From contig JAHEFR010000009.1 of the NCBI GenBank assembly GCA_024640085.1, positions 1-64,000 of the forward strand: a stretch of 64,000 nt of DNA, read 5' to 3'. This DNA comes from Gammaproteobacteria bacterium. Its GTDB lineage: Bacteria > Pseudomonadota > Gammaproteobacteria > Steroidobacterales > XN24. The position numbers were made by a program, and so were the translations under genes. Under the pieces are notes generated by a model. The model had not been told where the DNA came from, ran no database searches, and was given only the letters and a program-made list of their open reading frames with translations. Positions 1 to 64,000 of the stretch are shown here, one piece after another (positions within the stretch are counted from its first letter, which is position 1; every line of letters begins with the position of its first letter).

Positions 1-124
1 ACGCGTTACTCACCCGTCCGCCACTCGCCGCCAGGGAGCAAGCTCCCCGCGCTGCCGTTCGACTTGCATGTGTTAGGCATGCCGCCAGCGTTCAATCTGA
101 GCCAGGATCAAACTCTTCAGTTCA
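1..124 (-). rRNA. rrs: 16S ribosomal RNA, 5' end (partial)
   Basis: The complement of 97-116 is the universal bacterial 16S 5' primer site (AGAGTTTGATCCTGGCTCAG). The mature 5' end should lie about 7-8 bases upstream, near 124. The rest of the gene and presumably the remainder of the rrn operon lie beyond the left edge, transcribed leftward. The next stretch (1-96) reads as normal 16S helix 6/7 sequence. Only the extreme 5' end is present, so nothing finer than Bacteria can be read from it. Confidence 0.97.
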
Positions 125-159
125 AAGTTTTGAGCTGTCAAGCGATCCAACTGTTACTC

Positions 160-169
160 AATAAAGAGC
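160..169 (-). promoter_or_regulatory. second boxA-like element in the rrn leader
   Basis: The minus strand reads GCTCTTTATT, a near match to the boxA core GCTCTTTA, about 36 bases upstream of the mature 16S 5' end. It lies downstream of the exact boxA at 246-257. It could be part of the 16S processing stem rather than a second antitermination site. Confidence 0.35.
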
Positions 170-245
170 TGACTGTTGGTAGCTCAACACAGATGTTGCG
201 TCCGCAAGCATCGGTGCGAGCACCCACACAAATTACCTGATTCGA

Positions 246-257
246 TTGTTAAAGAGC
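246..257 (-). promoter_or_regulatory. rrn antitermination boxA
   Basis: The minus strand reads GCTCTTTAACAA, the gammaproteobacterial boxA consensus where NusB/NusE load to make rRNA transcription resistant to Rho. It lies about 120 bases upstream of the 16S 5' end and about 130 bases downstream of the predicted -10, the expected place in an rrn leader. Confidence 0.88.
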
Positions 258-385
258 GGGCCCGGGACATTCCCAGGCAGACCGACAAGTGTAACTTGCC
301 TTCTTCCGCTGTCAACTCCCGGCGACCAAAAAAGTCGTCGGGTCGAGGGGCTTCCAGAAGGCGGGTCGTTGCCGGAGAGCGGCGC

Positions 386-413
386 ATTATAAGGCCTGCC
401 CCGCCGGCGTCAA
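386..413 (-). promoter_or_regulatory. sigma-70 rrn promoter
   Basis: On the minus strand, TTGACG (413-408) and TATAAT (391-386) are separated by 16 bases. The bases just downstream of the -10 are GC-rich (GCGCCGCTC), like the discriminator of stringently controlled rRNA promoters. Transcription would run left through boxA into 16S. This is the only near-consensus promoter I saw in the leader. Confidence 0.8.
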
Positions 414-500
414 CACATTTTCCCCGATCACCCGTCGGGCGGGCGGGAGCGGGGCTCCAGCAGCGGCGTGCGCTGCCACAATCTGCCCGAATTCCGCCGA

Positions 501-565
501 CCTACGGCCGGGTTCTGTCGCACCTGGCGCAGGGGCCCCGGCGACAATTTATCTCTCTTGCCAAC
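501..565 (-). pseudogene. fragment resembling the 3' end of RNase P RNA
   Basis: On the minus strand the stretch carries AGAGATAAATTGTCG, a GC-rich spacer, then CGACAGAACCCGGC. This is the arrangement at the 3' end of bacterial RNase P RNA, where AGATGAATGAC..ACGACAGAACCCGGC closes the molecule. The last 14 bases match the E. coli rnpB end exactly. The rest of an RNase P RNA, such as the GAGGAAAGTCC element, is not found upstream on that strand, where the SIMPL coding region lies. I therefore read it as a detached 3' fragment, not a working rnpB. Confidence 0.6.
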
Positions 566-621
566 ATCTCTCCGCCAGATCCCGCGGGAGTGGCCTGACC
601 CCGAGCCCAGAGGTAACGAAC

Positions 622-1353
622 ATGGATGGAGTCCCCGCCTTCCCTCGCACCATCGCCTCGGCGGCAATCCTGGGACTGTCACTGGCCATCGGCATGGCCC
701 TGGCAGCGGAGACTGTGGCGCAGGCGTTGGAGCGCTACACGTCTTCCAGACGTGTGGTCACGGTCAAGGGACTGGCGGAACGAGAGGTTGACGCCGATCT
801 GGCGATCTGGCCCGTGGTGTATTCGGTCTCCGGAGATTCGCTGTCGGAGGTCCAGGAGCGAGTTACCGACGCCGGCGAGCGGATCCGCCAGTTCTTCATT
901 AGCAGGGGATTCGATGCCGCGGAAATGTCGGTCTCCATACCGAGGATCACTGACTTCCGCACCCAGATGCCCGGGCTTGCGAACCCGCCCGCCGAGCGAT
1001 ATGCGGCCGAGAGCACGGTTACGGTCAGAACGGGGCAGGTGTCAGCGCTCGAAACGGCCATGCAGCAGTCGGGGGACCTCGTGATTCAGGGAGTGGCGCT
1101 GGTGCGTAGTTACGATGCACAGCCCAGCTTTCTTTTCACATCGCTCAACGCGCTCAAGCCGCAGATGATCGCCGAGGCGACCCGCGACGCCCGCCACGCG
1201 GCACGGCAGTTTGCCAGCGATTCCGGGAGCCACGTGGGCGGCATCCGCACCGCCCGGCAAGGATATTTTTCTATCAGCGACCGGGACGCGTTCAGTCCGC
1301 AACGCAAGATTGTCCGGGTCGTGACGACGGTGGAATACTTCCTGGTGGATTGA
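622..1353 (+). CDS. SIMPL domain (DUF541) periplasmic protein
   Basis: The 243-residue protein opens with an N-terminal export signal (hydrophobic core about residues 11-28, likely cut after MALA), followed by one SIMPL/DUF541 domain. The motif VVTVKGLAEREVDADLA near residue 45 is the usual start of that domain, and the C-terminal RKIVRVVTTVEYFLVD is a typical end. SIMPL proteins are secreted or periplasmic; some are linked to oxidative stress or signalling, but the molecular role is not settled. The ATG is preceded by AGAGG at 8-9 bases. It stands alone, divergent from the rrn operon and followed after 68 bases by a cytochrome b gene. Confidence 0.85.
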   Translation: MDGVPAFPRTIASAAILGLSLAIGMALAAETVAQALERYTSSRRVVTVKGLAEREVDADLAIWPVVYSVSGDSLSEVQERVTDAGERIRQFFISRGFDAAEMSVSIPRITDFRTQMPGLANPPAERYAAESTVTVRTGQVSALETAMQQSGDLVIQGVALVRSYDAQPSFLFTSLNALKPQMIAEATRDARHAARQFASDSGSHVGGIRTARQGYFSISDRDAFSPQRKIVRVVTTVEYFLVD

Positions 1354-1421
1354 CCAGGAGCAATTTCCCGATCCCTCCCGCAGGATAAAATCGACTCTCG
1401 GGTTCGCCACAGGTTTGTTAC

Positions 1422-2138
1422 ATGTCAGATACCGCAAGCAAGGGCACGGGGAGCGACATCCTGGTCTGGGATCTGCCGACCCGGATCTTCCACTGGCTGC
1501 TTTTTGTCACTCTCGTCGGAAGCTGGGTCACCCATGAACTCGGCCTGGAATGGACCGAGATGCACATGTGGTTCGGCTACACGGCGCTGACCCTGGCCCT
1601 GTTCCGGATCATATGGGGATTCGTCGGGCCGGCTCACGCCCGGTTCTCTGATTTCCTCGCCGGCCCGCGGCAGGTCATCGCCTATGCAAGGGCCTGGCAG
1701 GAGGGCCCGCCACCGAAATACGCTGGGCACAACCCACTGGGGGGCTGGGCCATCGTCGCGATGCTGGCCGCCGTGCTGGTGCAGGGTACCAGCGGCATGT
1801 TCAACGCCGACGAGATCATGTATTCCGGCCCTTGGCACGGAGCGGTGTCAGAGTCCCTGGCGGACGCGGCGGAAGAAATCCACGAGATCAATTTCAATAT
1901 CTTCCTCGCTCTGATCGGCCTGCACCTGGCGGCTGTCGCGAGCTACTGGATCCGCTGGCGGACCAACCTGGTGACGCCCATGCTCACCGGGCACAAGCCG
2001 GTCGGTGATGCGGACGCCGGCACAGCGATCGCGGGTAGCCGCATCGTCCTCGCCCTCGTCGCTCTCGGGATTGCGGCCGGGACCGTCTGGCTGGTCGTCT
2101 ACATGGCACCGCCGCCCGACACGGAGATCTTCTTCTAA
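1422..2138 (+). CDS. cytochrome b561-type membrane protein
   Basis: The 238-residue integral membrane protein has five hydrophobic segments (about residues 22-38, 49-66, 108-126, 159-176 and 208-226). Candidate haem-b ligands are His24, His48, His103, His154 and His168. The opening VWDLPTRIFHWLLF is the signature of the cytochrome b561 / Ni-Fe hydrogenase b-type subunit family. Such proteins pass electrons between the quinone pool and a periplasmic partner. The cytochrome c' gene lies just downstream on the opposite strand, so they may be partners, though they are not one transcript. The exact electron donor cannot be told from sequence. Confidence 0.88.
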   Translation: MSDTASKGTGSDILVWDLPTRIFHWLLFVTLVGSWVTHELGLEWTEMHMWFGYTALTLALFRIIWGFVGPAHARFSDFLAGPRQVIAYARAWQEGPPPKYAGHNPLGGWAIVAMLAAVLVQGTSGMFNADEIMYSGPWHGAVSESLADAAEEIHEINFNIFLALIGLHLAAVASYWIRWRTNLVTPMLTGHKPVGDADAGTAIAGSRIVLALVALGIAAGTVWLVVYMAPPPDTEIFF

Positions 2139-2262
2139 CCCGGATGTCTCGGCCGCCTGCACCCGACATGCCGGCGGCGGCAAGAACCGGCCGTCAACCA
2201 GCCGGAGGGTTCACTCCGTCCGGGCGGGTCCCGGGATTCCCGTGAGGCCCCACCCAGGAGAC

Positions 2263-2718
2263 TCAGTCCTCTTCGCGGAAGCGGTCGTGGCACGCCTTGC
2301 AAGCCTTGCCCAGTTCGACAAAGGCAGCCGTGGCCTCGGCGAAACCGCCGTTGGCCGCCGCGGTCTGGGCCTCCAGGGCCTTGTCCCTGGCGTCCCCCAA
2401 CAGCTTCTCGAACTCGCCGAATTCTTCCCAGATTTTGTCCAGGGCCTCGGTGTCCAGTACCGCGTCGCGCGTGTCTGGCCTGAACGCGTCGGTGGCCATG
2501 CCGAGCATGGCGGCGATCCGTCCGGCCCGCTTCTGGAATTCATCAGAATCGTACGGAATTTGTGCCTTGGCCATGGCCGCCATGGGCGCCACGCTCCAGC
2601 CGGTGACGGTCATGACGGCCTCGCGGACCTCGTTGACCTTCTCCGCCTGCTCCTGGTCCATGGCCTGGACGAGGGGGGCGGCGAGGAACATTGCCAGGAT
2701 AATCGCTCTGTGGATCAT
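2263..2718 (-). CDS. cytochrome c' (periplasmic, four-helix c-type)
   Basis: The 151-residue protein has a signal peptide (residues 1 to about 19, ending VQA) and a C-terminal haem attachment site CKACH at residues 140-144, the hallmark of class II cytochromes c. In this family the haem is pentacoordinate and binds NO or CO; roles in nitric oxide tolerance are known in some members. The gene converges on the cytochrome b561 gene with a 124-base gap and ends 45 bases upstream (in coordinates) of the tyrS stop, so it is transcribed after tyrS. The strong prokaryotic SD AGGGAAGGAGA lies before the ATG. Confidence 0.92.
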   Translation of the reverse strand: MIHRAIILAMFLAAPLVQAMDQEQAEKVNEVREAVMTVTGWSVAPMAAMAKAQIPYDSDEFQKRAGRIAAMLGMATDAFRPDTRDAVLDTEALDKIWEEFGEFEKLLGDARDKALEAQTAAANGGFAEATAAFVELGKACKACHDRFREED

Positions 2719-2772
2719 GATGTCTCCTTCCCTTTTTGATTGATTCGATTCGGGTTTTTGCGGGGTGCCGGT

Positions 2773-3972
2773 TCAGCCGACGGTGACGCGAGCAAAGCGG
2801 CGTTTCCCGACCTGGACCACGTATACGCCTGGCCCCAGTCCAGTACCCCGGTCCTCGACCCTTTCACCGTCGATTCTGACAGCGCCCTGAGATATGAGCC
2901 GGAAAGCCTCTGAGTTGCTTGCCGATAGCCCGGCGGACGTCAGCACTTCACCAACCATAACTGCGGAACCAGCGTCGCACTGTATGCGCGTCTCGGGGAT
3001 GTCTGATGGCAGTTCCCCTTGCTGGAACCTGGAGATGAACTCGCACCGGGCGGCCTCCGCTGCGGACTCGTCGTGGAAACGAGCGACGATCTCGTGGGCC
3101 AGCTCGAACTTGACGTCCCGCGGGTTGCGCCCCTCTTCCACCTGACGTCTTAGCGCGGCGATCTCAGGCGCGACCCGGAAACTCAGCAGGTCAAAGTACC
3201 GCCACATGAGATCGTCGGAGATGGACATCAGCTTGCCGAACATCTCGCCGGCCGGGTCAGTGATCCCCACGTAATTTCCCAGCGACTTCGACATCTTCTG
3301 TACACCGTCCAGGCCCTCCAGAAGCGGCATGGTCAGCACGACCTGCGGCGGCTGGCCATAGGCCTGCTGCAGCTGCCGACCGACCAGCAGGTTGAACTTC
3401 TGATCCGTGCCTCCAAGTTCCACGTCGGCCTCCATTGCAACCGAATCATATCCCTGGACAAGCGGGTACAGAAACTCATGGATGGCGATGGGCTGGCCTC
3501 CAGCGTAGCGCTTGTTGAAATCGTCCCGCTCCAGCATTCGCGCCACGGTGTGTCTGGCGGCGAGCTGGATCAGACCGGCGGCATCCATGCCACTCATCCA
3601 GCTCGAGTTGAACATGACAATCGTCTTCGCGGGATCCAGGATTTTGAAGATCTGCTCCTCATAGGTCTTCGCATTTTCGATGACGTCATCCCTGCTCAAC
3701 GGAGGCCGGGTGGCGTTCTTACCGGTCGGGTCACCGATCATCCCGGTGAAGTCGCCGATGAGGAATATGACCTCGTGGCCGAATTCCTGAAACTGGCGCA
3801 TCTTGTTGATGAGGACCGTGTGTCCGATGTGGAGATCGGGCGCAGTGGGATCGAATCCGGCCTTCACCCGCAGCCGTTCGCCGGCCTCAAGGCGCTGAAG
3901 AAGCTCCGACTCCACCAGGATTTCATCGGTGCCTCTCTTAAGCTCCTCCATTTGCTCCTTCACGGAAGCCAT
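2773..3972 (-). CDS. tyrS: tyrosyl-tRNA synthetase
   Basis: This cytoplasmic class I aminoacyl-tRNA synthetase charges tRNA-Tyr with tyrosine. In its 399 residues I see the HIGH motif at 48-51 (DLHIGHTVL), a KMSKS loop ([11 protein letters not shown]) and a C-terminal S4-like RNA-binding domain ending [10 protein letters not shown]. Length and motifs fit the TyrZ-like bacterial form found in pseudomonads. The start is supported by AGGAG six bases before the ATG. It sits beside an rrn operon and diverges from an M23 peptidase gene, as in Pseudomonas. A small GC hairpin lies in its 5' leader (3993-4009). Confidence 0.97.
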
Positions 3973-3992
3973 TGGTTCTCCTGAAAATAAGA

Positions 3993-4009
3993 CCGCCCAC
4001 TCAGGGCGG
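3993..4009 (-). promoter_or_regulatory. GC hairpin with U-rich tail in the tyrS leader
   Basis: CCGCCC and GGGCGG pair around a five-base loop. On the minus strand the stem is followed by TCTTATTTT and then directly by the tyrS Shine-Dalgarno sequence, so it has the look of an intrinsic terminator or attenuator placed in a 5' leader. On the plus strand the tail is CCTTTCG, a weaker terminator, and no plus-strand gene ends there. No leader peptide or T-box is visible. Confidence 0.45.
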
Positions 4010-4073
4010 CCTTTCGATTGACCGGCCGGATGTCTCCGGCTACCTTATGTGCAATTTTGCAGGGATTCCGCAG

Positions 4074-5555
4074 ATGGGTCGAGTCAGGAGCCAGCTTAAA
4101 CACGACTACAAGCCCCGCCGGCCGCTGCCGAACCGTCTGTCCGGGAGAGGTTGGGCAGTAGTCGGGCTTGTCGCGGCCGTCTTCGGGGTTGCCATGCTCC
4201 TCGCCCCCGGCCCGGAGTCGCAGCGCCTGGATAGCGGCTTGTCAGCAGCGGAAAATGCATCCGCCACCTCGATGATTACGATGCAGATTCCCCTGCCCGC
4301 GCAGTCGAACCCGATCGGCCCTCCACAGCCCGGAATCGATGCGCCGGCAGAGAAAGACGCGTCCGAGGCCGTCAGCCCGGGCGGGGAATTCCTGGCGCCG
4401 GCCAGCGACGGGAATCCATCCGAAATCGAGGCCGAGGAGGAGAAGATAGTCCCGGATGGGGAGCGCCTCGTGGTCGCCATCAAACCCGGTGACAACCTCG
4501 ACCGGCTGTTCCGCCGGCATGGTCTCAGCGTCGCCGATCTCGCGCAGATGCTCCGGCTCAAGGAGGCTAGGAACGCGTTGAAAGTCATCAAGCCCGGAGA
4601 CGAGATCGAGGTCACGCGCAGCGGGGATCGGGTGCTGTCGCTGAGCCGCAAGCTCAACGAGGAACTGACCCTCCGGATCGTCGGGGGCGCCGATGGTTAT
4701 TCCGCCGAGTTCCTCGCCAATCCCGTCGAGCGGCGGCCCGCCCAGGCACACGCGACCATCCGGACTTCCCTGTTCGAGGCCGGCGCCGACGCCGGTCTTT
4801 CCGACGCCCTGATCATGAACCTGGCCGGAGTCTTCGCCTGGGACATAGACTTCGCCCTTGAGATTCGCCAGGGCGATAGCTTCTCTGTGGTGTACGAGGA
4901 GATCTGGCAAGACGAGCGCCGGCTTCGGGACGGCGAGGTGCTGGCGGCGCAATTCATCAATCAGGGCCGCGTCTACCGGGCCATCCGCTACCAGGATCCG
5001 GAAGGCCGGGTGGGCTATTTCACTCCCGAAGGGCTCAGCGTCAAGAAAGCCTTCCTGCGGGCGCCTGTCGATTTCAGCCGGGTGAGTTCTAACTTCAATC
5101 CCAACAGGCTGCACCCGATTCTCAAGACCAGGCGGCCACACAAGGGAGTGGATTACGCCGCGCCCAAGGGCACCGCCGTCAAAGCCGCCGGCGACGGCCG
5201 GGTGATCTTCCGTGGCCGCAACGGAGGTTACGGCAATTGCGTGATCATCCAGCACGGCGGTAACGTCACCACCCTGTACGGCCACCTGTCCGGCTTCGCA
5301 AAGTCAGCCCCCAAGGGTTCCCGGGTGTCCCAGGGCCAGGTGATCGGTTTTGTCGGATCGACCGGGCTGGCGACGGCTCCACACTTGCATTACGAGTATC
5401 GGCTGAACGGGGTGCACCGCAATCCCCGAACCGTGCCGTTACCCGAAGCCGCACCGGTGGCGGACAAGTATCGTAATCAGTTCCTCGAGGCGAGCCGCCC
5501 GCTGATCACGCGGTTGGATGCCATCAACCCGCCCCGCCTCGCCCGCGCGGATTGA
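4074..5555 (+). CDS. M23 family murein endopeptidase with OapA/LysM-like domain
   Basis: The 493-residue membrane-anchored peptidoglycan hydrolase has an N-terminal transmembrane helix at about residues 27-44, a Pro/Ala/Glu-rich linker, an OapA/LysM-like domain from about residue 138 (VVAIKPGDNLDRLF) and a C-terminal LytM/M23 domain. The zinc-site motifs are intact: HKGVD (His356, Asp360) and HLH (437-439). This should cleave peptide cross-links in the wall during growth. The frame is open upstream to 3972, but the ATG at 4074 has AGGGA eight bases ahead and places the membrane helix near the N-terminus. It diverges from tyrS and is followed 43 bases later by anmK, with which it may be cotranscribed. 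Confidence 0.92.
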   Translation: MGRVRSQLKHDYKPRRPLPNRLSGRGWAVVGLVAAVFGVAMLLAPGPESQRLDSGLSAAENASATSMITMQIPLPAQSNPIGPPQPGIDAPAEKDASEAVSPGGEFLAPASDGNPSEIEAEEEKIVPDGERLVVAIKPGDNLDRLFRRHGLSVADLAQMLRLKEARNALKVIKPGDEIEVTRSGDRVLSLSRKLNEELTLRIVGGADGYSAEFLANPVERRPAQAHATIRTSLFEAGADAGLSDALIMNLAGVFAWDIDFALEIRQGDSFSVVYEEIWQDERRLRDGEVLAAQFINQGRVYRAIRYQDPEGRVGYFTPEGLSVKKAFLRAPVDFSRVSSNFNPNRLHPILKTRRPHKGVDYAAPKGTAVKAAGDGRVIFRGRNGGYGNCVIIQHGGNVTTLYGHLSGFAKSAPKGSRVSQGQVIGFVGSTGLATAPHLHYEYRLNGVHRNPRTVPLPEAAPVADKYRNQFLEASRPLITRLDAINPPRLARAD

Positions 5556-5598
5556 GTCAACCGGCCACCCCGGGACCTGTGTCTGCCGGAGCCCATCG

Positions 5599-6708
5599 AT
5601 GAGCGACCTCTATATCGGACTGATCTCGGGCACCTCGATGGACGCCATCGATGCGGCACTGGTGAAGATCGGAGGCGGGGAGTGCCGGGTGGTAGCAACC
5701 CACTCGCAACCGATCTCGCCCGAAGCGATGGCAGATCTCCGCCAGATAGTCGATCATCCGGATCACGTGACCCTCGAACGTCTCGGGCAGCTGGACGTCG
5801 CTCTGGGACGCGATTTCGCGGCAGCCGCGACCCAGCTCATGCAGTCCGGCGGTTTGGACCGGCGGGATGTCCGGGGCATCGGCAGCCACGGACAGACCCT
5901 GTTTCATGCCCCCCGCGGAACCCATCCGTTCACGATGCAGATCGCGGACGCCAATATCATCGCGGCCAGCACAGGCGTCACCACGGTGGCCGATTTCCGG
6001 CGTCGGGACGTTGCCCTGGGAGGCCAGGGGGCGCCACTAGTCCCCGCATTTCACGAGGCAGTGTTCGCGTCCGCCGATGAGCCCAGGGCCGCCTGCAATA
6101 TCGGTGGCATCGCCAACCTGACCGTGATGGTGCCGGGACAGCCGCTGAGTGGCTTCGACACCGGACCCGGTAACACCCTGATGGATGCGTGGACTCGCCT
6201 GAAGCGCGGTCATCCCCATGATGACAACGGAGCATGGGCCGCGTCCGCGGAGCCCGACGCGGCGTTGCTGGCCGTGCTGCTGGACTACGACTATTTCCGG
6301 TCGCCGGCTCCCAAGAGCACCGGGGCAGAGGAATTCAATCTGGGTTGGATTGAAAGACGGCTGGACCGGATCCGAAAGCCACTATCTCCGGCCGAGGTCC
6401 AGTCCACGCTGTGCCAGTTGACCGCCGAGACCATCGCCAACGCCCTGACGGGTGCCTGTCCTCAATCCGGCGGCCTGTATCTCTGTGGGGGCGGAGCCCA
6501 CAACCTGGCCCTGGTGGAGAGGATTCAGGCCCTGCTTCCGACGTGGCGAATCGAAATGACTGACGCCCTGGGGATTGGCGTCGACTGGGTCGAGGCCGCT
6601 GCATTTGCCTGGCTGGCTAGCCGCACCCTCGCGGGCCTCTCCGGAAACGACCCGGCAGTCACCGGAGCCAGATCAGCCACTGTCCTCGGCGGCATCTATC
6701 CCGCCTGA
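5599..6708 (+). CDS. anmK: anhydro-N-acetylmuramic acid kinase
   Basis: AnmK phosphorylates and opens 1,6-anhydro-MurNAc, a wall-recycling intermediate released by lytic transglycosylases, to give MurNAc-6-phosphate. The 369 residues match the family length. Family motifs are visible: ISGTSMDAIDAAL near the N-terminus (phosphate binding), GSHGQT, PGNTLMDAW and CGGGAHN. The ATG at 5599 starts MSDLYIGLISGTS; the frame extends upstream but without conserved residues. It follows the M23 peptidase, and ampD, another recycling gene, is elsewhere in the window at 25.8 kb. It converges on the ppx gene. Confidence 0.96.
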   Translation: MSDLYIGLISGTSMDAIDAALVKIGGGECRVVATHSQPISPEAMADLRQIVDHPDHVTLERLGQLDVALGRDFAAAATQLMQSGGLDRRDVRGIGSHGQTLFHAPRGTHPFTMQIADANIIAASTGVTTVADFRRRDVALGGQGAPLVPAFHEAVFASADEPRAACNIGGIANLTVMVPGQPLSGFDTGPGNTLMDAWTRLKRGHPHDDNGAWAASAEPDAALLAVLLDYDYFRSPAPKSTGAEEFNLGWIERRLDRIRKPLSPAEVQSTLCQLTAETIANALTGACPQSGGLYLCGGGAHNLALVERIQALLPTWRIEMTDALGIGVDWVEAAAFAWLASRTLAGLSGNDPAVTGARSATVLGGIYPA

Positions 6709-6721
6709 CGAGACCCCCCTC

Positions 6722-8224
6722 CTATTTGACCCGTAGCCGGATGCCCGCGGGGCTCAGGCGCTCCATCTCCTGTCGCAGATCGGCGAGAGTCAGCGGATGT
6801 CGCTCCAGCCAGCCCGTCGGGAAAGTCATCGTCAGTCCGGCATTGCCAGCCTTCAGGGCGATGTCCGGCAGCGAGTTACGGGAACGACTCCGACACATCA
6901 CGACGGCCAGGCGCAGGATCACCGTGAGGCGGAGAGCGCGGACCCGCCACTGGCTGGGAAGGGCTTCCACCAGCTCGGGGCGGAACTTGCGGCGATGATT
7001 CGCTACCAGCGTGGAAAGAAGGAGTTGCTCCCCGGCCGAGAATCCCGCCAGATCAGCGTTGCGTAAGAGATATGCGGCGTGCCAATGGTGTTTTGCGTGA
7101 GCGATATCCAGGCCGATCTCGTGCAATCGGGCAGCCCACCCCAGCAGCAGTCGCGCCAGATCTCCACCCAGCTCCCACTGGCTCAGCACCTTGGAGTGGA
7201 AATCCAGAGCCACACTTGCCACCCGCGCCGCATGACCGTCGTCGACGTGAAACCTTTCCTGCAGGGAGCGGACGCTGCGTTCGCGCACGTCCTCGTCGGT
7301 CATCCGACCGAGCATGTCGTAGAGCAACCCCTCTCTCAGCGCGCTGTCGACCGCCATCATGGACTCGATGCCCAGTGCGTCGAAGACTTCGATCAGGATC
7401 GCGAGGCCTCCGGGGTACACGGGCGCCCGTTGCTCGCCCAGGCCGGGCGGCCGATGCCGTGTCATGTCGCCGCACCCCAGGATGCTCGCCTCCAGTTCGC
7501 TCAGGCCGTCTCGGGAAATGATGCCGGAGGGGTTGTCCTCGCGCGTCAGCATCCGCGCCGTTGCGCGGATAGTGCCGGAGGTCCCGAAGGCCCGTCGCCA
7601 GCCTCCCCCACGGAAACGCCACGAGACCGGCTCCAGCTCCAGTCTGGCGTTCATCCTCGCCGCTTCGAAACGAGCCGGCTTGACCGTGGCTTTCGGGAAA
7701 CAGATGGTGCTGAGGCTCACGCAACCCATGTAGAGGCTTTCGAGCCTCTCTGCGGTGAATCCGCGGCCCGCGATCAACTCGGTGCTGCCCCCGCCGATGT
7801 CCACGACCAGCCTGGGTTCGCTCTCGGCGGGCAGGTCGTGAGCGGCGCCCAGATAAACCAGCCGCGCCTCCTCCATTCCTGAGATCACATCGATCGGATG
7901 TCCGAGGGCCCCCTCGGCCCGGCCGAGGAATGAGTCCCGGTCTCGGGTCTTTCTCAGAGTATTCGTGCCGACGGCCCGGACGCTGTCGGCATGCAGATTC
8001 CTTAGGCGTTCGCGGAACCGGCCGAGGCAATCGAGCGCCCGCTGGATCGCGTCCTCGGAAAGCTGGCCCTTGTTGTCCAGACCGGCCCCGAGACGGACCA
8101 TCTCCCGTATTCGGTCGATCAGCGAGAGGCGCCCGTGTTCCAGCCGGGCGACGACCATGTGAAAGCTGTTGGAACCCAGGTCGACGGCGGCGATGACCTG
8201 GCCGTCTTGCGGGGAAGTTGTCAG
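6722..8224 (-). CDS. ppx: exopolyphosphatase / guanosine pentaphosphatase
   Basis: This Ppx/GppA-family enzyme hydrolyses terminal phosphates of inorganic polyphosphate and/or pppGpp. About 500 residues carry the ASKHA motifs AAVDLGSNSFHMVV, VGTNTLRKTRD, DIGGGSTEL and FGTSGTIRATAR, then an HD-like helical C-terminal half (RLHEIGLDIAHAKHHW). The start is a problem: the conserved N-terminus begins right after the erpA stop with no nearby ATG, GTG or TTG. I place a CTG at 8224-8222 as the likely start. The alternative is an ATG far upstream inside erpA (frame open to 8452), which would add a long nonconserved tail. Translation may be coupled to erpA. Confidence 0.85.
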   Translation of the reverse strand: MTTSPQDGQVIAAVDLGSNSFHMVVARLEHGRLSLIDRIREMVRLGAGLDNKGQLSEDAIQRALDCLGRFRERLRNLHADSVRAVGTNTLRKTRDRDSFLGRAEGALGHPIDVISGMEEARLVYLGAAHDLPAESEPRLVVDIGGGSTELIAGRGFTAERLESLYMGCVSLSTICFPKATVKPARFEAARMNARLELEPVSWRFRGGGWRRAFGTSGTIRATARMLTREDNPSGIISRDGLSELEASILGCGDMTRHRPPGLGEQRAPVYPGGLAILIEVFDALGIESMMAVDSALREGLLYDMLGRMTDEDVRERSVRSLQERFHVDDGHAARVASVALDFHSKVLSQWELGGDLARLLLGWAARLHEIGLDIAHAKHHWHAAYLLRNADLAGFSAGEQLLLSTLVANHRRKFRPELVEALPSQWRVRALRLTVILRLAVVMCRSRSRNSLPDIALKAGNAGLTMTFPTGWLERHPLTLADLRQEMERLSPAGIRLRVK

Positions 8225-8225
8225 C

Positions 8226-8588
8226 CTAGACGGAGAAAGACGACCCGCAACCGCAGGTGGTGCTGGCGTTGGGGTTTCGGATAACAAACTGGGCTCCCTC
8301 GAGATCTTCCCGATAATCGATCTCGGCACCCATGAGGTACTGGATACTGAGGGGGTCCACAAGCAGTGTGACGCCACCGTTCTCGATACGGGTATCGCCG
8401 TCCTCGAACTTCTCGTCGAAGGTGAAGCCATACTGGAACCCGGAGCAACCACCGCCGGAGATAAACACCCTGAGGTTCAGGGCGGGGTTCTCCTCGTCCT
8501 TCAGCAGTTCTGCGACCTTGTGGGCGGCGGCGTCAGTGAACACCAGCGGCGCCGGCAAATCGGCAAGAGCGTTATCTGTACTGTCCAT
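8226..8588 (-). CDS. erpA: iron-sulfur cluster insertion protein ErpA
   Basis: This A-type Fe-S carrier delivers clusters to apoproteins, including isoprenoid biosynthesis enzymes. The 120 residues have the typical ErpA N-terminus ([15 protein letters not shown]) and the three cluster cysteines in GGGCSGFQY and CGCGSSF. It lies immediately upstream of ppx with no gap and downstream of bactofilin (46 bases), all on the minus strand, matching the tyrS-anmK-erpA neighbourhood of pseudomonads. Confidence 0.96.
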
Positions 8589-8634
8589 AGGATTCCGGTT
8601 TTTTCCTGGAACGGCCCCCGATATTAACCGGGAT

Positions 8635-9066
8635 TCAGGCTTTCAGCGACCCGACCGGCCCGTCGCCGGCTACCAGGCCCGCATCCGCGGCCGGCGCCTC
8701 GGATGTCTCCGGCGCCCGGTGGATCAGTTTGCCGTTGACCTCCGCGCCAATCGCCATCTCGATGAGTTGGTAGACAACATTACCCACCACCCGGGCCGTC
8801 GGACCGAGTTCCACGCGCTCCGACGCCACGACGTCACCATTGACCGTCCCGCTCAGAACGACCTCGGGGACTTCGACGTTGCCCTCCACTACGCCGTCAG
8901 GACTCACGCTCAATACGGCATCTGCCCCCGCTCGGGCGACAATATTGCCCTCGACCTTGCCATCAAGATGGAGCCCCCCCTCGAAATCGATTTCGCCGAC
9001 CACACGCGTCCCCGGGCCGATCAGGGTTCGGATCTCTCGCTGCTTGCTCTTGGGTTTTCGGAACAT
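8635..9066 (-). CDS. bactofilin (polymer-forming cytoskeletal protein)
   Basis: The 143-residue protein is built from regular beta-helical repeats ([54 protein letters not shown]). This is the bactofilin/DUF583 fold, which polymerises without nucleotide and organises shape or wall enzymes at defined cell sites. A basic N-terminus ([10 protein letters not shown]) is typical of membrane-associated bactofilins. It starts eight bases after the stop of the coiled-coil membrane protein upstream and precedes erpA, so these probably share a transcript. Proximity to wall genes (M23 peptidase, anmK) is in keeping with a role in wall organisation, but that is inference. Confidence 0.93.
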
Positions 9067-9074
9067 GCGCCCGT

Positions 9075-9788
9075 CTATGCCTCTTCGGTCTGCCAGGGGA
9101 ATGTGAGGTCTACCGATTCCTGCCCCTTTCCGGCGGGATCCAGGCGAACCTCAAGCCGCTCGGGTCGAAAATCCGACGGTAACACCACATTGCCCTCGAG
9201 AATCTGAAAATACCGGAAAGCGAATCGCAGGTCTTGCCCTTCGCCCTCGGTCGCCTGGAGGGGCAGTCGCTGGTTCCCACCGGGCCCGGTCCCGACTACC
9301 GCCACCTGCAACGACCCCGAGATCCGCCGGTTCTGCCTGCCCACCTGCACCAGTACCAACCTGACCCGGTAATCGCCGTCTCCATCCCCGTGCTCGATCT
9401 GGACAGTCTGCACCTGGAGACCGTTTTGACTTTCCGACGGCGCCATGATTCCCCGGTAGAACGCGAGTTCCTCGTTCAGTTCGACGATCTGCGACTGCAG
9501 ATCGTCTATCTCCCGGGAAACCCGTCCATAGGCCTCCGAATCCACCCGCCCGGCCGCCTTGATCAGCGAAATATCCCTGCGCAAGGTCTCGTTATCGGCC
9601 TGGAGGCGCATGATCTCCGTGGCCAGGGCTCGCCGGGCCCGATCGGCTTCGAACGCGTCGAACCCACCGGTCCGCCGGCCCCATTCGAAGACCCCCCAGA
9701 TCGCAGTGATACCCAGAATGATGGCGGCCACCAACGCGATCCGCAACCGGCCGGGCGGCCGGGGACGGACGATTAGAGGCGATGCCAT
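9075..9788 (-). CDS. DUF6776-like membrane protein with coiled coil
   Basis: The 237-residue protein has one transmembrane helix (about residues 16-33), a long coiled coil (about 45-105, ADNETLRRD... DDLQSQIVELNEEL) and a beta-rich C-terminal domain ending LTFPWQTEEA. This is the layout of DUF6776 proteins found next to bactofilin and erpA in gammaproteobacteria. Function is unknown; the position eight bases before bactofilin suggests it could anchor or organise bactofilin polymers at the membrane. Confidence 0.75.
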   Translation of the reverse strand: MASPLIVRPRPPGRLRIALVAAIILGITAIWGVFEWGRRTGGFDAFEADRARRALATEIMRLQADNETLRRDISLIKAAGRVDSEAYGRVSREIDDLQSQIVELNEELAFYRGIMAPSESQNGLQVQTVQIEHGDGDGDYRVRLVLVQVGRQNRRISGSLQVAVVGTGPGGNQRLPLQATEGEGQDLRFAFRYFQILEGNVVLPSDFRPERLEVRLDPAGKGQESVDLTFPWQTEEA

Positions 9789-9833
9789 CGGCGTTGCGAG
9801 GGGACTACGGAAGACACGGGATAATCCCGGTCT

Positions 9834-10370
9834 TCACTTCCTGTTCCGCCGGCCCCGACGGCGGGGTTTCGGGCAATCAGGCGCCCCGTCCGGGAACACC
9901 AGGGCGCCCAGTTCCTGTAGCGCTTTGCGGTAGACGCGGCGTTTGAAATAGATAACCTCACGGACAGGATGCCAGTAATCGACCCACCGCCAGCGGTCGA
10001 ACTCGGGATGACCGGTCCTGTCGAAACAGAGCCGGCTCTCCGGAGAAGTCAGCCGGAGCATAAACCAGCGCTGCTTCTGTCCTACGCAGACAGGGGTGCT
10101 GTTCCTGCGAATGTATCGCCTGGGCAGCCGATAGCGGAGCCAGCCGTCGGTGCAGCCCATGATTTCAACGTCGTCCATCACCAGTCCGATTTCTTCGTGC
10201 AGCTCCCTGAAAAGGGCATCCTCAGCGGATTCGCCCGGGCAGATGCCACCCTGAGGGAACTGCCATCCGTCGCGGCCGGCACGGCCACCCCAGAAGAGTC
10301 GACCGTCGCCGTTGGTCAGGATGATGCCGACGTTTGCGCGATATCCATCCTCGTCTATGAAGTCTGCCAT
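9834..10370 (-). CDS. rppH: RNA pyrophosphohydrolase RppH
   Basis: RppH removes pyrophosphate from 5' triphosphate mRNA ends, which triggers RNase E decay. The 178 residues begin [16 protein letters not shown], the typical RppH opening. The Nudix box is complete, with GGICPGE followed by REL and EEIGL at the correct spacing. The frame is open to 10430, but the ATG at 10370 matches the family start. The N-terminal catalytic domain and the lysine/arginine-rich tail (RRRGRRNRK) are both present. It diverges from the permease gene at 10555. Confidence 0.95.
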
Positions 10371-10554
10371 GCGGCACTGATCCTTTCGATTGAACGGATT
10401 CTTCCACAAACTGCAGAGGCCCCACAACATCGGATTTCGGTACGCAACGGATGCGGGTCAGTGGCGCGCGCCAGCGGCAGTCAGACAGGACATGTCCGTA
10501 CCGACGGACCGGGCGCGCCGTCAAACAGGCGGACGTTTCGGGTATAAGGAGCAA

Positions 10555-11547
10555 ATGGGAACTGGCGAGCGCAAGGTCTTGGTGAGCCTGTCGGTGCTGG
10601 CCGCCATGGCGCTGGGGGCGCTGGCGTTGTCCCTCGTCGCCGGCAGCGTCAGGTTGGGGCCGGCCGACATTCTGGCGGGCCTGTCGGACCCGGACAGCGG
10701 TCTGGCCCACACGTTGATCATGGACCTGCGGCTGCCGAGAGCGCTGTCCGCGTTCGCTGTTGGCGGACTGCTGGCAGTGGCCGGTTCACTGATGCAGGTG
10801 CTGCTCCGCAACCCCTTGGCGGACCCTTACATTCTCGGCGTGTCGGGCGGTGCGGCGGTCTGCGCGCTGCTCGCGATGATGACGGGGCTCGGCGGCCTGT
10901 GGGTAGACGGCGGTGCTTTCGCGGGTGCGCTGGGGGCCACGCTTCTCGTTTTCGCGCTGGCCTCCGGGGGCCCCGGGAGCTGGAGCCCGGTGCGGCTATT
11001 GCTCACGGGGGTCGTCCTGGCCGCGGGATTCGCTGCGATCATCAGTCTCATGCTTGCCCTGGGTCCGGACTCGAGCCTCAGAGGGATGCTGTTCTGGCTC
11101 ATGGGCGACCTGAGCTTTGCCGACGCGCCCGGCATGCGGATCGCGCTGCTGGGAACGGCCGTCATCGCCGGCGTCGCCCTGGCGCGACACCTGAATATCC
11201 TGGCCCGCGGAGACATCCAGGCCCGGGTGCTGGGGGTCGAGGTCCGCCCGTTGAGGATCGGCATCTACCTGGGCAGCTCGCTGCTGACGGCAGTGGCGGT
11301 CACGACCGCTGGCAGCATCGGCTTCGTCGGATTGGTAGTGCCTCACCTGATGCGCTCGGTGGTGGGACCGGACCACAGGGTGCTGATTCCCGCCGCGGCG
11401 TTGGGCGGCGGCACTCTCCTGGTCCTCGCGGATACCATGGCCCGGAGCCTCTTCGCACCCCGTCAACTGCCGGTCGGCGCCCTGACCGCCCTCGTCGGAG
11501 TGCCGTTGTTTCTCATGCTGGTCAGGCGTCAGCGTCCCGCCGCCTGA
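10555..11547 (+). CDS. btuC: FecCD/BtuC family ABC transporter permease
   Basis: This inner-membrane permease has 330 residues and nine or ten hydrophobic helices. Family motifs include DLRLPRALSAFAVGG, LLRNPLADPYILGVSGGA and SIGFVGLVVPHLMR. The family imports cobalamin, haem or ferric siderophores with a periplasmic binding protein. I assign cobalamin because btuD, btuB, btuF and an adenosyltransferase lie within 15 kb and no siderophore genes are seen; iron chelates remain possible. The ATG at 10555 follows AAGGAG at four bases. Unusually the gene stands alone, not in an operon with its ATPase. The 132 bases after it contain no recognisable gene. Confidence 0.85.
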   Translation: MGTGERKVLVSLSVLAAMALGALALSLVAGSVRLGPADILAGLSDPDSGLAHTLIMDLRLPRALSAFAVGGLLAVAGSLMQVLLRNPLADPYILGVSGGAAVCALLAMMTGLGGLWVDGGAFAGALGATLLVFALASGGPGSWSPVRLLLTGVVLAAGFAAIISLMLALGPDSSLRGMLFWLMGDLSFADAPGMRIALLGTAVIAGVALARHLNILARGDIQARVLGVEVRPLRIGIYLGSSLLTAVAVTTAGSIGFVGLVVPHLMRSVVGPDHRVLIPAAALGGGTLLVLADTMARSLFAPRQLPVGALTALVGVPLFLMLVRRQRPAA

Positions 11548-11679
11548 GGCGCGTGGTCATCACCCAGGCCACTCGCTGCCCGACGCATGACGGCGAGACG
11601 CTCCCGGGGACTGCGGATCTCATCCTCGGGATTTTCGGCCCGGGTCATCGGCGTCAGGCCCCGATTGCGTCACCGCCCC

Positions 11680-13122
11680 TCAGCGGAGGAACAGCCTGTA
11701 CAGCAGATCTTGCAGCCACCCGCCGTGGGGCGCGTAGAGGACCTTGGCGGTGTTCAGCCGTGGCCGGCTCAGGACCGCCTTGTGATGGGAGAACGTCAGG
11801 AAGCCCTCCCGGGCATGATAGTGCCCCATCCCCGAATCGCCCACGCCCCCGAATGGCAGATCCTCGGCGATGAAATGGGTGATTGCGTCATTGATACAGA
11901 CGCCGCCGGAATGGGTGCCGTCCAGCACCCGGCGGCATCGGGAGCTGTCAGTCTCGAACAGGTTGATGGCCAGCGGCTTTGGCCTTTCGTTGATGTACCG
12001 AATGGCCTCATCCAGCGTCTGGTAGCCGACAACAGGAAGAATCGGCCCGAATATCTCTTCCCGCATCATCGCCAGGTCGGGGTCGGCGTTCCTGACCAGG
12101 TAGACCGGCATCTTCCGCGACCCCGGCGACGGCCCTTCCAGCCCGCCCGGATTGACCTCGACGATCTCGGCGCCTCTCGCCCGGGCTTCATCCAGATAGC
12201 CCCGCAGCCGCTGGAAGCTGTCGTCACTGATGATGGAGGTGTAATCGTCGTTGCGATGGAGATCAGGATACATGCGCTCGAAAGCCCCCCGGAAAGCGCG
12301 GATGAAATCGTCGACGCGCGATTCAGGGCAGAGGACATAATCCGGCGCCACGCAGGTCTGTCCCGCGTTCAGGGCCTTGCCGAAGCAGATCCGCTCTGCC
12401 GCCATGGTGATGGACACGTCTTCGCCGATCAGGGTGGGGGACTTGCCGCCCAGTTCCAGGGTCACCGGCGTCAGATTGTCGGCGGCAGCCCGCATGACAT
12501 GGCGGCCGACTTCCGTGGAACCGGTGAAGAGCAGGTGATCGAAAGGCAACCGTGAGAAAGCCCGGCTCGTCCCCACTTGACCCAGCACCACGCCCACCCG
12601 GTCCTCGTCGAACACAGAGGCCATCATTTCGCGGACGACTCTGCCGGCGTTGGGCGTCGCCTCGGACATCCTCAACATGACGCGATTACCGGCGGCCAGC
12701 GCACAGGTCATAGGACCGAGAGACAGGGCGAGGGGATAGTTGAATGGCACCATGACGCCGACGACGCCCTTGGGCTGGTAGTGGACACGACAGCTTGTCG
12801 TCGCCAGCAGCAGCCCGGCGCGCCGCCGGGAAGGCCGCATCCAGCGGCGCAGATGGCGGCGCGCATAACGGATGCCCTGGACGGCCGCGAGCAGTTCCGC
12901 ATGGGTTTCGTGGCGGGATCGGCCGCAGAAATCTTCCGTCAGCGCATCCGCGAGCCGTTCCTTGAAAGAGACGATGGCCTGCCGCAGCTTGTCCAGGTCC
13001 TTGCGCCGCGCATCCAGTCCCGGCATCGGGTGCTGGGCGAAGCCCGCTTTCTGGCTCGCGAACATCGCCGTCATCAGCCGGATCTCGCGGTCTTCGGGCA
13101 CCACGGTTGGCTCAGCCGCCAT
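11680..13122 (-). CDS. coniferyl-aldehyde dehydrogenase-type NAD(P) aldehyde dehydrogenase
   Basis: The 480-residue ALDH has the active-site cysteine in NAGQTCVAPDY, the glutamate motif TLELGGKSP, and the cofactor motif GVVGVMVPFNYPLALS. The C-terminal region ending in a hydrophobic LQDLLYRLFL places it in the coniferyl/fatty aldehyde dehydrogenase branch rather than betaine aldehyde or formaldehyde enzymes. The start at 13122 has AGGAG six bases ahead; the frame continues to 13185 without conserved residues. It diverges from frmA with a 137-base gap, so both could answer to aldehyde stress. Substrate is not determined. Confidence 0.9.
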   Translation of the reverse strand: MAAEPTVVPEDREIRLMTAMFASQKAGFAQHPMPGLDARRKDLDKLRQAIVSFKERLADALTEDFCGRSRHETHAELLAAVQGIRYARRHLRRWMRPSRRRAGLLLATTSCRVHYQPKGVVGVMVPFNYPLALSLGPMTCALAAGNRVMLRMSEATPNAGRVVREMMASVFDEDRVGVVLGQVGTSRAFSRLPFDHLLFTGSTEVGRHVMRAAADNLTPVTLELGGKSPTLIGEDVSITMAAERICFGKALNAGQTCVAPDYVLCPESRVDDFIRAFRGAFERMYPDLHRNDDYTSIISDDSFQRLRGYLDEARARGAEIVEVNPGGLEGPSPGSRKMPVYLVRNADPDLAMMREEIFGPILPVVGYQTLDEAIRYINERPKPLAINLFETDSSRCRRVLDGTHSGGVCINDAITHFIAEDLPFGGVGDSGMGHYHAREGFLTFSHHKAVLSRPRLNTAKVLYAPHGGWLQDLLYRLFLR

Positions 13123-13136
13123 GTGAATTCTCCTGA

Positions 13137-14369
<1,233 letters not shown>

Positions 14370-14376
14370 AACTCCC

Positions 14377-15216
14377 ATGAGCGAACTCGAGATCCGCGCA
14401 AAGCACCGCAATTTCGGCGGCGACGTCCTGTTCTGCGTTCATGACTCCAGAACCTGCGGCGGGCCCATGCGGTTCTCCGTATTCCTCCCTCCCGGAGAGG
14501 GGCCGTTCCCGGTGCTCCTGTGGTTGTCCGGGCTGACCTGCACGGAAGAGAATTTCATGGTCAAGGCAGGAGCCCAGAAGGGCGCCGCCGATCGTGGCAT
14601 GGCCTTGCTGGTGCCCGACACCAGCCCAAGGGACACCGGAATCCCTGGAGAGGACGAGGACTGGGATCTGGGCAGCGGCGCGGGTTTCTATTTGGACGCC
14701 ACCACTCCACCGTGGCAGGGCCGATACTCGATGGAAAGCTGGATCAATGACGAACTGCCGGACCTGCTATCGCACCATCTGCCGCTGGACTTCGATTCCT
14801 GCGGGGTGAGCGGGCATTCCATGGGTGGGCACGGTGCGCTGGTCTTCGCCCTGAGGCGCCCGGGCCGGTATCGCTCGGTGTCGGCATTTGCACCAATATG
14901 CGCCCCCAGCAGTTGCCCGTGGGGGGAAAAGACGTTCTCGGCCTACCTGGGTGAGGACCGGAACCTGTGGGCCGCCCACGACGCCTGCGAACTGATCCGC
15001 CGCGGGAAGGAGATCCCTGACCTGCTGGTCGACCAGGGTGCCGCGGACCCTTTCCTGGAAGAGCAGCTCCGTCCGGAATTGCTGGCCGACGCCTGCCGGG
15101 AGGCGGGTATCGCGATCACGCTCCGGCAACACCAGGGATACGATCACAGCTATTTCTTCGTCGCCAGTTTCATGGACGATCATCTGGACTGGCACGCCCG
15201 ACGCCTGGGCACCTGA
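14377..15216 (+). CDS. frmB: S-formylglutathione hydrolase
   Basis: This esterase-D-like serine hydrolase splits S-formylglutathione into formate and glutathione, the step after FrmA. The 279 residues contain the oxyanion segment LSGLTCTEENFMVKAG, the nucleophile elbow GHSMGGHGAL and the catalytic histidine region GYDHSYFF. The gene starts seven bases after frmA, so the order matches the reaction order. No formate dehydrogenase is in the window. Confidence 0.96.
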   Translation: MSELEIRAKHRNFGGDVLFCVHDSRTCGGPMRFSVFLPPGEGPFPVLLWLSGLTCTEENFMVKAGAQKGAADRGMALLVPDTSPRDTGIPGEDEDWDLGSGAGFYLDATTPPWQGRYSMESWINDELPDLLSHHLPLDFDSCGVSGHSMGGHGALVFALRRPGRYRSVSAFAPICAPSSCPWGEKTFSAYLGEDRNLWAAHDACELIRRGKEIPDLLVDQGAADPFLEEQLRPELLADACREAGIAITLRQHQGYDHSYFFVASFMDDHLDWHARRLGT

Positions 15217-15288
15217 ATCCCGAGCCGGACCGGCCCGATGTTATGATCGCCGACCGGATCGATTCCCCGGTGGGAGATCATCACTTCC

Positions 15289-16815
15289 ATGACCGCAGTG
15301 GCTGTCGCCTCCAGCTCCAGGCTTTCCGCTGACGCGGGTGCCGCCGTTGCCGAGCAAGGCGGTAACGCGGTGGACGCCGCCGTCGCTGCCTGTCTTGTCT
15401 CCATGACCACAGAGCCAGGCGTTTGCGCCCTCGGGGCCGGCGGACACGTAACTGTCTGGGGGCCCGGCGAGCCACCGGTCACGGTTGACGGCTATGCAGC
15501 GGTGCCAGGCCTTGGCCTGCCGGACCCGCGAGCCGGCGACGCAGCGTGGGAGGTCGAGCTGACCTATGGCGGCGGGGTGAGCACGGTGGTGGGCTACGGA
15601 TCAGTCGGCGTCCCCGGCGGCCTGGCGGCGATGGGGCGGGCCTCGGAGCGATACGGCAGGCTGCCCTGGAGAGAGACCGTCGAGCCCGCCCGGGAGATCG
15701 CGGCAAGGGGTTTCCCCCTGCCCTCTGCATGCCACCATTATCTTCAGACCTCGGCCGAGCTGGTCTACGGCTGGGACGCCAACAGCCGCGAGGCGTTTTT
15801 CGACTCCGACGGCCAGTTGATGCAGGCTGGACAGGTGATGCGGCTCCCTTACCTGGCAGATACCCTGGAACGGATCGCAACCCACGGAGTCGAGGATTTC
15901 TATACCGGGGACATCGGTCACGCCATCGCCGACTATATCCACGATAACGGCGGCGCCCTGAACCGCAAGGACATGGCCGAATACAGAGCCCTGGAACGCC
16001 CCAGCCTGGAAGTTCCCCTGGACGAATGGCACGTCGGCACCAACCCGGCGCCGGCCGTCGGCGGCGCGACCCTCGGCGCCATGCTTCTGCTGATGCGGAG
16101 CCTCCGCCATACCGGCTGGGACGCAGCCGCCGTGAAGCGACTGGTGGACGTCCAGCACGCCGTGACCCGGTTCCGTCACGACAGGCTCGACCATAGCGAT
16201 GACATGGACCAGGATGTCCAGGATCTGTTGCGGATGGCGGCGGAGGACGTGCTGCCGGGGTCCTCGGGCTCGACCGTCCATACCTCGGTGGTGGACTCCG
16301 GGGGCCTTGGCTGCTCCATCACCATGTCCTCCGGATACGGCTCGGGCGCGGTGCCTCCCGGCACCGGCGTATGGCTGAACAACTGTCTTGGCGAACTCGA
16401 GCTCAACCGCGGTGGATTCGGACGCATGCCCCTCGGCGCCCGTCTCATATCCAACATGGCGCCTACGGTGGCGCGTAGCAACGACGGGCGCGTGCTGGCA
16501 ACCGGATCTCCGGGAGCAGACAGGATCACGACAGCAATCCTGCAGGTGCTGGTCAACTACATGCACCTCGGGATGTCGCTGGAAGAGGCCGTCTCGCATC
16601 CCCGGGCCCACGTGGAGATCGGTTCGGAAGGCTACCGCGTGGCCTACGAAGCCGGACTGCCGATGACGGACGTGGAACTTCCGCTGCGCCGTTTCGATCA
16701 ACTGTCGATGTTCTTCGGTGGCGCCGGGGCGGCGGAGTGGGACCCGCGAAGGGGCTTCACGGTCGCGGGAGACCCCAGGCGGAAAGCGGGCACTGCAATT
16801 GCCGGCCGTGTCTGA
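15289..16815 (+). CDS. gamma-glutamyltransferase-like Ntn hydrolase
   Basis: The 508-residue protein has GGT-family features: a start like DAGAAVAEQGGNAVDAAVAAC, the self-cleavage/nucleophile threonine at about residue 329 (GSTVHTSVVD), and GSPGADRITTAILQ near the end. Classic GGTs are exported and split glutathione; this one has no visible signal peptide, so it is probably cytoplasmic. The paired glycines of the oxyanion site (PGGSR in E. coli GGT) read PGADR here, and the PPPSSGG loop is PAPAVGG, so substrate choice may differ. It lies 72 bases after frmB and overlaps the following lipoprotein start by eight bases. Its substrate is unknown. Confidence 0.8.
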   Translation: MTAVAVASSSRLSADAGAAVAEQGGNAVDAAVAACLVSMTTEPGVCALGAGGHVTVWGPGEPPVTVDGYAAVPGLGLPDPRAGDAAWEVELTYGGGVSTVVGYGSVGVPGGLAAMGRASERYGRLPWRETVEPAREIAARGFPLPSACHHYLQTSAELVYGWDANSREAFFDSDGQLMQAGQVMRLPYLADTLERIATHGVEDFYTGDIGHAIADYIHDNGGALNRKDMAEYRALERPSLEVPLDEWHVGTNPAPAVGGATLGAMLLLMRSLRHTGWDAAAVKRLVDVQHAVTRFRHDRLDHSDDMDQDVQDLLRMAAEDVLPGSSGSTVHTSVVDSGGLGCSITMSSGYGSGAVPPGTGVWLNNCLGELELNRGGFGRMPLGARLISNMAPTVARSNDGRVLATGSPGADRITTAILQVLVNYMHLGMSLEEAVSHPRAHVEIGSEGYRVAYEAGLPMTDVELPLRRFDQLSMFFGGAGAAEWDPRRGFTVAGDPRRKAGTAIAGRV

Positions 16816-17887
16816 CAAGGCTCACCGCGCCGTGAAACGGATCGCGTCGCTGGTGATCATCCCGGGACTGATCGTGCTGGTAATGGCCAGCTGCGCCGGC
16901 CAGGTACCTCGGCACGATGGCCCGGTGACAGATCACTTTGACGGCCGGCAGTTCCACGACCAGCCGCCGGTAGAAAAGAGCATGGCCGAGGTGCTCAAGT
17001 GGCAGTTCACCCGCCAGTCGGAGGGCCCGTGGCAAAGGGACATCGATCCTCCGCGGGTTGACGCTCCGCCCGCCCGCGTGCCCGGCGGGGCTCTGCAAGT
17101 CACTTTCGTCAATCATGCGACCGTCCTGATCCAGGGATCGGGGGTCAATCTGCTGACGGATCCCATCTGGTCCGAGCGGGCCAGCCCGTTCCAGAACGTC
17201 GGTCCGCGACGATATCGGCAACCCGGGCTGGCATTCCGGGATCTGCCGCCCATCGACGTGGTCCTGTTGAGCCACAACCATTTCGACCACATGGACTCGT
17301 CAACGATAGAGGACCTGGCCCGGGGCCACGATCCTCTGTTCGTCGCCCCACTGGGCAACTGTTTCTACCTGGAACAATTCGGGGCCGGGCGCTGCCGCGA
17401 GATGGACTGGTGGGACAGCTTCGTCTTCGACGATCGCGTGACCATCCACGCCGTCCCGGTACGGCACTGGTCGCGAAGGGGTCTGCTGGACACCAACCGA
17501 GCCCTCTGGGCAGGTTACTTTTTCCACATCGGCGGGCGCGACGTATTCTTTGCCGGCGACACGGGAATGGGTGACCACTTCAGCCAGGTCCGCGCCAGGC
17601 TCGGGGAGCCCGATCTGGCCCTGCTGCCCATCGGGGCATACCTGCCGCGCTGGTTCATGGGCGCGCAGCACATGGACCCGGGCGCAGCGGTCGAGGCGCA
17701 CAGGTTGCTCGGGGCTACAGAGTCCATGGCCATCCATTTCGGCACTTTCAGGCTCGCCGACGACGGACAGGAGCAGCCGATCCAGGATCTCCGCGCCGCA
17801 GTGGAGCGCGAAGGGATGCCGTTGACGGCATTCTGGATCCCGGACAATGGCGATAGCCGTCGATGGCCGGTAGGGGAGCCGCCATGA
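16808..17887 (+). CDS. metallo-beta-lactamase-fold lipoprotein (NAPE-PLD/UlaG-like)
   Basis: Starting at a GTG that overlaps the GGT-like stop, this 359-residue protein has a lipoprotein signal (hydrophobic stretch ending VMASC, cysteine near residue 25). A metallo-beta-lactamase domain follows with SHNHFDHMD as the metal site, FAGDTGMGDHF and a late histidine in AIHFGTF. The overall layout is that of the NAPE-hydrolysing phospholipase D / MBL-fold hydrolase group, often seen as outer-membrane lipoproteins in gammaproteobacteria. Substrate is unknown. The frame is open upstream to 16718, but that part overlaps the GGT-like gene and lacks a signal. It overlaps pdxH by four bases. Confidence 0.85.
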   Translation: MSDKAHRAVKRIASLVIIPGLIVLVMASCAGQVPRHDGPVTDHFDGRQFHDQPPVEKSMAEVLKWQFTRQSEGPWQRDIDPPRVDAPPARVPGGALQVTFVNHATVLIQGSGVNLLTDPIWSERASPFQNVGPRRYRQPGLAFRDLPPIDVVLLSHNHFDHMDSSTIEDLARGHDPLFVAPLGNCFYLEQFGAGRCREMDWWDSFVFDDRVTIHAVPVRHWSRRGLLDTNRALWAGYFFHIGGRDVFFAGDTGMGDHFSQVRARLGEPDLALLPIGAYLPRWFMGAQHMDPGAAVEAHRLLGATESMAIHFGTFRLADDGQEQPIQDLRAAVEREGMPLTAFWIPDNGDSRRWPVGEPP

Positions 17888-18576
17888 GTCAATGGCATGA
17901 AGAGATCCTGCCCGACCGCCTTCCTGCGTCCCCGATGGAAATCGCCAGCGGCTGGATCCGCCAGGCCGTCAATGGGAGCACCCAACCCAACCCGGAAGCC
18001 ATGGTGCTCGCCAGCGTCGACGCCCACGGGCGCCCCAGCGCCAGGGTCGTCCTGTGCAGGCAATTCGTCGAGGACCCCGGATATCTCGTCTTTTTTACCA
18101 ATTACCAGTCGCGTAAGGGCCGCGAGCTGACGGGCCGGCCCGAGGCCGCTGCCGTATTCCACTGGGATCTGATGCGCAGGCAGATGCGCATTGAGGGAAC
18201 CGTGGTGCGGTCCCCGGATCCGGAAAGCGACAACTACTTCGCTGGTCGTCCATGGCAAAGCCAGATCGGCGCCTGGGCCAGTCGCCAGAGCGAGCCCATC
18301 GCCAGCCGTTCAACCCTTCTGGAGCGCGTCGCGGAGACGGCCGCCCAATTTGGCAGGGGATCGGCCGGCGGAGATTCCGAGTCCGCCGACAGACCGGAGC
18401 ACATCCCGCGACCGCCGTACTGGGGCGGCTTCCGGCTCTGGATCGCACGCGTCGAATTGTGGGTGGAGGGCGCCGGTCGCGTACACGATCGGGCCGAGTG
18501 GCGCCGGGAAATCGAGCGGACTACCGGCGATCAATTCCAGACCGGCCCCTGGACAGGCGGGCGTCTGCAGCCATAG
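17884..18576 (+). CDS. pdxH: pyridoxamine 5'-phosphate oxidase
   Basis: This FMN enzyme makes pyridoxal 5'-phosphate from pyridoxine or pyridoxamine phosphate. Its 230 residues include SARVVLCRQF, FTNYQSRKGREL and GRPWQSQIGAWAS (FMN/substrate site), and a C-terminal region with PPYWGGFRLW...VELWVEG, the usual PNPOx signature, ending in R-L-Q-P. A slightly longer loop (about 15 residues, SAGGDSESADRP) precedes the signature. The ATG overlaps the upstream gene's stop (ATGA). Its TAG stop lies inside the left terminal repeat of a MITE-like element (18575-18712). Confidence 0.95.
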   Translation: MSQWHEEILPDRLPASPMEIASGWIRQAVNGSTQPNPEAMVLASVDAHGRPSARVVLCRQFVEDPGYLVFFTNYQSRKGRELTGRPEAAAVFHWDLMRRQMRIEGTVVRSPDPESDNYFAGRPWQSQIGAWASRQSEPIASRSTLLERVAETAAQFGRGSAGGDSESADRPEHIPRPPYWGGFRLWIARVELWVEGAGRVHDRAEWRREIERTTGDQFQTGPWTGGRLQP

Positions 18577-18712
18577 GGCCTGTTAACGTTGACCCGATCG
18601 TCGCGCTGCTGCCGAAAATGGCTGTGGCCAGACGCGAGGAGAGAAGTTTGGTGACACCAGATGAACGACGAGTAACGCCTGGGCGGCCATCGGGCATGTA
18701 TTAACAGGCCCT
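18575..18712. repeat. MITE-like element with perfect 12-bp terminal inverted repeats
   Basis: A 138-base noncoding element lies between pdxH and the next gene. Its ends are AGGGCCTGTTAA (18575-18586) and the exact reverse complement TTAACAGGCCCT (18701-18712). The match resumes a little further in with CCCGAT on both sides. It carries no transposase. The left end supplies the pdxH stop codon and the right end lies seven bases before the next ATG. A degenerate relative is found upstream of yggT (51799-51977). This fits a nonautonomous transposable element or a mobile palindromic repeat. Confidence 0.7.
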
Positions 18713-18719
18713 GAGACCC

Positions 18720-18908
18720 ATGGACACGCTCGTCGCCCTTCCCTTTACCTGTCCCCACTGCTGGGAGACCGTGGAGACGTTCATCGCACCGTCCGAACTG
18801 CCGGTCGAGATGGTCGAGGACTGCAGTGTCTGCTGTCACCCGGTGCTGCTGCGGGTCACGCTCTCGCCCGACGGCGAGCCGGAGCTGGTCGCGGAGCCCG
18901 CCTCATGA
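18720..18908 (+). CDS. CPXCG-motif cysteine-rich small protein
   Basis: The 62-residue protein has an N-terminal CPHC pair and a second CSVCC pair about 28 residues later, so it likely binds a metal (zinc ribbon-like). It matches the short CPXCG-motif cysteine-rich family of gammaproteobacteria, typified by FTCPHCWETVE and VEDCSVCCHP. The function is unknown. It starts seven bases after the right end of the MITE-like element and overlaps btuD by four bases (ATGA), so it is translationally linked with btuD. Confidence 0.88.
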   Translation: MDTLVALPFTCPHCWETVETFIAPSELPVEMVEDCSVCCHPVLLRVTLSPDGEPELVAEPAS

Positions 18909-19675
18909 CGGGCGGCGGCTTGCGATGCACCGGAGTCCGCGTCGAGATTGCCGGACGGGTCCTGGTGGACGGCCTGGAGCTGAGTATCGACGCCGGCTCC
19001 CTGCTCGGCATTCTCGGTCGCAACGGGTCGGGCAAGACCACGACTCTCCATACTCTGGCCGGTCTCCGATCGGACGCCGTCCCGGGGGTCATCCTGGACG
19101 ACAGGCCGATCGGCGCATGGCCGCGTCGCGAAGTCGCCCGCAGACTGGGCCTGGTGACCCAGCATCTGGACAACCCCTTCCCCACCAGCGTACTGGAGAC
19201 TGTTGTCGCCGGCCGGCACCCGCATCTGGATTTCTGGCGCTGGGAGAGCGACGTCGACCGCAGGCTGGCCCGTGACGCCTTGGCCCAGGTGGGCCTGGAG
19301 GAGCTGGCCGACAGGGAGGTCGACAGCCTTTCAGGGGGAGAGCGGCGACGGCTCGCCATCGCCACCATGCTGTGCCAATCGCCGCGTACGTGTCTTCTCG
19401 ACGAGCCGACCAATCACCTGGACCCGGCCCACGAGCAAGCGGTGATGGGGCTGTTAAAGACACTCGCCAGAGGTGGCCGCGGTGTTGCGGCCAGCCTCCA
19501 TGACGTCAATGCCGCGAGCCGATATTGCGACCGGTGCCTGCTGCTGTTCGGGGACGGCGAGTGGTCGGCTGGACCCACAAATCAGGTACTGAACGAAGAC
19601 TCCCTGCAGCGACTGTACGGCGTGCCCATGCGCGAAGCCCTGCTCGGCGGCGAGCGCGTCTTCTTTATCCCCTGA
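18905..19675 (+). CDS. btuD: ABC transporter ATPase, cobalamin/iron-chelate type
   Basis: The 256-residue ATPase has Walker A GRNGSGKTT, signature LSGGERRR, Walker B LLDEPTNHLD and a switch histidine in SLHDVNAAS. This composition is that of the FecE/BtuD subgroup that pairs with FecCD-type permeases. The likely partner is the permease at 10.55 kb, and the binding protein btuF is at 24.0 kb. The start overlaps the cysteine-rich protein's stop; the end overlaps the convergent PhzF-like gene by 11 bases. Confidence 0.9.
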   Translation: MTGGGLRCTGVRVEIAGRVLVDGLELSIDAGSLLGILGRNGSGKTTTLHTLAGLRSDAVPGVILDDRPIGAWPRREVARRLGLVTQHLDNPFPTSVLETVVAGRHPHLDFWRWESDVDRRLARDALAQVGLEELADREVDSLSGGERRRLAIATMLCQSPRTCLLDEPTNHLDPAHEQAVMGLLKTLARGGRGVAASLHDVNAASRYCDRCLLLFGDGEWSAGPTNQVLNEDSLQRLYGVPMREALLGGERVFFIP

Positions 19676-20459
19676 AGGCGGTCAGGTCGATGGTACCCCG
19701 CAGGTAGAGCCGGGCACTGCCGCCGATATCCACACGGCTCCCCCGGTAGCCGCAGCGGACGCGACCGCCACGGGCGGAGAGTTGCATTGCCGACAGCTCG
19801 TGCCGTTGCAGGCGGCCGGCCCAGAACGGCGCCAGGGTGCAGTAGGCCGAGCCGGTCACGGGATCCTCGGGGACGCCGGCCGCGGGCGCGAAGAAACGGC
19901 ATACAAAGTCGGTGCGCGATCCGGCTGCCGTCACGATGACGCCGGTCTTTCCCAGGGCGGCGACACGGCCCGGATCTGGGGTCACCTGCCTGACCGCTTC
20001 TTCACTGGCGAGTTCGGCCAGGTGGTAGTCGGCAACCCAGGCGGAGACCACTTCGGCACCCAGGGCGTCGCCCAAGGCGTCCCGTGAATCAGCCGGTTGC
20101 GGCGGACGGGCGGGGAAATCCAGCACGACCTCGTCTCCATCAATGCGCGCACCGAGCACCCCACTGCGGCTCGCGAAGCTCACTGTCCCTGCGCCTGGCT
20201 CGAGTAGATTGTGGATGACCCAGGCGCTCGCGAGCGTCGCGTGGCCACAGATATCAACCTCCGTGACCGGAGTCAGCCAGCGAATCGACCAGTCGCGGCC
20301 GGTCCGCAAGATAAAGGCCGTCTCCGAGAGATTGTTCTCCGCGGCGATGGCCTGCATGAGGCTGGTCTCGGGCCACTCCTCCGCCACACACACGGCGGCG
20401 GGATTGCCTTCGAACAATCGATCTGCAAACGCGTCCACCCAGAAGAAAGGCAGCTTCAA
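19665..20459 (-). CDS. PhzF-family isomerase/epimerase-like protein
   Basis: The 264-residue protein has the PhzF fold signature DAFADRLFEGNPAAVCV at the N-terminus, the catalytic-glutamate motif NNLSETAFI, and the second-domain motif GVPEDPVTGSAYCTLAPFW. PhzF relatives are isomerases of many small molecules; only a few belong to phenazine synthesis, and no phenazine genes are nearby. It is translated in overlap (4 bases) with the inositol monophosphatase-like gene upstream, so they may act together. Substrate not known. Confidence 0.9.
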   Translation of the reverse strand: MKLPFFWVDAFADRLFEGNPAAVCVAEEWPETSLMQAIAAENNLSETAFILRTGRDWSIRWLTPVTEVDICGHATLASAWVIHNLLEPGAGTVSFASRSGVLGARIDGDEVVLDFPARPPQPADSRDALGDALGAEVVSAWVADYHLAELASEEAVRQVTPDPGRVAALGKTGVIVTAAGSRTDFVCRFFAPAAGVPEDPVTGSAYCTLAPFWAGRLQRHELSAMQLSARGGRVRCGYRGSRVDIGGSARLYLRGTIDLTAFRG

Positions 20460-21217
20460 AGCGCGTCTTCCAGGATCGGGTGAAGCGCTCCGTTGGTGGC
20501 GAGCACGCTGGTGGTGCCCAGGCTGACGGGCTGGCCCTGCAGATCGGTGAACCGCCCCCCGGCCTCTTCCACGATCAGCGACAGGGCCGCGATATCCAGG
20601 ATGTTGACGTCCGATTCCACTACCGCGTCTATACGACCCGAAGCCAGCAGGTGATAGTGATAGAAATCACCGTAACCGCGGATGCGATCGACCCGCGCCA
20701 CCACTTCTCCCCAGCGGGACCAGCGATCGCTCCGCGCCAGGGTGGCGAGATTGCCGCTGGACAAGGCGGCCCGATCGAGAGTTGAGACGTCGCTGACGTG
20801 TGCCGGCTGACCGTCCAGCCAGGCGCCCCCGCCCAGCGAGGCCCAGGCCAGCTCACCGAAGGCCGGCGCGCTCGAGACGCCCGCCACGATCCGGCGCCGA
20901 TGCATCAGCGCGATCTGGGTCGAGAAGAACGGGTACTGGCGGATAAAACTCTTGGTACCGTCGATGGGGTCGACCAGCCAGAGAAATTCGGACTCGTTGT
21001 CACTGCGGCCGGTCTCTTCCCCGTAGAAGCCATGGTCCGGAAATCCGGCCTGGAGGATGGACCTGATGGCCTGCTCCGCCTCGACATCGGCACGGGTGAC
21101 CGGGCTCTGGTCCGCCTTCCGGACCACGTCGAGCTGGGTCCGGTAATAGTGCCTGATGATCTCTGCTGCCGCCGAAGCAGCCTCCTTTGCGGCGTCAAGA
21201 TACGCTTGAGCGTCCAC
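20456..21217 (-). CDS. inositol monophosphatase-family / histidinol-phosphatase-like enzyme
   Basis: The 253-residue magnesium-dependent sugar/inositol phosphatase family member has metal motifs GEETGRS, DPIDGTKSFIRQYPF and the C-terminal ESDVNILDIAALSLIVEEAGG. The FIRQYPFFSTQIAL stretch is close to HisN-type histidinol-phosphate phosphatases, so it may catalyse the histidinol step; inositol or PAP phosphatase activity is also possible. It is the first gene of a two-gene unit with the PhzF-like protein and diverges from btuB, with the cobalamin riboswitch between. Confidence 0.85.
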   Translation of the reverse strand: MDAQAYLDAAKEAASAAAEIIRHYYRTQLDVVRKADQSPVTRADVEAEQAIRSILQAGFPDHGFYGEETGRSDNESEFLWLVDPIDGTKSFIRQYPFFSTQIALMHRRRIVAGVSSAPAFGELAWASLGGGAWLDGQPAHVSDVSTLDRAALSSGNLATLARSDRWSRWGEVVARVDRIRGYGDFYHYHLLASGRIDAVVESDVNILDIAALSLIVEEAGGRFTDLQGQPVSLGTTSVLATNGALHPILEDAL

Positions 21218-21307
21218 CGTGCTGTCTCCCTGCTGAGGCCCGTCGATTCTAACCGTTGCCGATCGGCGGCATGCAGCTTGACACGCGCGCCGGCCGACAC
21301 CTAGAGT

Positions 21308-21525
21308 GCAGGTGACCGCATGGTGCTCCTCTCGCGGCGCGAGAGGACGACGGGAAGCCGGTGTTCCAAATGGAAATTCCGGCGCTGCCCCCGCAACGGT
21401 GATCGAGTAAAGGTCCCACCGCCGGTCCGCCTTCGCAAGGCGGCCGGAACCACTGCGCCCTGGCGCGGGAAGGTGGTGAGACCGAGGCCCCGCCTCGCTC
21501 GTCAGCCCGGAGACCGGCCCTGCGG
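21308..21525 (+). ncRNA. cobalamin (AdoCbl) riboswitch upstream of btuB
   Basis: Conserved parts are present in order: GGGAAGCCGGTG (from 21352), GCTGCCCCCGCAACGGT (21384-21400), a long variable stem, and the B12 box CAGCCCGGAGACCGGCC (21503-21519). It lies 120 bases ahead of the btuB start. The btuB Shine-Dalgarno (GGGGAGG, 21632-21638) follows pyrimidine-rich CTCTCACCCCTTCTCTCC (about 21570-21588) that could pair with it, so control of translation is the likely mode. No clear U-run terminator was seen before btuB. Confidence 0.93.
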
Positions 21526-21645
21526 CACCGGCGCCGGATCTGCGGAGGGCGGACCGCCAGTCTCAGGACTGCTCTCACCCCTTCTCTCCACCGGCTGTAT
21601 TTTGGCTTCCACGAGTGCGGGCGTGCGCTTGTGGGGAGGAAACGC

Positions 21646-23475
21646 ATGCGGACTAGCTCCTTCCCGACCCTGTGGCTGCTGGCCATCGGGTCTGCTCCTG
21701 TCATAGCCGCCGCCGCTGAAACGACGTTGCCCCCTGTGGTGATCACCGCCACCCGGACCAGCGTTAGCGAGGAGCGGGTCATTGCACCGATCGCTGTCAT
21801 CGATCGCGAGGAACTGGATCGCAGCCTGGCGCCGGACGTGGCGGACCTGCTGCGCTTCCAGGGCGGCATCGAGGTCGCCCGAAACGGCGGCCCGGGTCAG
21901 GTCACGTCGGTCTTCATCAGAGGGGCGGAAAGCGACCACACCCTGGTCCTCATCGACGGCGTGCGACTCAATTCAGGGACCTCCGGACTCGCTGCTATCC
22001 AGAACGTCTCTCCCGACCTGATCGAACGGATCGAGATCGTCAAGGGACCGCGGTCCTCGCTCTATGGCAGTGAAGCGGTGGGCGGAGTCATCAACATCAT
22101 CACCCGCGGCGCGGAGGATACCGCCGGTGTGCGCGCTGAAGCCGGCGGTGGCAGGTACGGGACACGATTCGCTTCCGGGGGCGCCAGCATCAACGGGGAC
22201 CGGTTCTCGGGCGGCGTCAACCTGTCATGGTACGACACGGACGGCTTCCCGACCCTGAAGGCAAGCGACGATGACGCCGGATATGACAATCTGGCATTCG
22301 ACGGCTGGTCCAGGGCGGATCTGGGCGCGGTCACCGTAGATCTGGGCCACTGGCAGGCAAACGGAACGACCCAGTACGCCGATTTCTTTTTGGCACCGGT
22401 CGAGCAGCACTTCACCAACCAGATTTCCCGCCTGAGCCTCACCGCGCAACCGGCGCCCGCCTGGGACAGCACTCTCTCGCTGAATCGGAACGTGGACGAG
22501 ATCGACCAGGGACAAGGGGCCTTCGATCCGTCGGACTACACCAAGACCGACCGGTATACGGCCGACTGGCAAAACACTATCTCCGGGCCAGGGGAGCTGC
22601 AGGTGGTGACCGGATTGTACGCATCCCGGGAGAAGACATCGGGCCTGATCTTCGGCAGCCAGCTGGAGGACAGTCCCGGGGCCGGTAACGTCAGCATCGA
22701 CGTCAATGCCGGCTACCTGGAGACCTCGTTCGGCCGAGGCCCCCAGCAGGCACTGGTCGCCGCCAGGTACAGCGACCACGAGATATACGGAAGTCAGACC
22801 AGTTGGAACGCCGAGTACGGCCTGGACCTCACCGGCTCGCTACGTCTCACCGCTGGCGCGGGCAAGGCCTTCAAGGCTCCCACCAGCCTCGACCTGTATG
22901 GCTATGGCGGCAATCCTGACCTGGACCCCGAAATCTCCCATGAGTGGGACGTGGCGTTAACCCAGCAGATCGGCGATCGGCATCAGCTCAGGGCAGGTGC
23001 CTTTCGAAACCAGATCGACGACCTGATCGAATTCATCTTTAGTGATCCGGACAGTTTCCTGGGCGACAACCAGAACGTAGACAAGGCCGAAATCGAGGGC
23101 CTCGAATTCAGCTACCGCTACCGTGGAGATGACTGGCGGATGAGGACCGACGTCACGCTCCAGGACCCCCGTAACAAGGCCACCGGGGAGAAACTGCTCC
23201 GCCGGGCCGACCGTATCCTCACCATGTCGGTCGTACGGCAGATCGGAGATCACGACGTGGGGCTGGACATCCTCGCCACCGATGCAAGACAGGATTTCGG
23301 GGGCGTCCGATTGGCGGGATACGTGCTCGCGAACCTGACCTCCCGGGTGAGGCTCGGGGATCATTGGCAAATTAAGGCGAGGATCGAGAACGTGCTGGAC
23401 CAGGACTACGAACTCGCCGACGGGTATCGTTCCGCGGGACGCGGTTTTTACGCCTCGCTGGCCTATAGTCATTAG
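21646..23475 (+). CDS. btuB: TonB-dependent vitamin B12 outer-membrane receptor
   Basis: The 609-residue receptor has a signal peptide (about residues 1-22), a TonB box near the mature N-terminus (PPVVITATR), a plug domain (FIRGAESDHTLVLIDGVRL; LYGSEAVGGVINI) and a beta-barrel rich in alternating aromatic strands. The cobalamin riboswitch just upstream supports B12 as ligand. The GTG at 21631 is a possible earlier start, but the ATG at 21646 follows GGGGAGG well. The last residues (FYASLAYSH) do not end in the usual Phe/Trp. The adenosyltransferase gene follows after 17 bases. Confidence 0.93.
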   Translation: MRTSSFPTLWLLAIGSAPVIAAAAETTLPPVVITATRTSVSEERVIAPIAVIDREELDRSLAPDVADLLRFQGGIEVARNGGPGQVTSVFIRGAESDHTLVLIDGVRLNSGTSGLAAIQNVSPDLIERIEIVKGPRSSLYGSEAVGGVINIITRGAEDTAGVRAEAGGGRYGTRFASGGASINGDRFSGGVNLSWYDTDGFPTLKASDDDAGYDNLAFDGWSRADLGAVTVDLGHWQANGTTQYADFFLAPVEQHFTNQISRLSLTAQPAPAWDSTLSLNRNVDEIDQGQGAFDPSDYTKTDRYTADWQNTISGPGELQVVTGLYASREKTSGLIFGSQLEDSPGAGNVSIDVNAGYLETSFGRGPQQALVAARYSDHEIYGSQTSWNAEYGLDLTGSLRLTAGAGKAFKAPTSLDLYGYGGNPDLDPEISHEWDVALTQQIGDRHQLRAGAFRNQIDDLIEFIFSDPDSFLGDNQNVDKAEIEGLEFSYRYRGDDWRMRTDVTLQDPRNKATGEKLLRRADRILTMSVVRQIGDHDVGLDILATDARQDFGGVRLAGYVLANLTSRVRLGDHWQIKARIENVLDQDYELADGYRSAGRGFYASLAYSH

Positions 23476-23492
23476 GACCGCCGGAGGGCCAG

Positions 23493-24044
23493 ATGGGCAA
23501 TCGACTGACCAAAATCTACACGCGTACAGGGGATGACGGCACAACCGGGCTGGGGGATGGCACCCGGGTACCAAAGGATCATCCCCGGGTGGAGGCTTAT
23601 GGCAGCGTGGATGAGCTCAACAGCGCCGTAGGCCAGATCCTGGCGTGCGAAGGACTGCCGGAGACACTGGGAGATTGCCTGACAGGCATTCAGCACGACC
23701 TGTTCGACCTCGGTGGCGAACTTTGCATTCCAGGCCATTCCATGGTGACCGATGCCTACGTCGAGAGACTCGAGCAGGCTCTGGACTCGGTAAATTCAGA
23801 ACTGCCGCCGTTGAAGGACTTTATCCTCCCCGGTGGCGGACGGGCCGCGGCAGCAACTCATCTGGCTCGGGCCATCTGCCGGCGGGCGGAACGGCGGGTA
23901 TGGACCCTGGCCACCACGGAAGAGATCAGGCCGGAGCTCCCACGTTACCTGAATCGCCTGTCCGATCTGCTGTTCGTTATCGCGCGCGTGCTGGCCCGCC
24001 GCGAATCCGGCCAGGAAGTGCTCTGGCGGCACGACCGCGGTTAG
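23493..24044 (+). CDS. PduO-type cob(I)alamin adenosyltransferase
   Basis: It converts imported cobalamin to adenosylcobalamin. The 183 residues match the PduO/MMAB family: IYTRTGDDGTTGLGDGTRV near the start (ATP binding), HPRVEAYGSVDELNSAVG, and the C-terminal RYLNRLSDLLFVIAR. CobA-type enzymes lack these motifs. It follows btuB by 17 bases and so likely shares the riboswitch-controlled transcript, linking uptake with activation. Its end overlaps the convergent btuF by four bases. Confidence 0.95.
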   Translation: MGNRLTKIYTRTGDDGTTGLGDGTRVPKDHPRVEAYGSVDELNSAVGQILACEGLPETLGDCLTGIQHDLFDLGGELCIPGHSMVTDAYVERLEQALDSVNSELPPLKDFILPGGGRAAAATHLARAICRRAERRVWTLATTEEIRPELPRYLNRLSDLLFVIARVLARRESGQEVLWRHDRG

Positions 24045-24877
24045 TCGGGTTCGCGGGCATCCTCGAGCAGGGCGCAGATCTCCCGGGCGCCCTGGAGCAA
24101 CCGCAGGCTCTGTCGAGATATGGTATCTGCGTCGATCTGGTAGAGCTGGTCCCGGCGGACCGCGGCCATCCCTTCGTATCGCCGCCACCTCGCCAGGACA
24201 TCGTCATCGCCGACGGCGGGCGCGAGGATGACCTGCGGATCGGCGGCGACGACGGCCTCCTCGGTCACCACTGGCGCCAGTTGCTCCAAGTCACCGAAGA
24301 CGTTTGTCCCACCACACAGTGAAACGACCGTATCTATGAGCTGGCCTTTCCCGACCGTGTAAAGCGGACGTGGCGCAATCTGGACGAACACCCTCACCGG
24401 ACTGGCTTGGTGATAGTCCCGCTCAAGCGCGTCGAACCCGGAGCGGAACTCCGCCGCAAGCGGCGCGGCGGTCTCGGCGGTGCCGGCAAGCTCTGCGATC
24501 CTTTCCAGCGCCTCGGCGACGTCCTCCGGATTCCCCGTCTCGATCATCTCGACCCGGTATCCGTCACTGCGTAACTGGTCAACGGTGCCCTCGGGAGTCC
24601 CCCCCGCCCAGGCCAGGATCAGGTCCGGACGCATGCTTGCCAATCGCTCCCGGTCGATCCGGAACGCATCACCCACCCTCGGCACCCCGCGCGCTTCCGG
24701 AGGGTAGTCGCTGTACTCCACGGCGCCCACCAGCCACTCGCCGGCGCCTGCATAGAAGGCCAGCTCCGTCAGATGGGGTGACAGGGAAACGATGCGGCGC
24801 GCCGGCACGCCGGTATCCGCCCACGCCACGGCCGCCAGCAACAGCAGCAGCAGTGCGCGCAACCGCGCCCCGATCAT
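24041..24877 (-). CDS. btuF: periplasmic cobalamin-binding protein
   Basis: The 278-residue protein has a signal sequence ending near residue 20 (AAVAWA) and a class III (TroA/BtuF-like) binding fold: RIVSLSPHLTELAFYAGAG, VGDAFRIDRERLASMRPDLILAW, and a C-terminal WRRYEGMAAV. It should pick up B12 in the periplasm and hand it to BtuCD. Its 5' end overlaps ampE (4 bases), an odd partner, so B12 transport genes are split over at least three transcripts here. Confidence 0.88.
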   Translation of the reverse strand: MIGARLRALLLLLLAAVAWADTGVPARRIVSLSPHLTELAFYAGAGEWLVGAVEYSDYPPEARGVPRVGDAFRIDRERLASMRPDLILAWAGGTPEGTVDQLRSDGYRVEMIETGNPEDVAEALERIAELAGTAETAAPLAAEFRSGFDALERDYHQASPVRVFVQIAPRPLYTVGKGQLIDTVVSLCGGTNVFGDLEQLAPVVTEEAVVAADPQVILAPAVGDDDVLARWRRYEGMAAVRRDQLYQIDADTISRQSLRLLQGAREICALLEDAREPD

Positions 24878-25770
24878 ATGGGGACGACGGCGATAGTCAG
24901 GATCGAGATGGCAGTGATCCAGATCAGCAGCGTGCGCTTGACCAGCCGCATGGCCTCACTCACGGGCTGGAGCAAGCTGTCGGCATCGAACCGCTCGCGA
25001 ATGGCTCCCCGGCCGGCGTAAGCGACGATTTCGTCGTTGACGTGGAAGAATTTGTCGGAACACGTCTCGTAGTACTTCTTCCAGTCCGAGACCGCGTCCT
25101 CGAAACTTCCGGCCATCGCGTATCCGAGGGCCAGCAGCCGAGCCGGAAGCCACGCCAGTACGCCAAATATGGACTGGCTGATGGCCAGATAAGCAGGCTC
25201 GTCCGATCCGGCCGCCCGGGCCCGCCCCGCCTCGAAGACAGCGCGGCGACGCATCAGGTCCGATACGCGGAACAACCAGGCGCCGCTGGGGCCCAGCACC
25301 ATAAACCAGAAGATGACGCCGAAAATACGACTATTGGCACGCACCAGGACCGCCTCTTCGACGGCCAGCACCCGGCGACCCGGCGCCGAGGGTACGTCGC
25401 TTTCGGTCAGCGACTTCTCCAGATGCCCGATCGCCTCCTGGTCACCGCGGGACACCGCCTCGGCGTAGGCATCGACTTCACTGCCAAGATCACGTGGACC
25501 GAGACAGAAAGCGAGGACCGGCGCCGCGAAGGCAATGTAGAGCAGGCCGTGGATCACATCGCGGAAAGCCAGGGCCAGGGCGAGCACGGGAAGTACGGAA
25601 AGGACGATCGCCGCCGCCCCCAAAAGATGCCCGGCCACCGGTGGCAGGCGCTGCATCGCCCTGAAGGCGATATCGAAGCAGGGATCGAGCCAGCGCAATT
25701 CACGCAGGTGCAGAGCGCGCGTTGCAACCCGCTCGATGATCAATCCCAGAAGGAGAGCGATCAGGTTCAT
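24874..25770 (-). CDS. ampE: AmpE-like inner-membrane protein
   Basis: The 298-residue integral membrane protein has clusters of hydrophobic helices at the N-terminus (MNLIALLLGLIIERV), the middle (about 45-85) and the C-terminus. It matches AmpE (RSMP family): WLDPCFDIAFRAM, EEAVLVRANSRIFGVIFWF and GPSGAWLFRVSDLM. AmpE is a membrane component of the ampDE operon associated with beta-lactamase signalling in enterics and pseudomonads; its biochemical role is not defined. ampD is upstream with a 31-base gap. No ampR or ampC in the window. Confidence 0.9.
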   Translation of the reverse strand: MNLIALLLGLIIERVATRALHLRELRWLDPCFDIAFRAMQRLPPVAGHLLGAAAIVLSVLPVLALALAFRDVIHGLLYIAFAAPVLAFCLGPRDLGSEVDAYAEAVSRGDQEAIGHLEKSLTESDVPSAPGRRVLAVEEAVLVRANSRIFGVIFWFMVLGPSGAWLFRVSDLMRRRAVFEAGRARAAGSDEPAYLAISQSIFGVLAWLPARLLALGYAMAGSFEDAVSDWKKYYETCSDKFFHVNDEIVAYAGRGAIRERFDADSLLQPVSEAMRLVKRTLLIWITAISILTIAVVPI

Positions 25771-25801
25771 CCGTATCCGACGCGGCGCAGCAAGTCCCTG
25801 A

Positions 25802-26365
25802 TTATACCCGGTGAACGTCGCCCAGCATCGCGCCCAGGCGATCCCAGTCGAATCCCGGTCCGGGGTCCGTCTTGCGGCCCGGGGAAACGTGGCTGTGCCC
25901 CGCCAGGCGGGCTGGGCTCAGGCGCGGATAGGCCAGGCAAAGAGCCTCGACGACGTCCACCAGGGCCTCGTACTGGACGGCCTCGTAATCGCCCTCGTCC
26001 GTTCCCTCTAGCTCGATGCCTATCGAGAAGTCGTTGCAGCAATCGCGGCCCTCGTAACAGGAAGCACCCGCGTGCCAGGCACGGCGGTGGAAGGGGACGA
26101 ACTGCTCGACGCCACCGTCCCGACGGATCAGGAGGTGCGCGGAGACACGCAGATCCGCGATGGTGGCGAAATAGGGGTGGGCGGAAGGATCGAGACGATT
26201 GGTGAACAATTCGCCGATGTGGGGGCCACCGAACCGGCCCGGCGGCAGGCTGATCGAATGGACGACGATCAGGTCCGGCTCCGCACCCTCGGGACGGTCG
26301 TCCTGGTTGGGCGAGGGTATCTGGACGGCGACATCCAAAAGGCCGGTCTCAGTGTCGACTCGCAT
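25802..26365 (-). CDS. ampD: 1,6-anhydro-MurNAc-L-alanine amidase AmpD
   Basis: This cytoplasmic zinc amidase releases anhydro-MurNAc from recycled muropeptides. The 187 residues carry the zinc ligands in IVVHSIS, the region RAWHAG and GHSHVSPGRKTDPGPGFDW (His and Asp ligands), and IGIELEG with the catalytic glutamate. With anmK (5.6 kb) it forms the start of the wall-recycling route. It is the first gene of the ampD-ampE pair and diverges from argE. Confidence 0.95.
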   Translation of the reverse strand: MRVDTETGLLDVAVQIPSPNQDDRPEGAEPDLIVVHSISLPPGRFGGPHIGELFTNRLDPSAHPYFATIADLRVSAHLLIRRDGGVEQFVPFHRRAWHAGASCYEGRDCCNDFSIGIELEGTDEGDYEAVQYEALVDVVEALCLAYPRLSPARLAGHSHVSPGRKTDPGPGFDWDRLGAMLGDVHRV

Positions 26366-26468
26366 GGTCTCCCCGGGGCACGCGCGGCGGTGTCTGGGGG
26401 CATCATGCCCCCTGTGGCGACGCCGCGCAAAACTTGCGTTGGGACGGCGCCGTTACCATCATCGGTCC

Positions 26469-27644
26469 ATGCAATACCAACTCCCCCCTCTCGAAAGCAT
26501 GATCCGGCAACTGGTCGCTATCCCGTCGGTCAGCAGCGTCCAGCCAGACCTGGACAACAGCAATACGGCGGTCTGCGAGCAGATCGCGGAATGGGCCGAA
26601 GCGCTCGGATTCGCCACCGAGGTGATTCCCGTCCCCGGGCAGGCGGGCAAGTGCAACGTGATCGCCAGGCTGGGCGCGGGCGACGGCGGCCTGGTCCTTT
26701 CCGGTCATACGGATACGGTGCCCTGGGACGAAGGACGCTGGTCCCAGGACCCCTTCGACGCCCGCATCCGTGACGGCCGGATTTATGGCCTGGGCACAGC
26801 AGACATGAAATCCTTCCTGGCGGTTGCCCTGTACGCGGCCTCCCGATTCCGCGCCGGTGCGATGCGGGCGCCCCTGACTCTGTTAGGGACCGCGGACGAG
26901 GAGAGCACCATGAGCGGCGCCCGGGCCCTGGCGCAGACGGAAGGCACACTCGGGCGATTCGCGATTATCGGGGAGCCCACGGACCTGAGACCGATCAATG
27001 CCCACAAGGGCATCATCATGGAAGGCATCCGTGTCACCGGCCGGAGCGGCCACTCCAGCAACCCGGCACTGGGGCGGAACGCCCTGGAGGGCATGATGGA
27101 GGTTGCGGACGCCCTGACCCGGTTGCGCGCCGAGTTCGCCGGAGCCTACCCCGCTCCCGGGTTCGAAGTCCCGGAACCGACCATCAACCTCGGCTACATC
27201 CGCGGCGGCGACAACGCCAACCGGATCTGCGGACAGTGCGAGATGCACATCGACGTCAGGCTCAATCCGGGGATGACGGTCGCATCGACACGGTCGGCTA
27301 TCCGTCGGATCGTCACGGAAAGTCTGGACGGCAGCGGACTGGAGGTCGAGTTCCAGGCACTGTTCGAGGGCGTCGACCCACTGGCTTCCGCCGGCCACGA
27401 GCACCTCGTCGGCGCTTGCGAGGCAGCGACCGGCCACAAGCGCGGCGCGGTGTGTTTCGGGACCGAGGGCCCCTTCTTCCAGGCCCTCGGCATGGAGACG
27501 GTTATCATGGGCCCGGGCAGCATCGATCAGGCACACCAGCCCGACGAATACCTGGACCTGGATAGCGCGCTACGGGGCGTGGACCTTGTCGGCGGCCTGA
27601 TCCATCGCTTCTGCGTGGAGTCGGCGGGGGACGACGACGCGTGA
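26469..27644 (+). CDS. argE: acetylornithine deacetylase
   Basis: This M20-family metallohydrolase removes the acetyl group from N-acetylornithine in arginine biosynthesis. The 391 residues show metal motifs SGHTDTVPWD and TADEESTMSGA, and the C-terminal EGPFFQALGMETVIMGPG...AHQPDEY. The chosen ATG fits the family N-terminus (LVAIPSVSS); the frame is open to 26199, but that stretch lies opposite ampD. bioA starts in overlap with its stop (GTGA). Product ornithine is also the substrate of rocD at 57 kb. Confidence 0.93.
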   Translation: MQYQLPPLESMIRQLVAIPSVSSVQPDLDNSNTAVCEQIAEWAEALGFATEVIPVPGQAGKCNVIARLGAGDGGLVLSGHTDTVPWDEGRWSQDPFDARIRDGRIYGLGTADMKSFLAVALYAASRFRAGAMRAPLTLLGTADEESTMSGARALAQTEGTLGRFAIIGEPTDLRPINAHKGIIMEGIRVTGRSGHSSNPALGRNALEGMMEVADALTRLRAEFAGAYPAPGFEVPEPTINLGYIRGGDNANRICGQCEMHIDVRLNPGMTVASTRSAIRRIVTESLDGSGLEVEFQALFEGVDPLASAGHEHLVGACEAATGHKRGAVCFGTEGPFFQALGMETVIMGPGSIDQAHQPDEYLDLDSALRGVDLVGGLIHRFCVESAGDDDA

Positions 27645-28993
27645 GCCTGAATCGGGACCTGATAGAACGGGACCTCCGGGTCCTCTGGCATCCGTGCAGC
27701 CAGATGAAGGACTACGAGTGGCTTCCCCTGATCCCAATCCGCCGGGGAGACGGCGTGTGGCTGGAGGACTTCGAGGGCCGGCGTTATCTGGACGCCGTCA
27801 GTTCCTGGTGGGTCAACCTGTTCGGACATGGCAATCCGCGCATCGGTGACGCCATACGGGGTCAACTCGAGGAACTCGAGCACGTCATACTCGCCGGGTT
27901 CACTCACGAGCCCGTCGTGCGGCTCTCCGAAATGCTGGTGAAAGCCACGCCGCCGGGGCTCGATCGGTGTTTCTTCGCGGACAACGGGTCTTCCGCGGTG
28001 GAGGTGGCGCTCAAGATGAGCTTCCATTACTGGCGCAACGTCGGCCGCAACGACAAGACCCGCTTCGTCACCCTGTCCAACAGCTACCACGGCGAGACAC
28101 TGGGCGCGCTGGCCGTGGGCGATGTGGCGCTGTACAAGGAGACCTACGGCCCCCTGCTCATGGAACCTGTCACCGTGCCTTCCCCGGATTGTTTTCACCG
28201 GGCCCCGGGGGAGAGCTGGGAATCCCACAGCCGTAAGACCTTCGAGGCCATGGAATCCTGCCTGGCTGAACACGCCGAGACTGTGTGCGCGGTGATCGTA
28301 GAGCCCCTGGTCCAGTGCGCGGGGAACATGCGCATGTATGACCCGGTGTACCTGGAGCTGCTCAAGGACGCCTGCCAGCGCCACGACATCCATCTCATCG
28401 CCGATGAAATCGCCGTGGGATTCGGCCGCACCGGCACACTGTTTGCCTGCGAGCAGGCCGGGATTTCCCCGGACTTCATGTGCCTCTCCAAGGGCCTGAC
28501 CGGCGGTTTCCTGCCGTTATCGGTGGTGGTCACCAGCGAGGCCATCTACCAGGCCTTCTACGACGATTACGCGAGTCTCAAGGCGTTCCTACACTCCCAC
28601 AGCTACACCGGCAACCCCCTCGGCTGCGCCGCCGCCATCGCTACGCTGGGGATCTTCCGGGACGAAGATGTGCTCGGCCGGAACCGGGCGCTCTCGCAAC
28701 ACATGGCCGGATCCATCGCCGATCTCGTTGATCATCCCCACGTTGGAGAGATCCGGCAACACGGCATGATCCTCGCCATCGAGATGGTCAAAGACAAGGC
28801 GAGGCGGGTGCCGTTCGCCTGGCAGGAACGGCGGGGACTGGCCGTCTACCGGCATGGGCTGTCGAATGGTGTACTCCTTCGGCCCCTTGGCAACGTCGTC
28901 TATTTCATGCCCCCCTACGTCATCCGGGAGGACGAGATCGACCTGATGGCGAGCGTGGCCAGGGCCGGCATTGAGTTGGCGACCTCCAGCTGA
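27641..28993 (+). CDS. bioA: adenosylmethionine-8-amino-7-oxononanoate aminotransferase
   Basis: BioA makes 7,8-diaminopelargonate for biotin synthesis using SAM as amino donor and PLP. The 450 residues carry YLDAVSSWWVNLFGHGNPRI at the N-terminus, the PLP lysine loop CLSKGLTGGFLPLS, and NSYHGETLGALAVGD. The GTG start overlaps the argE stop. bioA stands alone; bioBFCD are not in the window, and the pairing with argE and rsmE resembles gammaproteobacterial gene order where bioA is separate. The next gene, rsmE, begins 23 bases later. Confidence 0.95.
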   Translation: MSLNRDLIERDLRVLWHPCSQMKDYEWLPLIPIRRGDGVWLEDFEGRRYLDAVSSWWVNLFGHGNPRIGDAIRGQLEELEHVILAGFTHEPVVRLSEMLVKATPPGLDRCFFADNGSSAVEVALKMSFHYWRNVGRNDKTRFVTLSNSYHGETLGALAVGDVALYKETYGPLLMEPVTVPSPDCFHRAPGESWESHSRKTFEAMESCLAEHAETVCAVIVEPLVQCAGNMRMYDPVYLELLKDACQRHDIHLIADEIAVGFGRTGTLFACEQAGISPDFMCLSKGLTGGFLPLSVVVTSEAIYQAFYDDYASLKAFLHSHSYTGNPLGCAAAIATLGIFRDEDVLGRNRALSQHMAGSIADLVDHPHVGEIRQHGMILAIEMVKDKARRVPFAWQERRGLAVYRHGLSNGVLLRPLGNVVYFMPPYVIREDEIDLMASVARAGIELATSS

Positions 28994-29016
28994 GCCCGCC
29001 CGGACAGGAGCGCCCG

Positions 29017-29760
29017 TTGTCCAGGATACCGAGAATTTTCGTAGACCAGGACCTGGACGAGGACCTGGACGTGCGCCTGGACGGGCAGGCCCTTAAGCAC
29101 CTCGTCAGGGTGCTGCGGCTGCAACCAGGGGCGCCGGTTCGGGTCTTCGACGGCCGCAGTCACGAGTATGCCGCGAACCTGGTTTCCGGCGACACCGGGT
29201 TCTTCCTCCGGCTCGCGGAACCGGTTCCTCCGCTGTCCGAGCCCCCGCTGCCCATCTGCCTCGTCCAGGGGATCAGTCGTGGTGAAAGGATGGATCTGGT
29301 CATCCAGAAGGCCACGGAATTGGGGGTGACCGAGATCAGGCCGGTGATGACACAACGCAGCGTGGTGAGGCTCGACCAGCGGCGGCGCCAGCACCGACTC
29401 GATCACTGGCGGGGGATCGCTGTGGCCGCGTGCGAGCAGTGCGGTCGGGCGAGGCTGCCGATCGTCCATGCGCCGACGGATCTCGAGCCCGCGCTGGACG
29501 CTCTCCCGGCGGAAACCACCCGGTTGGTGCTGGACCCGGAAGGCGGCGCTCCGTCTCCCGGGTCCGCCCCCCGCGATGGAGGTCTGGTCCTGCTGGTCGG
29601 CCCCGAGGGCGGGCTCAACGGCAAGGAGAGGCAGCAGATTCTGGCGCGGGGATTCGCACCCCTTGCCCTGGGCCCGAGGATCATGCGCACCGAGACCGCA
29701 GCGATAGCGGCCGTGATCGTCGCTCAGACCCTTTGGGGGGATTTCAGCGCCAGTCCCTGA
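29017..29760 (+). CDS. rsmE: 16S rRNA m3U1498 methyltransferase RsmE
   Basis: RsmE methylates N3 of U1498 in 16S rRNA using SAM. The 247 residues have the PUA-like N-terminus (HLVRVLRL), then QGISRGERMDLVIQKATELGV and the C-terminal SPOUT knot LLVGPEGGLNGKER and GPRIMRTETAAI. The start is a TTG with AGGAG seven bases ahead; no nearer ATG exists. The 3' end overlaps the convergent CheW gene by 17 bases. Confidence 0.95.
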   Translation: MSRIPRIFVDQDLDEDLDVRLDGQALKHLVRVLRLQPGAPVRVFDGRSHEYAANLVSGDTGFFLRLAEPVPPLSEPPLPICLVQGISRGERMDLVIQKATELGVTEIRPVMTQRSVVRLDQRRRQHRLDHWRGIAVAACEQCGRARLPIVHAPTDLEPALDALPAETTRLVLDPEGGAPSPGSAPRDGGLVLLVGPEGGLNGKERQQILARGFAPLALGPRIMRTETAAIAAVIVAQTLWGDFSASP

Positions 29761-30214
29761 TCGCGTCGGAGAGCGTCTCTTCCAGGCCGCCGAGATCCGG
29801 CACGAGAGGGTATTCGTTGACCATTCGGATACGACACAGTATCGGCGCCTCGGGCGCCCATTCCCGGGCAGCGTCGGGGCCCACGACCTCTCGGTTGATC
29901 CTCACCAGTTGCGGCAGCCCCTGGCTGAGCAGAGCGAAGAATGCTCCGGCCATCTGCTGGCTGCCATGGAATATCACGGCCCTGGTCCGGCTCGATATCT
30001 CCGGTGTCTCGCGGCCGCACATGGCCTCGAAGGAAACCAGCGGGACCTCTCTGCCCTTCCATCCCACACTGCCGATCAGCCAGTCCGGACCATGCTCGGT
30101 GAGGCGTAACTGGCCAAGGCCGGAGACCTCCGCCACGCAAACCCTGGGTACGATCAACCGGGCGTCGGCGATCGGGATCAACAGGCTGTAGAGTTCCTCG
30201 GCGGCGTCAGTCAT
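29744..30214 (-). CDS. chpC: CheW-like coupling protein (ChpC position)
   Basis: The 156-residue CheW-domain protein (LYSLLIPIADARLIVPRVCVAEV; RAVIFHG) lies directly after chpA with overlapping ends (8 bases), which is the place of ChpC in Pseudomonas. It should help couple PilJ-type receptors to the ChpA kinase. The ATG at 30214 agrees with the domain start; the frame is open to 30322 inside chpA. It is the last gene of the minus-strand Pil-Chp run; chpB, which lies between chpA and chpC in Pseudomonas, is absent. Confidence 0.85.
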   Translation of the reverse strand: MTDAAEELYSLLIPIADARLIVPRVCVAEVSGLGQLRLTEHGPDWLIGSVGWKGREVPLVSFEAMCGRETPEISSRTRAVIFHGSQQMAGAFFALLSQGLPQLVRINREVVGPDAAREWAPEAPILCRIRMVNEYPLVPDLGGLEETLSDAIRDWR

Positions 30215-33200
30215 TGTGACTCCGTGACGACCCGTCGCCGGTGAGTGCCTCGATGGCCGCAAGCAGCTGACTCTCCTGATACGGCTTGCCCAGGTAGTCG
30301 TCCACCCCCGTCTCCATCGCACGCGCGCGATGTTTCTTGCCCACGCGTGAAGTGATCATGACTATGGGGATATTCTTCAGCCGCGGATCGTTACGGACGT
30401 GCGTCGCCACTTCGTATCCATCCATCCGGGGCATTTCGATGTCCAGCAGCATGATGTCCGGGTGATGGTCCTGCAGCAGGGCAACGGCATCCACGCCGTC
30501 CTTGGCGGTCATCACTCGCATACCGTTGCGCTCGAGCAAACGCTCGGTCACCCGACGGACGGTAATCGAGTCGTCCACCACCAGGACGAACGTCCTGTGG
30601 TCCCGCGCCTCGGGCCCCTCCGAGGGGGCGGCGGCCACCTCTTCCTCGGGCCGGGCGCGGATCAGGGCCGAGGTGTCCAGGATGACGACGATGCTGCCGT
30701 CCCCGAGGATGGTCGCGCCCGAGATACCCGTGATGCCTGTCAGTTGCGGACCCAGGGTCTTCACCACGATCTCTTTGGAGCCCAGCAATTCGTCCGTCAA
30801 CAGGGCCGTGGAGCGCTCCCCGGCCCTGACCAGGATGACCGGTACATTTGCCTGGCCCTCTGGCAGGGGCAGGGCCTGGCCATCCACCAGGGTCGCCAGG
30901 TGGCGGAATCGATACTCGCGGTCGCCGTAGCGATAGGGTTGTGGATCGTCCCCCAGGTGCCTGGCGACTTCTGATGCGGGCAACCTGACCACGCCCTCCA
31001 CGGTAGGCAGAGGCAGCGCGAACGTCTCGACGCCGCATCTGACCAGCAGCGCCTGTGTGATCGCGCGGGTGTATGGCAGGCGAATCAGGAAGCGCGTGCC
31101 CTCGTGCTCGCGGCTCGTGATCTGCAGGGAACCGCCGAAGTCGCGGACCGCCGTGGCCACGACGTCCATGCCCACGCCGCGTCCCGCCACCTGGGTCAGC
31201 TGGGCCGCGGTGCTGAAACCGGGTTTGAGGATCAGTTCGGCGGCCGCATCGTCCGAGAGCGCCTGGCCCGGCTGGATCAGGTTCTGCAATTCCGCCCGAC
31301 GGCGGATCGCCCCAAGATCCAGGCCCCCGCCGTCATCGGCGACCTCGATAATGATCTCGGCCCCCTCCCGTCGGATCGCGATGTCAATGCGACCGGTCGT
31401 GGGCTTGCCGCGATGTTCACGCACGTCCGGGGGCTCGATGCCGTGGATCACCGCGTTCCGCAGGAGGTGCTCGAATGCCGGGATGACACGCTCCATCACC
31501 TGTCGGTCGAGTTCGCTTGTGCCGCCCCGGATGTTCAGCTCGGCCTCCTTGCCCGACTCGCGCGCCGCCTGCCGGACGATCCGGTTCAGCCGCTGGGCGT
31601 GCCGGCTGAACGGCACCATCCGGGTGCGCATGAGCCCGTCCTGCAGCTCCGAGATCACCCGGGACTGCTGGATGAGCAGCGTTTCGGCATCCCGCGTCAG
31701 CTCCCCGAGCAGTTGCTGCAGGCTGGCGACGTCGCTGGACGTCTCCGCCAATGCCCGGGACAGTTGCTGGATCATCGAGTACCGGTCCATCTCGAGGGGG
31801 TCGAAGTCGTCCCGACGCGGGAACCGGTCATGATGGCGATGGAGGATCTGGGCCTCGGTCTCCATTTCGAGCTTGCGGAGTTGATCGCGCAAACGCACGA
31901 CCGTCTGGTTGAGTTCCTCCAGATTGAAATCGATCGACCCGATCTGTTGTTCCAGCCGGGCCCGGAAGATACTCACCTCGCCTGCATTGTTGAGCAGGGT
32001 CTCGAGAAGGTCCGCGTCCACGCGGGCGATCTCCGGCCGCGAGATGGCCGGGTGCGAGACCCGAATCTGCTCCGCCTCTTCGGCTTCGGCCGGCGCCTGT
32101 TCGGTGCCGGCGATCGCCACCTCCGGCTCTGAGACAGTGTCCGGAGCCTGGACAGGAATCTCTTCCCCTGGCGGCACCTGCTCGCCGGCGGGCTCGGCTT
32201 CCACTGCCTCCGCCGCTGCCACGGGCTCCTGGGTGACCTCCGGCGGAACAGGCGGCCAGGGGACAGCGTAAACCTGGGCTGCGGCGGCGGGCGGTGGCAG
32301 AAACTCCAGCGGCGAGAGCGGCGGTGCCTCGATCCCCGGGGGCAGTTCCTCGGGCAACTCCCCGGGCGTCTCGGTCGGCTCGGCCGATTGCCAGGGCAGC
32401 GCCCAGAGCGGCGGCGACGACGCCGGGGGCGGCACGAATGCCGCCGGCAACGGGGCGCGCCTGGGTATCTCGGGCTCGGCCTCCTCGGGAAGCTCGAACT
32501 CCGGCTCGGCCTCCTCGGGAAGCTCTAGCTCCGGCTCGGCTTCCTCGGGAAGCTCTAGCTCCGGCTCGGCTTCCTCGGGAAGCTCTAGCTCCGGCTCGGC
32601 TTCCTCGGGGAGCTCTAACTCCGGCTCGGCCTCCTCGGGAAGTTCGAACTCCGGCTCGGCCTCCTTGGGAAGCTCTAACTCCGGCTCGGCTTCCTCGGGA
32701 AGCTCTAGCTCCGGCTCGGCTTCCTCGGGAAGCTCTAGCTCCGGCTCGGCTTCCTCGGGAAGCTCTAGCTCCGGCTCGGCTTCCTCGGGGAGCTCTAACT
32801 CCGGCTCGGCCTCCTCGGGAAGTTCGAACTCCGGCTCGGCCTCCTCGGGAAGCTCTAACTCCGGCTCGGCTTCCTCGGGGAGCTCTAACTCCGGCTCGGC
32901 CTCCTCGGGGAGCTCTAACTCCGGCTCGGCCTCCTCGGGGAGCTCTAACTCTCGCTCAGCCGCCGCAGGAGCTTCGAGCTCTGGTTCCGCTGCCTCGGGA
33001 GCTTGCGCCTCTTCAGCCTCCGCGGATGGGGGAGCGGGGACCTCTTCGGGCCGCCCGACGAGCACAGCGTCGAGCTGCTCCATCACGCCCGCGGGAGACG
33101 GCGGCAGCCGTCCTCCGTCTACGATTTCTCGCATCCCGTGCAATTCATCGAGGCATCGCTGCAGCAGACCCGCGGTCTCTTCGGTGGACTCCAGGCGACC

Positions 33201-36200
33201 TTCCGCCAGCCCGCTGACCACTGACTCCATGCCATGGCTCAGATCTCCCATGACCATGACACCGGCGAGTCTCGCTCCGCCCTTCAGCGTGTGGAGATGG
33301 CGTTGCAGTTCGTCGAGCGGTGCCCGGTTCGAGGCATCTTCTTGCCAGGCGGCAAGAGCCGCGTCCGCACCGTCCAGCAGTTCGGCCGCCTCATCGCAGA
33401 AGATCGCGGCGATCTCCGGATCCAGCCGCGGCTCCTGCGCCGGCACCGCCACGGCTTCCCCTGCGGTCTCGCTCACGGACTCCACATCCTCCGCTTCGGC
33501 GCGCAGGACATGTTCCGCGTATTCCTGCTTCAGGGCTTCGGCCAGCCCATCGTCTCCATCGGCTGGTATCCGGCCCTCACGGATCTCATCAATGATCACT
33601 GCCAGGCGGTCGGCGGCCCGGCGACAGAGGTCCAGGGCTGTAGCGTTAAGACCGGCGCGGTCCTCGTGCAGCCGGCGCACCAGCTGATTGAGCGGCGCTG
33701 CGATAGCCACGGCCGGAGCCACCCCGGCCATGTTCGCGCTCCCGCTCAGGGTATGGCAGGCACGGTGAAACTCCTCTGTGACCTCGTGAGGCGATGACTG
33801 GCCGGTCCTCGACGCCAGATAGGCCCGCAGAATCCCGAGGTGCCCCGAAGCTTCCTTTGTGAAGATTTCCCGGAGCACGGGATCCATCTCGCCGCTCGGC
33901 GGTTCTGGCTCCACCGGCGCCTGGCCCGCCAGGGTGCGGACCATCATCTCCTCGGCCCCGGGCCTGCTTTCCGCAAAGGCGTTGGCCTGATCGATGTATG
34001 ACTGGACGTCGACCATCGGCGCCTTGCCGGATTCCAGCTGCTCCACGAGGGAGGGCACCACTTCCACGGCACTGCCGACGAACGAAACAATGGAGTCGCT
34101 GGTCTCGACGGTTCCTGCTATCAGGCGATTGAGCAGATTCTCGATCGCCCAGGCGAACTCGCCGATCAATTCCGCGCCCACCATCCTGCCACTGCCCTTG
34201 AGGGTGTGGAACTGCCTGCGGATGTCCGACAGCGCCTCCTCGTCCCGTTCCGACGCCCATCCAGGAAATCGGGACCCAAGCGACTCGGCCAGCTCTCCCG
34301 CCTCGTCGATGAACAGCTCCAGGAGCTCCGGGTCGATACGCCCGGCCTCCGGACCGACCCGCGGTGCGGGCATCGGTGTCGGAGCATGGGGAGGCGGTGC
34401 CGGCCGGGGCATGATCCGCGTCCTGTCGTCCTCGACGGGCACCTCTTCCTCCGGTGAGGCACCGGCCCGTTTCAAGGCCTCCAGCGACACCGTCTCCGCT
34501 CCGCTACCACCCCATGGCGGCGAAATGATCGGCTCTCGCGGCATGGCGTCCAGGGCCGCAAGGGACGTCTCGGCGTTGTCCAGCATGTACATGGGGTCGC
34601 TGCGGCCGCCCTGGATGGTCTCCATGTAGTATTCAAGGCTGACGATCGCGTCCGCCAATCGGTCCAGGGCCTCCTGGCTGGGGACAGCGTCTCCGATGGC
34701 CAGCCAGCGCCGGATGTTGCTGCCGATCTTCTCGACCGCCGATACAGCGCGACTCCTGTCCAGCATCAGCAGACCGGCGGTGACGCCCTTCAGAAGGTAA
34801 GGAACTTCGTCGAGGACCTGGGGCTCCAGAGGTGCTTCCAGCGCCTGGACGATGGCTTCCTTGATGCGTTCCAGGTTGGCAGTGCATTCGCGAAGCACCG
34901 CGGTAGTAACTGCCTCGAAGTCCCTGCGAGCCTCGATGTCGGCCAGATCTTCGACCTCCTCGGCGGCTGCCCTGTCCTCGACCACCAGCCCGACCAGCTG
35001 GTCGTCGAGATTGGACTCTACCTCGATGAGCGTCCCTGCGATGTCGAGGAGTCCCTCCTCCTCCGGCTCCACCGCGCCCTCCGCTATCCCGCGGAGCCTT
35101 CGCTCCTGGGCCTGCACCGCTTCCTTGAGGGCTGGAACGCCGAGGACTCCGAGGGTGTCACCGATCTTCTTCAACAGATCGAGCTGGGAGGACAATTCCT
35201 CCATCCGTGTCATCCCGGTCCGCACAAAAATGTCCAGCACATCCTTGACCCGGGTCAGGTCGTCCCGGATCGCAGCTCCGACCGTCTGCATGAGCTTGAT
35301 ACTGGGCGCAGAGAGGCTGTCCCTGGCGTCCTCCAGTTTCTCCTCCGCCGGCATGAGATCCGCCAGGCTGAAGGTCTTCCGAATCTCCGAGACGCGTTTG
35401 CCGCGTGAGGTGGTCCGGGCGACGTAGAACAGCATGCTATTGATCAGTTCGAAAGGCGGATCCGCTTCCAGGACCCGCTCGCCCTCGTCAACCAGGCGCC
35501 GGATCTGGAGATCCACCTGACCCAGCAAGCGCTTGACCGATGCACTGCTCTCGAGCCCCCCCTGACGCAGTGCCTCGATGACTCCGGACGCTACCCACCA
35601 CAACTGGAAGCTCCGGTCCTCCGTGGCGGCGGACTCCAGCGTCTCCATGACGTCCGCCATGGCGGCAAGGCTGCTGTCCGGGCTGTCTCCGCGGATCCAT
35701 CCAAGCAGGGCGGACTGATAACGGGCGCGCAGGCGCCGCGCCATCTGTCGGAGGCTCTCCGCACCTTCCGGGCGCACCCGGTCGCTGATCGACAGGAGTC
35801 CCCTGTCTGCGGGCAGGTTAAGCAGTAGCAGGGTGTTCTCGGAGAGCAGGGGCTGTCCCCGGGCCGCCCGCAGGTCGTTCAGCAGCGGCAGCAGGACCAG
35901 AGGGATGTCCGCACCACCGCTGATGACCCTCTCCATATAGGCCGGCAGCTGCACCATGGCCCGGGTGAGGGCGTCCAGGCCTTCCGACCGTCGGCGGGCA
36001 TCGGTCGGATCCTTTAGCAGGGACCGGGCAACTCGCTCCATCTCGTCCGCGAGCAGCGCGCCGCCTTCGACCTCGGTAAGCTTCAGGGCGCCGTGCGCCT
36101 GGTGGAGCCGCTCCGCGCACCGGGCCAGCGAGTTGCTGTTCTCCGGCCGCTCGATGAAGTCCTCCAGAGCCTGCCGACCCTCCTGCAGCGTCGTGGCAAG

Positions 36201-36245
36201 CTCTTCGTTTACCCAGGCGAGGGTCTGTGAAACCGCTTCGGTCAT
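30207..36245 (-). CDS. chpA: ChpA-type hybrid CheA histidine kinase of the type IV pilus chemosensory system
   Basis: The very large signalling protein (2012 residues) has several histidine phosphotransfer-like domains followed by a CheA core. Phospho-histidine motifs are at residue 51 (HGALKL, degenerate), 680 (HTLKGSG), 831 (HTLSGSA, lysine lost) and 985 (HTLKGGA). A 160-residue acidic repeat (1099-1258) and Pro/Glu/Ala-rich linker come next. Then comes dimerisation (about 1400), the ATPase N-box [10 protein letters not shown] (about 1592), a CheW-like domain and a receiver with Asp1935 ([11 protein letters not shown]). It should control pilus extension/retraction through PilG and PilH. It lies between pilJ and chpC; no pilK or chpB is present. 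Confidence 0.93.
32472..32951 (-). repeat. 16 tandem 30-bp units inside chpA encoding an acidic decapeptide
   Basis: Sixteen uninterrupted 30-base units each encode [10 protein letters not shown] or close variants. Units 5, 11 and 16 have [10 protein letters not shown] and unit 10 has K in place of E, so there is a higher-order pattern of five or six units. The units are nearly identical at the DNA level. Length is a multiple of three, so copy-number change by slippage would keep the frame. In the protein it forms a negatively charged, probably extended linker between the Hpt array and the kinase core. Confidence 0.95.
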
Positions 36246-36284
36246 TCTTTAGTGTCGAAGCATCCGGTATTGACGTTGGTCATG

Positions 36285-38312
36285 TCAGGCGTCGGCCGCC
36301 TTGGCTCTGGGCGACTCCCTGAAAGACTCCGGGAACTCGTGCTCCTTCCGCCTGCCGTCCGCTTCCGGCAACCGGAATCCTGCCACAGAGTTGCGCAGCT
36401 GCGCCGCAAGATCCGCCAGTTTGCCGATGGATTCGGAAGTGGCGCCGGTCGCCTCGGCCGTCTGGGAGCTCACTTCCCTGAGCACACCCATGTTCCGAGT
36501 GATGTCCGCGGCGGCCACCGCCTGTTCGCGCGCGGTGCCCGAAATGTTCTGGACCAGGTTGGCGATCTGGTTGGAGACGCTCTCGATCTCGTCCAGCGCC
36601 GCGCCCGCATTCTCCGCCAACAGCGCTCCGCCCACGACGTCCGTCGTGCTGCGTTCCATGGAGACCACCGCCTCGTTTGTGTCCGACTGGATCGTCTTGA
36701 CCAGGACCTCTATCTGACGAGTAGCGTTGGTCGAGCGCTCGGCCAGCCGCTGAACCTCGTCGGCCACAACGGCGAATCCGCGTCCCGCCTCGCCAGCCAT
36801 CGACGCCTGGATGGAGGCGTTGAGGGCAAGGATGTTCGTCTGCTCGGCAATATCGTTGATGAGCTCGACGATGTTGCCGATCTCCTGGGAACTCTCCCCC
36901 AGACGCTTGATCCTCTTCGATGTGTCCTGGATCGTCTCGCGGATGGTGTTCATACCCTCGATCGTACGCCGGACCGCTTCACCGCCCTTGTGGGCGACGT
37001 CCACGGAGTGCCTCGCCACGTCGGCTGAGCGCTCGGCGTCTCCCGAGACGGCCTCAACCGAGGCCGCCATCCTGGCGACCGACTCCGTGGCATCCGCCAC
37101 CTGCTTCGACTGGGTCTCGCTAGCCTGGGCCAGGTGCCCGGAAGTCGCCTGGGTCTGGCGGGCGGCGCCGTCGATCTTGATGGCGGTGTCGTTGATCGTT
37201 GTCACCAGGTCCTTCAGGGCTTCGATGGCGTAATTGATGGAATCGGCGATGGCGCCGGTGATGTCCTCGGTCACGGTGGCCTGCACAGTCAGATCGCCGT
37301 CGGCAAGGCTGCCGAGCTCGTCGAGCAACCGAAGGATGGCAGCCTGATTGCGTTCGTTCTGGCGCGCCTGTCTCTCCGCTGCCCGGCGTGTGTCCTCGCC
37401 GGAGAACCCCATGGCCGCAGTCAGCAGGGCCAATATCAGGGCTACTCCTAGCAGCCCCAGGCCAAGCCGCGGATCGGTGAACTTCACTGGCCCGATGGCC
37501 AGCCCACCGGCTGCGGCGGGTGGCATCGTCTCCAGCTGGCCTGTCACGAGCAGGGCCGCCGCGCCGGTGTCGAGGGCGGCCCGATGGGCCTCGGCGGTCC
37601 TGACGGAAGCCGCCACGGCCGCGATCACGGCGTCGCTCATCCTTCGATAAGCGCTCACCAGATCGTTCACGGCATCGGCGTTCTCCGCTCCGCTGATCGG
37701 CTGCAGTCCGAGAGTCCCGTCGTCTCCCGCCAGACCAAGCACTGTCCGACCCAAAAGCATCTCGTCGTCCCCGGCCAGTCGGGACAACACGTCCGGGTCA
37801 CCGAGCCCGGCGGCGATGGCCCGGACCGTCACGGCGACCCGGGCGGCAATAACGGCCGCTTGCTCAGCGGCCCGCCGGCTGGGTTCGGGCACGGTCCCCG
37901 AAAGATCGGCCAGGCGACCGGTGATCAGCCCGGCGGCCTCGTCGGCATCGGCGCTCGCCGCCCACGCTGCCGCGAGATACTGGGCGTTGTCCGTGACTCG
38001 CCCGGCGGCCTCGAGGAGGTCGGGCAACGCCTGCGGTCGCGAGCCCTCCGCGGACTGACTCGCGGATCGCACCGCGGCCGTCGCCCGTTCCAGTCGAGCC
38101 ATGCCGTCTGGCTCGTCGTCCACCGCGACCCTGGTCGCGCTCGCCACCTTCATGACGGCCGCCCCGAGTTCGTCCTTACCGCGCTCGATGCGAGCCACCC
38201 GATCGACGCTCTGGAAAGCGTAATACAGGCTCGCCGTCGCCAGCACGATGAGCACCACGGTCAGCGTCCCCATCATGGGAAGCCACCTGACTCCGGATCT
38301 GTTTTCGTCCAT
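36285..38312 (-). CDS. pilJ: PilJ-type methyl-accepting chemotaxis protein
   Basis: The 675-residue receptor has a transmembrane helix near residues 12-32, a periplasmic region of about 240 residues with PilJ-like helices, a second transmembrane helix near 285-305 (LGVALILALLTAAMGF), a HAMP-like part and the conserved cytoplasmic signalling tip with INDIAEQTNILALNASIQA. It is the sensor of the pilus chemosensory system. It is followed by chpA after 39 bases and preceded by pilI after 34 bases. A pilK methyltransferase gene, normally between pilJ and chpA, is missing. Confidence 0.95.
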   Translation of the reverse strand: MDENRSGVRWLPMMGTLTVVLIVLATASLYYAFQSVDRVARIERGKDELGAAVMKVASATRVAVDDEPDGMARLERATAAVRSASQSAEGSRPQALPDLLEAAGRVTDNAQYLAAAWAASADADEAAGLITGRLADLSGTVPEPSRRAAEQAAVIAARVAVTVRAIAAGLGDPDVLSRLAGDDEMLLGRTVLGLAGDDGTLGLQPISGAENADAVNDLVSAYRRMSDAVIAAVAASVRTAEAHRAALDTGAAALLVTGQLETMPPAAAGGLAIGPVKFTDPRLGLGLLGVALILALLTAAMGFSGEDTRRAAERQARQNERNQAAILRLLDELGSLADGDLTVQATVTEDITGAIADSINYAIEALKDLVTTINDTAIKIDGAARQTQATSGHLAQASETQSKQVADATESVARMAASVEAVSGDAERSADVARHSVDVAHKGGEAVRRTIEGMNTIRETIQDTSKRIKRLGESSQEIGNIVELINDIAEQTNILALNASIQASMAGEAGRGFAVVADEVQRLAERSTNATRQIEVLVKTIQSDTNEAVVSMERSTTDVVGGALLAENAGAALDEIESVSNQIANLVQNISGTAREQAVAAADITRNMGVLREVSSQTAEATGATSESIGKLADLAAQLRNSVAGFRLPEADGRRKEHEFPESFRESPRAKAADA

Positions 38313-38346
38313 TCTTTACCTACCCGAATACCGGCGCCGGCCGACG

Positions 38347-38913
38347 TTAGGCCGGCAATTCACCCGCCCTCAGGAACTGGGGGCTCTCTACGAGCCCTGC
38401 CAGATCGAAGACAGGCAGTGTGTCCGAATCCTGGCGAAACGCTCCGCGGAGGTAGCGCTCGCATCTCAATATCGTGTCAGGCGCGCTGCTGTCACGCTGC
38501 TCGCCGGGGAAACGCCTGAAGCCCATGACCTCGTCGACGACCAGCCCCGCCGGAACGTCGCGGTGGTTGACAACGATAATCCGTGTTTCCCTGTCGGGAC
38601 GGGTAACCGCGCCCCCCAGGAACGCTTTCAGGTCGATAATCGGCAATAGCTGACCCCTGACGTTCGACAGGCCCGAAATCCACTCCTTCGCCCCCGGGAT
38701 GCGGGTGATCTGCTCCGGATACACCAGCACCTCGCGGGCCTCCTCGCGGGCCGCGACGAATACCTGCTGCTCCAGACGGAAGGCGAGCCCGACCCATTCG
38801 TGTTCCTGGTGACCGAGGCTGTCTGCCGCAGCCCTCCGACCTCGATGCTCCATCTCCCTGAGCAAGTCGAATGGGCTGTCAATCAGCTCCCTTAGCGCCG
38901 ACCCTCCGGTCAT
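38347..38913 (-). CDS. pilI: CheW-like protein PilI
   Basis: The 188-residue CheW-domain coupling protein links PilJ to ChpA. Features: WVGLAFRLEQQVFVAAREEA, ITRIPGAKEWISGLSNVRGQLLPI and VDEVMGFRRF, matching PilI. It lies between pilH and pilJ in the canonical order pilG-pilH-pilI-pilJ, all minus strand with gaps of 30-35 bases, so one operon is likely. Confidence 0.95.
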   Translation of the reverse strand: MTGGSALRELIDSPFDLLREMEHRGRRAAADSLGHQEHEWVGLAFRLEQQVFVAAREEAREVLVYPEQITRIPGAKEWISGLSNVRGQLLPIIDLKAFLGGAVTRPDRETRIIVVNHRDVPAGLVVDEVMGFRRFPGEQRDSSAPDTILRCERYLRGAFRQDSDTLPVFDLAGLVESPQFLRAGELPA

Positions 38914-38945
38914 CTAAGCATCCCTCCGGCCGCGATCCTTCGAAA

Positions 38946-39311
38946 TCATCCCTCGAGGACGGACCTGATCTTCTCCACCAATTGCGACTCCGACACCGGC
39001 TTGACCAGGTAATCGGCCGCGCCCTGTCGCATGCCCCAGATGCGGTCGGTCTGATCACCCTTGGTGGTCACCATCAGCACCGGGATGCGAGCAGTGTCCG
39101 GGTCCCTGGATAGCTCCCGGGTAGCCTGATAGCCGTTCATGCCAGGCATGACGATATCCATCAGGACCAGGTCCGGCTTCAACTCCCGAGCCTTGCTCAC
39201 CGCCTCGCTTCCGTCCTCGGCCGCCTCCGTCTCGTACCCGTGTCTTTCCAGGTACTGACGTAACAGGTGGATTTCGGTCGGCGAGTCGTCGACGATCAGA
39301 ACGAGAGACAT
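38946..39311 (-). CDS. pilH: response regulator PilH
   Basis: The 121-residue single receiver domain has DD at the N-terminus (LIVDDSPTE), the phospho-acceptor aspartate in LVLMDIVMPGMNGYQ, the conserved Thr in VTTKGD and the Lys in YLVKPVSE. This is the PilH type, which in Pseudomonas modulates pilus retraction and kinase output. It has no output domain. It lies 36 bases after pilG. Confidence 0.96.
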   Translation of the reverse strand: MSLVLIVDDSPTEIHLLRQYLERHGYETEAAEDGSEAVSKARELKPDLVLMDIVMPGMNGYQATRELSRDPDTARIPVLMVTTKGDQTDRIWGMRQGAADYLVKPVSESQLVEKIRSVLEG

Positions 39312-39347
39312 GGTCCCAATCCTCCCAGAAAGCGCGTCGCGCGCATG

Positions 39348-39743
39348 TCAGGCTCCCAACTGTCCACGGATGGCGTTGATAAGCTCGTCCTTCGTAAATG
39401 GCTTTGTCAGGTACTGCTCAGACCCGACGATGCGGCCTCTTGCACGGTCGAACAGGCCGTCCTTGCTGGACAACATGATCACCGGCGTGGTGCGGAAGAC
39501 CTTGTTGTGCTTGATCAGGGCGCATGTCTGGTAACCGTCCAGACGAGGCATCATGATATCGACGAAGATCACGTCCGGATGATGGTCCGCGATCTTGGAC
39601 AAGGCATCGAAACCGTCCACCGCGGTGAACACTTCACAGCCCTCCCGGGACAGCAGTGTCTCGGCGGTGCGCCTGATGGTCTTGCTGTCGTCGATCACCA
39701 GCACCTTCAGGCCACGAAGATCCCTCGGATTGACCCTCTCCAC
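39348..39743 (-). CDS. pilG: response regulator PilG
   Basis: The 131-residue receiver-only protein resembles PilG strongly: VLVIDDSKTIRRTAETLLS, DVIFVDIMMPRLDGYQTCA, and SSKDGLFDRARGRIVGSEQY. PilG promotes pilus extension. The frame is open to 39854, but the start is most likely GTG at 39743, preceded by GAGGAG at six bases, because this gives the usual PilG length. It is the first gene of the pil-chp run and diverges from gshB, as in Pseudomonas. Confidence 0.93.
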   Translation of the reverse strand: MERVNPRDLRGLKVLVIDDSKTIRRTAETLLSREGCEVFTAVDGFDALSKIADHHPDVIFVDIMMPRLDGYQTCALIKHNKVFRTTPVIMLSSKDGLFDRARGRIVGSEQYLTKPFTKDELINAIRGQLGA

Positions 39744-39985
39744 AATGTTCTCCTCGGCATCGACGATCCAGCTCGTCGAGCCGGTCAAAGGCGACGACCT
39801 GGCGGCGGCGCTCGCCGCCAGGCATCTCGGTTCCTTGGACAGGCCTTTTAACATATTGAAGCGACCCTCGCCATGAAAGCGAGACCCCGGAGGACAGGCT
39901 GGGACGGGAGCCCCTTGCTGCTATATTACGGTTCGCCCGGGATCTCGGCCCGGGTTGGAGAATCCGTGCAGGAGGTGTATCCCGG

Positions 39986-40942
39986 ATGAGCCACAAGCCA
40001 CGGCGTCTCGGCGTCGTCATGGACCCCATAGGCGATATCAAGCCCGCGAAGGACAGTACCCTTGCCATGCTCCTGGAGGCCCAGGCCCGGGGCTGGGAAA
40101 TCCGGTACATGGAGCAGGCGGACCTCTGGGTCAAGGACGGGCACCTGCAGGCCAGGACCCGGGGCCTCAGGGTTCGGGATGCAGCGGACCAATGGTCCGA
40201 ACTCGACGAGCCCCGGTCCGAGCCGCTGGGGTCCCTCGATGTCATCCTGATGAGGAAGGACCCTCCTTTCGACATGGAGTACATCTACACGACCTATCTA
40301 CTGGAGCGAGCCGAGGAGGCAGGATGCCTGGTGGTCAACCGCACGGGCAGTCTCCGGGACGTGAGTGAGAAGGCATACACCATGTGGTTCGCGGACTGCT
40401 GCCCACCCACGCTCATCACCCGGTCCATGGGAGAGATGAGAGCCTTCCTTGCAGATCACGGCTCCATCGTCGTCAAGCCTCTCGATGGTATGGGCGGACG
40501 TTCCATATTCGTGGTCCGCGCCGGCGACCCCAACAGCAACGTTATCTTCGAGACGATCACCGGGTCCGGCTCGCATTTCGCCATGGCCCAGAAGTACATC
40601 CCCGAGATCACGGAAGGTGGCGACAAGCGGATCCTGATCATTGATGGCGAACCTTATCCTCATGCCCTCGCGCGCATCCCGGCGCCCGGTGACAATCGTG
40701 GCAACCTGGCGGTAGGCGCACGGGCCGAAGGCCGGGACCTGACGGAGAGGGATCGCTGGATCTGCGGCAGGGTCGGTCCTGTCCTGAAAGAGAAAGGCAT
40801 CATCTTCGCGGGCCTGGATGTCATCGGGGATTACCTCACTGAGATCAACGTAACCAGCCCTACTGGCATCCGGGAGTTGCAGAAATTCTACGGCGATAAC
40901 ATCGCCGGCCTCATGTTCGACGCCATCGAGGCTCGGCTGTGA
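39986..40942 (+). CDS. gshB: glutathione synthetase
   Basis: GshB joins gamma-glutamylcysteine to glycine with ATP. The 318 residues carry GVVMDPIGDIKPAKDST at the N-terminus, the ATP-grasp motifs VVKPLDGMGGRSIF and INVTSPTGIRELQ, and ITEGGDKRILIIDGEP. AGGAGGT lies nine bases ahead of the ATG. The gene diverges from pilG, the conserved order in pseudomonads. Its product is the cofactor of FrmA/FrmB at 13-15 kb. apbE starts in overlap with its stop. Confidence 0.97.
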   Translation: MSHKPRRLGVVMDPIGDIKPAKDSTLAMLLEAQARGWEIRYMEQADLWVKDGHLQARTRGLRVRDAADQWSELDEPRSEPLGSLDVILMRKDPPFDMEYIYTTYLLERAEEAGCLVVNRTGSLRDVSEKAYTMWFADCCPPTLITRSMGEMRAFLADHGSIVVKPLDGMGGRSIFVVRAGDPNSNVIFETITGSGSHFAMAQKYIPEITEGGDKRILIIDGEPYPHALARIPAPGDNRGNLAVGARAEGRDLTERDRWICGRVGPVLKEKGIIFAGLDVIGDYLTEINVTSPTGIRELQKFYGDNIAGLMFDAIEARL

Positions 40943-42000
40943 GGGTTGGGGCCGATTCCCGCCGATGCCTGGCGCTGTGCGCCGCCGCTTTCCTTTTTCT
41001 CCTTACCTCAGCCTGCGACCGTGACCAGACCGAGAGTCGCTACCGATTCACGGCAATGGGAACGCTGGTGGAGATCACGATTTTCGATTTCCCGAGCGCG
41101 GCGGCGGATGCGGCCGCCGTCCAGGTCGAGTCGCTGTTCCTGGATCTGCAACAGCGATGGGATCCCTGGGCCGACGGCGCCCTGGGGCAGGTTAACGAAG
41201 TCGTCTCCAGCGGCGGAACCGGCATCCCGGACGACGATCTCGCCGACCTCTTGAGCCGGGCGAGCCGGATCTCTCGTGATTCCGGGGGCGCATTCGACCC
41301 TGCAGTGGGCGCGCTCGTCAGACTCTGGGGTTTTTACGATGCCGAAGCGATGCCCGACCGGCCACCGTCGCCCGGGGCCATCCAGGAGACACTCGACCGG
41401 AACCTGCCGCTGACCCGGCTCTGGGACGAGGACGCCCGCGTCCTGACGGGACACGAGGGAACGACCATCGATCTCGGTGCATTCGCCAAGGGGGAGGCGG
41501 TAGACCGGGCCATCGCTCTGCTCGAAGGACTCGGCGTGAGCGACGCCATCGTCAACGCGGGCGGTGATCTGCGCGCCATCGGTCGCCACGGAGACCGGCC
41601 GTGGAGGATCGGTGTCAGGGAACCTCGCGACGCCGGCGTGCTGGCGGCCATCGAGGTCACCGGGGACGAGAGCGTCTTCACCTCGGGAGATTACGAGCGC
41701 TACTTCGAATTCGAGGGGCGGCGGTATCACCATGTACTGGACCCCAGGACTGGCTACCCGACACTGGGGCTGAGTTCGGTCACCGTGATAGGCCATGACG
41801 CAGCCAGCACCGACGCAGCCAGCACCGCACTCATGGTCGCCGGCCCGCAGCACTGGCCGACCGTGGCTTCAGCCCTGGACCTGCGGCAAGTGATGGTGGT
41901 CGAGAACGACGGCTCCATCCAGATGTCCAGAGACATGCGGCCACGGGTCAAGCTGCTGCGGGACAAGCCACCGGAAGTAATGATACGGGACATCCCGTGA
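40939..42000 (+). CDS. apbE: ApbE-type FAD:protein FMN transferase (lipoprotein)
   Basis: This enzyme transfers FMN from FAD to a threonine/serine of periplasmic or membrane flavoproteins. The 353 residues start with a lipoprotein signal (LFLLTSAC, lipid cysteine near residue 26). Then come TAMGTLVEITIF, GGAFDPAVGALVRLWGF, IDLGAFAKGEAVD (FAD site), VNAGGDLRAIG and HVLDPRTGYP, all family motifs. It starts with GTG overlapping the gshB stop and overlaps the next gene by four bases, so it sits in a tightly coupled gshB-apbE-NusG_II-Gx run. No obvious FMN-acceptor protein is in the window. Confidence 0.95.
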   Translation: MRVGADSRRCLALCAAAFLFLLTSACDRDQTESRYRFTAMGTLVEITIFDFPSAAADAAAVQVESLFLDLQQRWDPWADGALGQVNEVVSSGGTGIPDDDLADLLSRASRISRDSGGAFDPAVGALVRLWGFYDAEAMPDRPPSPGAIQETLDRNLPLTRLWDEDARVLTGHEGTTIDLGAFAKGEAVDRAIALLEGLGVSDAIVNAGGDLRAIGRHGDRPWRIGVREPRDAGVLAAIEVTGDESVFTSGDYERYFEFEGRRYHHVLDPRTGYPTLGLSSVTVIGHDAASTDAASTALMVAGPQHWPTVASALDLRQVMVVENDGSIQMSRDMRPRVKLLRDKPPEVMIRDIP

Positions 42001-42365
42001 GGCTGGTCCGCCCGGGAGACATGGTTGTGTTCGTCCTGGCTGCCGGGCTCGTCGGCGCATCCTACGCCTATTTCTGGGGTCCTCGCGCCGAGGGAGACAC
42101 AGCAGTCATCAGCGTGGGGCACCGGCCGGTGGCGGAGATCTCGCTACTTGAGGATGCGACGGTGCCTGTGGAAGGGCTGATCGGGGATAGTGTGCTGCAG
42201 GTGGAAGGAGGCAGGATCCGATTCATCGACTCCCCGTGCCCCGGCCGTTATTGCATACACATGGGCTGGATCGACCGGACCGGCGAGGTCGCCGCATGCC
42301 TGCCCAATGGCGTCGTGGTCGAGATCAGGGGTGGTCATCGGGAGTTCGATGCGATAAACCTGTAG
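41997..42365 (+). CDS. NusG domain II-containing membrane-anchored protein
   Basis: The 122-residue protein has one N-terminal transmembrane helix (about residues 9-26) followed by a NusG_II-type beta domain with the motif CPGRYCIHMGWI (two cysteines) near residue 80. In many bacteria such proteins are encoded beside ApbE and a Gx-type transporter. The starting GTG overlaps the apbE stop, and the Gx gene starts four bases after it. Its job is unknown; the cysteine pair suggests a redox or metal-related role outside the membrane, which is inference. Confidence 0.8.
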   Translation: MRLVRPGDMVVFVLAAGLVGASYAYFWGPRAEGDTAVISVGHRPVAEISLLEDATVPVEGLIGDSVLQVEGGRIRFIDSPCPGRYCIHMGWIDRTGEVAACLPNGVVVEIRGGHREFDAINL

Positions 42366-42369
42366 ATCG

Positions 42370-42912
42370 ATGACAGTCAGCGCACCAGACGCCGCCAGCA
42401 GTCCGGACAGGGAAGATCACCTGGTCGCCGGCTTCGCTGCTCTCGCCATCGCCATTCATATCCTCGAAGCGGCCTTCCCCAGTCCCATGCCCGGCGTCAA
42501 GCCGGGGCTGGCCAACGTCGTGACCGTCGTCGTCTATCTCCGTTACGGGATTCGGACCGCGGCCTGGGTCGCCATGCTGAGAGTGCTCGTGGGCAGCATG
42601 CTCATCGGTACTTTCCTCAGCCCGACCTTCCTGATGAGCGCCACCGGCGCGTGCGCATCCCTGGTCGTCCTCGGCATCGTCGGCAGTCTGGGGCGATACC
42701 TCGTCGGCGCGGTCGGATTGAGCCTCGCGGCAGCTTTTGCCCACATGGCCGCCCAGATCACCGTGGCATACCTGGTATTCATCCCCCATCCGGCAATTTT
42801 GAGCCTCACGCCGATCCTGATGACAGCGGCGCTGATTTTCGGATCCGTCAGCGGACTGATCGCAGCCAGCGTCGATGGCCTGCTGCGATCAGGCGACGGC
42901 AGAGGCAAATGA
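42370..42912 (+). CDS. Gx transporter family membrane protein
   Basis: The 180-residue membrane protein has about five hydrophobic helices. It resembles the Gx transporter / heptaprenyl diphosphate synthase component I family: LEAAFPSPMPGVKPGLANVV near residue 35 and TFLSPTFLMSATGA in the middle. The family is often found with ApbE and NusG_II proteins; substrate is not established. The tonB gene starts within its last codons (ATGA overlap). Confidence 0.8.
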   Translation: MTVSAPDAASSPDREDHLVAGFAALAIAIHILEAAFPSPMPGVKPGLANVVTVVVYLRYGIRTAAWVAMLRVLVGSMLIGTFLSPTFLMSATGACASLVVLGIVGSLGRYLVGAVGLSLAAAFAHMAAQITVAYLVFIPHPAILSLTPILMTAALIFGSVSGLIAASVDGLLRSGDGRGK

Positions 42913-43718
42913 GAATCGAGCCGGTCGGACCCTCGCACAGGCTGGCCTACGCCATCGGCCTGGCCGCAGTCGCTCACGCCGTGATCATCCTCGGGGTGAG
43001 CTTCGGACACCCCGATGTGCCGACCGCGCCTGCCATGCCGGCCCTCGAGGTCGTGCTTTCGACCGCGGGCCTTGAGACCGAACCGGATGAAGAATCGGAG
43101 TACTTCGGAACCGAGAACAGGGCTGGCGGCGGCAACACCTCCGAGCAGGTCAGGGCCCGGCTGCCGGAACCCGATATCAGCCCCAGCGAAGGCGAGGACA
43201 TCGCCGGTGCGGACCCGCGGCAGCCGTCTCCCATGTCCGGGTCAGAGGACAGGGACATCGTTGCGACCAGGGAGAACCTCGATCAACAGGTCCTGCAGGA
43301 TCTGTTGCCGGAACAGCCGAGCGTCGCGTCGGCCTCCCGCCGGACCCTCACTCTGGCGCCGGTCGCAACCAGCCGCAACCCCAGGGAACGTTTCCTGTCC
43401 GTGAATACACGACAGACCCTTTTTGCCGACTACCTGTCGGACTGGAAGTCGAAGGTGGAGCGGGTCGGGACCCTGAATTTTCCAGACGAGGCCAGGCGAC
43501 TGAGGCAGGAAGGAGGCCCCGTGCTGGAAGTGGCCCTGAACTCGGACGGCTCGGTCGCTGAGATCCTGATCCGCCAATCTTCCGGCGACAAGAGCCTGGA
43601 TCAGGCGGCGGTCCGGATTCTCAGGCTCGCCTCGCCCTTCGACGCGTTTCCGCGTGAACTCCGGGAACGCTTCGAGATCCTCCGGTTCGCATATGAGTGG
43701 CGGTTCCTGGATCGGTAA
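42909..43718 (+). CDS. tonB: energy transducer TonB
   Basis: The 269-residue protein has an N-terminal membrane helix (about residues 12-30), a long acidic, proline/glutamate-rich periplasmic spacer, and a C-terminal TonB domain (YLSDWKSKVERVGTLNFP, GPVLEVALNSDGSVAEILI). It transmits proton-motive force energy from ExbBD to outer-membrane receptors such as BtuB at 21.6 kb. The position next to gshB and algH matches tonB3 of Pseudomonas aeruginosa, which has been tied to twitching. No exbB/exbD in the window. ATG overlaps the Gx stop. Confidence 0.92.
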   Translation: MRIEPVGPSHRLAYAIGLAAVAHAVIILGVSFGHPDVPTAPAMPALEVVLSTAGLETEPDEESEYFGTENRAGGGNTSEQVRARLPEPDISPSEGEDIAGADPRQPSPMSGSEDRDIVATRENLDQQVLQDLLPEQPSVASASRRTLTLAPVATSRNPRERFLSVNTRQTLFADYLSDWKSKVERVGTLNFPDEARRLRQEGGPVLEVALNSDGSVAEILIRQSSGDKSLDQAAVRILRLASPFDAFPRELRERFEILRFAYEWRFLDR

Positions 43719-43787
43719 GCCACTGTATTCCGGAATAGCTGGATGGCGGCACCGCCTGCCCCGGCGCCGCGGGCTTATACTACGGCC

Positions 43788-44348
43788 ATGGACAGCGAGT
43801 ATCTGACCAACCAGTTCCTGATCGCCATGCCAAACATGGGCGATCCGAATTTCGACCACACGGTGACCTACGTCTGCGAGCACAACAGAGACGGCGCCCT
43901 GGGACTTGTCATCAACCGGCCGACTGGCATGCATCTTGGAGACATCCTGTCCCAGATGGAGCTGGAGCCGGTGGACGCTGAGACGTCCGGCATCACAGTG
44001 CTCCACGGCGGGCCGGTCCAGCCTGAGCGGGGTTTCGTCATCCACGAACCGGGCGGCGACTGGGGCTCGACGCTACCCGTATCCGAATGGGCACAGGTCA
44101 CCACATCCAGGGACGTGCTCGAGGCCATGGCAGCCGGTACGGGCCCGCGGAGGGCGATGGTCGCCCTGGGATACGCCGGTTGGGGAGCCGGGCAACTGGA
44201 GGGAGAAATGGCGGCCAACGCCTGGCTCACGGTCCCCGCCTCCCGGGAGATAGTTTTCCAGATCCCATTCGAGGATCGCTGGCGCGCCGCGGCGGCGCTG
44301 ATCGGCATCGACATCGACCAGATCAGCGGCGACGTGGGGCACGCCTGA
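43788..44348 (+). CDS. algH: YqgE/AlgH family protein
   Basis: The 186-residue cytoplasmic protein shows YLTNQFLIAMPNMGDPNFDHTVTYVCEHN, the usual N-terminus, with NRPTG and VLHGGPVQPERGFVIHE in the middle and a late GYAGWGAGQLEGEM. AlgH/YqgE has no settled biochemical activity. The ATG at 43788 is chosen for homology; TATACT six bases earlier resembles a -10 and might give a very short leader. ruvX follows after 16 bases, as in most gammaproteobacteria. Confidence 0.93.
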   Translation: MDSEYLTNQFLIAMPNMGDPNFDHTVTYVCEHNRDGALGLVINRPTGMHLGDILSQMELEPVDAETSGITVLHGGPVQPERGFVIHEPGGDWGSTLPVSEWAQVTTSRDVLEAMAAGTGPRRAMVALGYAGWGAGQLEGEMAANAWLTVPASREIVFQIPFEDRWRAAAALIGIDIDQISGDVGHA

Positions 44349-44364
44349 CGCCAGCTGTTTCCTG

Positions 44365-44799
44365 GTGAGCGGACGCTACCTGGCACTGGGCTTCGACTTC
44401 GGACTCTCCAGAATTGGCGTGGCCGTGGGGTCCCAGGGGACCGGGTCAGCCACTCCGCTGGGGTCCGTGGACTGCCGCGATGGTCGCCCGGAATGGCCCG
44501 CCATCATGAATTACGTAACCGAGTGGCGGCCGGACCTGCTGGTGGTCGGGCTGCCATATAATAGCGACGGATCCGAAAGCGACCTGACTCGAGCGGCCCG
44601 GCGATTCGGGAATCGGCTGGCGGGCCGATCCGGACTCCCCGTCGAATTCGTGGATGAACATCTGTCCTCGAACGAAGCGGCAAGCCGCCTGGTCGAGGCG
44701 CGTCGCCGGGGAGAACGGGGGCGTATTCGGAGGCAGGACGTGGACCCGCTGGCCGCCTCCATCATCCTGCAGACATGGCTGGACGGCATCGGCGACTAG
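44365..44799 (+). CDS. ruvX: Holliday junction resolvase-like protein RuvX/YqgF
   Basis: The 144-residue RNase H-fold protein involved in 16S rRNA 5' end processing carries LALGFDFGLSRIGVAVG, VVGLPYNSDGSES and VEFVDEHLSSNEA, followed by QDVDPLAASIILQTWL. The GTG start fits the family. It is followed by pyrB only 14 bases on; pyrR, which separates them in Pseudomonas, is missing. Confidence 0.95.
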   Translation: MSGRYLALGFDFGLSRIGVAVGSQGTGSATPLGSVDCRDGRPEWPAIMNYVTEWRPDLLVVGLPYNSDGSESDLTRAARRFGNRLAGRSGLPVEFVDEHLSSNEAASRLVEARRRGERGRIRRQDVDPLAASIILQTWLDGIGD

Positions 44800-44813
44800 G
44801 GACGACTCGAAGG

Positions 44814-45788
44814 ATGATGGACCAATTCGATGCGCAGGGCAGACTGCGCCACCTGATCACGCTCGAGGGCCTGACCAGGAATCAGATGCTCTCCCTCCTG
44901 GATCGGGCAGAGACGTTTCTCAGAGGACCCGGAGAGTTGCCCGCTGCCAGTCTGGCGTTACAGGGCCGCAGTGTTGCGAATCTCTTTTTCGAACCCAGCA
45001 CGCGGACAAGAGCGTCTTTTGAGCTGGCCGCCAAGCGCCTGGGGGCCCACGTACTCAGCCTGGATATCAGCACCTCCTCACGGGCAAAGGGCGAAAGCCT
45101 GCTCGATACGATCTATACGCTCGAAGCGATGCAGTGTGACATCTTCGTGGTCCGCGACGCCCAGTCCGGGGTGCCGGACTACATCGCGGAGCATGTCGAG
45201 GACCACGTGCACGTCCTGAATGCGGGGGAATCCCACGTCAGCCACCCGACCCAGGGGCTCCTGGACGTCATGACCATGCGACGGCACAAGGGAGACACCG
45301 CGGGTCTGGTGGTCACCATAGTCGGCGACATCCGCCACTCCAGGGTGGCGCGCTCCGCGGCCCAGGCTTTGGGGACACTTGGGGTCGGCGAACTCCGACT
45401 GGTCGCGCCCGCCAGCCTGCTACCGATGCCCGACGAGTTCCCGGGCGCGACCATCATGTCGGACGCAGACGAGGGCGTCGCCGACGCGGACGTGATCATG
45501 GCGTTGCGCATCCAGAAGGAGCGCATGGCCGAAACCGACGTTCCAAACAGGGAAGAGTATTTCCATCGCTTCGGTCTCGACGCCAGGCGGCTGGCGCGGG
45601 CCAGGGCGGACGCCATTGTCATGCATCCCGGACCGATGAATCGCAGCGTCGAGATCGCGCCCGACGTGGCCGACGGGCAGCAATCGGTGATCCGGGAACA
45701 GGTTACGAACGGTGTGGCCGTGCGCATGGCGGTCATGGAGGCCGTTAGCGCGAGCCCGGCCGAGGACCCCAGGTTATTGACGGAGTAA
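44814..45788 (+). CDS. pyrB: aspartate carbamoyltransferase catalytic subunit
   Basis: PyrB joins carbamoyl phosphate and aspartate in pyrimidine synthesis. The 324 residues carry the carbamoyl-phosphate site LFFEPSTRTRASFELAAKRLG, HPTQGLLD and VGDIRHSRVARS. Two ATG codons lie together at 44814 and 44817; the spacing to CGAAGG is short for both. No regulatory pyrI or inactive pyrC-like gene follows; instead a PyrK-like subunit starts ten bases later. Confidence 0.96.
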   Translation: MMDQFDAQGRLRHLITLEGLTRNQMLSLLDRAETFLRGPGELPAASLALQGRSVANLFFEPSTRTRASFELAAKRLGAHVLSLDISTSSRAKGESLLDTIYTLEAMQCDIFVVRDAQSGVPDYIAEHVEDHVHVLNAGESHVSHPTQGLLDVMTMRRHKGDTAGLVVTIVGDIRHSRVARSAAQALGTLGVGELRLVAPASLLPMPDEFPGATIMSDADEGVADADVIMALRIQKERMAETDVPNREEYFHRFGLDARRLARARADAIVMHPGPMNRSVEIAPDVADGQQSVIREQVTNGVAVRMAVMEAVSASPAEDPRLLTE

Positions 45789-45798
45789 AGCGACGCCG

Positions 45799-46686
45799 AT
45801 GACTCACCCCGAACACAGGGGCAGCATCTTCCTGGAGGAGGCTGAGGTCCTGAGCCAGTCGTGTCACCCCGACGGCCAGTTTGTCCTCCGCGCCCGCGCG
45901 CCGCGTTGCGCCCGGGCCGCGCGACCCGGGAGTTTCGCCCACATCACCTGCGATCCCGCGATCCCGATGCGACGCCCCTTGTCGATCATGCGCGCCGATG
46001 CCGCCGCGGGCACGGTGGAATTCCTCTACAAGATCGTTGGCCACGGCCTCGCTCGGCTGGCGACGCGCAAACCCGGGGACAACGTCAGTATCCTTGGGCC
46101 TATCGGCACGCCGTTTGGGCCGGATCCGGCCAGACCCAGGGCCCTGCTCGTCGGCGGAGGCGTCGGTATTCCCCCGATGATCTTCCTGGCGGAGTCCATG
46201 GCCGCAACCCCGGGCGCCGGATGGGAGCCGCTGGTGTTGATGGGCTCGGAGGTCCCCTTCCCTTTCGATCTGGTGGCCGCGGGCACCCACGGACATCTTC
46301 CGGCCTCGGCTTCAGCAGCCCTGGCGGATCTCGAATCGATCGGCGTGGCCAGCCGCCTGGCGAGCGCCGCTGGCCTGCCCGGCTGCTTCCCTGGATTCGT
46401 CACCGGGCTGGCGGAGGGCTGGTTATCGGCGCTGTCGCCCGGGGAACGCGCCCTGACCTCCATGTTCGCCTGCGGCCCCACGGCCATGCTGGCTGAAGTC
46501 GCGCGGGTGGCTGCGGCGTTCGGGATTCCCTGCCAGGTTTCCCTGGAGGAATACATGGCCTGCGCGGTGGGGGGGTGCGCAGGGTGCACCGTACCGGTCA
46601 GGACTCCTGCCGGCGTGGCAATGAAGCGGGTCTGCGTGGACGGACCGGTCTTCGACGCCGAAGCGGTGTTCCCGCCCCCGGCCTGA
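45799..46686 (+). CDS. PyrK-like FAD/2Fe-2S electron-transfer protein
   Basis: The 295-residue protein resembles the electron-transfer subunit of class 1B dihydroorotate dehydrogenase: an FAD-binding barrel (RRPLSIMRAD), an NAD-binding half (LVGGGVGIPPMIFLAESM; FACGPTAMLAEVA) and a C-terminal 2Fe-2S site CAVGGCAGC...C. It starts ten bases after pyrB, supporting a pyrimidine role. The catalytic PyrD subunit that PyrK normally partners is not next to it. It could instead serve another flavoprotein. The last gene before the convergent pilU-like gene. Confidence 0.85.
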   Translation: MTHPEHRGSIFLEEAEVLSQSCHPDGQFVLRARAPRCARAARPGSFAHITCDPAIPMRRPLSIMRADAAAGTVEFLYKIVGHGLARLATRKPGDNVSILGPIGTPFGPDPARPRALLVGGGVGIPPMIFLAESMAATPGAGWEPLVLMGSEVPFPFDLVAAGTHGHLPASASAALADLESIGVASRLASAAGLPGCFPGFVTGLAEGWLSALSPGERALTSMFACGPTAMLAEVARVAAAFGIPCQVSLEEYMACAVGGCAGCTVPVRTPAGVAMKRVCVDGPVFDAEAVFPPPA

Positions 46687-46727
46687 ATCGCGTCGCGATC
46701 CCGGGGCCCCGGGGACTTGCGCCGGGG

Positions 46728-47783
46728 CTAGCCGAAGTTGATCTTGGCCTCCAGGTCGGTGGCCGAGTCCGCGTTGGCCAGGGCGGTCTCCAGGTCGATC
46801 TTGCCGTCCCGGTATAGCTGGTGCAGCGAGTCGTCGAAACTCTGCATCCCGGCTTCCATGCTCTCGCGCAACGCTTCCTTCACACCGGTGATGTCTCCCT
46901 TCATGGTCAGATCGGCCACGTGGGGCGTATTAAGCAGCACCTCTACCGCCGGCACGCGCTTCCTGTCCCTGCCTATGACCAGTCGCTGGGCAACGATGGC
47001 GTTCAGGTAGTGGGACAGGTCCATGAAGATCTGCCGGTGCTGGGACTGGGGAAACATGTTGATGATCCGGTCCAGGGTCTCGGACGAGTTATTGGCGTGG
47101 AGGGTGGCGATACACAGGTGGCCAGTGCCCGCGAGGGTGATGGCCGCCTGCATGGTCTCCCGATCCCGGATCTCGCCGATCACCACGACGTCCGGGGCCT
47201 CGCGCATCGCGCTTTTGAGAGCCCGCGCGTAGGACCTGGTATCCAGCCCGAGTTCGCGCTGGTTGACCATGGACTGCTTGTTCGGATGGAGGAACTCGAT
47301 GGGTTCCTCGATGGTGACGATATGGTTAGAGGTGTTCTCGTTGCGATGATTGATCATCGCGGCGATGGTGGTGGACTTGCCGGAGCCCGTCGCGCCCACC
47401 ATCAGCACCATGCCGCGTTTGTCCATGGAGAGCTTGGTCAGGATCTCCGGGACGTGGATCCCGTCCAGCCGCGGAACGTCGAGCGTGACAAAACGAAGGA
47501 CCATGGCCAGGTTGCCGCGCTGGTAGAAGACATTGGCCCGATACCGGCCCAGCCCGGGCCTGGAGATGGCGAAATCGATCTCCAGCTCTTTGTTCAGCAG
47601 GGCGATCTGGTCTTCCGTCATGACGCCATGGGCGGCGCCGTGGACCTGATCGACGGTCAATTCTTCCTTGCCCAGGGGCATGATCTGCCCCTCGATCTTG
47701 ATCTTGATGGGCGATTTCGGAGTAAAGAACAGATCAGACGCATTCTTCTCCGTCATCAACTTGAGGAGGGGAGTGATATCCAT
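46728..47783 (-). CDS. second PilU-like type IV pilus retraction ATPase
   Basis: The 351-residue hexameric secretion ATPase-type protein has Walker A GATGSGKSTT, Asp box IVTIEEPIEFLH, Walker B GEIRDRETM and the His box GHLCIATLHAN. Compared with PilT it lacks the AIRNLIRE motif; compared with PilU it is shorter and lacks the acidic C-terminal tail. It is a third member beside pilT and pilU on the same strand, 15 bases after pilU. It may tune retraction strength or act on pili under special conditions; this is inference. Confidence 0.9.
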   Translation of the reverse strand: MDITPLLKLMTEKNASDLFFTPKSPIKIKIEGQIMPLGKEELTVDQVHGAAHGVMTEDQIALLNKELEIDFAISRPGLGRYRANVFYQRGNLAMVLRFVTLDVPRLDGIHVPEILTKLSMDKRGMVLMVGATGSGKSTTIAAMINHRNENTSNHIVTIEEPIEFLHPNKQSMVNQRELGLDTRSYARALKSAMREAPDVVVIGEIRDRETMQAAITLAGTGHLCIATLHANNSSETLDRIINMFPQSQHRQIFMDLSHYLNAIVAQRLVIGRDRKRVPAVEVLLNTPHVADLTMKGDITGVKEALRESMEAGMQSFDDSLHQLYRDGKIDLETALANADSATDLEAKINFG

Positions 47784-47798
47784 CGTAAACCTGCGTCC

Positions 47799-48995
47799 CT
47801 ATTTTGCGGACGGGTAGCTTATTTCCCGTTCCATGTCCTTCTCTGACTTGTAATAGGAGTCGTCGTCCTCGCTAACCAGCTCGAACTCCGAATCTACTTC
47901 CTTGGCGCCCCGCTTGCTCTCGAGCTTGATCCTGAGCCGGACCTCGTTCATGGAGTCGGAGTTTCGCAGTGCCTCCTCGTAGGAGATGACGCCCTCTTCG
48001 TAGAGATCGTACAGAGACTGGTCGAAAGTGCGCATGCCCAGCCGAGTCGACTTGGCCATGACTTCCTTGATCTGGGCTACCTCGCCCTTGAAGATCAGGT
48101 CGGCGATCAACGGCGAGTTGAGCATGACCTCCATGGCGGCGATCCGGCCACTTCCGCTCTCCCGCGGCAGCAACCGCTGGGAGACGAAGGCTTTCATGTT
48201 CAGTGACAGATCCATCAACAGCTGATCGCGCTTCTCTTCCGGGAAGAAATTGATGATCCGGTCCAGGGCCTGGTTGGCGCTGTTGGCGTGCAGGGTAGCC
48301 AGGCACAGGTGACCGGTCTCCGCGAACTGGATCCCGTACTCCATGGTGTCCCGGTCCCGTATCTCACCGATCAGGATGACGTCCGGCGCCTGTCGCAGGG
48401 TGTTCTTCAGCGCCACATGCCAACCATCCGTGTCGACGCCGATTTCCCGCTGGGTGACGACGCAGCCCCGGTGCTCGTGCACGTATTCGATGGGATCCTC
48501 GATGGTGATGATGTGGCCGTGTGAGTTGGCATTGCGGTGACCGACCATGGCCGCCAGAGAGGTCGACTTACCGGTGCCCGTGCCACCCACGAGAATAACC
48601 AGGCCACGCTTGGTCATGACGATGTCTTTAAGGATCGGCGGTAGATCGAGTTCCTCCAGCGTGGGGATCTCGGTATTGATGGTGCGGCAGACGCAGCCGA
48701 CGTTGCCCTGCTGAACGAAGGCGCTTACGCGGAATCGGCCGATATTCGGCGGCGCGATCGCGAAATTGCACTCCTTGGTGGCATCGAAAGCCTTGGTCTG
48801 GCGGTCGTTCATGATCGCCCGCACCAGGGTGTTGCTCTGCTGCGCGCTGAGCGGCTGTTCAGTCACCGGCTTGATCTCGCCGTCGACCTTGATCGCGGGC
48901 GGGAAACCCGTGGTGATGAACAGGTCCGATCCGTCCGCCTTCTTGAGGCGACGGAGCAAGTCCTGCATGAGTCGAATGCCCTGGTCTCTGTCCAT
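47799..48995 (-). CDS. pilU: type IV pilus retraction ATPase PilU
   Basis: The 398-residue protein aligns well with PilU (NFAIAPPNIGRFRVSAF, GTGTGKSTSLAAMVGHRN, GHIITIEDPIEYVHEHRGCVVTQREIG, FAETGHLCLATLHAN). A 39-residue acidic tail after KLESKRG is also PilU-like though longer than in Pseudomonas. PilU assists PilT-driven retraction against high load. It lies between pilT and the third ATPase; the gap to pilT is 93 bases. Confidence 0.94.
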   Translation of the reverse strand: MDRDQGIRLMQDLLRRLKKADGSDLFITTGFPPAIKVDGEIKPVTEQPLSAQQSNTLVRAIMNDRQTKAFDATKECNFAIAPPNIGRFRVSAFVQQGNVGCVCRTINTEIPTLEELDLPPILKDIVMTKRGLVILVGGTGTGKSTSLAAMVGHRNANSHGHIITIEDPIEYVHEHRGCVVTQREIGVDTDGWHVALKNTLRQAPDVILIGEIRDRDTMEYGIQFAETGHLCLATLHANSANQALDRIINFFPEEKRDQLLMDLSLNMKAFVSQRLLPRESGSGRIAAMEVMLNSPLIADLIFKGEVAQIKEVMAKSTRLGMRTFDQSLYDLYEEGVISYEEALRNSDSMNEVRLRIKLESKRGAKEVDSEFELVSEDDDSYYKSEKDMEREISYPSAK

Positions 48996-49088
48996 ATCGT
49001 TTCAGATCCCGTGTTCGGTCACCTGGCCGCCCGATTGACACGCACCCGACCGTCGGCGCGCGTCGATGTCCGATGTCGACGGGGGGCC

Positions 49089-50129
49089 CTAAAACGCCTC
49101 CTTGTTTTGCGCCTTGTAGCGCGCCTCTTCGCGGCTGACGAGGCCTTTCGCGAGGAGGTCCTGGAGGCACTGATCCAGTGTCTGCATGCCGACGCCGTGC
49201 CCGGTCTGGATAGCCGAGTACATCTGCGCGATCTTCCCTTCACGGATGAGATTCCGGATCGCCGCCGTGCCGATCATGATCTCGTGGGCGGCGATTCGCC
49301 CGCCGCCGTTCTTCTTCAGCAACGCCTGGGATATCACGGCGCGCAGTGATTCCGACAACATGGATCGCACCATGTCCTTCTCGCCCGCGGGGAAGACGTC
49401 GACGATTCGGTCAATGGTCTTGGCCGCGGAACTGGTGTGGAGCGTGGCGAAGACCAGATGGCCGGTCTCCGCAGCCGTCAGCGCAAGGCGGATGGTCTCG
49501 AGGTCACGCATCTCGCCAACGAGGATGACGTCCGGGTCTTCTCGCAAGGCCGAGCGTAGAGCCTCGTTGAATCCCAGCGTGTCCCGGTGGACCTCTCGCT
49601 GGTTGATCAGGCAGCGCCGGCTCTCGTGGACGAATTCGATCGGGTCCTCGATTGTGAGGATGTGATCCGGCCGGTTGTCATTGACGTAATCGATCATCGC
49701 AGCCAGGGTGGTGGACTTGCCCGATCCCGTCGGGCCGGTGACCAGCACGATGCCGCGAGGGTACATCGATATGTCCTTGAAAATCTTCGGAGCGGCAAGA
49801 TCTTCAAGGGTCTGGATGATGGACGGGATGGTCCGGAACACCGCGCCCGCGCCGCGGGCCTGATTGAAAGCATTGACCCGGAATCGGGCCAGGTCGGGGA
49901 TTTCGAACGAGAAGTCCGTTTCGAAGAACTCCTCGTAGGCCTTCCGCTGCTTGTCGTTCATGATGTCGTAGATCATGCTGTGCACTTCCTTGTGCGACAT
50001 TTCAGGCATATTGATCCGTTTTATGTCCCCGTCAACACGGATCATCGGCGGTACGCCGGAGGACAGGTGCAGGTCCGAGGCCTTGTTCTTCACCGCGAAC
50101 GTCAGCAGTTGGTCGATCTCGACAGCCAT
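49089..50129 (-). CDS. pilT: type IV pilus retraction ATPase PilT
   Basis: The 346-residue protein is closely PilT-like: LLTFAVKNKASDLHLSSG at the N-terminus, GPTGSGKSTTLAAMIDY (Walker A), ILTIEDPIEFVHESRRCLINQREVH (Asp box), GEMRDLETI (Walker B), HLVFATLHTSSA and the retraction-specific AIRNLIREGK motif. It powers depolymerisation of the pilus. It is divergent from yggS with a 96-base gap, as in Pseudomonas. First gene of a three-ATPase minus-strand unit. Confidence 0.96.
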   Translation of the reverse strand: MAVEIDQLLTFAVKNKASDLHLSSGVPPMIRVDGDIKRINMPEMSHKEVHSMIYDIMNDKQRKAYEEFFETDFSFEIPDLARFRVNAFNQARGAGAVFRTIPSIIQTLEDLAAPKIFKDISMYPRGIVLVTGPTGSGKSTTLAAMIDYVNDNRPDHILTIEDPIEFVHESRRCLINQREVHRDTLGFNEALRSALREDPDVILVGEMRDLETIRLALTAAETGHLVFATLHTSSAAKTIDRIVDVFPAGEKDMVRSMLSESLRAVISQALLKKNGGGRIAAHEIMIGTAAIRNLIREGKIAQMYSAIQTGHGVGMQTLDQCLQDLLAKGLVSREEARYKAQNKEAF

Positions 50130-50225
50130 GAGGGCTCCTTCAGGTTATGCTGTCCGGCACCGCGGAACATTACGTTATGTAAACATACGGCAGGCAGAGT
50201 ATAGCGAAGGCCGGCGGCCCAAAAC

Positions 50226-50918
50226 ATGACGCATTTCTCACAAAGGCTCGCCCAGGTTCAGGAAAGGATTTCGGCGGCCTGTCAACGATTTGGAAGAAAT
50301 CATGAAGAAATCACTTTGCTTGCAGTCAGCAAGCAACACCCGGCCGCTGCGGTCAGGGAGGCAGCCGGCTGCGGGCTGCGGTCCTTCGGCGAAAATTTCA
50401 TTCAGGAAGCGGTGGAGAAGACCAGGGCGCTAGAAGACCTCCAGCTGGAATGGCATTTCATCGGCCATCTGCAGTCGAACAAGACACGGCTGGCAGCCAC
50501 CTGTTTCCAGTGGGTCCAGTCCGTGGACCGGCAAAGGATCGCGCGGCGACTGGACGCTCATCGCCCACATCACGCGCCACCGCTGAACGTCTGCATCCAG
50601 GTGTCTCTGGAGGACGAGCCCGGCAAGGGAGGGGTCCGGGAGGACGACGTCCGCCCCCTGGCGGAAGCGATTTCCGGCCTGCCCCGACTCCGCCTCAGGG
50701 GCTTGATGAGTATTCCGCCGCCGACTCCGGATCTGGAGGCCCAGCGAGCCTATTTTGGACGGCTGCGACGCCTGAGGGACGATCTCTCCCGGGACGGCCT
50801 GGCGTTGGACACGCTTTCGATGGGTATGTCGGACGACCTCGAGGCGGCGGTGGCGGAGGGTTCGACCATGCTGAGGATCGGGACTGCACTGTTCGGACCA
50901 CGCACACGGACTGGTTAG
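50226..50918 (+). CDS. yggS: YggS/PLPBP pyridoxal phosphate homeostasis protein
   Basis: The 230-residue single-domain PLP-binding protein has the PLP lysine in LLAVSKQHPA, then RSFGENFIQEAVEK, WHFIGHLQSNKTR and a C-terminal STMLRIGTALFG. The family keeps the free PLP pool in balance. It precedes proC by 55 bases, the conserved neighbour. The residue after the lysine motif is QHP rather than the common TKP/TKS. Confidence 0.94.
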   Translation: MTHFSQRLAQVQERISAACQRFGRNHEEITLLAVSKQHPAAAVREAAGCGLRSFGENFIQEAVEKTRALEDLQLEWHFIGHLQSNKTRLAATCFQWVQSVDRQRIARRLDAHRPHHAPPLNVCIQVSLEDEPGKGGVREDDVRPLAEAISGLPRLRLRGLMSIPPPTPDLEAQRAYFGRLRRLRDDLSRDGLALDTLSMGMSDDLEAAVAEGSTMLRIGTALFGPRTRTG

Positions 50919-50973
50919 GGCGGCGATCGGAAGATATCCTTCCCGGCTTCTGACATCGGGGGACGACGGGACG

Positions 50974-51798
50974 ATGGAACAAGACGTGAGACTCGCCTTC
51001 GTCGGCGGCGGCAACATGGCCGCCAGTCTGGTCGGGGGACTCATCTCTGATGGCCTTGGCGCCGGCCGCATCCGGGTTGCCGACCCGGACCCGTCCCGGC
51101 GCGCCTGGCTGGGCGAAAAATACGGCGTCGAGGCCGTGGCCGACAACATGGCTGCAGTGACCGGGGCCGATGTGGTCGTTCTTGCCGTCAAGCCCCAGGC
51201 GGCTCATGTCGCCCTGAAGGCCCTGGCGCCGGCCGACGACGACGTTCTCTACCTTTCCGTGATCGCGGGTATCCGGGAGGTGGACCTGCGCCGGTGGCTC
51301 GCCACCCGCGGGCCGATCGTCCGCGCCATGCCGAACACGCCCGCCCTGCTCGGGTGTGGCGTGACCGCCCTGTTTGCCAGCGGGTCGGTGAAGGAAGACC
51401 GGAGAGAGCTGGCGGAGGGCATCATGAGGGCTGCCGGGGCGGTGGTATGGGTGCCTGAGGAGTCATTGCTGGATCCGGTGACTGCCTTGTCCGGGAGTGG
51501 CCCGGCGTATTTCTTTCTTCTCATGGAGGTCATGAACCGGACCGGCGTAGAGATGGGACTGATGCCGGAAACCGCGAGACTGCTGACCCTTGAGACTGCG
51601 CTGGGAGCAGCACGGATGGCGCTCGAGTCGGACGCCGACGTGGCCGAGCTGCGCGCCCGTGTGACGTCCCCCGGGGGGACCACCGCCGCCGCAATGTCGG
51701 TACTCGAATCCAGTGGCGCTCCGGATGCGATCCGGAAGGCGGTCAAGACCGCCAGGGAAAGAGCCAGTGAACTGGCGGAAGAATATGGCGGCATCTAG
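50974..51798 (+). CDS. proC: pyrroline-5-carboxylate reductase
   Basis: ProC reduces P5C to proline with NAD(P)H. The 274 residues carry GGGNMAASLVGGL (Rossmann), VLAVKPQ, MPNTPALLGCG and ALSGSGPAYFFLLMEV, and PGGTTAAAMSVLE near the end. With rocD at 57 kb it could route ornithine to proline. A degenerate MITE-like repeat lies between it and yggT. Confidence 0.96.
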   Translation: MEQDVRLAFVGGGNMAASLVGGLISDGLGAGRIRVADPDPSRRAWLGEKYGVEAVADNMAAVTGADVVVLAVKPQAAHVALKALAPADDDVLYLSVIAGIREVDLRRWLATRGPIVRAMPNTPALLGCGVTALFASGSVKEDRRELAEGIMRAAGAVVWVPEESLLDPVTALSGSGPAYFFLLMEVMNRTGVEMGLMPETARLLTLETALGAARMALESDADVAELRARVTSPGGTTAAAMSVLESSGAPDAIRKAVKTARERASELAEEYGGI

Positions 51799-51977
51799 CA
51801 CACAGCTCTTTCTGTGGGAAACGGCCAGACGGCAGGCGACCGAAGGGGAGCACTGCAAGACACAAGAGGGATCGGGAGACCGGCGCCCTGATATCGTCCC
51901 CGGTATGTCACGGTTCCGGCGATTGGCCGCTCGCGTGGGTTGCCGGAGCAATATCCGGGCATGTGTCAACAGGCCCT
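51799..51977. repeat. degenerate MITE-like repeat, right end clear
   Basis: The right end (51953-51977) reads CGGGCATGTGTCAACAGGCCCT, nearly the same as the right end of the element at 18575-18712 (CGGGCATGTATTAACAGGCCCT). Both also share the internal 9-mer GGCCAGACG (51834 here, 18626 there). The left terminal repeat is not recognisable, so the left limit given is only the proC stop. It lies 14 bases before the yggT ATG. I see no gene in the interval. Confidence 0.5.
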
Positions 51978-51991
51978 AGACGGGGAATATC

Positions 51992-52540
51992 ATGAGTGCG
52001 CCGCTGATCTTTATCGCAAAGACCCTGACCGAGCTTTACATCCTCTGCTTCCTGCTGCGCTTTGTACTGCAGGTGACCCGCGCGGATTTCCACAACCCCC
52101 TGTCCCAGTTCATCGTTCGCATAACCAACCCCGTGCTCATCCCCCTGCGTCGTATTGTCCCGGGCTTCCGGGGTCTCGATATGTCCTCAGTCGTCGTGAT
52201 CGCGCTGCTGGAGATCATGGTCACTGCCATGCTCTTTTCCCTGAAGACGGGGGTAAGCCCGACGGCGATCGCGATCCTCTACTACGCCGTACTCCGCACC
52301 GTCGTGACCATACTGCGGATGTATGTGTTTTCGATCCTGATCTACGCCCTGATGAGCTTCGTCAATCCGGGCACCTACAATCCCCTGACCAGCGTGCTGG
52401 CGAGCATTTGCGAACCCCTGCTCCGCCCCGTCAGGCGGATCATTCCGCCGATCGGTGGTCTCGACCTGTCCCCATTGTTCGTGATCATCGGATTGCAGGC
52501 GCTGATCATGGCGGTGCCGTTGCCGGGAGTGTTGCATTGA
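51992..52540 (+). CDS. YggT family membrane protein
   Basis: The 182-residue protein is made of two YggT repeats, each a pair of hydrophobic helices followed by the hallmark NPLxxxLxxxxxPLLxPxRRIxP (here NPVLIPLRRIVPGFRGLD and EPLLRPVRRIIPPIGGLD). The family is linked to cell division or osmotic tolerance in some bacteria, not firmly. It starts 14 bases after the end of the degenerate repeat and overlaps the yggU start by four bases. Confidence 0.92.
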   Translation: MSAPLIFIAKTLTELYILCFLLRFVLQVTRADFHNPLSQFIVRITNPVLIPLRRIVPGFRGLDMSSVVVIALLEIMVTAMLFSLKTGVSPTAIAILYYAVLRTVVTILRMYVFSILIYALMSFVNPGTYNPLTSVLASICEPLLRPVRRIIPPIGGLDLSPLFVIIGLQALIMAVPLPGVLH

Positions 52541-52839
52541 GCGGGGATGGCCCGTGTCGCTGGCGCGGCGTGACCCTCGTCTGCAACCTCCGCATACAGC
52601 CGCGGGGCGGGCGAGACCGGTTCGCCGGCCGCGTTGGTGAACGCCTCAAGATCCGGGTCGGTTGTTCTCCCATAGACGGCGCCGCCAACGAAGCGCTGCT
52701 GCGATTCCTCTCCGACCAGTGCGGGGTCGCCAGATCGGCCGTACGCCTCGTCGCCGGAGAGAGGAGCCGGAACAAGACTGTGGAGATCGAATCGCCAGGC
52801 AAATTACCGTCAGAAATGCGCGAATGTATGGATAATTGA
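52537..52839 (+). CDS. DUF167 (YggU) family protein
   Basis: The 100-residue protein belongs to the DUF167 family: VCNLRIQPRGGRDRFAG, LKIRVGCSPIDGAANEALLRFLS and VAGERSRNKTVEIES. The start is a TTG overlapping the yggT stop; no ATG is suitable nearby. Function unknown; the gene is a standard partner of yggT. In Pseudomonas metX and metW follow; here a DUF4426 lipoprotein gene comes next. Confidence 0.88.
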   Translation: MSGDGPCRWRGVTLVCNLRIQPRGGRDRFAGRVGERLKIRVGCSPIDGAANEALLRFLSDQCGVARSAVRLVAGERSRNKTVEIESPGKLPSEMRECMDN

Positions 52840-52906
52840 AGGTGCGTTTACGCTATAGTTACGCTGTATATCCCGACCTCCCGCCAGAATGACAAGGCTT
52901 TGCCCC

Positions 52907-53401
52907 ATGAAGTTGACCGGTTTGCGACTCGCGCTCATGGTGATTTTCGCGATGACGGTCGCGGCCTGCGGCCAGGGCCAGAGCGGCAGCGAAGGCGCCG
53001 AACCGGCAACCGAGATGACGCGCCGCAGCTTCTCCGATTTCGGCGACTTCGTCGTCCACTACAATGCCCAGGCCACCGAAATGCTTCCGCCGGATGTCGC
53101 GCGGGCCTACGGGATCCAGCGCAGCGAGAATCGCGCCCTGGTAACCGTCAGCGTGCTCAGGAAAGAGGAAGGCACGATTGGTCAGTCGGTCGCTGCGGCT
53201 ATCACGATCGAAGCCAGTAACCTGACCGGTCAGCTCAAGTCCGTCCAGACTCGGGAAATCGAGGAATCGGGCGCTATCTACTATATCGGCGAGATCGGGG
53301 TCGCCAACCGGGAGACCCTGATCTTCGACATTTCGGTCCGGCCAGAGGGAGAATCGAAATCGTTCAGGATCAAGTTCCGCCAGCAGTTCTATACGAGCTG
53401 A
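52907..53401 (+). CDS. DUF4426 lipoprotein
   Basis: The 164-residue protein has a lipoprotein signal (hydrophobic stretch ending TVAAC, cysteine near residue 21), then a DUF4426 domain with FGDFVVHYNAQATEMLPPDVARAYGI and IYYIGEIGVANRETLIFDI. An earlier ATG at 52889 is possible; 52907 has AAGG nine bases ahead. DUF4426 genes commonly follow yggTU/metXW in pseudomonads. Function is unknown; it should sit in the outer membrane facing the periplasm. Confidence 0.85.
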   Translation: MKLTGLRLALMVIFAMTVAACGQGQSGSEGAEPATEMTRRSFSDFGDFVVHYNAQATEMLPPDVARAYGIQRSENRALVTVSVLRKEEGTIGQSVAAAITIEASNLTGQLKSVQTREIEESGAIYYIGEIGVANRETLIFDISVRPEGESKSFRIKFRQQFYTS

Positions 53402-53537
53402 TGAGTGAGGAGATGTAAGAAACGAATCCGGACCGTCGCTCGATCGGTCCAGGGCCCGCGAGGGCAAACCCAATGAATTGTGGTATTTTCGAGCACCGTC
53501 ACCCAACCATCGTTTTCGACTAACCGAGGGGATACAC

Positions 53538-53876
53538 ATGGCTGCCAAGAAGAAGGCATCGACCAAGGCCGCGCCGAAGCCGCCCACCAAAAGCGAGATC
53601 ATCGGCTCAATTGCAGACAAGACCGGATTGACGCGCAAGGACGTCAGCGCCGTATTCGACAATCTGAACGCGATCATCAAGAGGAATGTCGGCCGCCGGG
53701 GGCCGGGGGAATTCACCGTTCCCGGCTTGCTGAAAATCCGCGTGGTCAAGAAACCCGCCACCAAGGCGCGCAAGGGAGTCAATCCCTTCACTGGCGAGGA
53801 GATGATCTTCAAAGCCAAACCGGCCCGCAAGGCAGTGAAGCTGACGGCCCTGAAGGGCCTGAAAGACATGCTCTGA
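53538..53876 (+). CDS. HU-family DNA-binding protein with lysine-rich tail
   Basis: The 112-residue nucleoid protein opens with a basic N-terminal tail (AAKKKASTKAAPKP), followed by a helical HU domain (SEIIGSIADKTGLTRKDVSAVF) and beta-arm (FTVPGLLKIRVVKKPATKARKGVNPFTGEEM). Ordinary HU is about 90 residues; the extra N-terminal lysine/alanine stretch puts it in the extended HU/IHF-like group. GAGGGG precedes the ATG. A strong terminator follows at 53901-53926. Confidence 0.92.
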   Translation: MAAKKKASTKAAPKPPTKSEIIGSIADKTGLTRKDVSAVFDNLNAIIKRNVGRRGPGEFTVPGLLKIRVVKKPATKARKGVNPFTGEEMIFKAKPARKAVKLTALKGLKDML

Positions 53877-53900
53877 GATCGGCCGACGACGGCAACGAAG

Positions 53901-53926
53901 CGCCCGGCCCTCGCCGGGCGTTTTCG
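53901..53926 (+). terminator. intrinsic terminator after the HU-like gene
   Basis: CGCCCGGC pairs with GCCGGGCG around CCTC, followed by TTTTCGTT. The hairpin lies 24 bases after the HU-like stop. The TerB-like gene, on the other strand, ends at 53927, so it may also help stop that transcript. Confidence 0.9.
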
Positions 53927-54391
53927 TTATGCGCCCTTCTCGGCGAGCAGTCGGTCCATGAGAGTCACGTATTCTGCTCTGGGGACGTAGATGAGGTCGG
54001 CGATCTTGCCGAGGAGGTGTCGCTCGTACTTGTCGATCTCCCCGTCCGCCAGCGCGATTCTTATCAGCATCTCCAGGACGAGGAGTTTCTGACCGGGATC
54101 AAAGGACTCATGGATCTCTCGGGTGAATTCCTGTAATGACACGGCCTCATCGGCCCGCTGCCCCCCCAGCCCCAGGAGGTCTTCCGCCTGGCTCTTCTCG
54201 AGGAAGAAATGCGACTCGAGAAGCTGCCGGATGACCTGCCGCTCCTCGGGCGCCTCCGTGAAGTCCGCGCGTGCCATTTCTACAAGCAACGCCGCCACCG
54301 CGACGCGGACGCCGGTCTGCCGGGCCTCTTCGGGCGCCTCCCCCGTGTCTTCCAGCGCCGATCGCAGGAACTCGCGAAGTTTTCCGATCAT
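53927..54391 (-). CDS. TerB-like tellurite resistance domain protein
   Basis: The 154-residue helical protein resembles the TerB/DjlA-type family: VAVAALLVEMARADFTEAPEERQVIRQLL and LEMLIRIALADGEIDKYERHLLGKIADLI, with acidic residues that may bind a metal. Despite the name, such stand-alone proteins are not evidence for tellurite resistance. The start overlaps the hydrolase stop (ATGA); the upstream open frame to 54586 is not conserved-looking. Confidence 0.85.
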   Translation of the reverse strand: MIGKLREFLRSALEDTGEAPEEARQTGVRVAVAALLVEMARADFTEAPEERQVIRQLLESHFFLEKSQAEDLLGLGGQRADEAVSLQEFTREIHESFDPGQKLLVLEMLIRIALADGEIDKYERHLLGKIADLIYVPRAEYVTLMDRLLAEKGA

Positions 54392-55041
54392 GTATCCTCG
54401 CAAGCGGGCGCCCGGGAACGCAGGAAACCTTCCACTGCTTCCCGCAACCGGCTCAATCGGCCGTGGAAGAAATGGTCCGTATCCGCCATCAGCTCCAGCT
54501 GAGGCTCCGGCAGGATGCCGGATGCCCAGGCCGCCACCTGTCTGCTGTCCACCAGTTCGTCTCTTTCTCCCTGCACGATAAGCCAAGGGCAGGACGGCCG
54601 CGACAGACTCGATACATCGAACCGATGAATGGGCGGCGCCACGGTCATCAGGCAGGCGGGCCCGGCCCGGGCGGCGCCTCTCAGGGCGACGATCGCTCCG
54701 AAGGAGAATCCGCCTAGCCAGAGTTCGGCCGCCGGCCAGCGTTCCCGCGCCCAGCCGACGACCGCCAGCACATCCTCGATCTCGCCCTCCCCTTCGTCGT
54801 ACCCGCCCTGGCTGGCGCCCACGCCACGGAAGTTGAACCTGACCGCCGGGCGATTCAGCCGGTTCACCGCACGGCAGAGTGTGTGAACCACCTTGTTATT
54901 CATGGTGCCATGATAGAGCGGGTGCGGATGGCAGATCACCGCCACGGCATCCGTATGGGCCTCGTCCCCTTGCTCCACAGTCGCCTCGAGACGGCCCGCC
55001 GGGCCGTCGATCAGCGCATCACGAGACTCCACCCGTTTCAC
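54388..55041 (-). CDS. alpha/beta hydrolase (COG2945-like)
   Basis: The 217-residue hydrolase has CHPHPLYHGTMNNKVV (typical of the YghX/COG2945 group), the nucleophile motif GFSFGAIVAL, and a late histidine in DHFFHG. The GDSL motif is absent. Substrate unknown. It overlaps the antiporter gene upstream by four bases and the TerB-like gene downstream, making a three-gene unit. Confidence 0.88.
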   Translation of the reverse strand: MKRVESRDALIDGPAGRLEATVEQGDEAHTDAVAVICHPHPLYHGTMNNKVVHTLCRAVNRLNRPAVRFNFRGVGASQGGYDEGEGEIEDVLAVVGWARERWPAAELWLGGFSFGAIVALRGAARAGPACLMTVAPPIHRFDVSSLSRPSCPWLIVQGERDELVDSRQVAAWASGILPEPQLELMADTDHFFHGRLSRLREAVEGFLRSRAPACEDT

Positions 55042-56882
55042 CCGGGCAGGGCTTCGGCGGGACGGTCCGTCCCGGGGACCACCTTGACCTCTTCTGGCCG
55101 CGGCGGAGAATATCCGATCAGGACGTCCCCTACCTCAGGCTCGGTCGTCTGGCCTGGCGAAAGAAATTGTGCGCGCGAATCGGCCCGGACGCGCGCGATC
55201 TGGATGGCCCGTGAATCGGCGTCCCCGAGATAGTCACTGTAGCTGTAGGAATCTGTCAGCCGCGTCCGCGTGAATACCCAGCCATCCACGTGCCAACGCC
55301 AGAGACTCTCGTATTCCACTTCTTCCCCGAATGCGATCTTGCCCTTGAGCCCCAGCGCCACCCCCTTGGGATCATCATCTTCGCCCGGCCCCATAGAGAG
55401 CTGGAATACCCTGTCCCTGCCGATATCCGGCGCCAGCGCCGTGCATACCAGGGCGTTGTAGGCGTCATTGTCCGTCGCCGCGAGGACGGCCCCGACGTGC
55501 CCGAGTTCCACGGATTCATCTGCGAACTCGGACAGGATCTCCCCGTAGAAAACCTTGAGGCCGGCCAGTCTGGCGGCCCGCAGCTTGTGCCAGGAGTTGT
55601 CCGCGATGAGCACTTTGACCCCGATCTCCTGCAATACCCGACCCAGTTCCACGCTCCAGGGCGAGGCGCCGACGATCAGGACGCTGTCTCTGGTCGGGCT
55701 CGCCAGCCCCAGGCGGCGCCCCAGCCAGCCGATAGAGAGCCCATGGGCAACCACGGTAGCGAAAATCACCCCGAAGACGAGCGGCAACAGAGCCTCGGCA
55801 CCGGGGAAATCATGCTGGGCGAGGGCCGGCCCCATGACACCAGCGGTCGCCGCCGCCACGATCCCCCGTGGCGCGATCCAGGACAGCAGCAACCTCTCCC
55901 GCAATTCCATCCCCGCGCCGATGGTCGCCGCCATGATTGCAACCGGTCGGACCAAAAACATGATTGCCGCTATGAGTGCGACATTCGACCAATTCACCGC
56001 ACGCACCACGTCCGGGTCCATAGTGGCGGTTAGCACCACGAATACCACGGATACCAGCATGACGGTGATGTACTCTTTGAAACGTTTCATGTCCTGCAGC
56101 CCCGGCAGGTCCATGTTTCCGACCACGATGCCCATCACGGTCACCGCCAGCAGGCCCGCCTCCTCCTGGACCAGATTCGACAGGACATAGGCAACGAGGA
56201 CCAGGGTCAGCATCACCGGGGACTTCAGATACTCTGGCACCATCCCCTGCTGGAAGGCCTTTCCGGTGAGCCAGCCCACCAGTCCTCCCAGACCCACCGC
56301 CACGGCGATGGCTGACGCCAGACCCTCGATCACCGGGAACCAACCCAGTCCCTCACCGGCAAAAATGAAGAACTGGAAAGTGAGGACCGCCAGCAGGGCG
56401 CCTATGGGATCGTTGACGATGCCTTCCCATTTCAGATAGGAAGAAATTCGCCGGTTCAGGCCGGCTTGCCTGAGCAACGGCATAATCACCGTCGGTCCCG
56501 TCACGACCATGATGGCACCGAACACCAGGGCCACCGGCCAACTGAGGCCGGTGATCGAGTGGGCCGCGAAGCTGCCGAGCAACCACGAGAACGGCACGCC
56601 AAGATAGACCAGCCGCCGGACCCCTCGGGCAGCCACCCGTAACTCGCTCGTCTGCAGGCTGAGTCCGCCCTCGAACAGTATCACCGCGACACAGAGGGCG
56701 ACCACCATCTCGACGGTGTGGGAGACTTCCCCGCCGCGGGGGACGAGGCCCAACACCGGCCCGATCAGCAACCCGCCTGCCGCCAGCAGGATAATCGCGG
56801 GCAGGCGGATGCGCCAGGCAAGCCACTGGGCGCCCACGCCCACAGCGAGAATCATCACGATCAGGAGTACGGTGCCTTCCAT
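55038..56882 (-). CDS. cation:proton antiporter with TrkA-N (RCK) domain
   Basis: The 614-residue membrane protein has about 12-13 hydrophobic helices over residues 1-390 and a C-terminal RCK/TrkA-N domain (DSVLIVGASPWSVELGRVLQ; ADNDAYNALVCTAL). It fits the CPA1/NhaP-type antiporter group (motif FGAIMVVTGPTVIMPLLRQ, WEGIVNDPIGALLAVL). Na+ or K+ for H+ exchange is likely; which ion is not clear. It diverges from rocD with a 136-base gap. Confidence 0.92.
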   Translation of the reverse strand: MEGTVLLIVMILAVGVGAQWLAWRIRLPAIILLAAGGLLIGPVLGLVPRGGEVSHTVEMVVALCVAVILFEGGLSLQTSELRVAARGVRRLVYLGVPFSWLLGSFAAHSITGLSWPVALVFGAIMVVTGPTVIMPLLRQAGLNRRISSYLKWEGIVNDPIGALLAVLTFQFFIFAGEGLGWFPVIEGLASAIAVAVGLGGLVGWLTGKAFQQGMVPEYLKSPVMLTLVLVAYVLSNLVQEEAGLLAVTVMGIVVGNMDLPGLQDMKRFKEYITVMLVSVVFVVLTATMDPDVVRAVNWSNVALIAAIMFLVRPVAIMAATIGAGMELRERLLLSWIAPRGIVAAATAGVMGPALAQHDFPGAEALLPLVFGVIFATVVAHGLSIGWLGRRLGLASPTRDSVLIVGASPWSVELGRVLQEIGVKVLIADNSWHKLRAARLAGLKVFYGEILSEFADESVELGHVGAVLAATDNDAYNALVCTALAPDIGRDRVFQLSMGPGEDDDPKGVALGLKGKIAFGEEVEYESLWRWHVDGWVFTRTRLTDSYSYSDYLGDADSRAIQIARVRADSRAQFLSPGQTTEPEVGDVLIGYSPPRPEEVKVVPGTDRPAEALPG

Positions 56883-57018
56883 CGACGGTCTCAGATCAGG
56901 GGACGCCTGCTACCGTAGCGACCGGTCCGGGGCGACGCAACCGACGCGTGAAAGCGCCCCGGACATTGGCCTAGAATGACACCATTGGCCGACAGCCGCG
57001 CCGCGAACGGAGAACTGC

Positions 57019-58251
57019 GTGAGCAACCCGATTATCGAACTGGAAGACAGGTACTGCGCCCATAACTATCATCCCCTGCCGGTGGTGCTGGTCAAGGGAG
57101 ACGGGCCCTATGTCTGGGACGACGGAGGCCAGCGCTACCTGGACATGATGAGCGCCTATTCTGCCGTCAGTCACGGACACGCCCACCCTCGCCTGGTCCG
57201 TAGACTGACCGAGCAGGCGGCGACCCTCAACATCGTCTCCCGCGCATTTCACACGGACAAGCTGGGTCCATTCCTGGAAATGGCATGCGAGATCTCGGGC
57301 ATGGACGCGGCTCTGCCTATGAACACCGGCGCCGAGGCGGTGGAGACCGCCATGAAGGCTGCACGGAAATGGGCTTACACGGTAAAAGGAGTCCCCGAGG
57401 ACAGGGCGGAGATCATCGCCTGTCAGGGCAACTTCCACGGCCGTACCATCGCCATCATCGGCATGTCTTCGGAAGCACAATACCGAGATGGTTTCGGCCC
57501 CTTCCCAGGCGGCCTTGGTCTTATACCCTACGGGGACACGGCCGCCCTCGAGAAAGCCATAACGCCTCATACGGCCGCCCTCATCGTGGAACCGATCCAG
57601 GGTGAGGGCGGCATCGTCATCCCGCCGGCCGGGTATCTCGCGCGCTGTGCAGAGATCTGTCGGGCGCACGATGTCCTGCTGATATGCGACGAGGTTCAGA
57701 CAGGGCTCGGCCGGACAGGGAGGATGTTCGCCTTCGAGCATGACAACGTCCGTCCCGACGGTCTTATCCTCGGTAAGGCGCTTGGCGGCGGAATTCTGCC
57801 CGTATCCATGTTCCTCGGCCGGCGAGAGGTCATGGACGTATTCAAACCGGGAGATCACGGCAGTACATTCGGCGGCAACCCCCTGGCCGCCGCGATCGGC
57901 CTGGAGGCCCTCAAGATACTCGTCGAGGAGGACCTGCCGGCCAGGAGCGCCGACAACGGGGCCTGGCTACTGGATCGCCTGCGTTCCATCGACAGTCCGC
58001 TGGTCCGGGAAATCCGCGGCCGAGGGTTATTTATCGGCATCGACATCGATCCGGAAAGGGCCACCGCGCGGGAGGTGTGCGAGCGCCTGATGACAAAGGG
58101 GCTGCTGAGCAAGGAGACCCACGAGACCGTCGTCCGGCTTGCGCCGCCCCTGGCTGTGGACAGGGAAACGCTGGCCTGGGCGGCCGACCAAATCGAGGAA
58201 GTGCTTGGGGAGATGAGCGCTGTCGGGAAACCATCGTCGACCGCGGCCTGA
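57019..58251 (+). CDS. rocD: ornithine-oxo-acid aminotransferase
   Basis: This PLP aminotransferase moves the delta-amino group of ornithine to 2-oxoglutarate, giving glutamate semialdehyde. The 410 residues show HNYHPLPVVLVKGDG, YLDMMSAYSAVSHGHAHPRL, CDEVQTGLGRTGRMFA and the PLP-lysine site LILGKALGGGILPVS. It begins with GTG. argE and proC in the same window give the ornithine source and the proline route. A short coding relic follows (58280-58402). Confidence 0.95.
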   Translation: MSNPIIELEDRYCAHNYHPLPVVLVKGDGPYVWDDGGQRYLDMMSAYSAVSHGHAHPRLVRRLTEQAATLNIVSRAFHTDKLGPFLEMACEISGMDAALPMNTGAEAVETAMKAARKWAYTVKGVPEDRAEIIACQGNFHGRTIAIIGMSSEAQYRDGFGPFPGGLGLIPYGDTAALEKAITPHTAALIVEPIQGEGGIVIPPAGYLARCAEICRAHDVLLICDEVQTGLGRTGRMFAFEHDNVRPDGLILGKALGGGILPVSMFLGRREVMDVFKPGDHGSTFGGNPLAAAIGLEALKILVEEDLPARSADNGAWLLDRLRSIDSPLVREIRGRGLFIGIDIDPERATAREVCERLMTKGLLSKETHETVVRLAPPLAVDRETLAWAADQIEEVLGEMSAVGKPSSTAA

Positions 58252-58279
58252 CAGGAAGATCGAACAGATAGAACTTTAA

Positions 58280-58402
58280 ATCGGGGCGATAGAGGATGGC
58301 GGACGGATTCCGGACCACTTCGCTTTCGGGGTCGCGGACGTGATCGAGGCGATCCCGGGCCATGTCCTGACCGAGGCGCGGGTCACCGGCGTCTCGCGTT
58401 GA
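58280..58402 (+). pseudogene. possible 3' relic of an unidentified coding region
   Basis: Downstream of rocD a 40-codon open stretch with strong GC bias at third positions ends in a TGA at 58400-58402. It is closed on the left by an in-frame TAA at 58277 and has no ATG or good start. The peptide ending EAIPGHVLTEARVTGVSR looks like a true protein C-terminus, but I do not recognise it. I read it as a remnant of a lost gene; a chance ORF is possible. Confidence 0.3.
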
Positions 58403-58431
58403 ATCGCGACGTGGCTGTCTGACCCGGTCGT

Positions 58432-58986
58432 CTACGGCTCACCGGATTCCAGCGTAAAGTCGACCATCTCGGTACGGCGTCCGGGTGCCCCGGGATCGTA
58501 TTCGCGGGACTTTGCGATCTCGAGGGCCTGTGCCTCGAACATCCCCGGTGGCACGGACCGGATCACCTCCGCGTCCACGACCTGCCCCTGGTCGTCTACG
58601 AGGACCTCCACCTGCACGAATCCCGATTCCCTGTGGAGCGGGACCTCGAGGGGCGGAATCGCTTCGAGGGGCGGCAGGCTGGGCCTCTCGTTACCGGTGG
58701 TCTCCCCCAGGGCCTCTGCCAGATCGAGTCGCTCGCTGGGCGTCAGTAGCCTCAGATCCACCGCGTGATGACCGGCGGGTCGGTCGAAGATGCCGAACGA
58801 CCAGAGGCTGGCGACAAGCAGGATCGCTACGACCACGCTGGCGCCGGCCACAAAGCCAGCAAAGCGGAGCAGTCTGCGCCATCCGGATCGCATCAGCCCG
58901 AGGGGTCTCGTTGCCGCCGCGCGCGAACCGGCCCACCACTCCTGCCAGCCCCCGCTGTGCGTTGCCAGTCCAGGCCACTCCGGCAC
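58432..58986 (-). CDS. TonB-like protein with short periplasmic domain
   Basis: The 184-residue protein, from a GTG eight bases after the FKBP stop, has one membrane helix (hydrophobic segment ASVVVAILLVASLWSF around residues 50-65), a short spacer and a C-terminal TonB-type domain (GFVQVEVLVDDQGQVVDAEVI, FEAQALEIAKSREYDPG). The spacer is far shorter than in the true tonB at 42.9 kb. An alternative start is ATG at 58896. It may help build or power another complex; the function is uncertain. Confidence 0.65.
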   Translation of the reverse strand: MPEWPGLATHSGGWQEWWAGSRAAATRPLGLMRSGWRRLLRFAGFVAGASVVVAILLVASLWSFGIFDRPAGHHAVDLRLLTPSERLDLAEALGETTGNERPSLPPLEAIPPLEVPLHRESGFVQVEVLVDDQGQVVDAEVIRSVPPGMFEAQALEIAKSREYDPGAPGRRTEMVDFTLESGEP

Positions 58987-58991
58987 ATCGG

Positions 58992-59411
58992 CTATTCGAT
59001 CTCCAGGAGTTCCACGTCGAAGACGAGCGTCGCACCTGGCGGGATGACATTTCCTGCGCCACGATCGCCGTAGGCCATGTCCGGGGGGATTACCAGCCTG
59101 CGCTTGCCACCAACCTTCATCCCGGCGACCCCCTGGTCCCATCCGCGGATCACTCGACCTGCGCCCAGCGGGAAGCTGAACGGATCTCCCCGATCAACCG
59201 AGCTGTCAAACTTCTCGCCCTTCATCTCCTCGGCGTCGGCGTCGTAAAGCCACCCGGTGTAATGCACCACCACCACTTGCCCTGCCTCGGCCATTTCACC
59301 GGTCCCCTCGACGATATCCATGACCTGCAGCGACTCGACGCCGTCGGCCAGCAGGGGTGGCGCAAGCAGAAGCGCGGCCAGAAAACTCGCGAACAATCGC
59401 ATCGATGTCAT
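58992..59411 (-). CDS. FKBP-type peptidyl-prolyl isomerase (exported)
   Basis: The 139-residue protein has a signal peptide (about residues 1-22, LLLAPPLLA) followed by one FKBP domain: [42 protein letters not shown] and [31 protein letters not shown]. It should catalyse prolyl isomerisation in the periplasm. It lies between msrB and the TonB-like gene, same strand. Confidence 0.95.
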
Positions 59412-59480
59412 CTCCTCTTTTTGGGGTTGCCCCCGACCCCGGGGTGCCCGGGAACATCCATCCGCCGGCGGGACCCGGCG

Positions 59481-59888
59481 TCAGTCTTCGGCAGACTCAG
59501 AATCGAGGTCCAGGGCTGCCGAGTTGATACAGTACCTCAATCCCGTTGGTTTCGGCCCGTCGGGGAAGACGTGCCCCAGGTGCGCGTCGCAGTTGAAGCA
59601 TCGGACTTCCTCCCGGATCATGCCGTGGCTAACGTCCCGGCGAACCTGAACCCGATCCTCCGCCAGCGGCAACCAGAAACTCGGCCAGCCGGAGCCGGAA
59701 TCGTACTTGTGGTCGGAGCTGAAAAGTTCGATGCCGCAGCACACGCACCGGTAGACGCCATCCAGTTTGCAGTCCACGTAGGCACCGGAGAACGGTCTCT
59801 CGGTCCCTCCCCTCTGGGTGATCCGATGCTGCTCGTCTGTCAAATTCCGGCGCCGGTCGTCATCGGCCGGGGGTTTCCTGTGCTTCAT
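59481..59888 (-). CDS. msrB: peptide-methionine (R)-S-oxide reductase
   Basis: MsrB repairs oxidised methionine in proteins. The 135 residues contain the zinc cysteine pairs CVCC and CFNC, the substrate motif SGSGWPSFW, and the catalytic cysteine in RYCINSAAL. No signal peptide, so cytoplasmic. The ATG at 59888 follows GAGAGG at eight bases; the open frame to 60026 upstream is not conserved. Confidence 0.95.
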
Positions 59889-60112
59889 TGAGCCACCTCT
59901 CTTGTGGGCTGAAAATGCTAATCCGCCCGGTGGCGCCCGTCCACCGCCTTGGAAGACGGATGGCGCTGGCCAATGCGATATTCTGGGGGAACACGGGCAA
60001 TGGAGTCCGCAACGGGCACCCGGCAAATGGATAAGGGACGTCGGGGTGAGTCAGAGCCCGGCACCCACTGGGGCACCCGGAAACGGGCCCGGAAAGGAGG
60101 GTGCCGCCGGCG

Positions 60113-60346
60113 CTAGAAGTCGGAGGAGCGGCCGCCGCGAGCGAGGCCGACCAGATAAGGATCGAAGCAGGAGACTTCGTCCTCACGCCGGTTAACGCCG
60201 TCCCAGTCGTATGCGTCCAGCTCAACTGAAGGACTCGCGCCCGCGCTGACGGAGCGGCGTTGTCGAGCCAGATCTCCGAGATAGGGATCGCTGGATCCGG
60301 TGACCCTGGAGTCGCCGTCCGGCGCCGTGCGCGTACGTCTATCCAT
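60113..60346 (-). CDS. small protein with duplicated DPYLxxLAR motif, unknown function
   Basis: The 77-residue protein is not recognised. It has an internal duplication: SSDPYLGDLARQRRS near residues 18-32 and CFDPYLVGLARGGRS near the C-terminus, also visible at DNA level (GATCC-TATCT...GCTCG). Third codon positions are GC-rich as in real genes here. The ATG at 60346 has GAGG eight bases ahead; an ATG at 60361 is also possible. It is hydrophilic, with no signal or membrane helix. Neighbours are msrB downstream and a 47-codon membrane ORF upstream. Confidence 0.5.
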   Translation of the reverse strand: MDRRTRTAPDGDSRVTGSSDPYLGDLARQRRSVSAGASPSVELDAYDWDGVNRREDEVSCFDPYLVGLARGGRSSDF

Positions 60347-60458
60347 AACCGGAATCCTCATCAATCCTGCCTGGGACGATAGCCTCCACCCGCCGCCGAG
60401 ACCGTGCCCCAGTTCACAGATTCCGGAGCCGGATACGGAGTCGATCGGTGGGAATCCG

Positions 60459-60602
60459 TCAGACTGGCAGGAGCAGGGCCAGAAGCGTCACAGAGACAAG
60501 CCCCCCCTGGAGAGCCAGGCGGCGACAGTTGGCTCGTGCACCGTGCACAGCCAACCCGACGACTTCGTCGACCTCGTCCAGTAGCTGGATCAGTCTTTCC
60601 AC
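60459..60602 (-). CDS. 47-residue putative small membrane protein
   Basis: A short ORF starts with GTG, with GGAG six bases ahead. The N-terminal half is amphipathic and acidic (ERLIQLLDEVDEVVGLAVHG), followed by a basic turn (ARANCRRLALQGG) and a hydrophobic C-terminal segment (VSVTLLALLLPV) that could insert in the membrane. Codon use is GC3-rich. No family recognised. It lies between a DUF6544-like gene and the DPYL protein on the same strand. Could be a chance ORF; the good ribosome site and pattern argue otherwise. Confidence 0.45.
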   Translation of the reverse strand: MERLIQLLDEVDEVVGLAVHGARANCRRLALQGGLVSVTLLALLLPV

Positions 60603-60697
60603 GGGAGTCTCCGGTCCAAGGGCCTGCTGACCCTATCGGCCTGCCAGGCGCCCGGACGACATCGTCCACAGGTCCTGGTCTAGGTCGGAGCTTATCG

Positions 60698-60717
60698 GGC
60701 AGCGGGAGCCCGCTGCC
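60698..60717. other. GC hairpin downstream of the DUF6544-like gene
   Basis: GGCAGCGG pairs with CCGCTGCC around GAGC, about 50 bases past the DUF6544-like stop. There is no U-run on the minus strand, so it is not a classical terminator. It might mark the transcript end through Rho or stabilise the message. Confidence 0.35.
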
Positions 60718-60767
60718 GTGAACTGGGTCTCAGTTCGTGGTGCTGGCCTGGAGCCGGAGTCGGCGAG

Positions 60768-61604
60768 TCACAGAAACCGTGCGTCCTCCACGGTGATGCG
60801 CATGAATTCCTCGGCCGCGTCGGTACCGTAACCCCACGCCGCAATCACCCGGGACGGTATCGTGTAGTCGCCGAATCTTGCCTCTTGCTCGACGCGGATA
60901 CCGAAAGGCATCAGACCGAAGCTCCTTGCCTCGCCGCCCTGGTGTCTCATCATGCTGACATCGACCAGGGCCCCGCTCTCGGCGACAGTGAGATTCAGGC
61001 TGGAGACCGCCGCCAGCCCAGGCAGACGGACTGTCGCCCGGTGCTCGTCACCCGGCTCCCAGGTCGCGCCCCGGGCCGGACAGAGGCAGGCAGGGAGCCA
61101 GATCGATTCGATGACCAGTCTGCCAACCGCCGATCTTGCGAACTCACCCCCGCGGATTCGCACCAGAGGCAGGATTCCGGAGAGGAAGAAATCGGAACCG
61201 GCATCGCCGTCGCAGAGGTACTCCGATCCCTCCGTATAAATCCGCCCGACGCCCTCGATCCGTGCCTGCCAGAGCAGACCGCGTTCCGGGCAGATCCGTT
61301 CCATGGCCTCGAACTTGAACCAGTCGCCGTCCGGACGGACGCGGATTTCTCCAATCAGGTGAAGGTCCACGGTCTTGGCCAGCGCCGCGCCTTCTGTGAT
61401 GGCGTGCCGGAGATATCGGGCAGCCGGGGGGGGTATCAGGACAGTCTCCCGGGAGCTGAACCGATCGCCGGATACGTCGGGCAAAGCCAGCCGATTGAAC
61501 ACCTGGCGGTGGCGAGCGATGACGCGGGCTCGCCCCTGCCTCAGCCAAACATAGGTCGAGAGCAGAATGACCGCGACGACCAGCAGGACCCAGAGCATCT
61601 CCAT
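60768..61604 (-). CDS. DUF6544/DUF6920-like membrane-anchored protein
   Basis: The 278-residue protein has an N-terminal membrane helix (LWVLLVVAVILLSTYVWL) and a beta-rich domain that reads like the DUF6544/6920 group: AARYLRHAITEGAAL, LIGEIRVRPDGDWFKFEAMERI, ARIEGVGRIY, VIESIWLPACL. Function unknown. It lies in a minus-strand run between small ORFs; the nearest upstream ORF stops 88 bases before its ATG. Confidence 0.7.
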   Translation of the reverse strand: MEMLWVLLVVAVILLSTYVWLRQGRARVIARHRQVFNRLALPDVSGDRFSSRETVLIPPPAARYLRHAITEGAALAKTVDLHLIGEIRVRPDGDWFKFEAMERICPERGLLWQARIEGVGRIYTEGSEYLCDGDAGSDFFLSGILPLVRIRGGEFARSAVGRLVIESIWLPACLCPARGATWEPGDEHRATVRLPGLAAVSSLNLTVAESGALVDVSMMRHQGGEARSFGLMPFGIRVEQEARFGDYTIPSRVIAAWGYGTDAAEEFMRITVEDARFL

Positions 61605-61692
61605 CCAGCCTGTTACCGTAACCGCGACCGCGTCTGATGCGGCCGGACGCCCGGATTATACTGGCGGATGCGGGCGCCCCGGGCGGTCGGTC

Positions 61693-61878
61693 TCAGGAGT
61701 CCGATGTTTCCTGCTGGTGGGGCAGCGCGAGGTAGAAGCCTGAATTGGCGCCGGCTCTCTTGTGCTCCAGGCTTGAAGCCGCGATCGAGCGCGCCTTGCT
61801 CACCCATGTCCAGCGGTCCCTGGCCTGACCGGTGTCAAGCCTGTGACCGTCCGTCGTTCTTTCGCGATTCGCCTGCAT
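61693..61878 (-). CDS. 61-residue hypothetical protein
   Basis: The short ORF has GGGGAG nine bases before ATG. The product is hydrophilic, with RWTWVSKARSIAASSLEHKR in the middle and no signal. I do not recognise a family. It is 48 bases after the 80-residue ORF upstream and both are on the same strand, with good ribosome sites, so they may be cotranscribed. No similarity to the neighbours can be stated. Confidence 0.4.
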   Translation of the reverse strand: MQANRERTTDGHRLDTGQARDRWTWVSKARSIAASSLEHKRAGANSGFYLALPHQQETSDS

Positions 61879-61926
61879 CCCGTTTCTCTCCCCGCATCCC
61901 CCACAGATTGAAAGAGAGTTATGTGG

Positions 61927-62169
61927 TCAGTTGTCCTGCTCCCAGTCCGCCCTGACCCTGGCCGTCCAGGCCTGGTATCCACTCCATGTGTAAATCGATT
62001 CGGGCCCTTGCCTTCTGCTGACGTCTCGTTCCAACCGGCCGAGCCAACCACGGTAGGTTTCCCAACCTACTGCGGGGGAGGACAGGCGTTTCCGGGATTC
62101 GGATCGGCCCGATCCATTCCCGGCGGGCGGCTCGGATCCCTTCCCTCGCGACCGGCGGTCTCTTGGCAT
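61927..62169 (-). CDS. 80-residue hypothetical basic protein
   Basis: GGAGG lies five to six bases before the ATG (a very strong ribosome site). The protein has a basic, low-complexity first third (RDRRSRGKGSEPP), then a helix-prone, tryptophan/tyrosine-rich part (GWETYRGWLGRLERDV; YTWSGYQAWTARVRADWEQ). It might bind nucleic acid or another protein; no family recognised. A LacI-type palindrome lies 62 bases upstream. Confidence 0.5.
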   Translation of the reverse strand: MPRDRRSRGKGSEPPAGNGSGRSESRKRLSSPAVGWETYRGWLGRLERDVSRRQGPESIYTWSGYQAWTARVRADWEQDN

Positions 62170-62230
62170 GACGTCCTCCAGTCGGCTGACTGACGTGCCC
62201 GCACACTAGCCGCATGTGCTGGAAGGGACC

Positions 62231-62244
62231 GTGAAGCGTTTCAC
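62231..62244. promoter_or_regulatory. palindrome resembling a LacI-family operator
   Basis: GTGAAGCGTTTCAC is symmetric in 12 of 14 positions around a central CG, the form of LacI/GalR-family operators. It lies upstream of the 80-residue ORF (start 62169) and downstream of ppnN. No regulator gene of that family is seen nearby, so this is a weak call. Confidence 0.25.
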
Positions 62245-62344
62245 AGTGTCGAGGCCCGCCCCATCGGGAGCCGTGGATGTGTGAACGGGTTAACGCTTTC
62301 CTCATGTCTGGCCGTGGATGTCGGCCTCCCGGCCTACGGCTGTC

Positions 62345-63709
62345 TCATGCCACCACGCGGTAACAAGGAACGTAATGAGCGCCGGGCAGCCGCATCCGGC
62401 GCTGCGCCACGAAGGCTCTCAGCAGTCCGTCCAGCGCATCCATGATCACGGGTTCTCCGTGGATCTCGTACGGTCCATATTTTTCCACCGCCCGCACCCC
62501 CTGATCCTTGACGTTGCCCGTCACGATGCCTGAGAAAGCCTGCCGGAGGTTCGCAGCGAGCACATGAGATTCCAGGTCACCCCGCAGCTCCAGCAACGAC
62601 ATGGCCTCGTGACTCACCGGAAAGGGCTTCTGGAACAGAGGATCGATCAACAGTCGCCAGTTGAAGTAATAGGCATCACCAGTCTTGCGGCGATCCAGGC
62701 GGACTCGGGCCACGCCCTCGTAGACCTGCCTTGCCACGCGCTCGGGATCGCCGGTGATGATCCGGTAGCGATCGGCGGCCTCGTCCCCGATAGTGGCTCG
62801 CACAAACGTGTCCAGGGTTTCGAAATATTCCCGGGAGGACGACGGGCCGGTGAGCACCAGCGGCATCGGCATCCTGGCATTGGCCGGGTTGAGCAGTATG
62901 CCCAGCAGGAAAAGAAGCTCTTCCGCTGTCCCTACGCCACCGGGAAAGATGATGAATGCATGAGCTATCCGGGCGAAGGCTTCCAGCCGCTTTTCGATGT
63001 CCGGCATGATCACCAGCTCGTTGACGATCGGATTTGGCGCCTCCGCGGCAATGATGCCTGGCTCGGAGATGCCGACATAGCGCCCGTCCGTGATCCGCTG
63101 CTTGCCGTGACCGACAGCGGCGCCCTTCATCGGGCCTTTCATGGCGCCCGGCCCGCAGCCGGTGCAGACATCCAGACCACGAAGCCCCAGCTCGTATCCC
63201 ACGTCCTTCGAGTAGTCGTACTCCTCGCGACTGATGGCGTGGCCTCCCCAGCAGACGACCAGATTCGGGTCCACGCGCGGGCGCATGACCCCGGCGTTCC
63301 GGAGTATGTAAAAGACGGCGTTAGTAATTCCCGCCGTGCTGTCCGTGTCCAGGTGCCCCTGGATCTCAGTGCTGACATAGACCACGTCCCGGAGCACCGA
63401 GAACAGATGCTCGCGGATACCGCGTATCAGTTCGCCGTCTACGAAGGCCGAGGCCGGTGCGTTATGAAGCTTGAGCTTGAGCCCCCGCTCCTGTTGTAAC
63501 AGCTCCACCTCGAAGTCCTCGAAAGCGTCGTACACCTGTCGCGCGCTGTCGGTGTCTCCGCCGCAGTTGAGGACGGCCACGGCGCATCTCCGGAAGATCT
63601 CGTGCATGCCTCCATGGCCAGCATCCTTCAGCTTGCCGACTTCCAGCTGGGACAGCATGTCCAGACTACCGACGGGGGAGACGATGATGTCTTCGGTCAG
63701 TTTCTTCAT
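62345..63709 (-). CDS. ppnN: pyrimidine/purine nucleotide 5'-monophosphate nucleosidase
   Basis: This LOG-family enzyme (PpnN/YgdH) cleaves nucleoside monophosphates to base and ribose 5-phosphate; the E. coli enzyme is activated by (p)ppGpp. The 454 residues include the N-terminal PpnN domain (KLTEDIIVSPVGSLDMLSQ), LDVCTGCGPGAMKGPMKGA, and the Rossmann motif IFPGGVGTAEELLFLLG. The ATG at 63709 overlaps the amidase stop (ATGA). The frame is open to 63892 without conserved residues. Confidence 0.95.
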   Translation of the reverse strand: MKKLTEDIIVSPVGSLDMLSQLEVGKLKDAGHGGMHEIFRRCAVAVLNCGGDTDSARQVYDAFEDFEVELLQQERGLKLKLHNAPASAFVDGELIRGIREHLFSVLRDVVYVSTEIQGHLDTDSTAGITNAVFYILRNAGVMRPRVDPNLVVCWGGHAISREEYDYSKDVGYELGLRGLDVCTGCGPGAMKGPMKGAAVGHGKQRITDGRYVGISEPGIIAAEAPNPIVNELVIMPDIEKRLEAFARIAHAFIIFPGGVGTAEELLFLLGILLNPANARMPMPLVLTGPSSSREYFETLDTFVRATIGDEAADRYRIITGDPERVARQVYEGVARVRLDRRKTGDAYYFNWRLLIDPLFQKPFPVSHEAMSLLELRGDLESHVLAANLRQAFSGIVTGNVKDQGVRAVEKYGPYEIHGEPVIMDALDGLLRAFVAQRRMRLPGAHYVPCYRVVA

Positions 63710-64000
63710 CGGTGTGTTTCCTCGCCGAGTGTTCCACGGCCCACGACACCTTCGAGTCGCTCGGCCACTTCGAGGAGCAATGCCTCCGCCCCCGGTGACG
63801 AAGCCAGCATCACCCCGGGCACCAGCCCGGTCGCCGGGTCCCGGCTGTTCCAGGCGGGCACGCTCACTGCCGGCAGGTCCAGATAGTTGCACAGGGTCAG
63901 CGGCGTGAAGACACCATTGATACCAGGTTTGAATGACAGGCGGTTCATGCGCCCGTGGCGGGGCGCCAGAGTCCCCAGCGTAGGCAACAGCAGGATACCG
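63706..64000 (-). CDS. amidase signature enzyme, C-terminal part (partial)
   Basis: The last about 98 residues of an amidase-signature hydrolase. The stretch LLLPTLGTLAPRHGRM, FTPLTLCNYLDLPAVSVPAW and GLVPGVMLASSPGAEALLLEVAERLE is the typical end of the family. The gene continues past the right edge. Its stop overlaps the ppnN start by four bases, so the two are linked in translation. Substrate cannot be read from this part. Confidence 0.8.
   Translation of the reverse strand, partial: GILLLPTLGTLAPRHGRMNRLSFKPGINGVFTPLTLCNYLDLPAVSVPAWNSRDPATGLVPGVMLASSPGAEALLLEVAERLEGVVGRGTLGEETHR

Follow-up and report, generated by a model that had tools for sequence, protein, structure and literature searches.

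Gene D, a 77-residue reading frame on the minus strand of the 64,000-nucleotide stretch of DNA analysed here (the window), is, as judged by comparison with its relatives' genomes, a genuine and previously unnamed bacterial gene. Its product carries two copies of a short DPYL motif joined by a variable linker, an architecture that is well supported by the aligned homologues. D has been detected in just two related families of bacteria, and it represents a small new family of a known type, the motif-bearing microprotein.

Gene D and its locus

The frame opens with an ATG at 60346 on the minus strand, and its stop codon ends at 60113. The first-pass annotation, which gave no strand, had described a 77-residue product with a duplicated DPYLxxLAR motif, and both copies are indeed present (DPYLGDLARQRR and DPYLVGLARGGR). 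It had placed them about 45 residues apart; the repeat stands, and the actual spacing is 42. The reported likeness of the two copies at the DNA level amounts to 27 identical bases out of 39, and the proposed ribosome site corresponds to a GAGGA located 8 nt before the ATG. The alleged GC3 bias exists (GC by codon position, 0.68/0.56/0.71) but is weaker than in neighbouring genes: GC3 is 0.75-0.77 in msrB, the FKBP gene and the DUF6544 gene versus 0.71 in D, in a region with a GC content of 0.65. The features of the locus are as follows.

58992..59411, minus strand: FKBP-type peptidyl-prolyl isomerase
59481..59891, minus strand: msrB
60113..60346, minus strand: gene D, 77-aa two-motif DPYL microprotein (from the ORF reading, homologues and dN/dS)
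60128..60163, minus strand: motif copy 2, DPYLVGLARGGR, residues 62-73, predicted helix 63-70
60254..60289, minus strand: motif copy 1, DPYLGDLARQRR, residues 20-31, predicted helix 21-31
60355..60359, minus strand: GAGGA, Shine-Dalgarno-like, 8 nt upstream of the ATG of D (read directly)
60459..60602, minus strand: gene C, 47 aa, acidic N-terminus MERLIQLLDEVDEV followed by a hydrophobic stretch
60768..61604, minus strand: DUF6544 protein
61693..61878, minus strand: gene B, conserved small protein (RDRWTWVSKAR..AA)
61927..62169, minus strand: gene A, conserved small protein with an internal pair, WxxYRxWL ... GYxxWAxxVRxxW
62345..63709, minus strand: ppnN, the upstream landmark of the locus, start codon unsettled

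The best internal 12-residue match in D has a BLOSUM62 score of 34. When the 83-residue frame (60364-60113) was shuffled 1000 times, a single shuffle reached this value. D ranks only 6th by internal-repeat score among the 199 mechanically called ORFs of 60-130 aa in the window; hence, the repeat alone is weak proof of a gene, and it is conservation that supplies the proof. Five plus-strand ORFs of at least 40 aa overlap D; three of them were compared with the loci of four relatives, and none of these three had a match at E <= 0.1. A promoter scan returned no promoter, and terminator-like sites numbered 4 against 1.6 expected.

Several families share the unnamed small genes A, B and C between ppnN and htpG-msrB-fkpA. 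Gene A, which several families of the order carry either close to msrB or following ppnN, was seen by a loose pattern or by eye in 13 of 40 msrB-centred regions, some of which stop before ppnN; two of the 13 belong to g13, the genus of the second D-bearing family (f10). It was detected in 2 of 194 genomes of a class sample, both within the order. AlphaFold2 predicts two helices for its product, with a pLDDT near 88 for the C-terminal helix. Proteins A and D are alike in being small and in having two short helical motifs with aromatic residues; kinship between them was rejected (hhalign E 0.29, probability 0.2%). No scanned copy of A, B or C matched a family model above its cut-off (for B, Pfam was searched with two copies taken from other genomes and NCBIfam with one, and the window copy was run against PHROGs only), and one B copy has a DUF5797 match below cut-off. 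The DUF6544 protein is present in all seven genomes of the window's family (f1) and was not seen in 20 regions of other families. Matches to ppnN occur on plasmids at 56-60% identity among the matches listed, the best 8 of 23 records (Pseudomonas, Aeromonas and Pseudoalteromonas), which points to the Gammaproteobacteria. Elsewhere in the window, a cobalamin riboswitch at 21304-21536 (plus strand) lies above the Rfam gathering score, and the 5' end of a 16S rRNA gene at 1-123 (minus strand) is cut by the window edge, which is also the contig edge.

Conservation in two families

The msrB region of relatives had been suggested as a place to look for conservation of D, and a lack of homologues and a dN/dS near 1 had been named as grounds for dismissal. 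Neither was observed, homologues being present in the msrB region of relatives. A single-sequence search of 97 genomes recovered copies in G001, which belongs to the same genus as the window genome (61% identity, E 2.9e-24), and in G004 (51%, 1.2e-16), plus weak matches, including a copy in G006 at 38% identity. Matches with E values of 0.003-1 were dropped unless motif and synteny agreed; those kept were G006, G028, G003 and G040. By profile search, D is present in five of the seven f1 genomes (G000, G001, G003, G004 and G006, the window genome included). The G003 copy was weak in this search (E 0.0147) and was accepted because of its two DPYLVGLAR copies and its position. The five copies share a neighbourhood of ppnN, A, B, the DUF6544 gene, C, D, msrB and fkpA, except that G006 is without msrB there and G004 without an FKBP match there; in G003, C and D are separated by about 4.6 kb in which other genes lie. 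The profile search did not find D anywhere in G002 and G005, nor was C found at their locus, from which both must be missing, since just 113 and 77 bases, respectively, lie between the DUF6544 and FKBP matches. The dN/dS was 0.25 between the window copy and G001 (dN 0.407, dS 1.63), the dS of the remaining f1 pairs being high or saturated. The sole locus returned by a scan of genome contigs (L031; 42% identity over 48 residues) was put down to chance, as it has VTGSSDPY in common with D but neither the DPYLxxL motif nor a similar neighbourhood.

The second family was reached through a match in G040 (E 0.0046) when the f1 profile was run over genomes of the order. In four g13 genomes (G040, G028, G015 and G051), ORFs ending in DPYL or DPYP motifs lie directly after a gene C homologue and about 1 kb before msrB. 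With these four copies added to the profile, a search of 396 genomes of the order returned ten at E < 1e-15, five from f1 and five from g13; the g13 copies scored between 3e-29 and 7e-16 with a profile that includes four of them, the fifth (G060) being outside it. Alignments built from f1 only and from g13 only matched each other in hhalign with a probability of 90% (E 1.5e-6, 53 columns), with both motifs in register. Purifying selection is also evident in g13, with dN/dS values of 0.26-0.61 among the five copies. The g13 proteins have a first motif without DP (HSYRGDLVGQ or close), the second motif reads DPYPAGLLRK in G051, G060 has DSYLVELIKK, and the genes start with GTG and have no clear Shine-Dalgarno sequence.

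In class-wide samples, the f1 profile matched D in 1 of 369 genomes and the profile of both families in 1 of 274, in each case only in G000; no more than 14-28 first-look candidates were scored for each genome in the order and class searches, which may therefore have overlooked weak copies. Five order-search matches at E 0.014-0.018 (G120, G247, G250, G361 and G367) were taken as chance from their table values, and inspection of the locus in G335, a match from the f1-profile search of the order, revealed no D-like ORF. Gene C has a wider distribution. It is present in all ten D-bearing genomes and, outside f1 and f10, in nine regions of families f2, f3, f6 and f7, in genomes where D was not found; three of these nine regions (L144, L149 and L154) were recovered by a C profile built without them. 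In these four families C was seen ahead of htpG, and in f1 and f10 ahead of D. A C-like ORF in f16 (L104, from a pattern search) was discounted for lack of support from the C profile.

Motif architecture and candidate functions

The motif core is [P/S]Y-x-x-x-L, usually DPYLxxLxR, the linker spans about 26-36 residues, and the two tyrosines are 38-48 residues apart in all ten copies. Pairwise identity over all f1 pairs is 0.64 and 0.65 in the motifs, 0.50 in the N-terminus and 0.27 in the linker; the corresponding g13 values are 0.84 and 0.70 for the ends and 0.43 for the linker. Between the window copy and G001, dN is 0.20 in the motifs and 0.90 in the linker, and dN/dS in g13 is lower in the ends than in the linker for 9 of 10 pairs (the exception, G051-G060, has 0.30 versus 0.28). 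D carries two copies of a conserved short motif, the first degenerate in g13, and by identity, dN and dN/dS these motifs are constrained while the linker is free to drift. AlphaFold2, run on the 10-sequence alignment, predicted helices only at residues 21-31 and 63-70 (mean pLDDT 56.8, pTM 0.21). This model is in keeping with a flexible chain that bears two helical motifs for recognition; however, it does not prove disorder, because confidence is low throughout and the alignment has just 10 rows, and a composition index gave D no more disorder than MsrB (0.12 versus 0.13).

The first-pass annotation had suggested that the repeated motif could be a binding module for one partner. This suggestion is borne out in part: a two-site binder would be expected to keep both motifs while its linker drifts, and the weak model with two helices also suits it; the two sites may serve one partner. 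We would give an even chance to D being a mostly disordered bivalent linear-motif adaptor, a reading in which disorder in the cell, binding and bivalence are all putative. Two copies of one short amphipathic-helix motif would be joined by the drifting linker, the two helices would fold as they dock into like pockets, and one D chain would bridge two copies, or a dimer, of its partner. The likeliest partner would be the membrane microprotein C, encoded upstream of D, because every D-bearing genome has C; we offer this pairing as a tentative proposal that may well be wrong. D would be at best an accessory of C, since C occurs without D in the nine regions of other families. The two sites may also not bind the same pocket, given the loss of DP from the first g13 motif and the altered motifs of G051 and G060. 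The separation of C and D in G003 and the GTG starts without a clear Shine-Dalgarno sequence in g13 also count against an adaptor. An envelope or proteostasis setting may be envisaged for D.

It is also conceivable, though rather unlikely, that D self-associates, its two amphipathic helices packing together or onto a second D chain in a small dimer or oligomer, so that no linear-motif partner would be involved. The hydrophobic Y, L and L positions of the two predicted helices are consistent with such packing, and helical hairpins tolerate variation in their linkers. However, this linker varies in composition as well as length, and the pTM and mean pLDDT indicate no confident fold, in a single-chain model that cannot address dimers. 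C and D might also form a toxin-antitoxin-like pair, with the hydrophobic microprotein C as the toxin and D as its soluble antidote. The genes are small and adjoining, one product being membrane and the other soluble, and both are missing from the locus in G002 and G005, but four other families in which no D was found retain C in this position, unlike an addictive toxin, so that C and D are not strictly paired. Neither Pfam nor NCBIfam offered a match, and we consider such a pair scarcely credible. ParA proteins usually have disordered partners, and D might be the partner or regulator of a ParA-type ATPase, comparable to the N-termini of ParB or to disordered partners of the McdB type. In g13 (G015, G028, G040 and G051) and in G008, a divergently oriented ParA gene is located between A and B, and in G072 one sits between msrB and ppnN. 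The best NCBIfam match of the g13/G008 ATPase (e.g., L057:6426-7139, minus strand) is NF041546, below cut-off. Speaking against a partnership, D is present in G000 and G001, whose sole ParA at E <= 1e-25 is just 38 and 35% identical, respectively, and is encoded elsewhere. No f1 ParA was located at the D locus, and G008 has the ParA with no D found; D is thus neither consistently encoded nor co-occurring with this ATPase, and we regard the partnership as improbable.

The position of D invites comparison with htpG, which encodes Hsp90. D occupies the C-to-msrB interval where relatives carry htpG: the gene order is C, htpG, msrB in L138, L141, L145 and L154, and in 23 of 36 htpG-bearing genomes no more than 4 kb separates htpG from msrB (two result tables compared by hand). 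A copy of htpG is seen at L148:3952-5829 (minus strand). Of 59 genomes searched, 23 gave no htpG at E <= 1e-50, among them all seven of f1 and all four tested of g13 (the D-bearing ones other than G060); some of these assemblies are only 79-81% complete (G001, G040 and G051). Nine of these eleven f1 and g13 genomes carry D; that is, htpG was found in none of the nine D-bearing genomes tested. Neither gene was found in twelve further genomes (f13, f14, f16 and G011), and D is therefore not a necessary companion of htpG loss; two D families are too few to show that the losses were independent. Descent of D from HtpG was rejected (with one HtpG as the target, blastp of ten D proteins gave nothing better than E 0.65, over 7 residues). 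One might still view D as a young or decaying gene of little function that settled where htpG was lost, as its distribution is narrow, it sits at the htpG place of relatives and it is missing from two of seven f1 genomes. Purifying selection in both families and the retention of two motifs between them argue against this, as does the lack of similarity to the HtpG tested, and we think it quite unlikely. A bolder proposal is that A, B, C and D make up a system of small proteins round ppnN, msrB and fkpA, and that D, in two families without Hsp90, takes over a client-holding or scaffolding task served by htpG in relatives, acting as a two-handed disordered clamp docked on the membrane microprotein C. 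We hold this to be very improbable. Were D to go together with the absence of Hsp90 in independent losses, a role in proteostasis would be indicated.

Comparison with known systems

The window copy of D matched no family at E <= 1 in Pfam, NCBIfam and PHROGs, and one g13 copy had no match in Pfam and NCBIfam. No PDB sequence matched the D profile at E <= 1, and no plasmid match was found for D. The listings returned by literature searches on htpG with msrB, htpG loss, Hsp90 distribution, the DPYL motif and linear-motif microproteins contained nothing on D or its locus. D offers a microprotein family that is defined and open to testing, that has its motif in duplicate and for which a candidate partner can be named; its locus exposes three further unnamed small genes common to several families of the order.

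Among known systems, HtpG resembles D in genomic position, between C and msrB, and differs in size (625 versus 77 aa) and in the absence of detected sequence similarity. McdB, a partner protein of a ParA ATPase, is like D in being small and possibly disordered, and a ParA gene lies at the D locus in the second family; D differs from such partners in that two genomes with D, G000 and G001, have no close copy of the g13 ParA. D also resembles, in a general way, the disordered linear-motif microproteins (reviewed in PMC13276856): like these, it has fewer than 100 residues, a low-confidence model and short conserved motifs in a drifting chain. In contrast to them, the D family stands outside Pfam, NCBIfam and PHROGs, and its motif is present twice.
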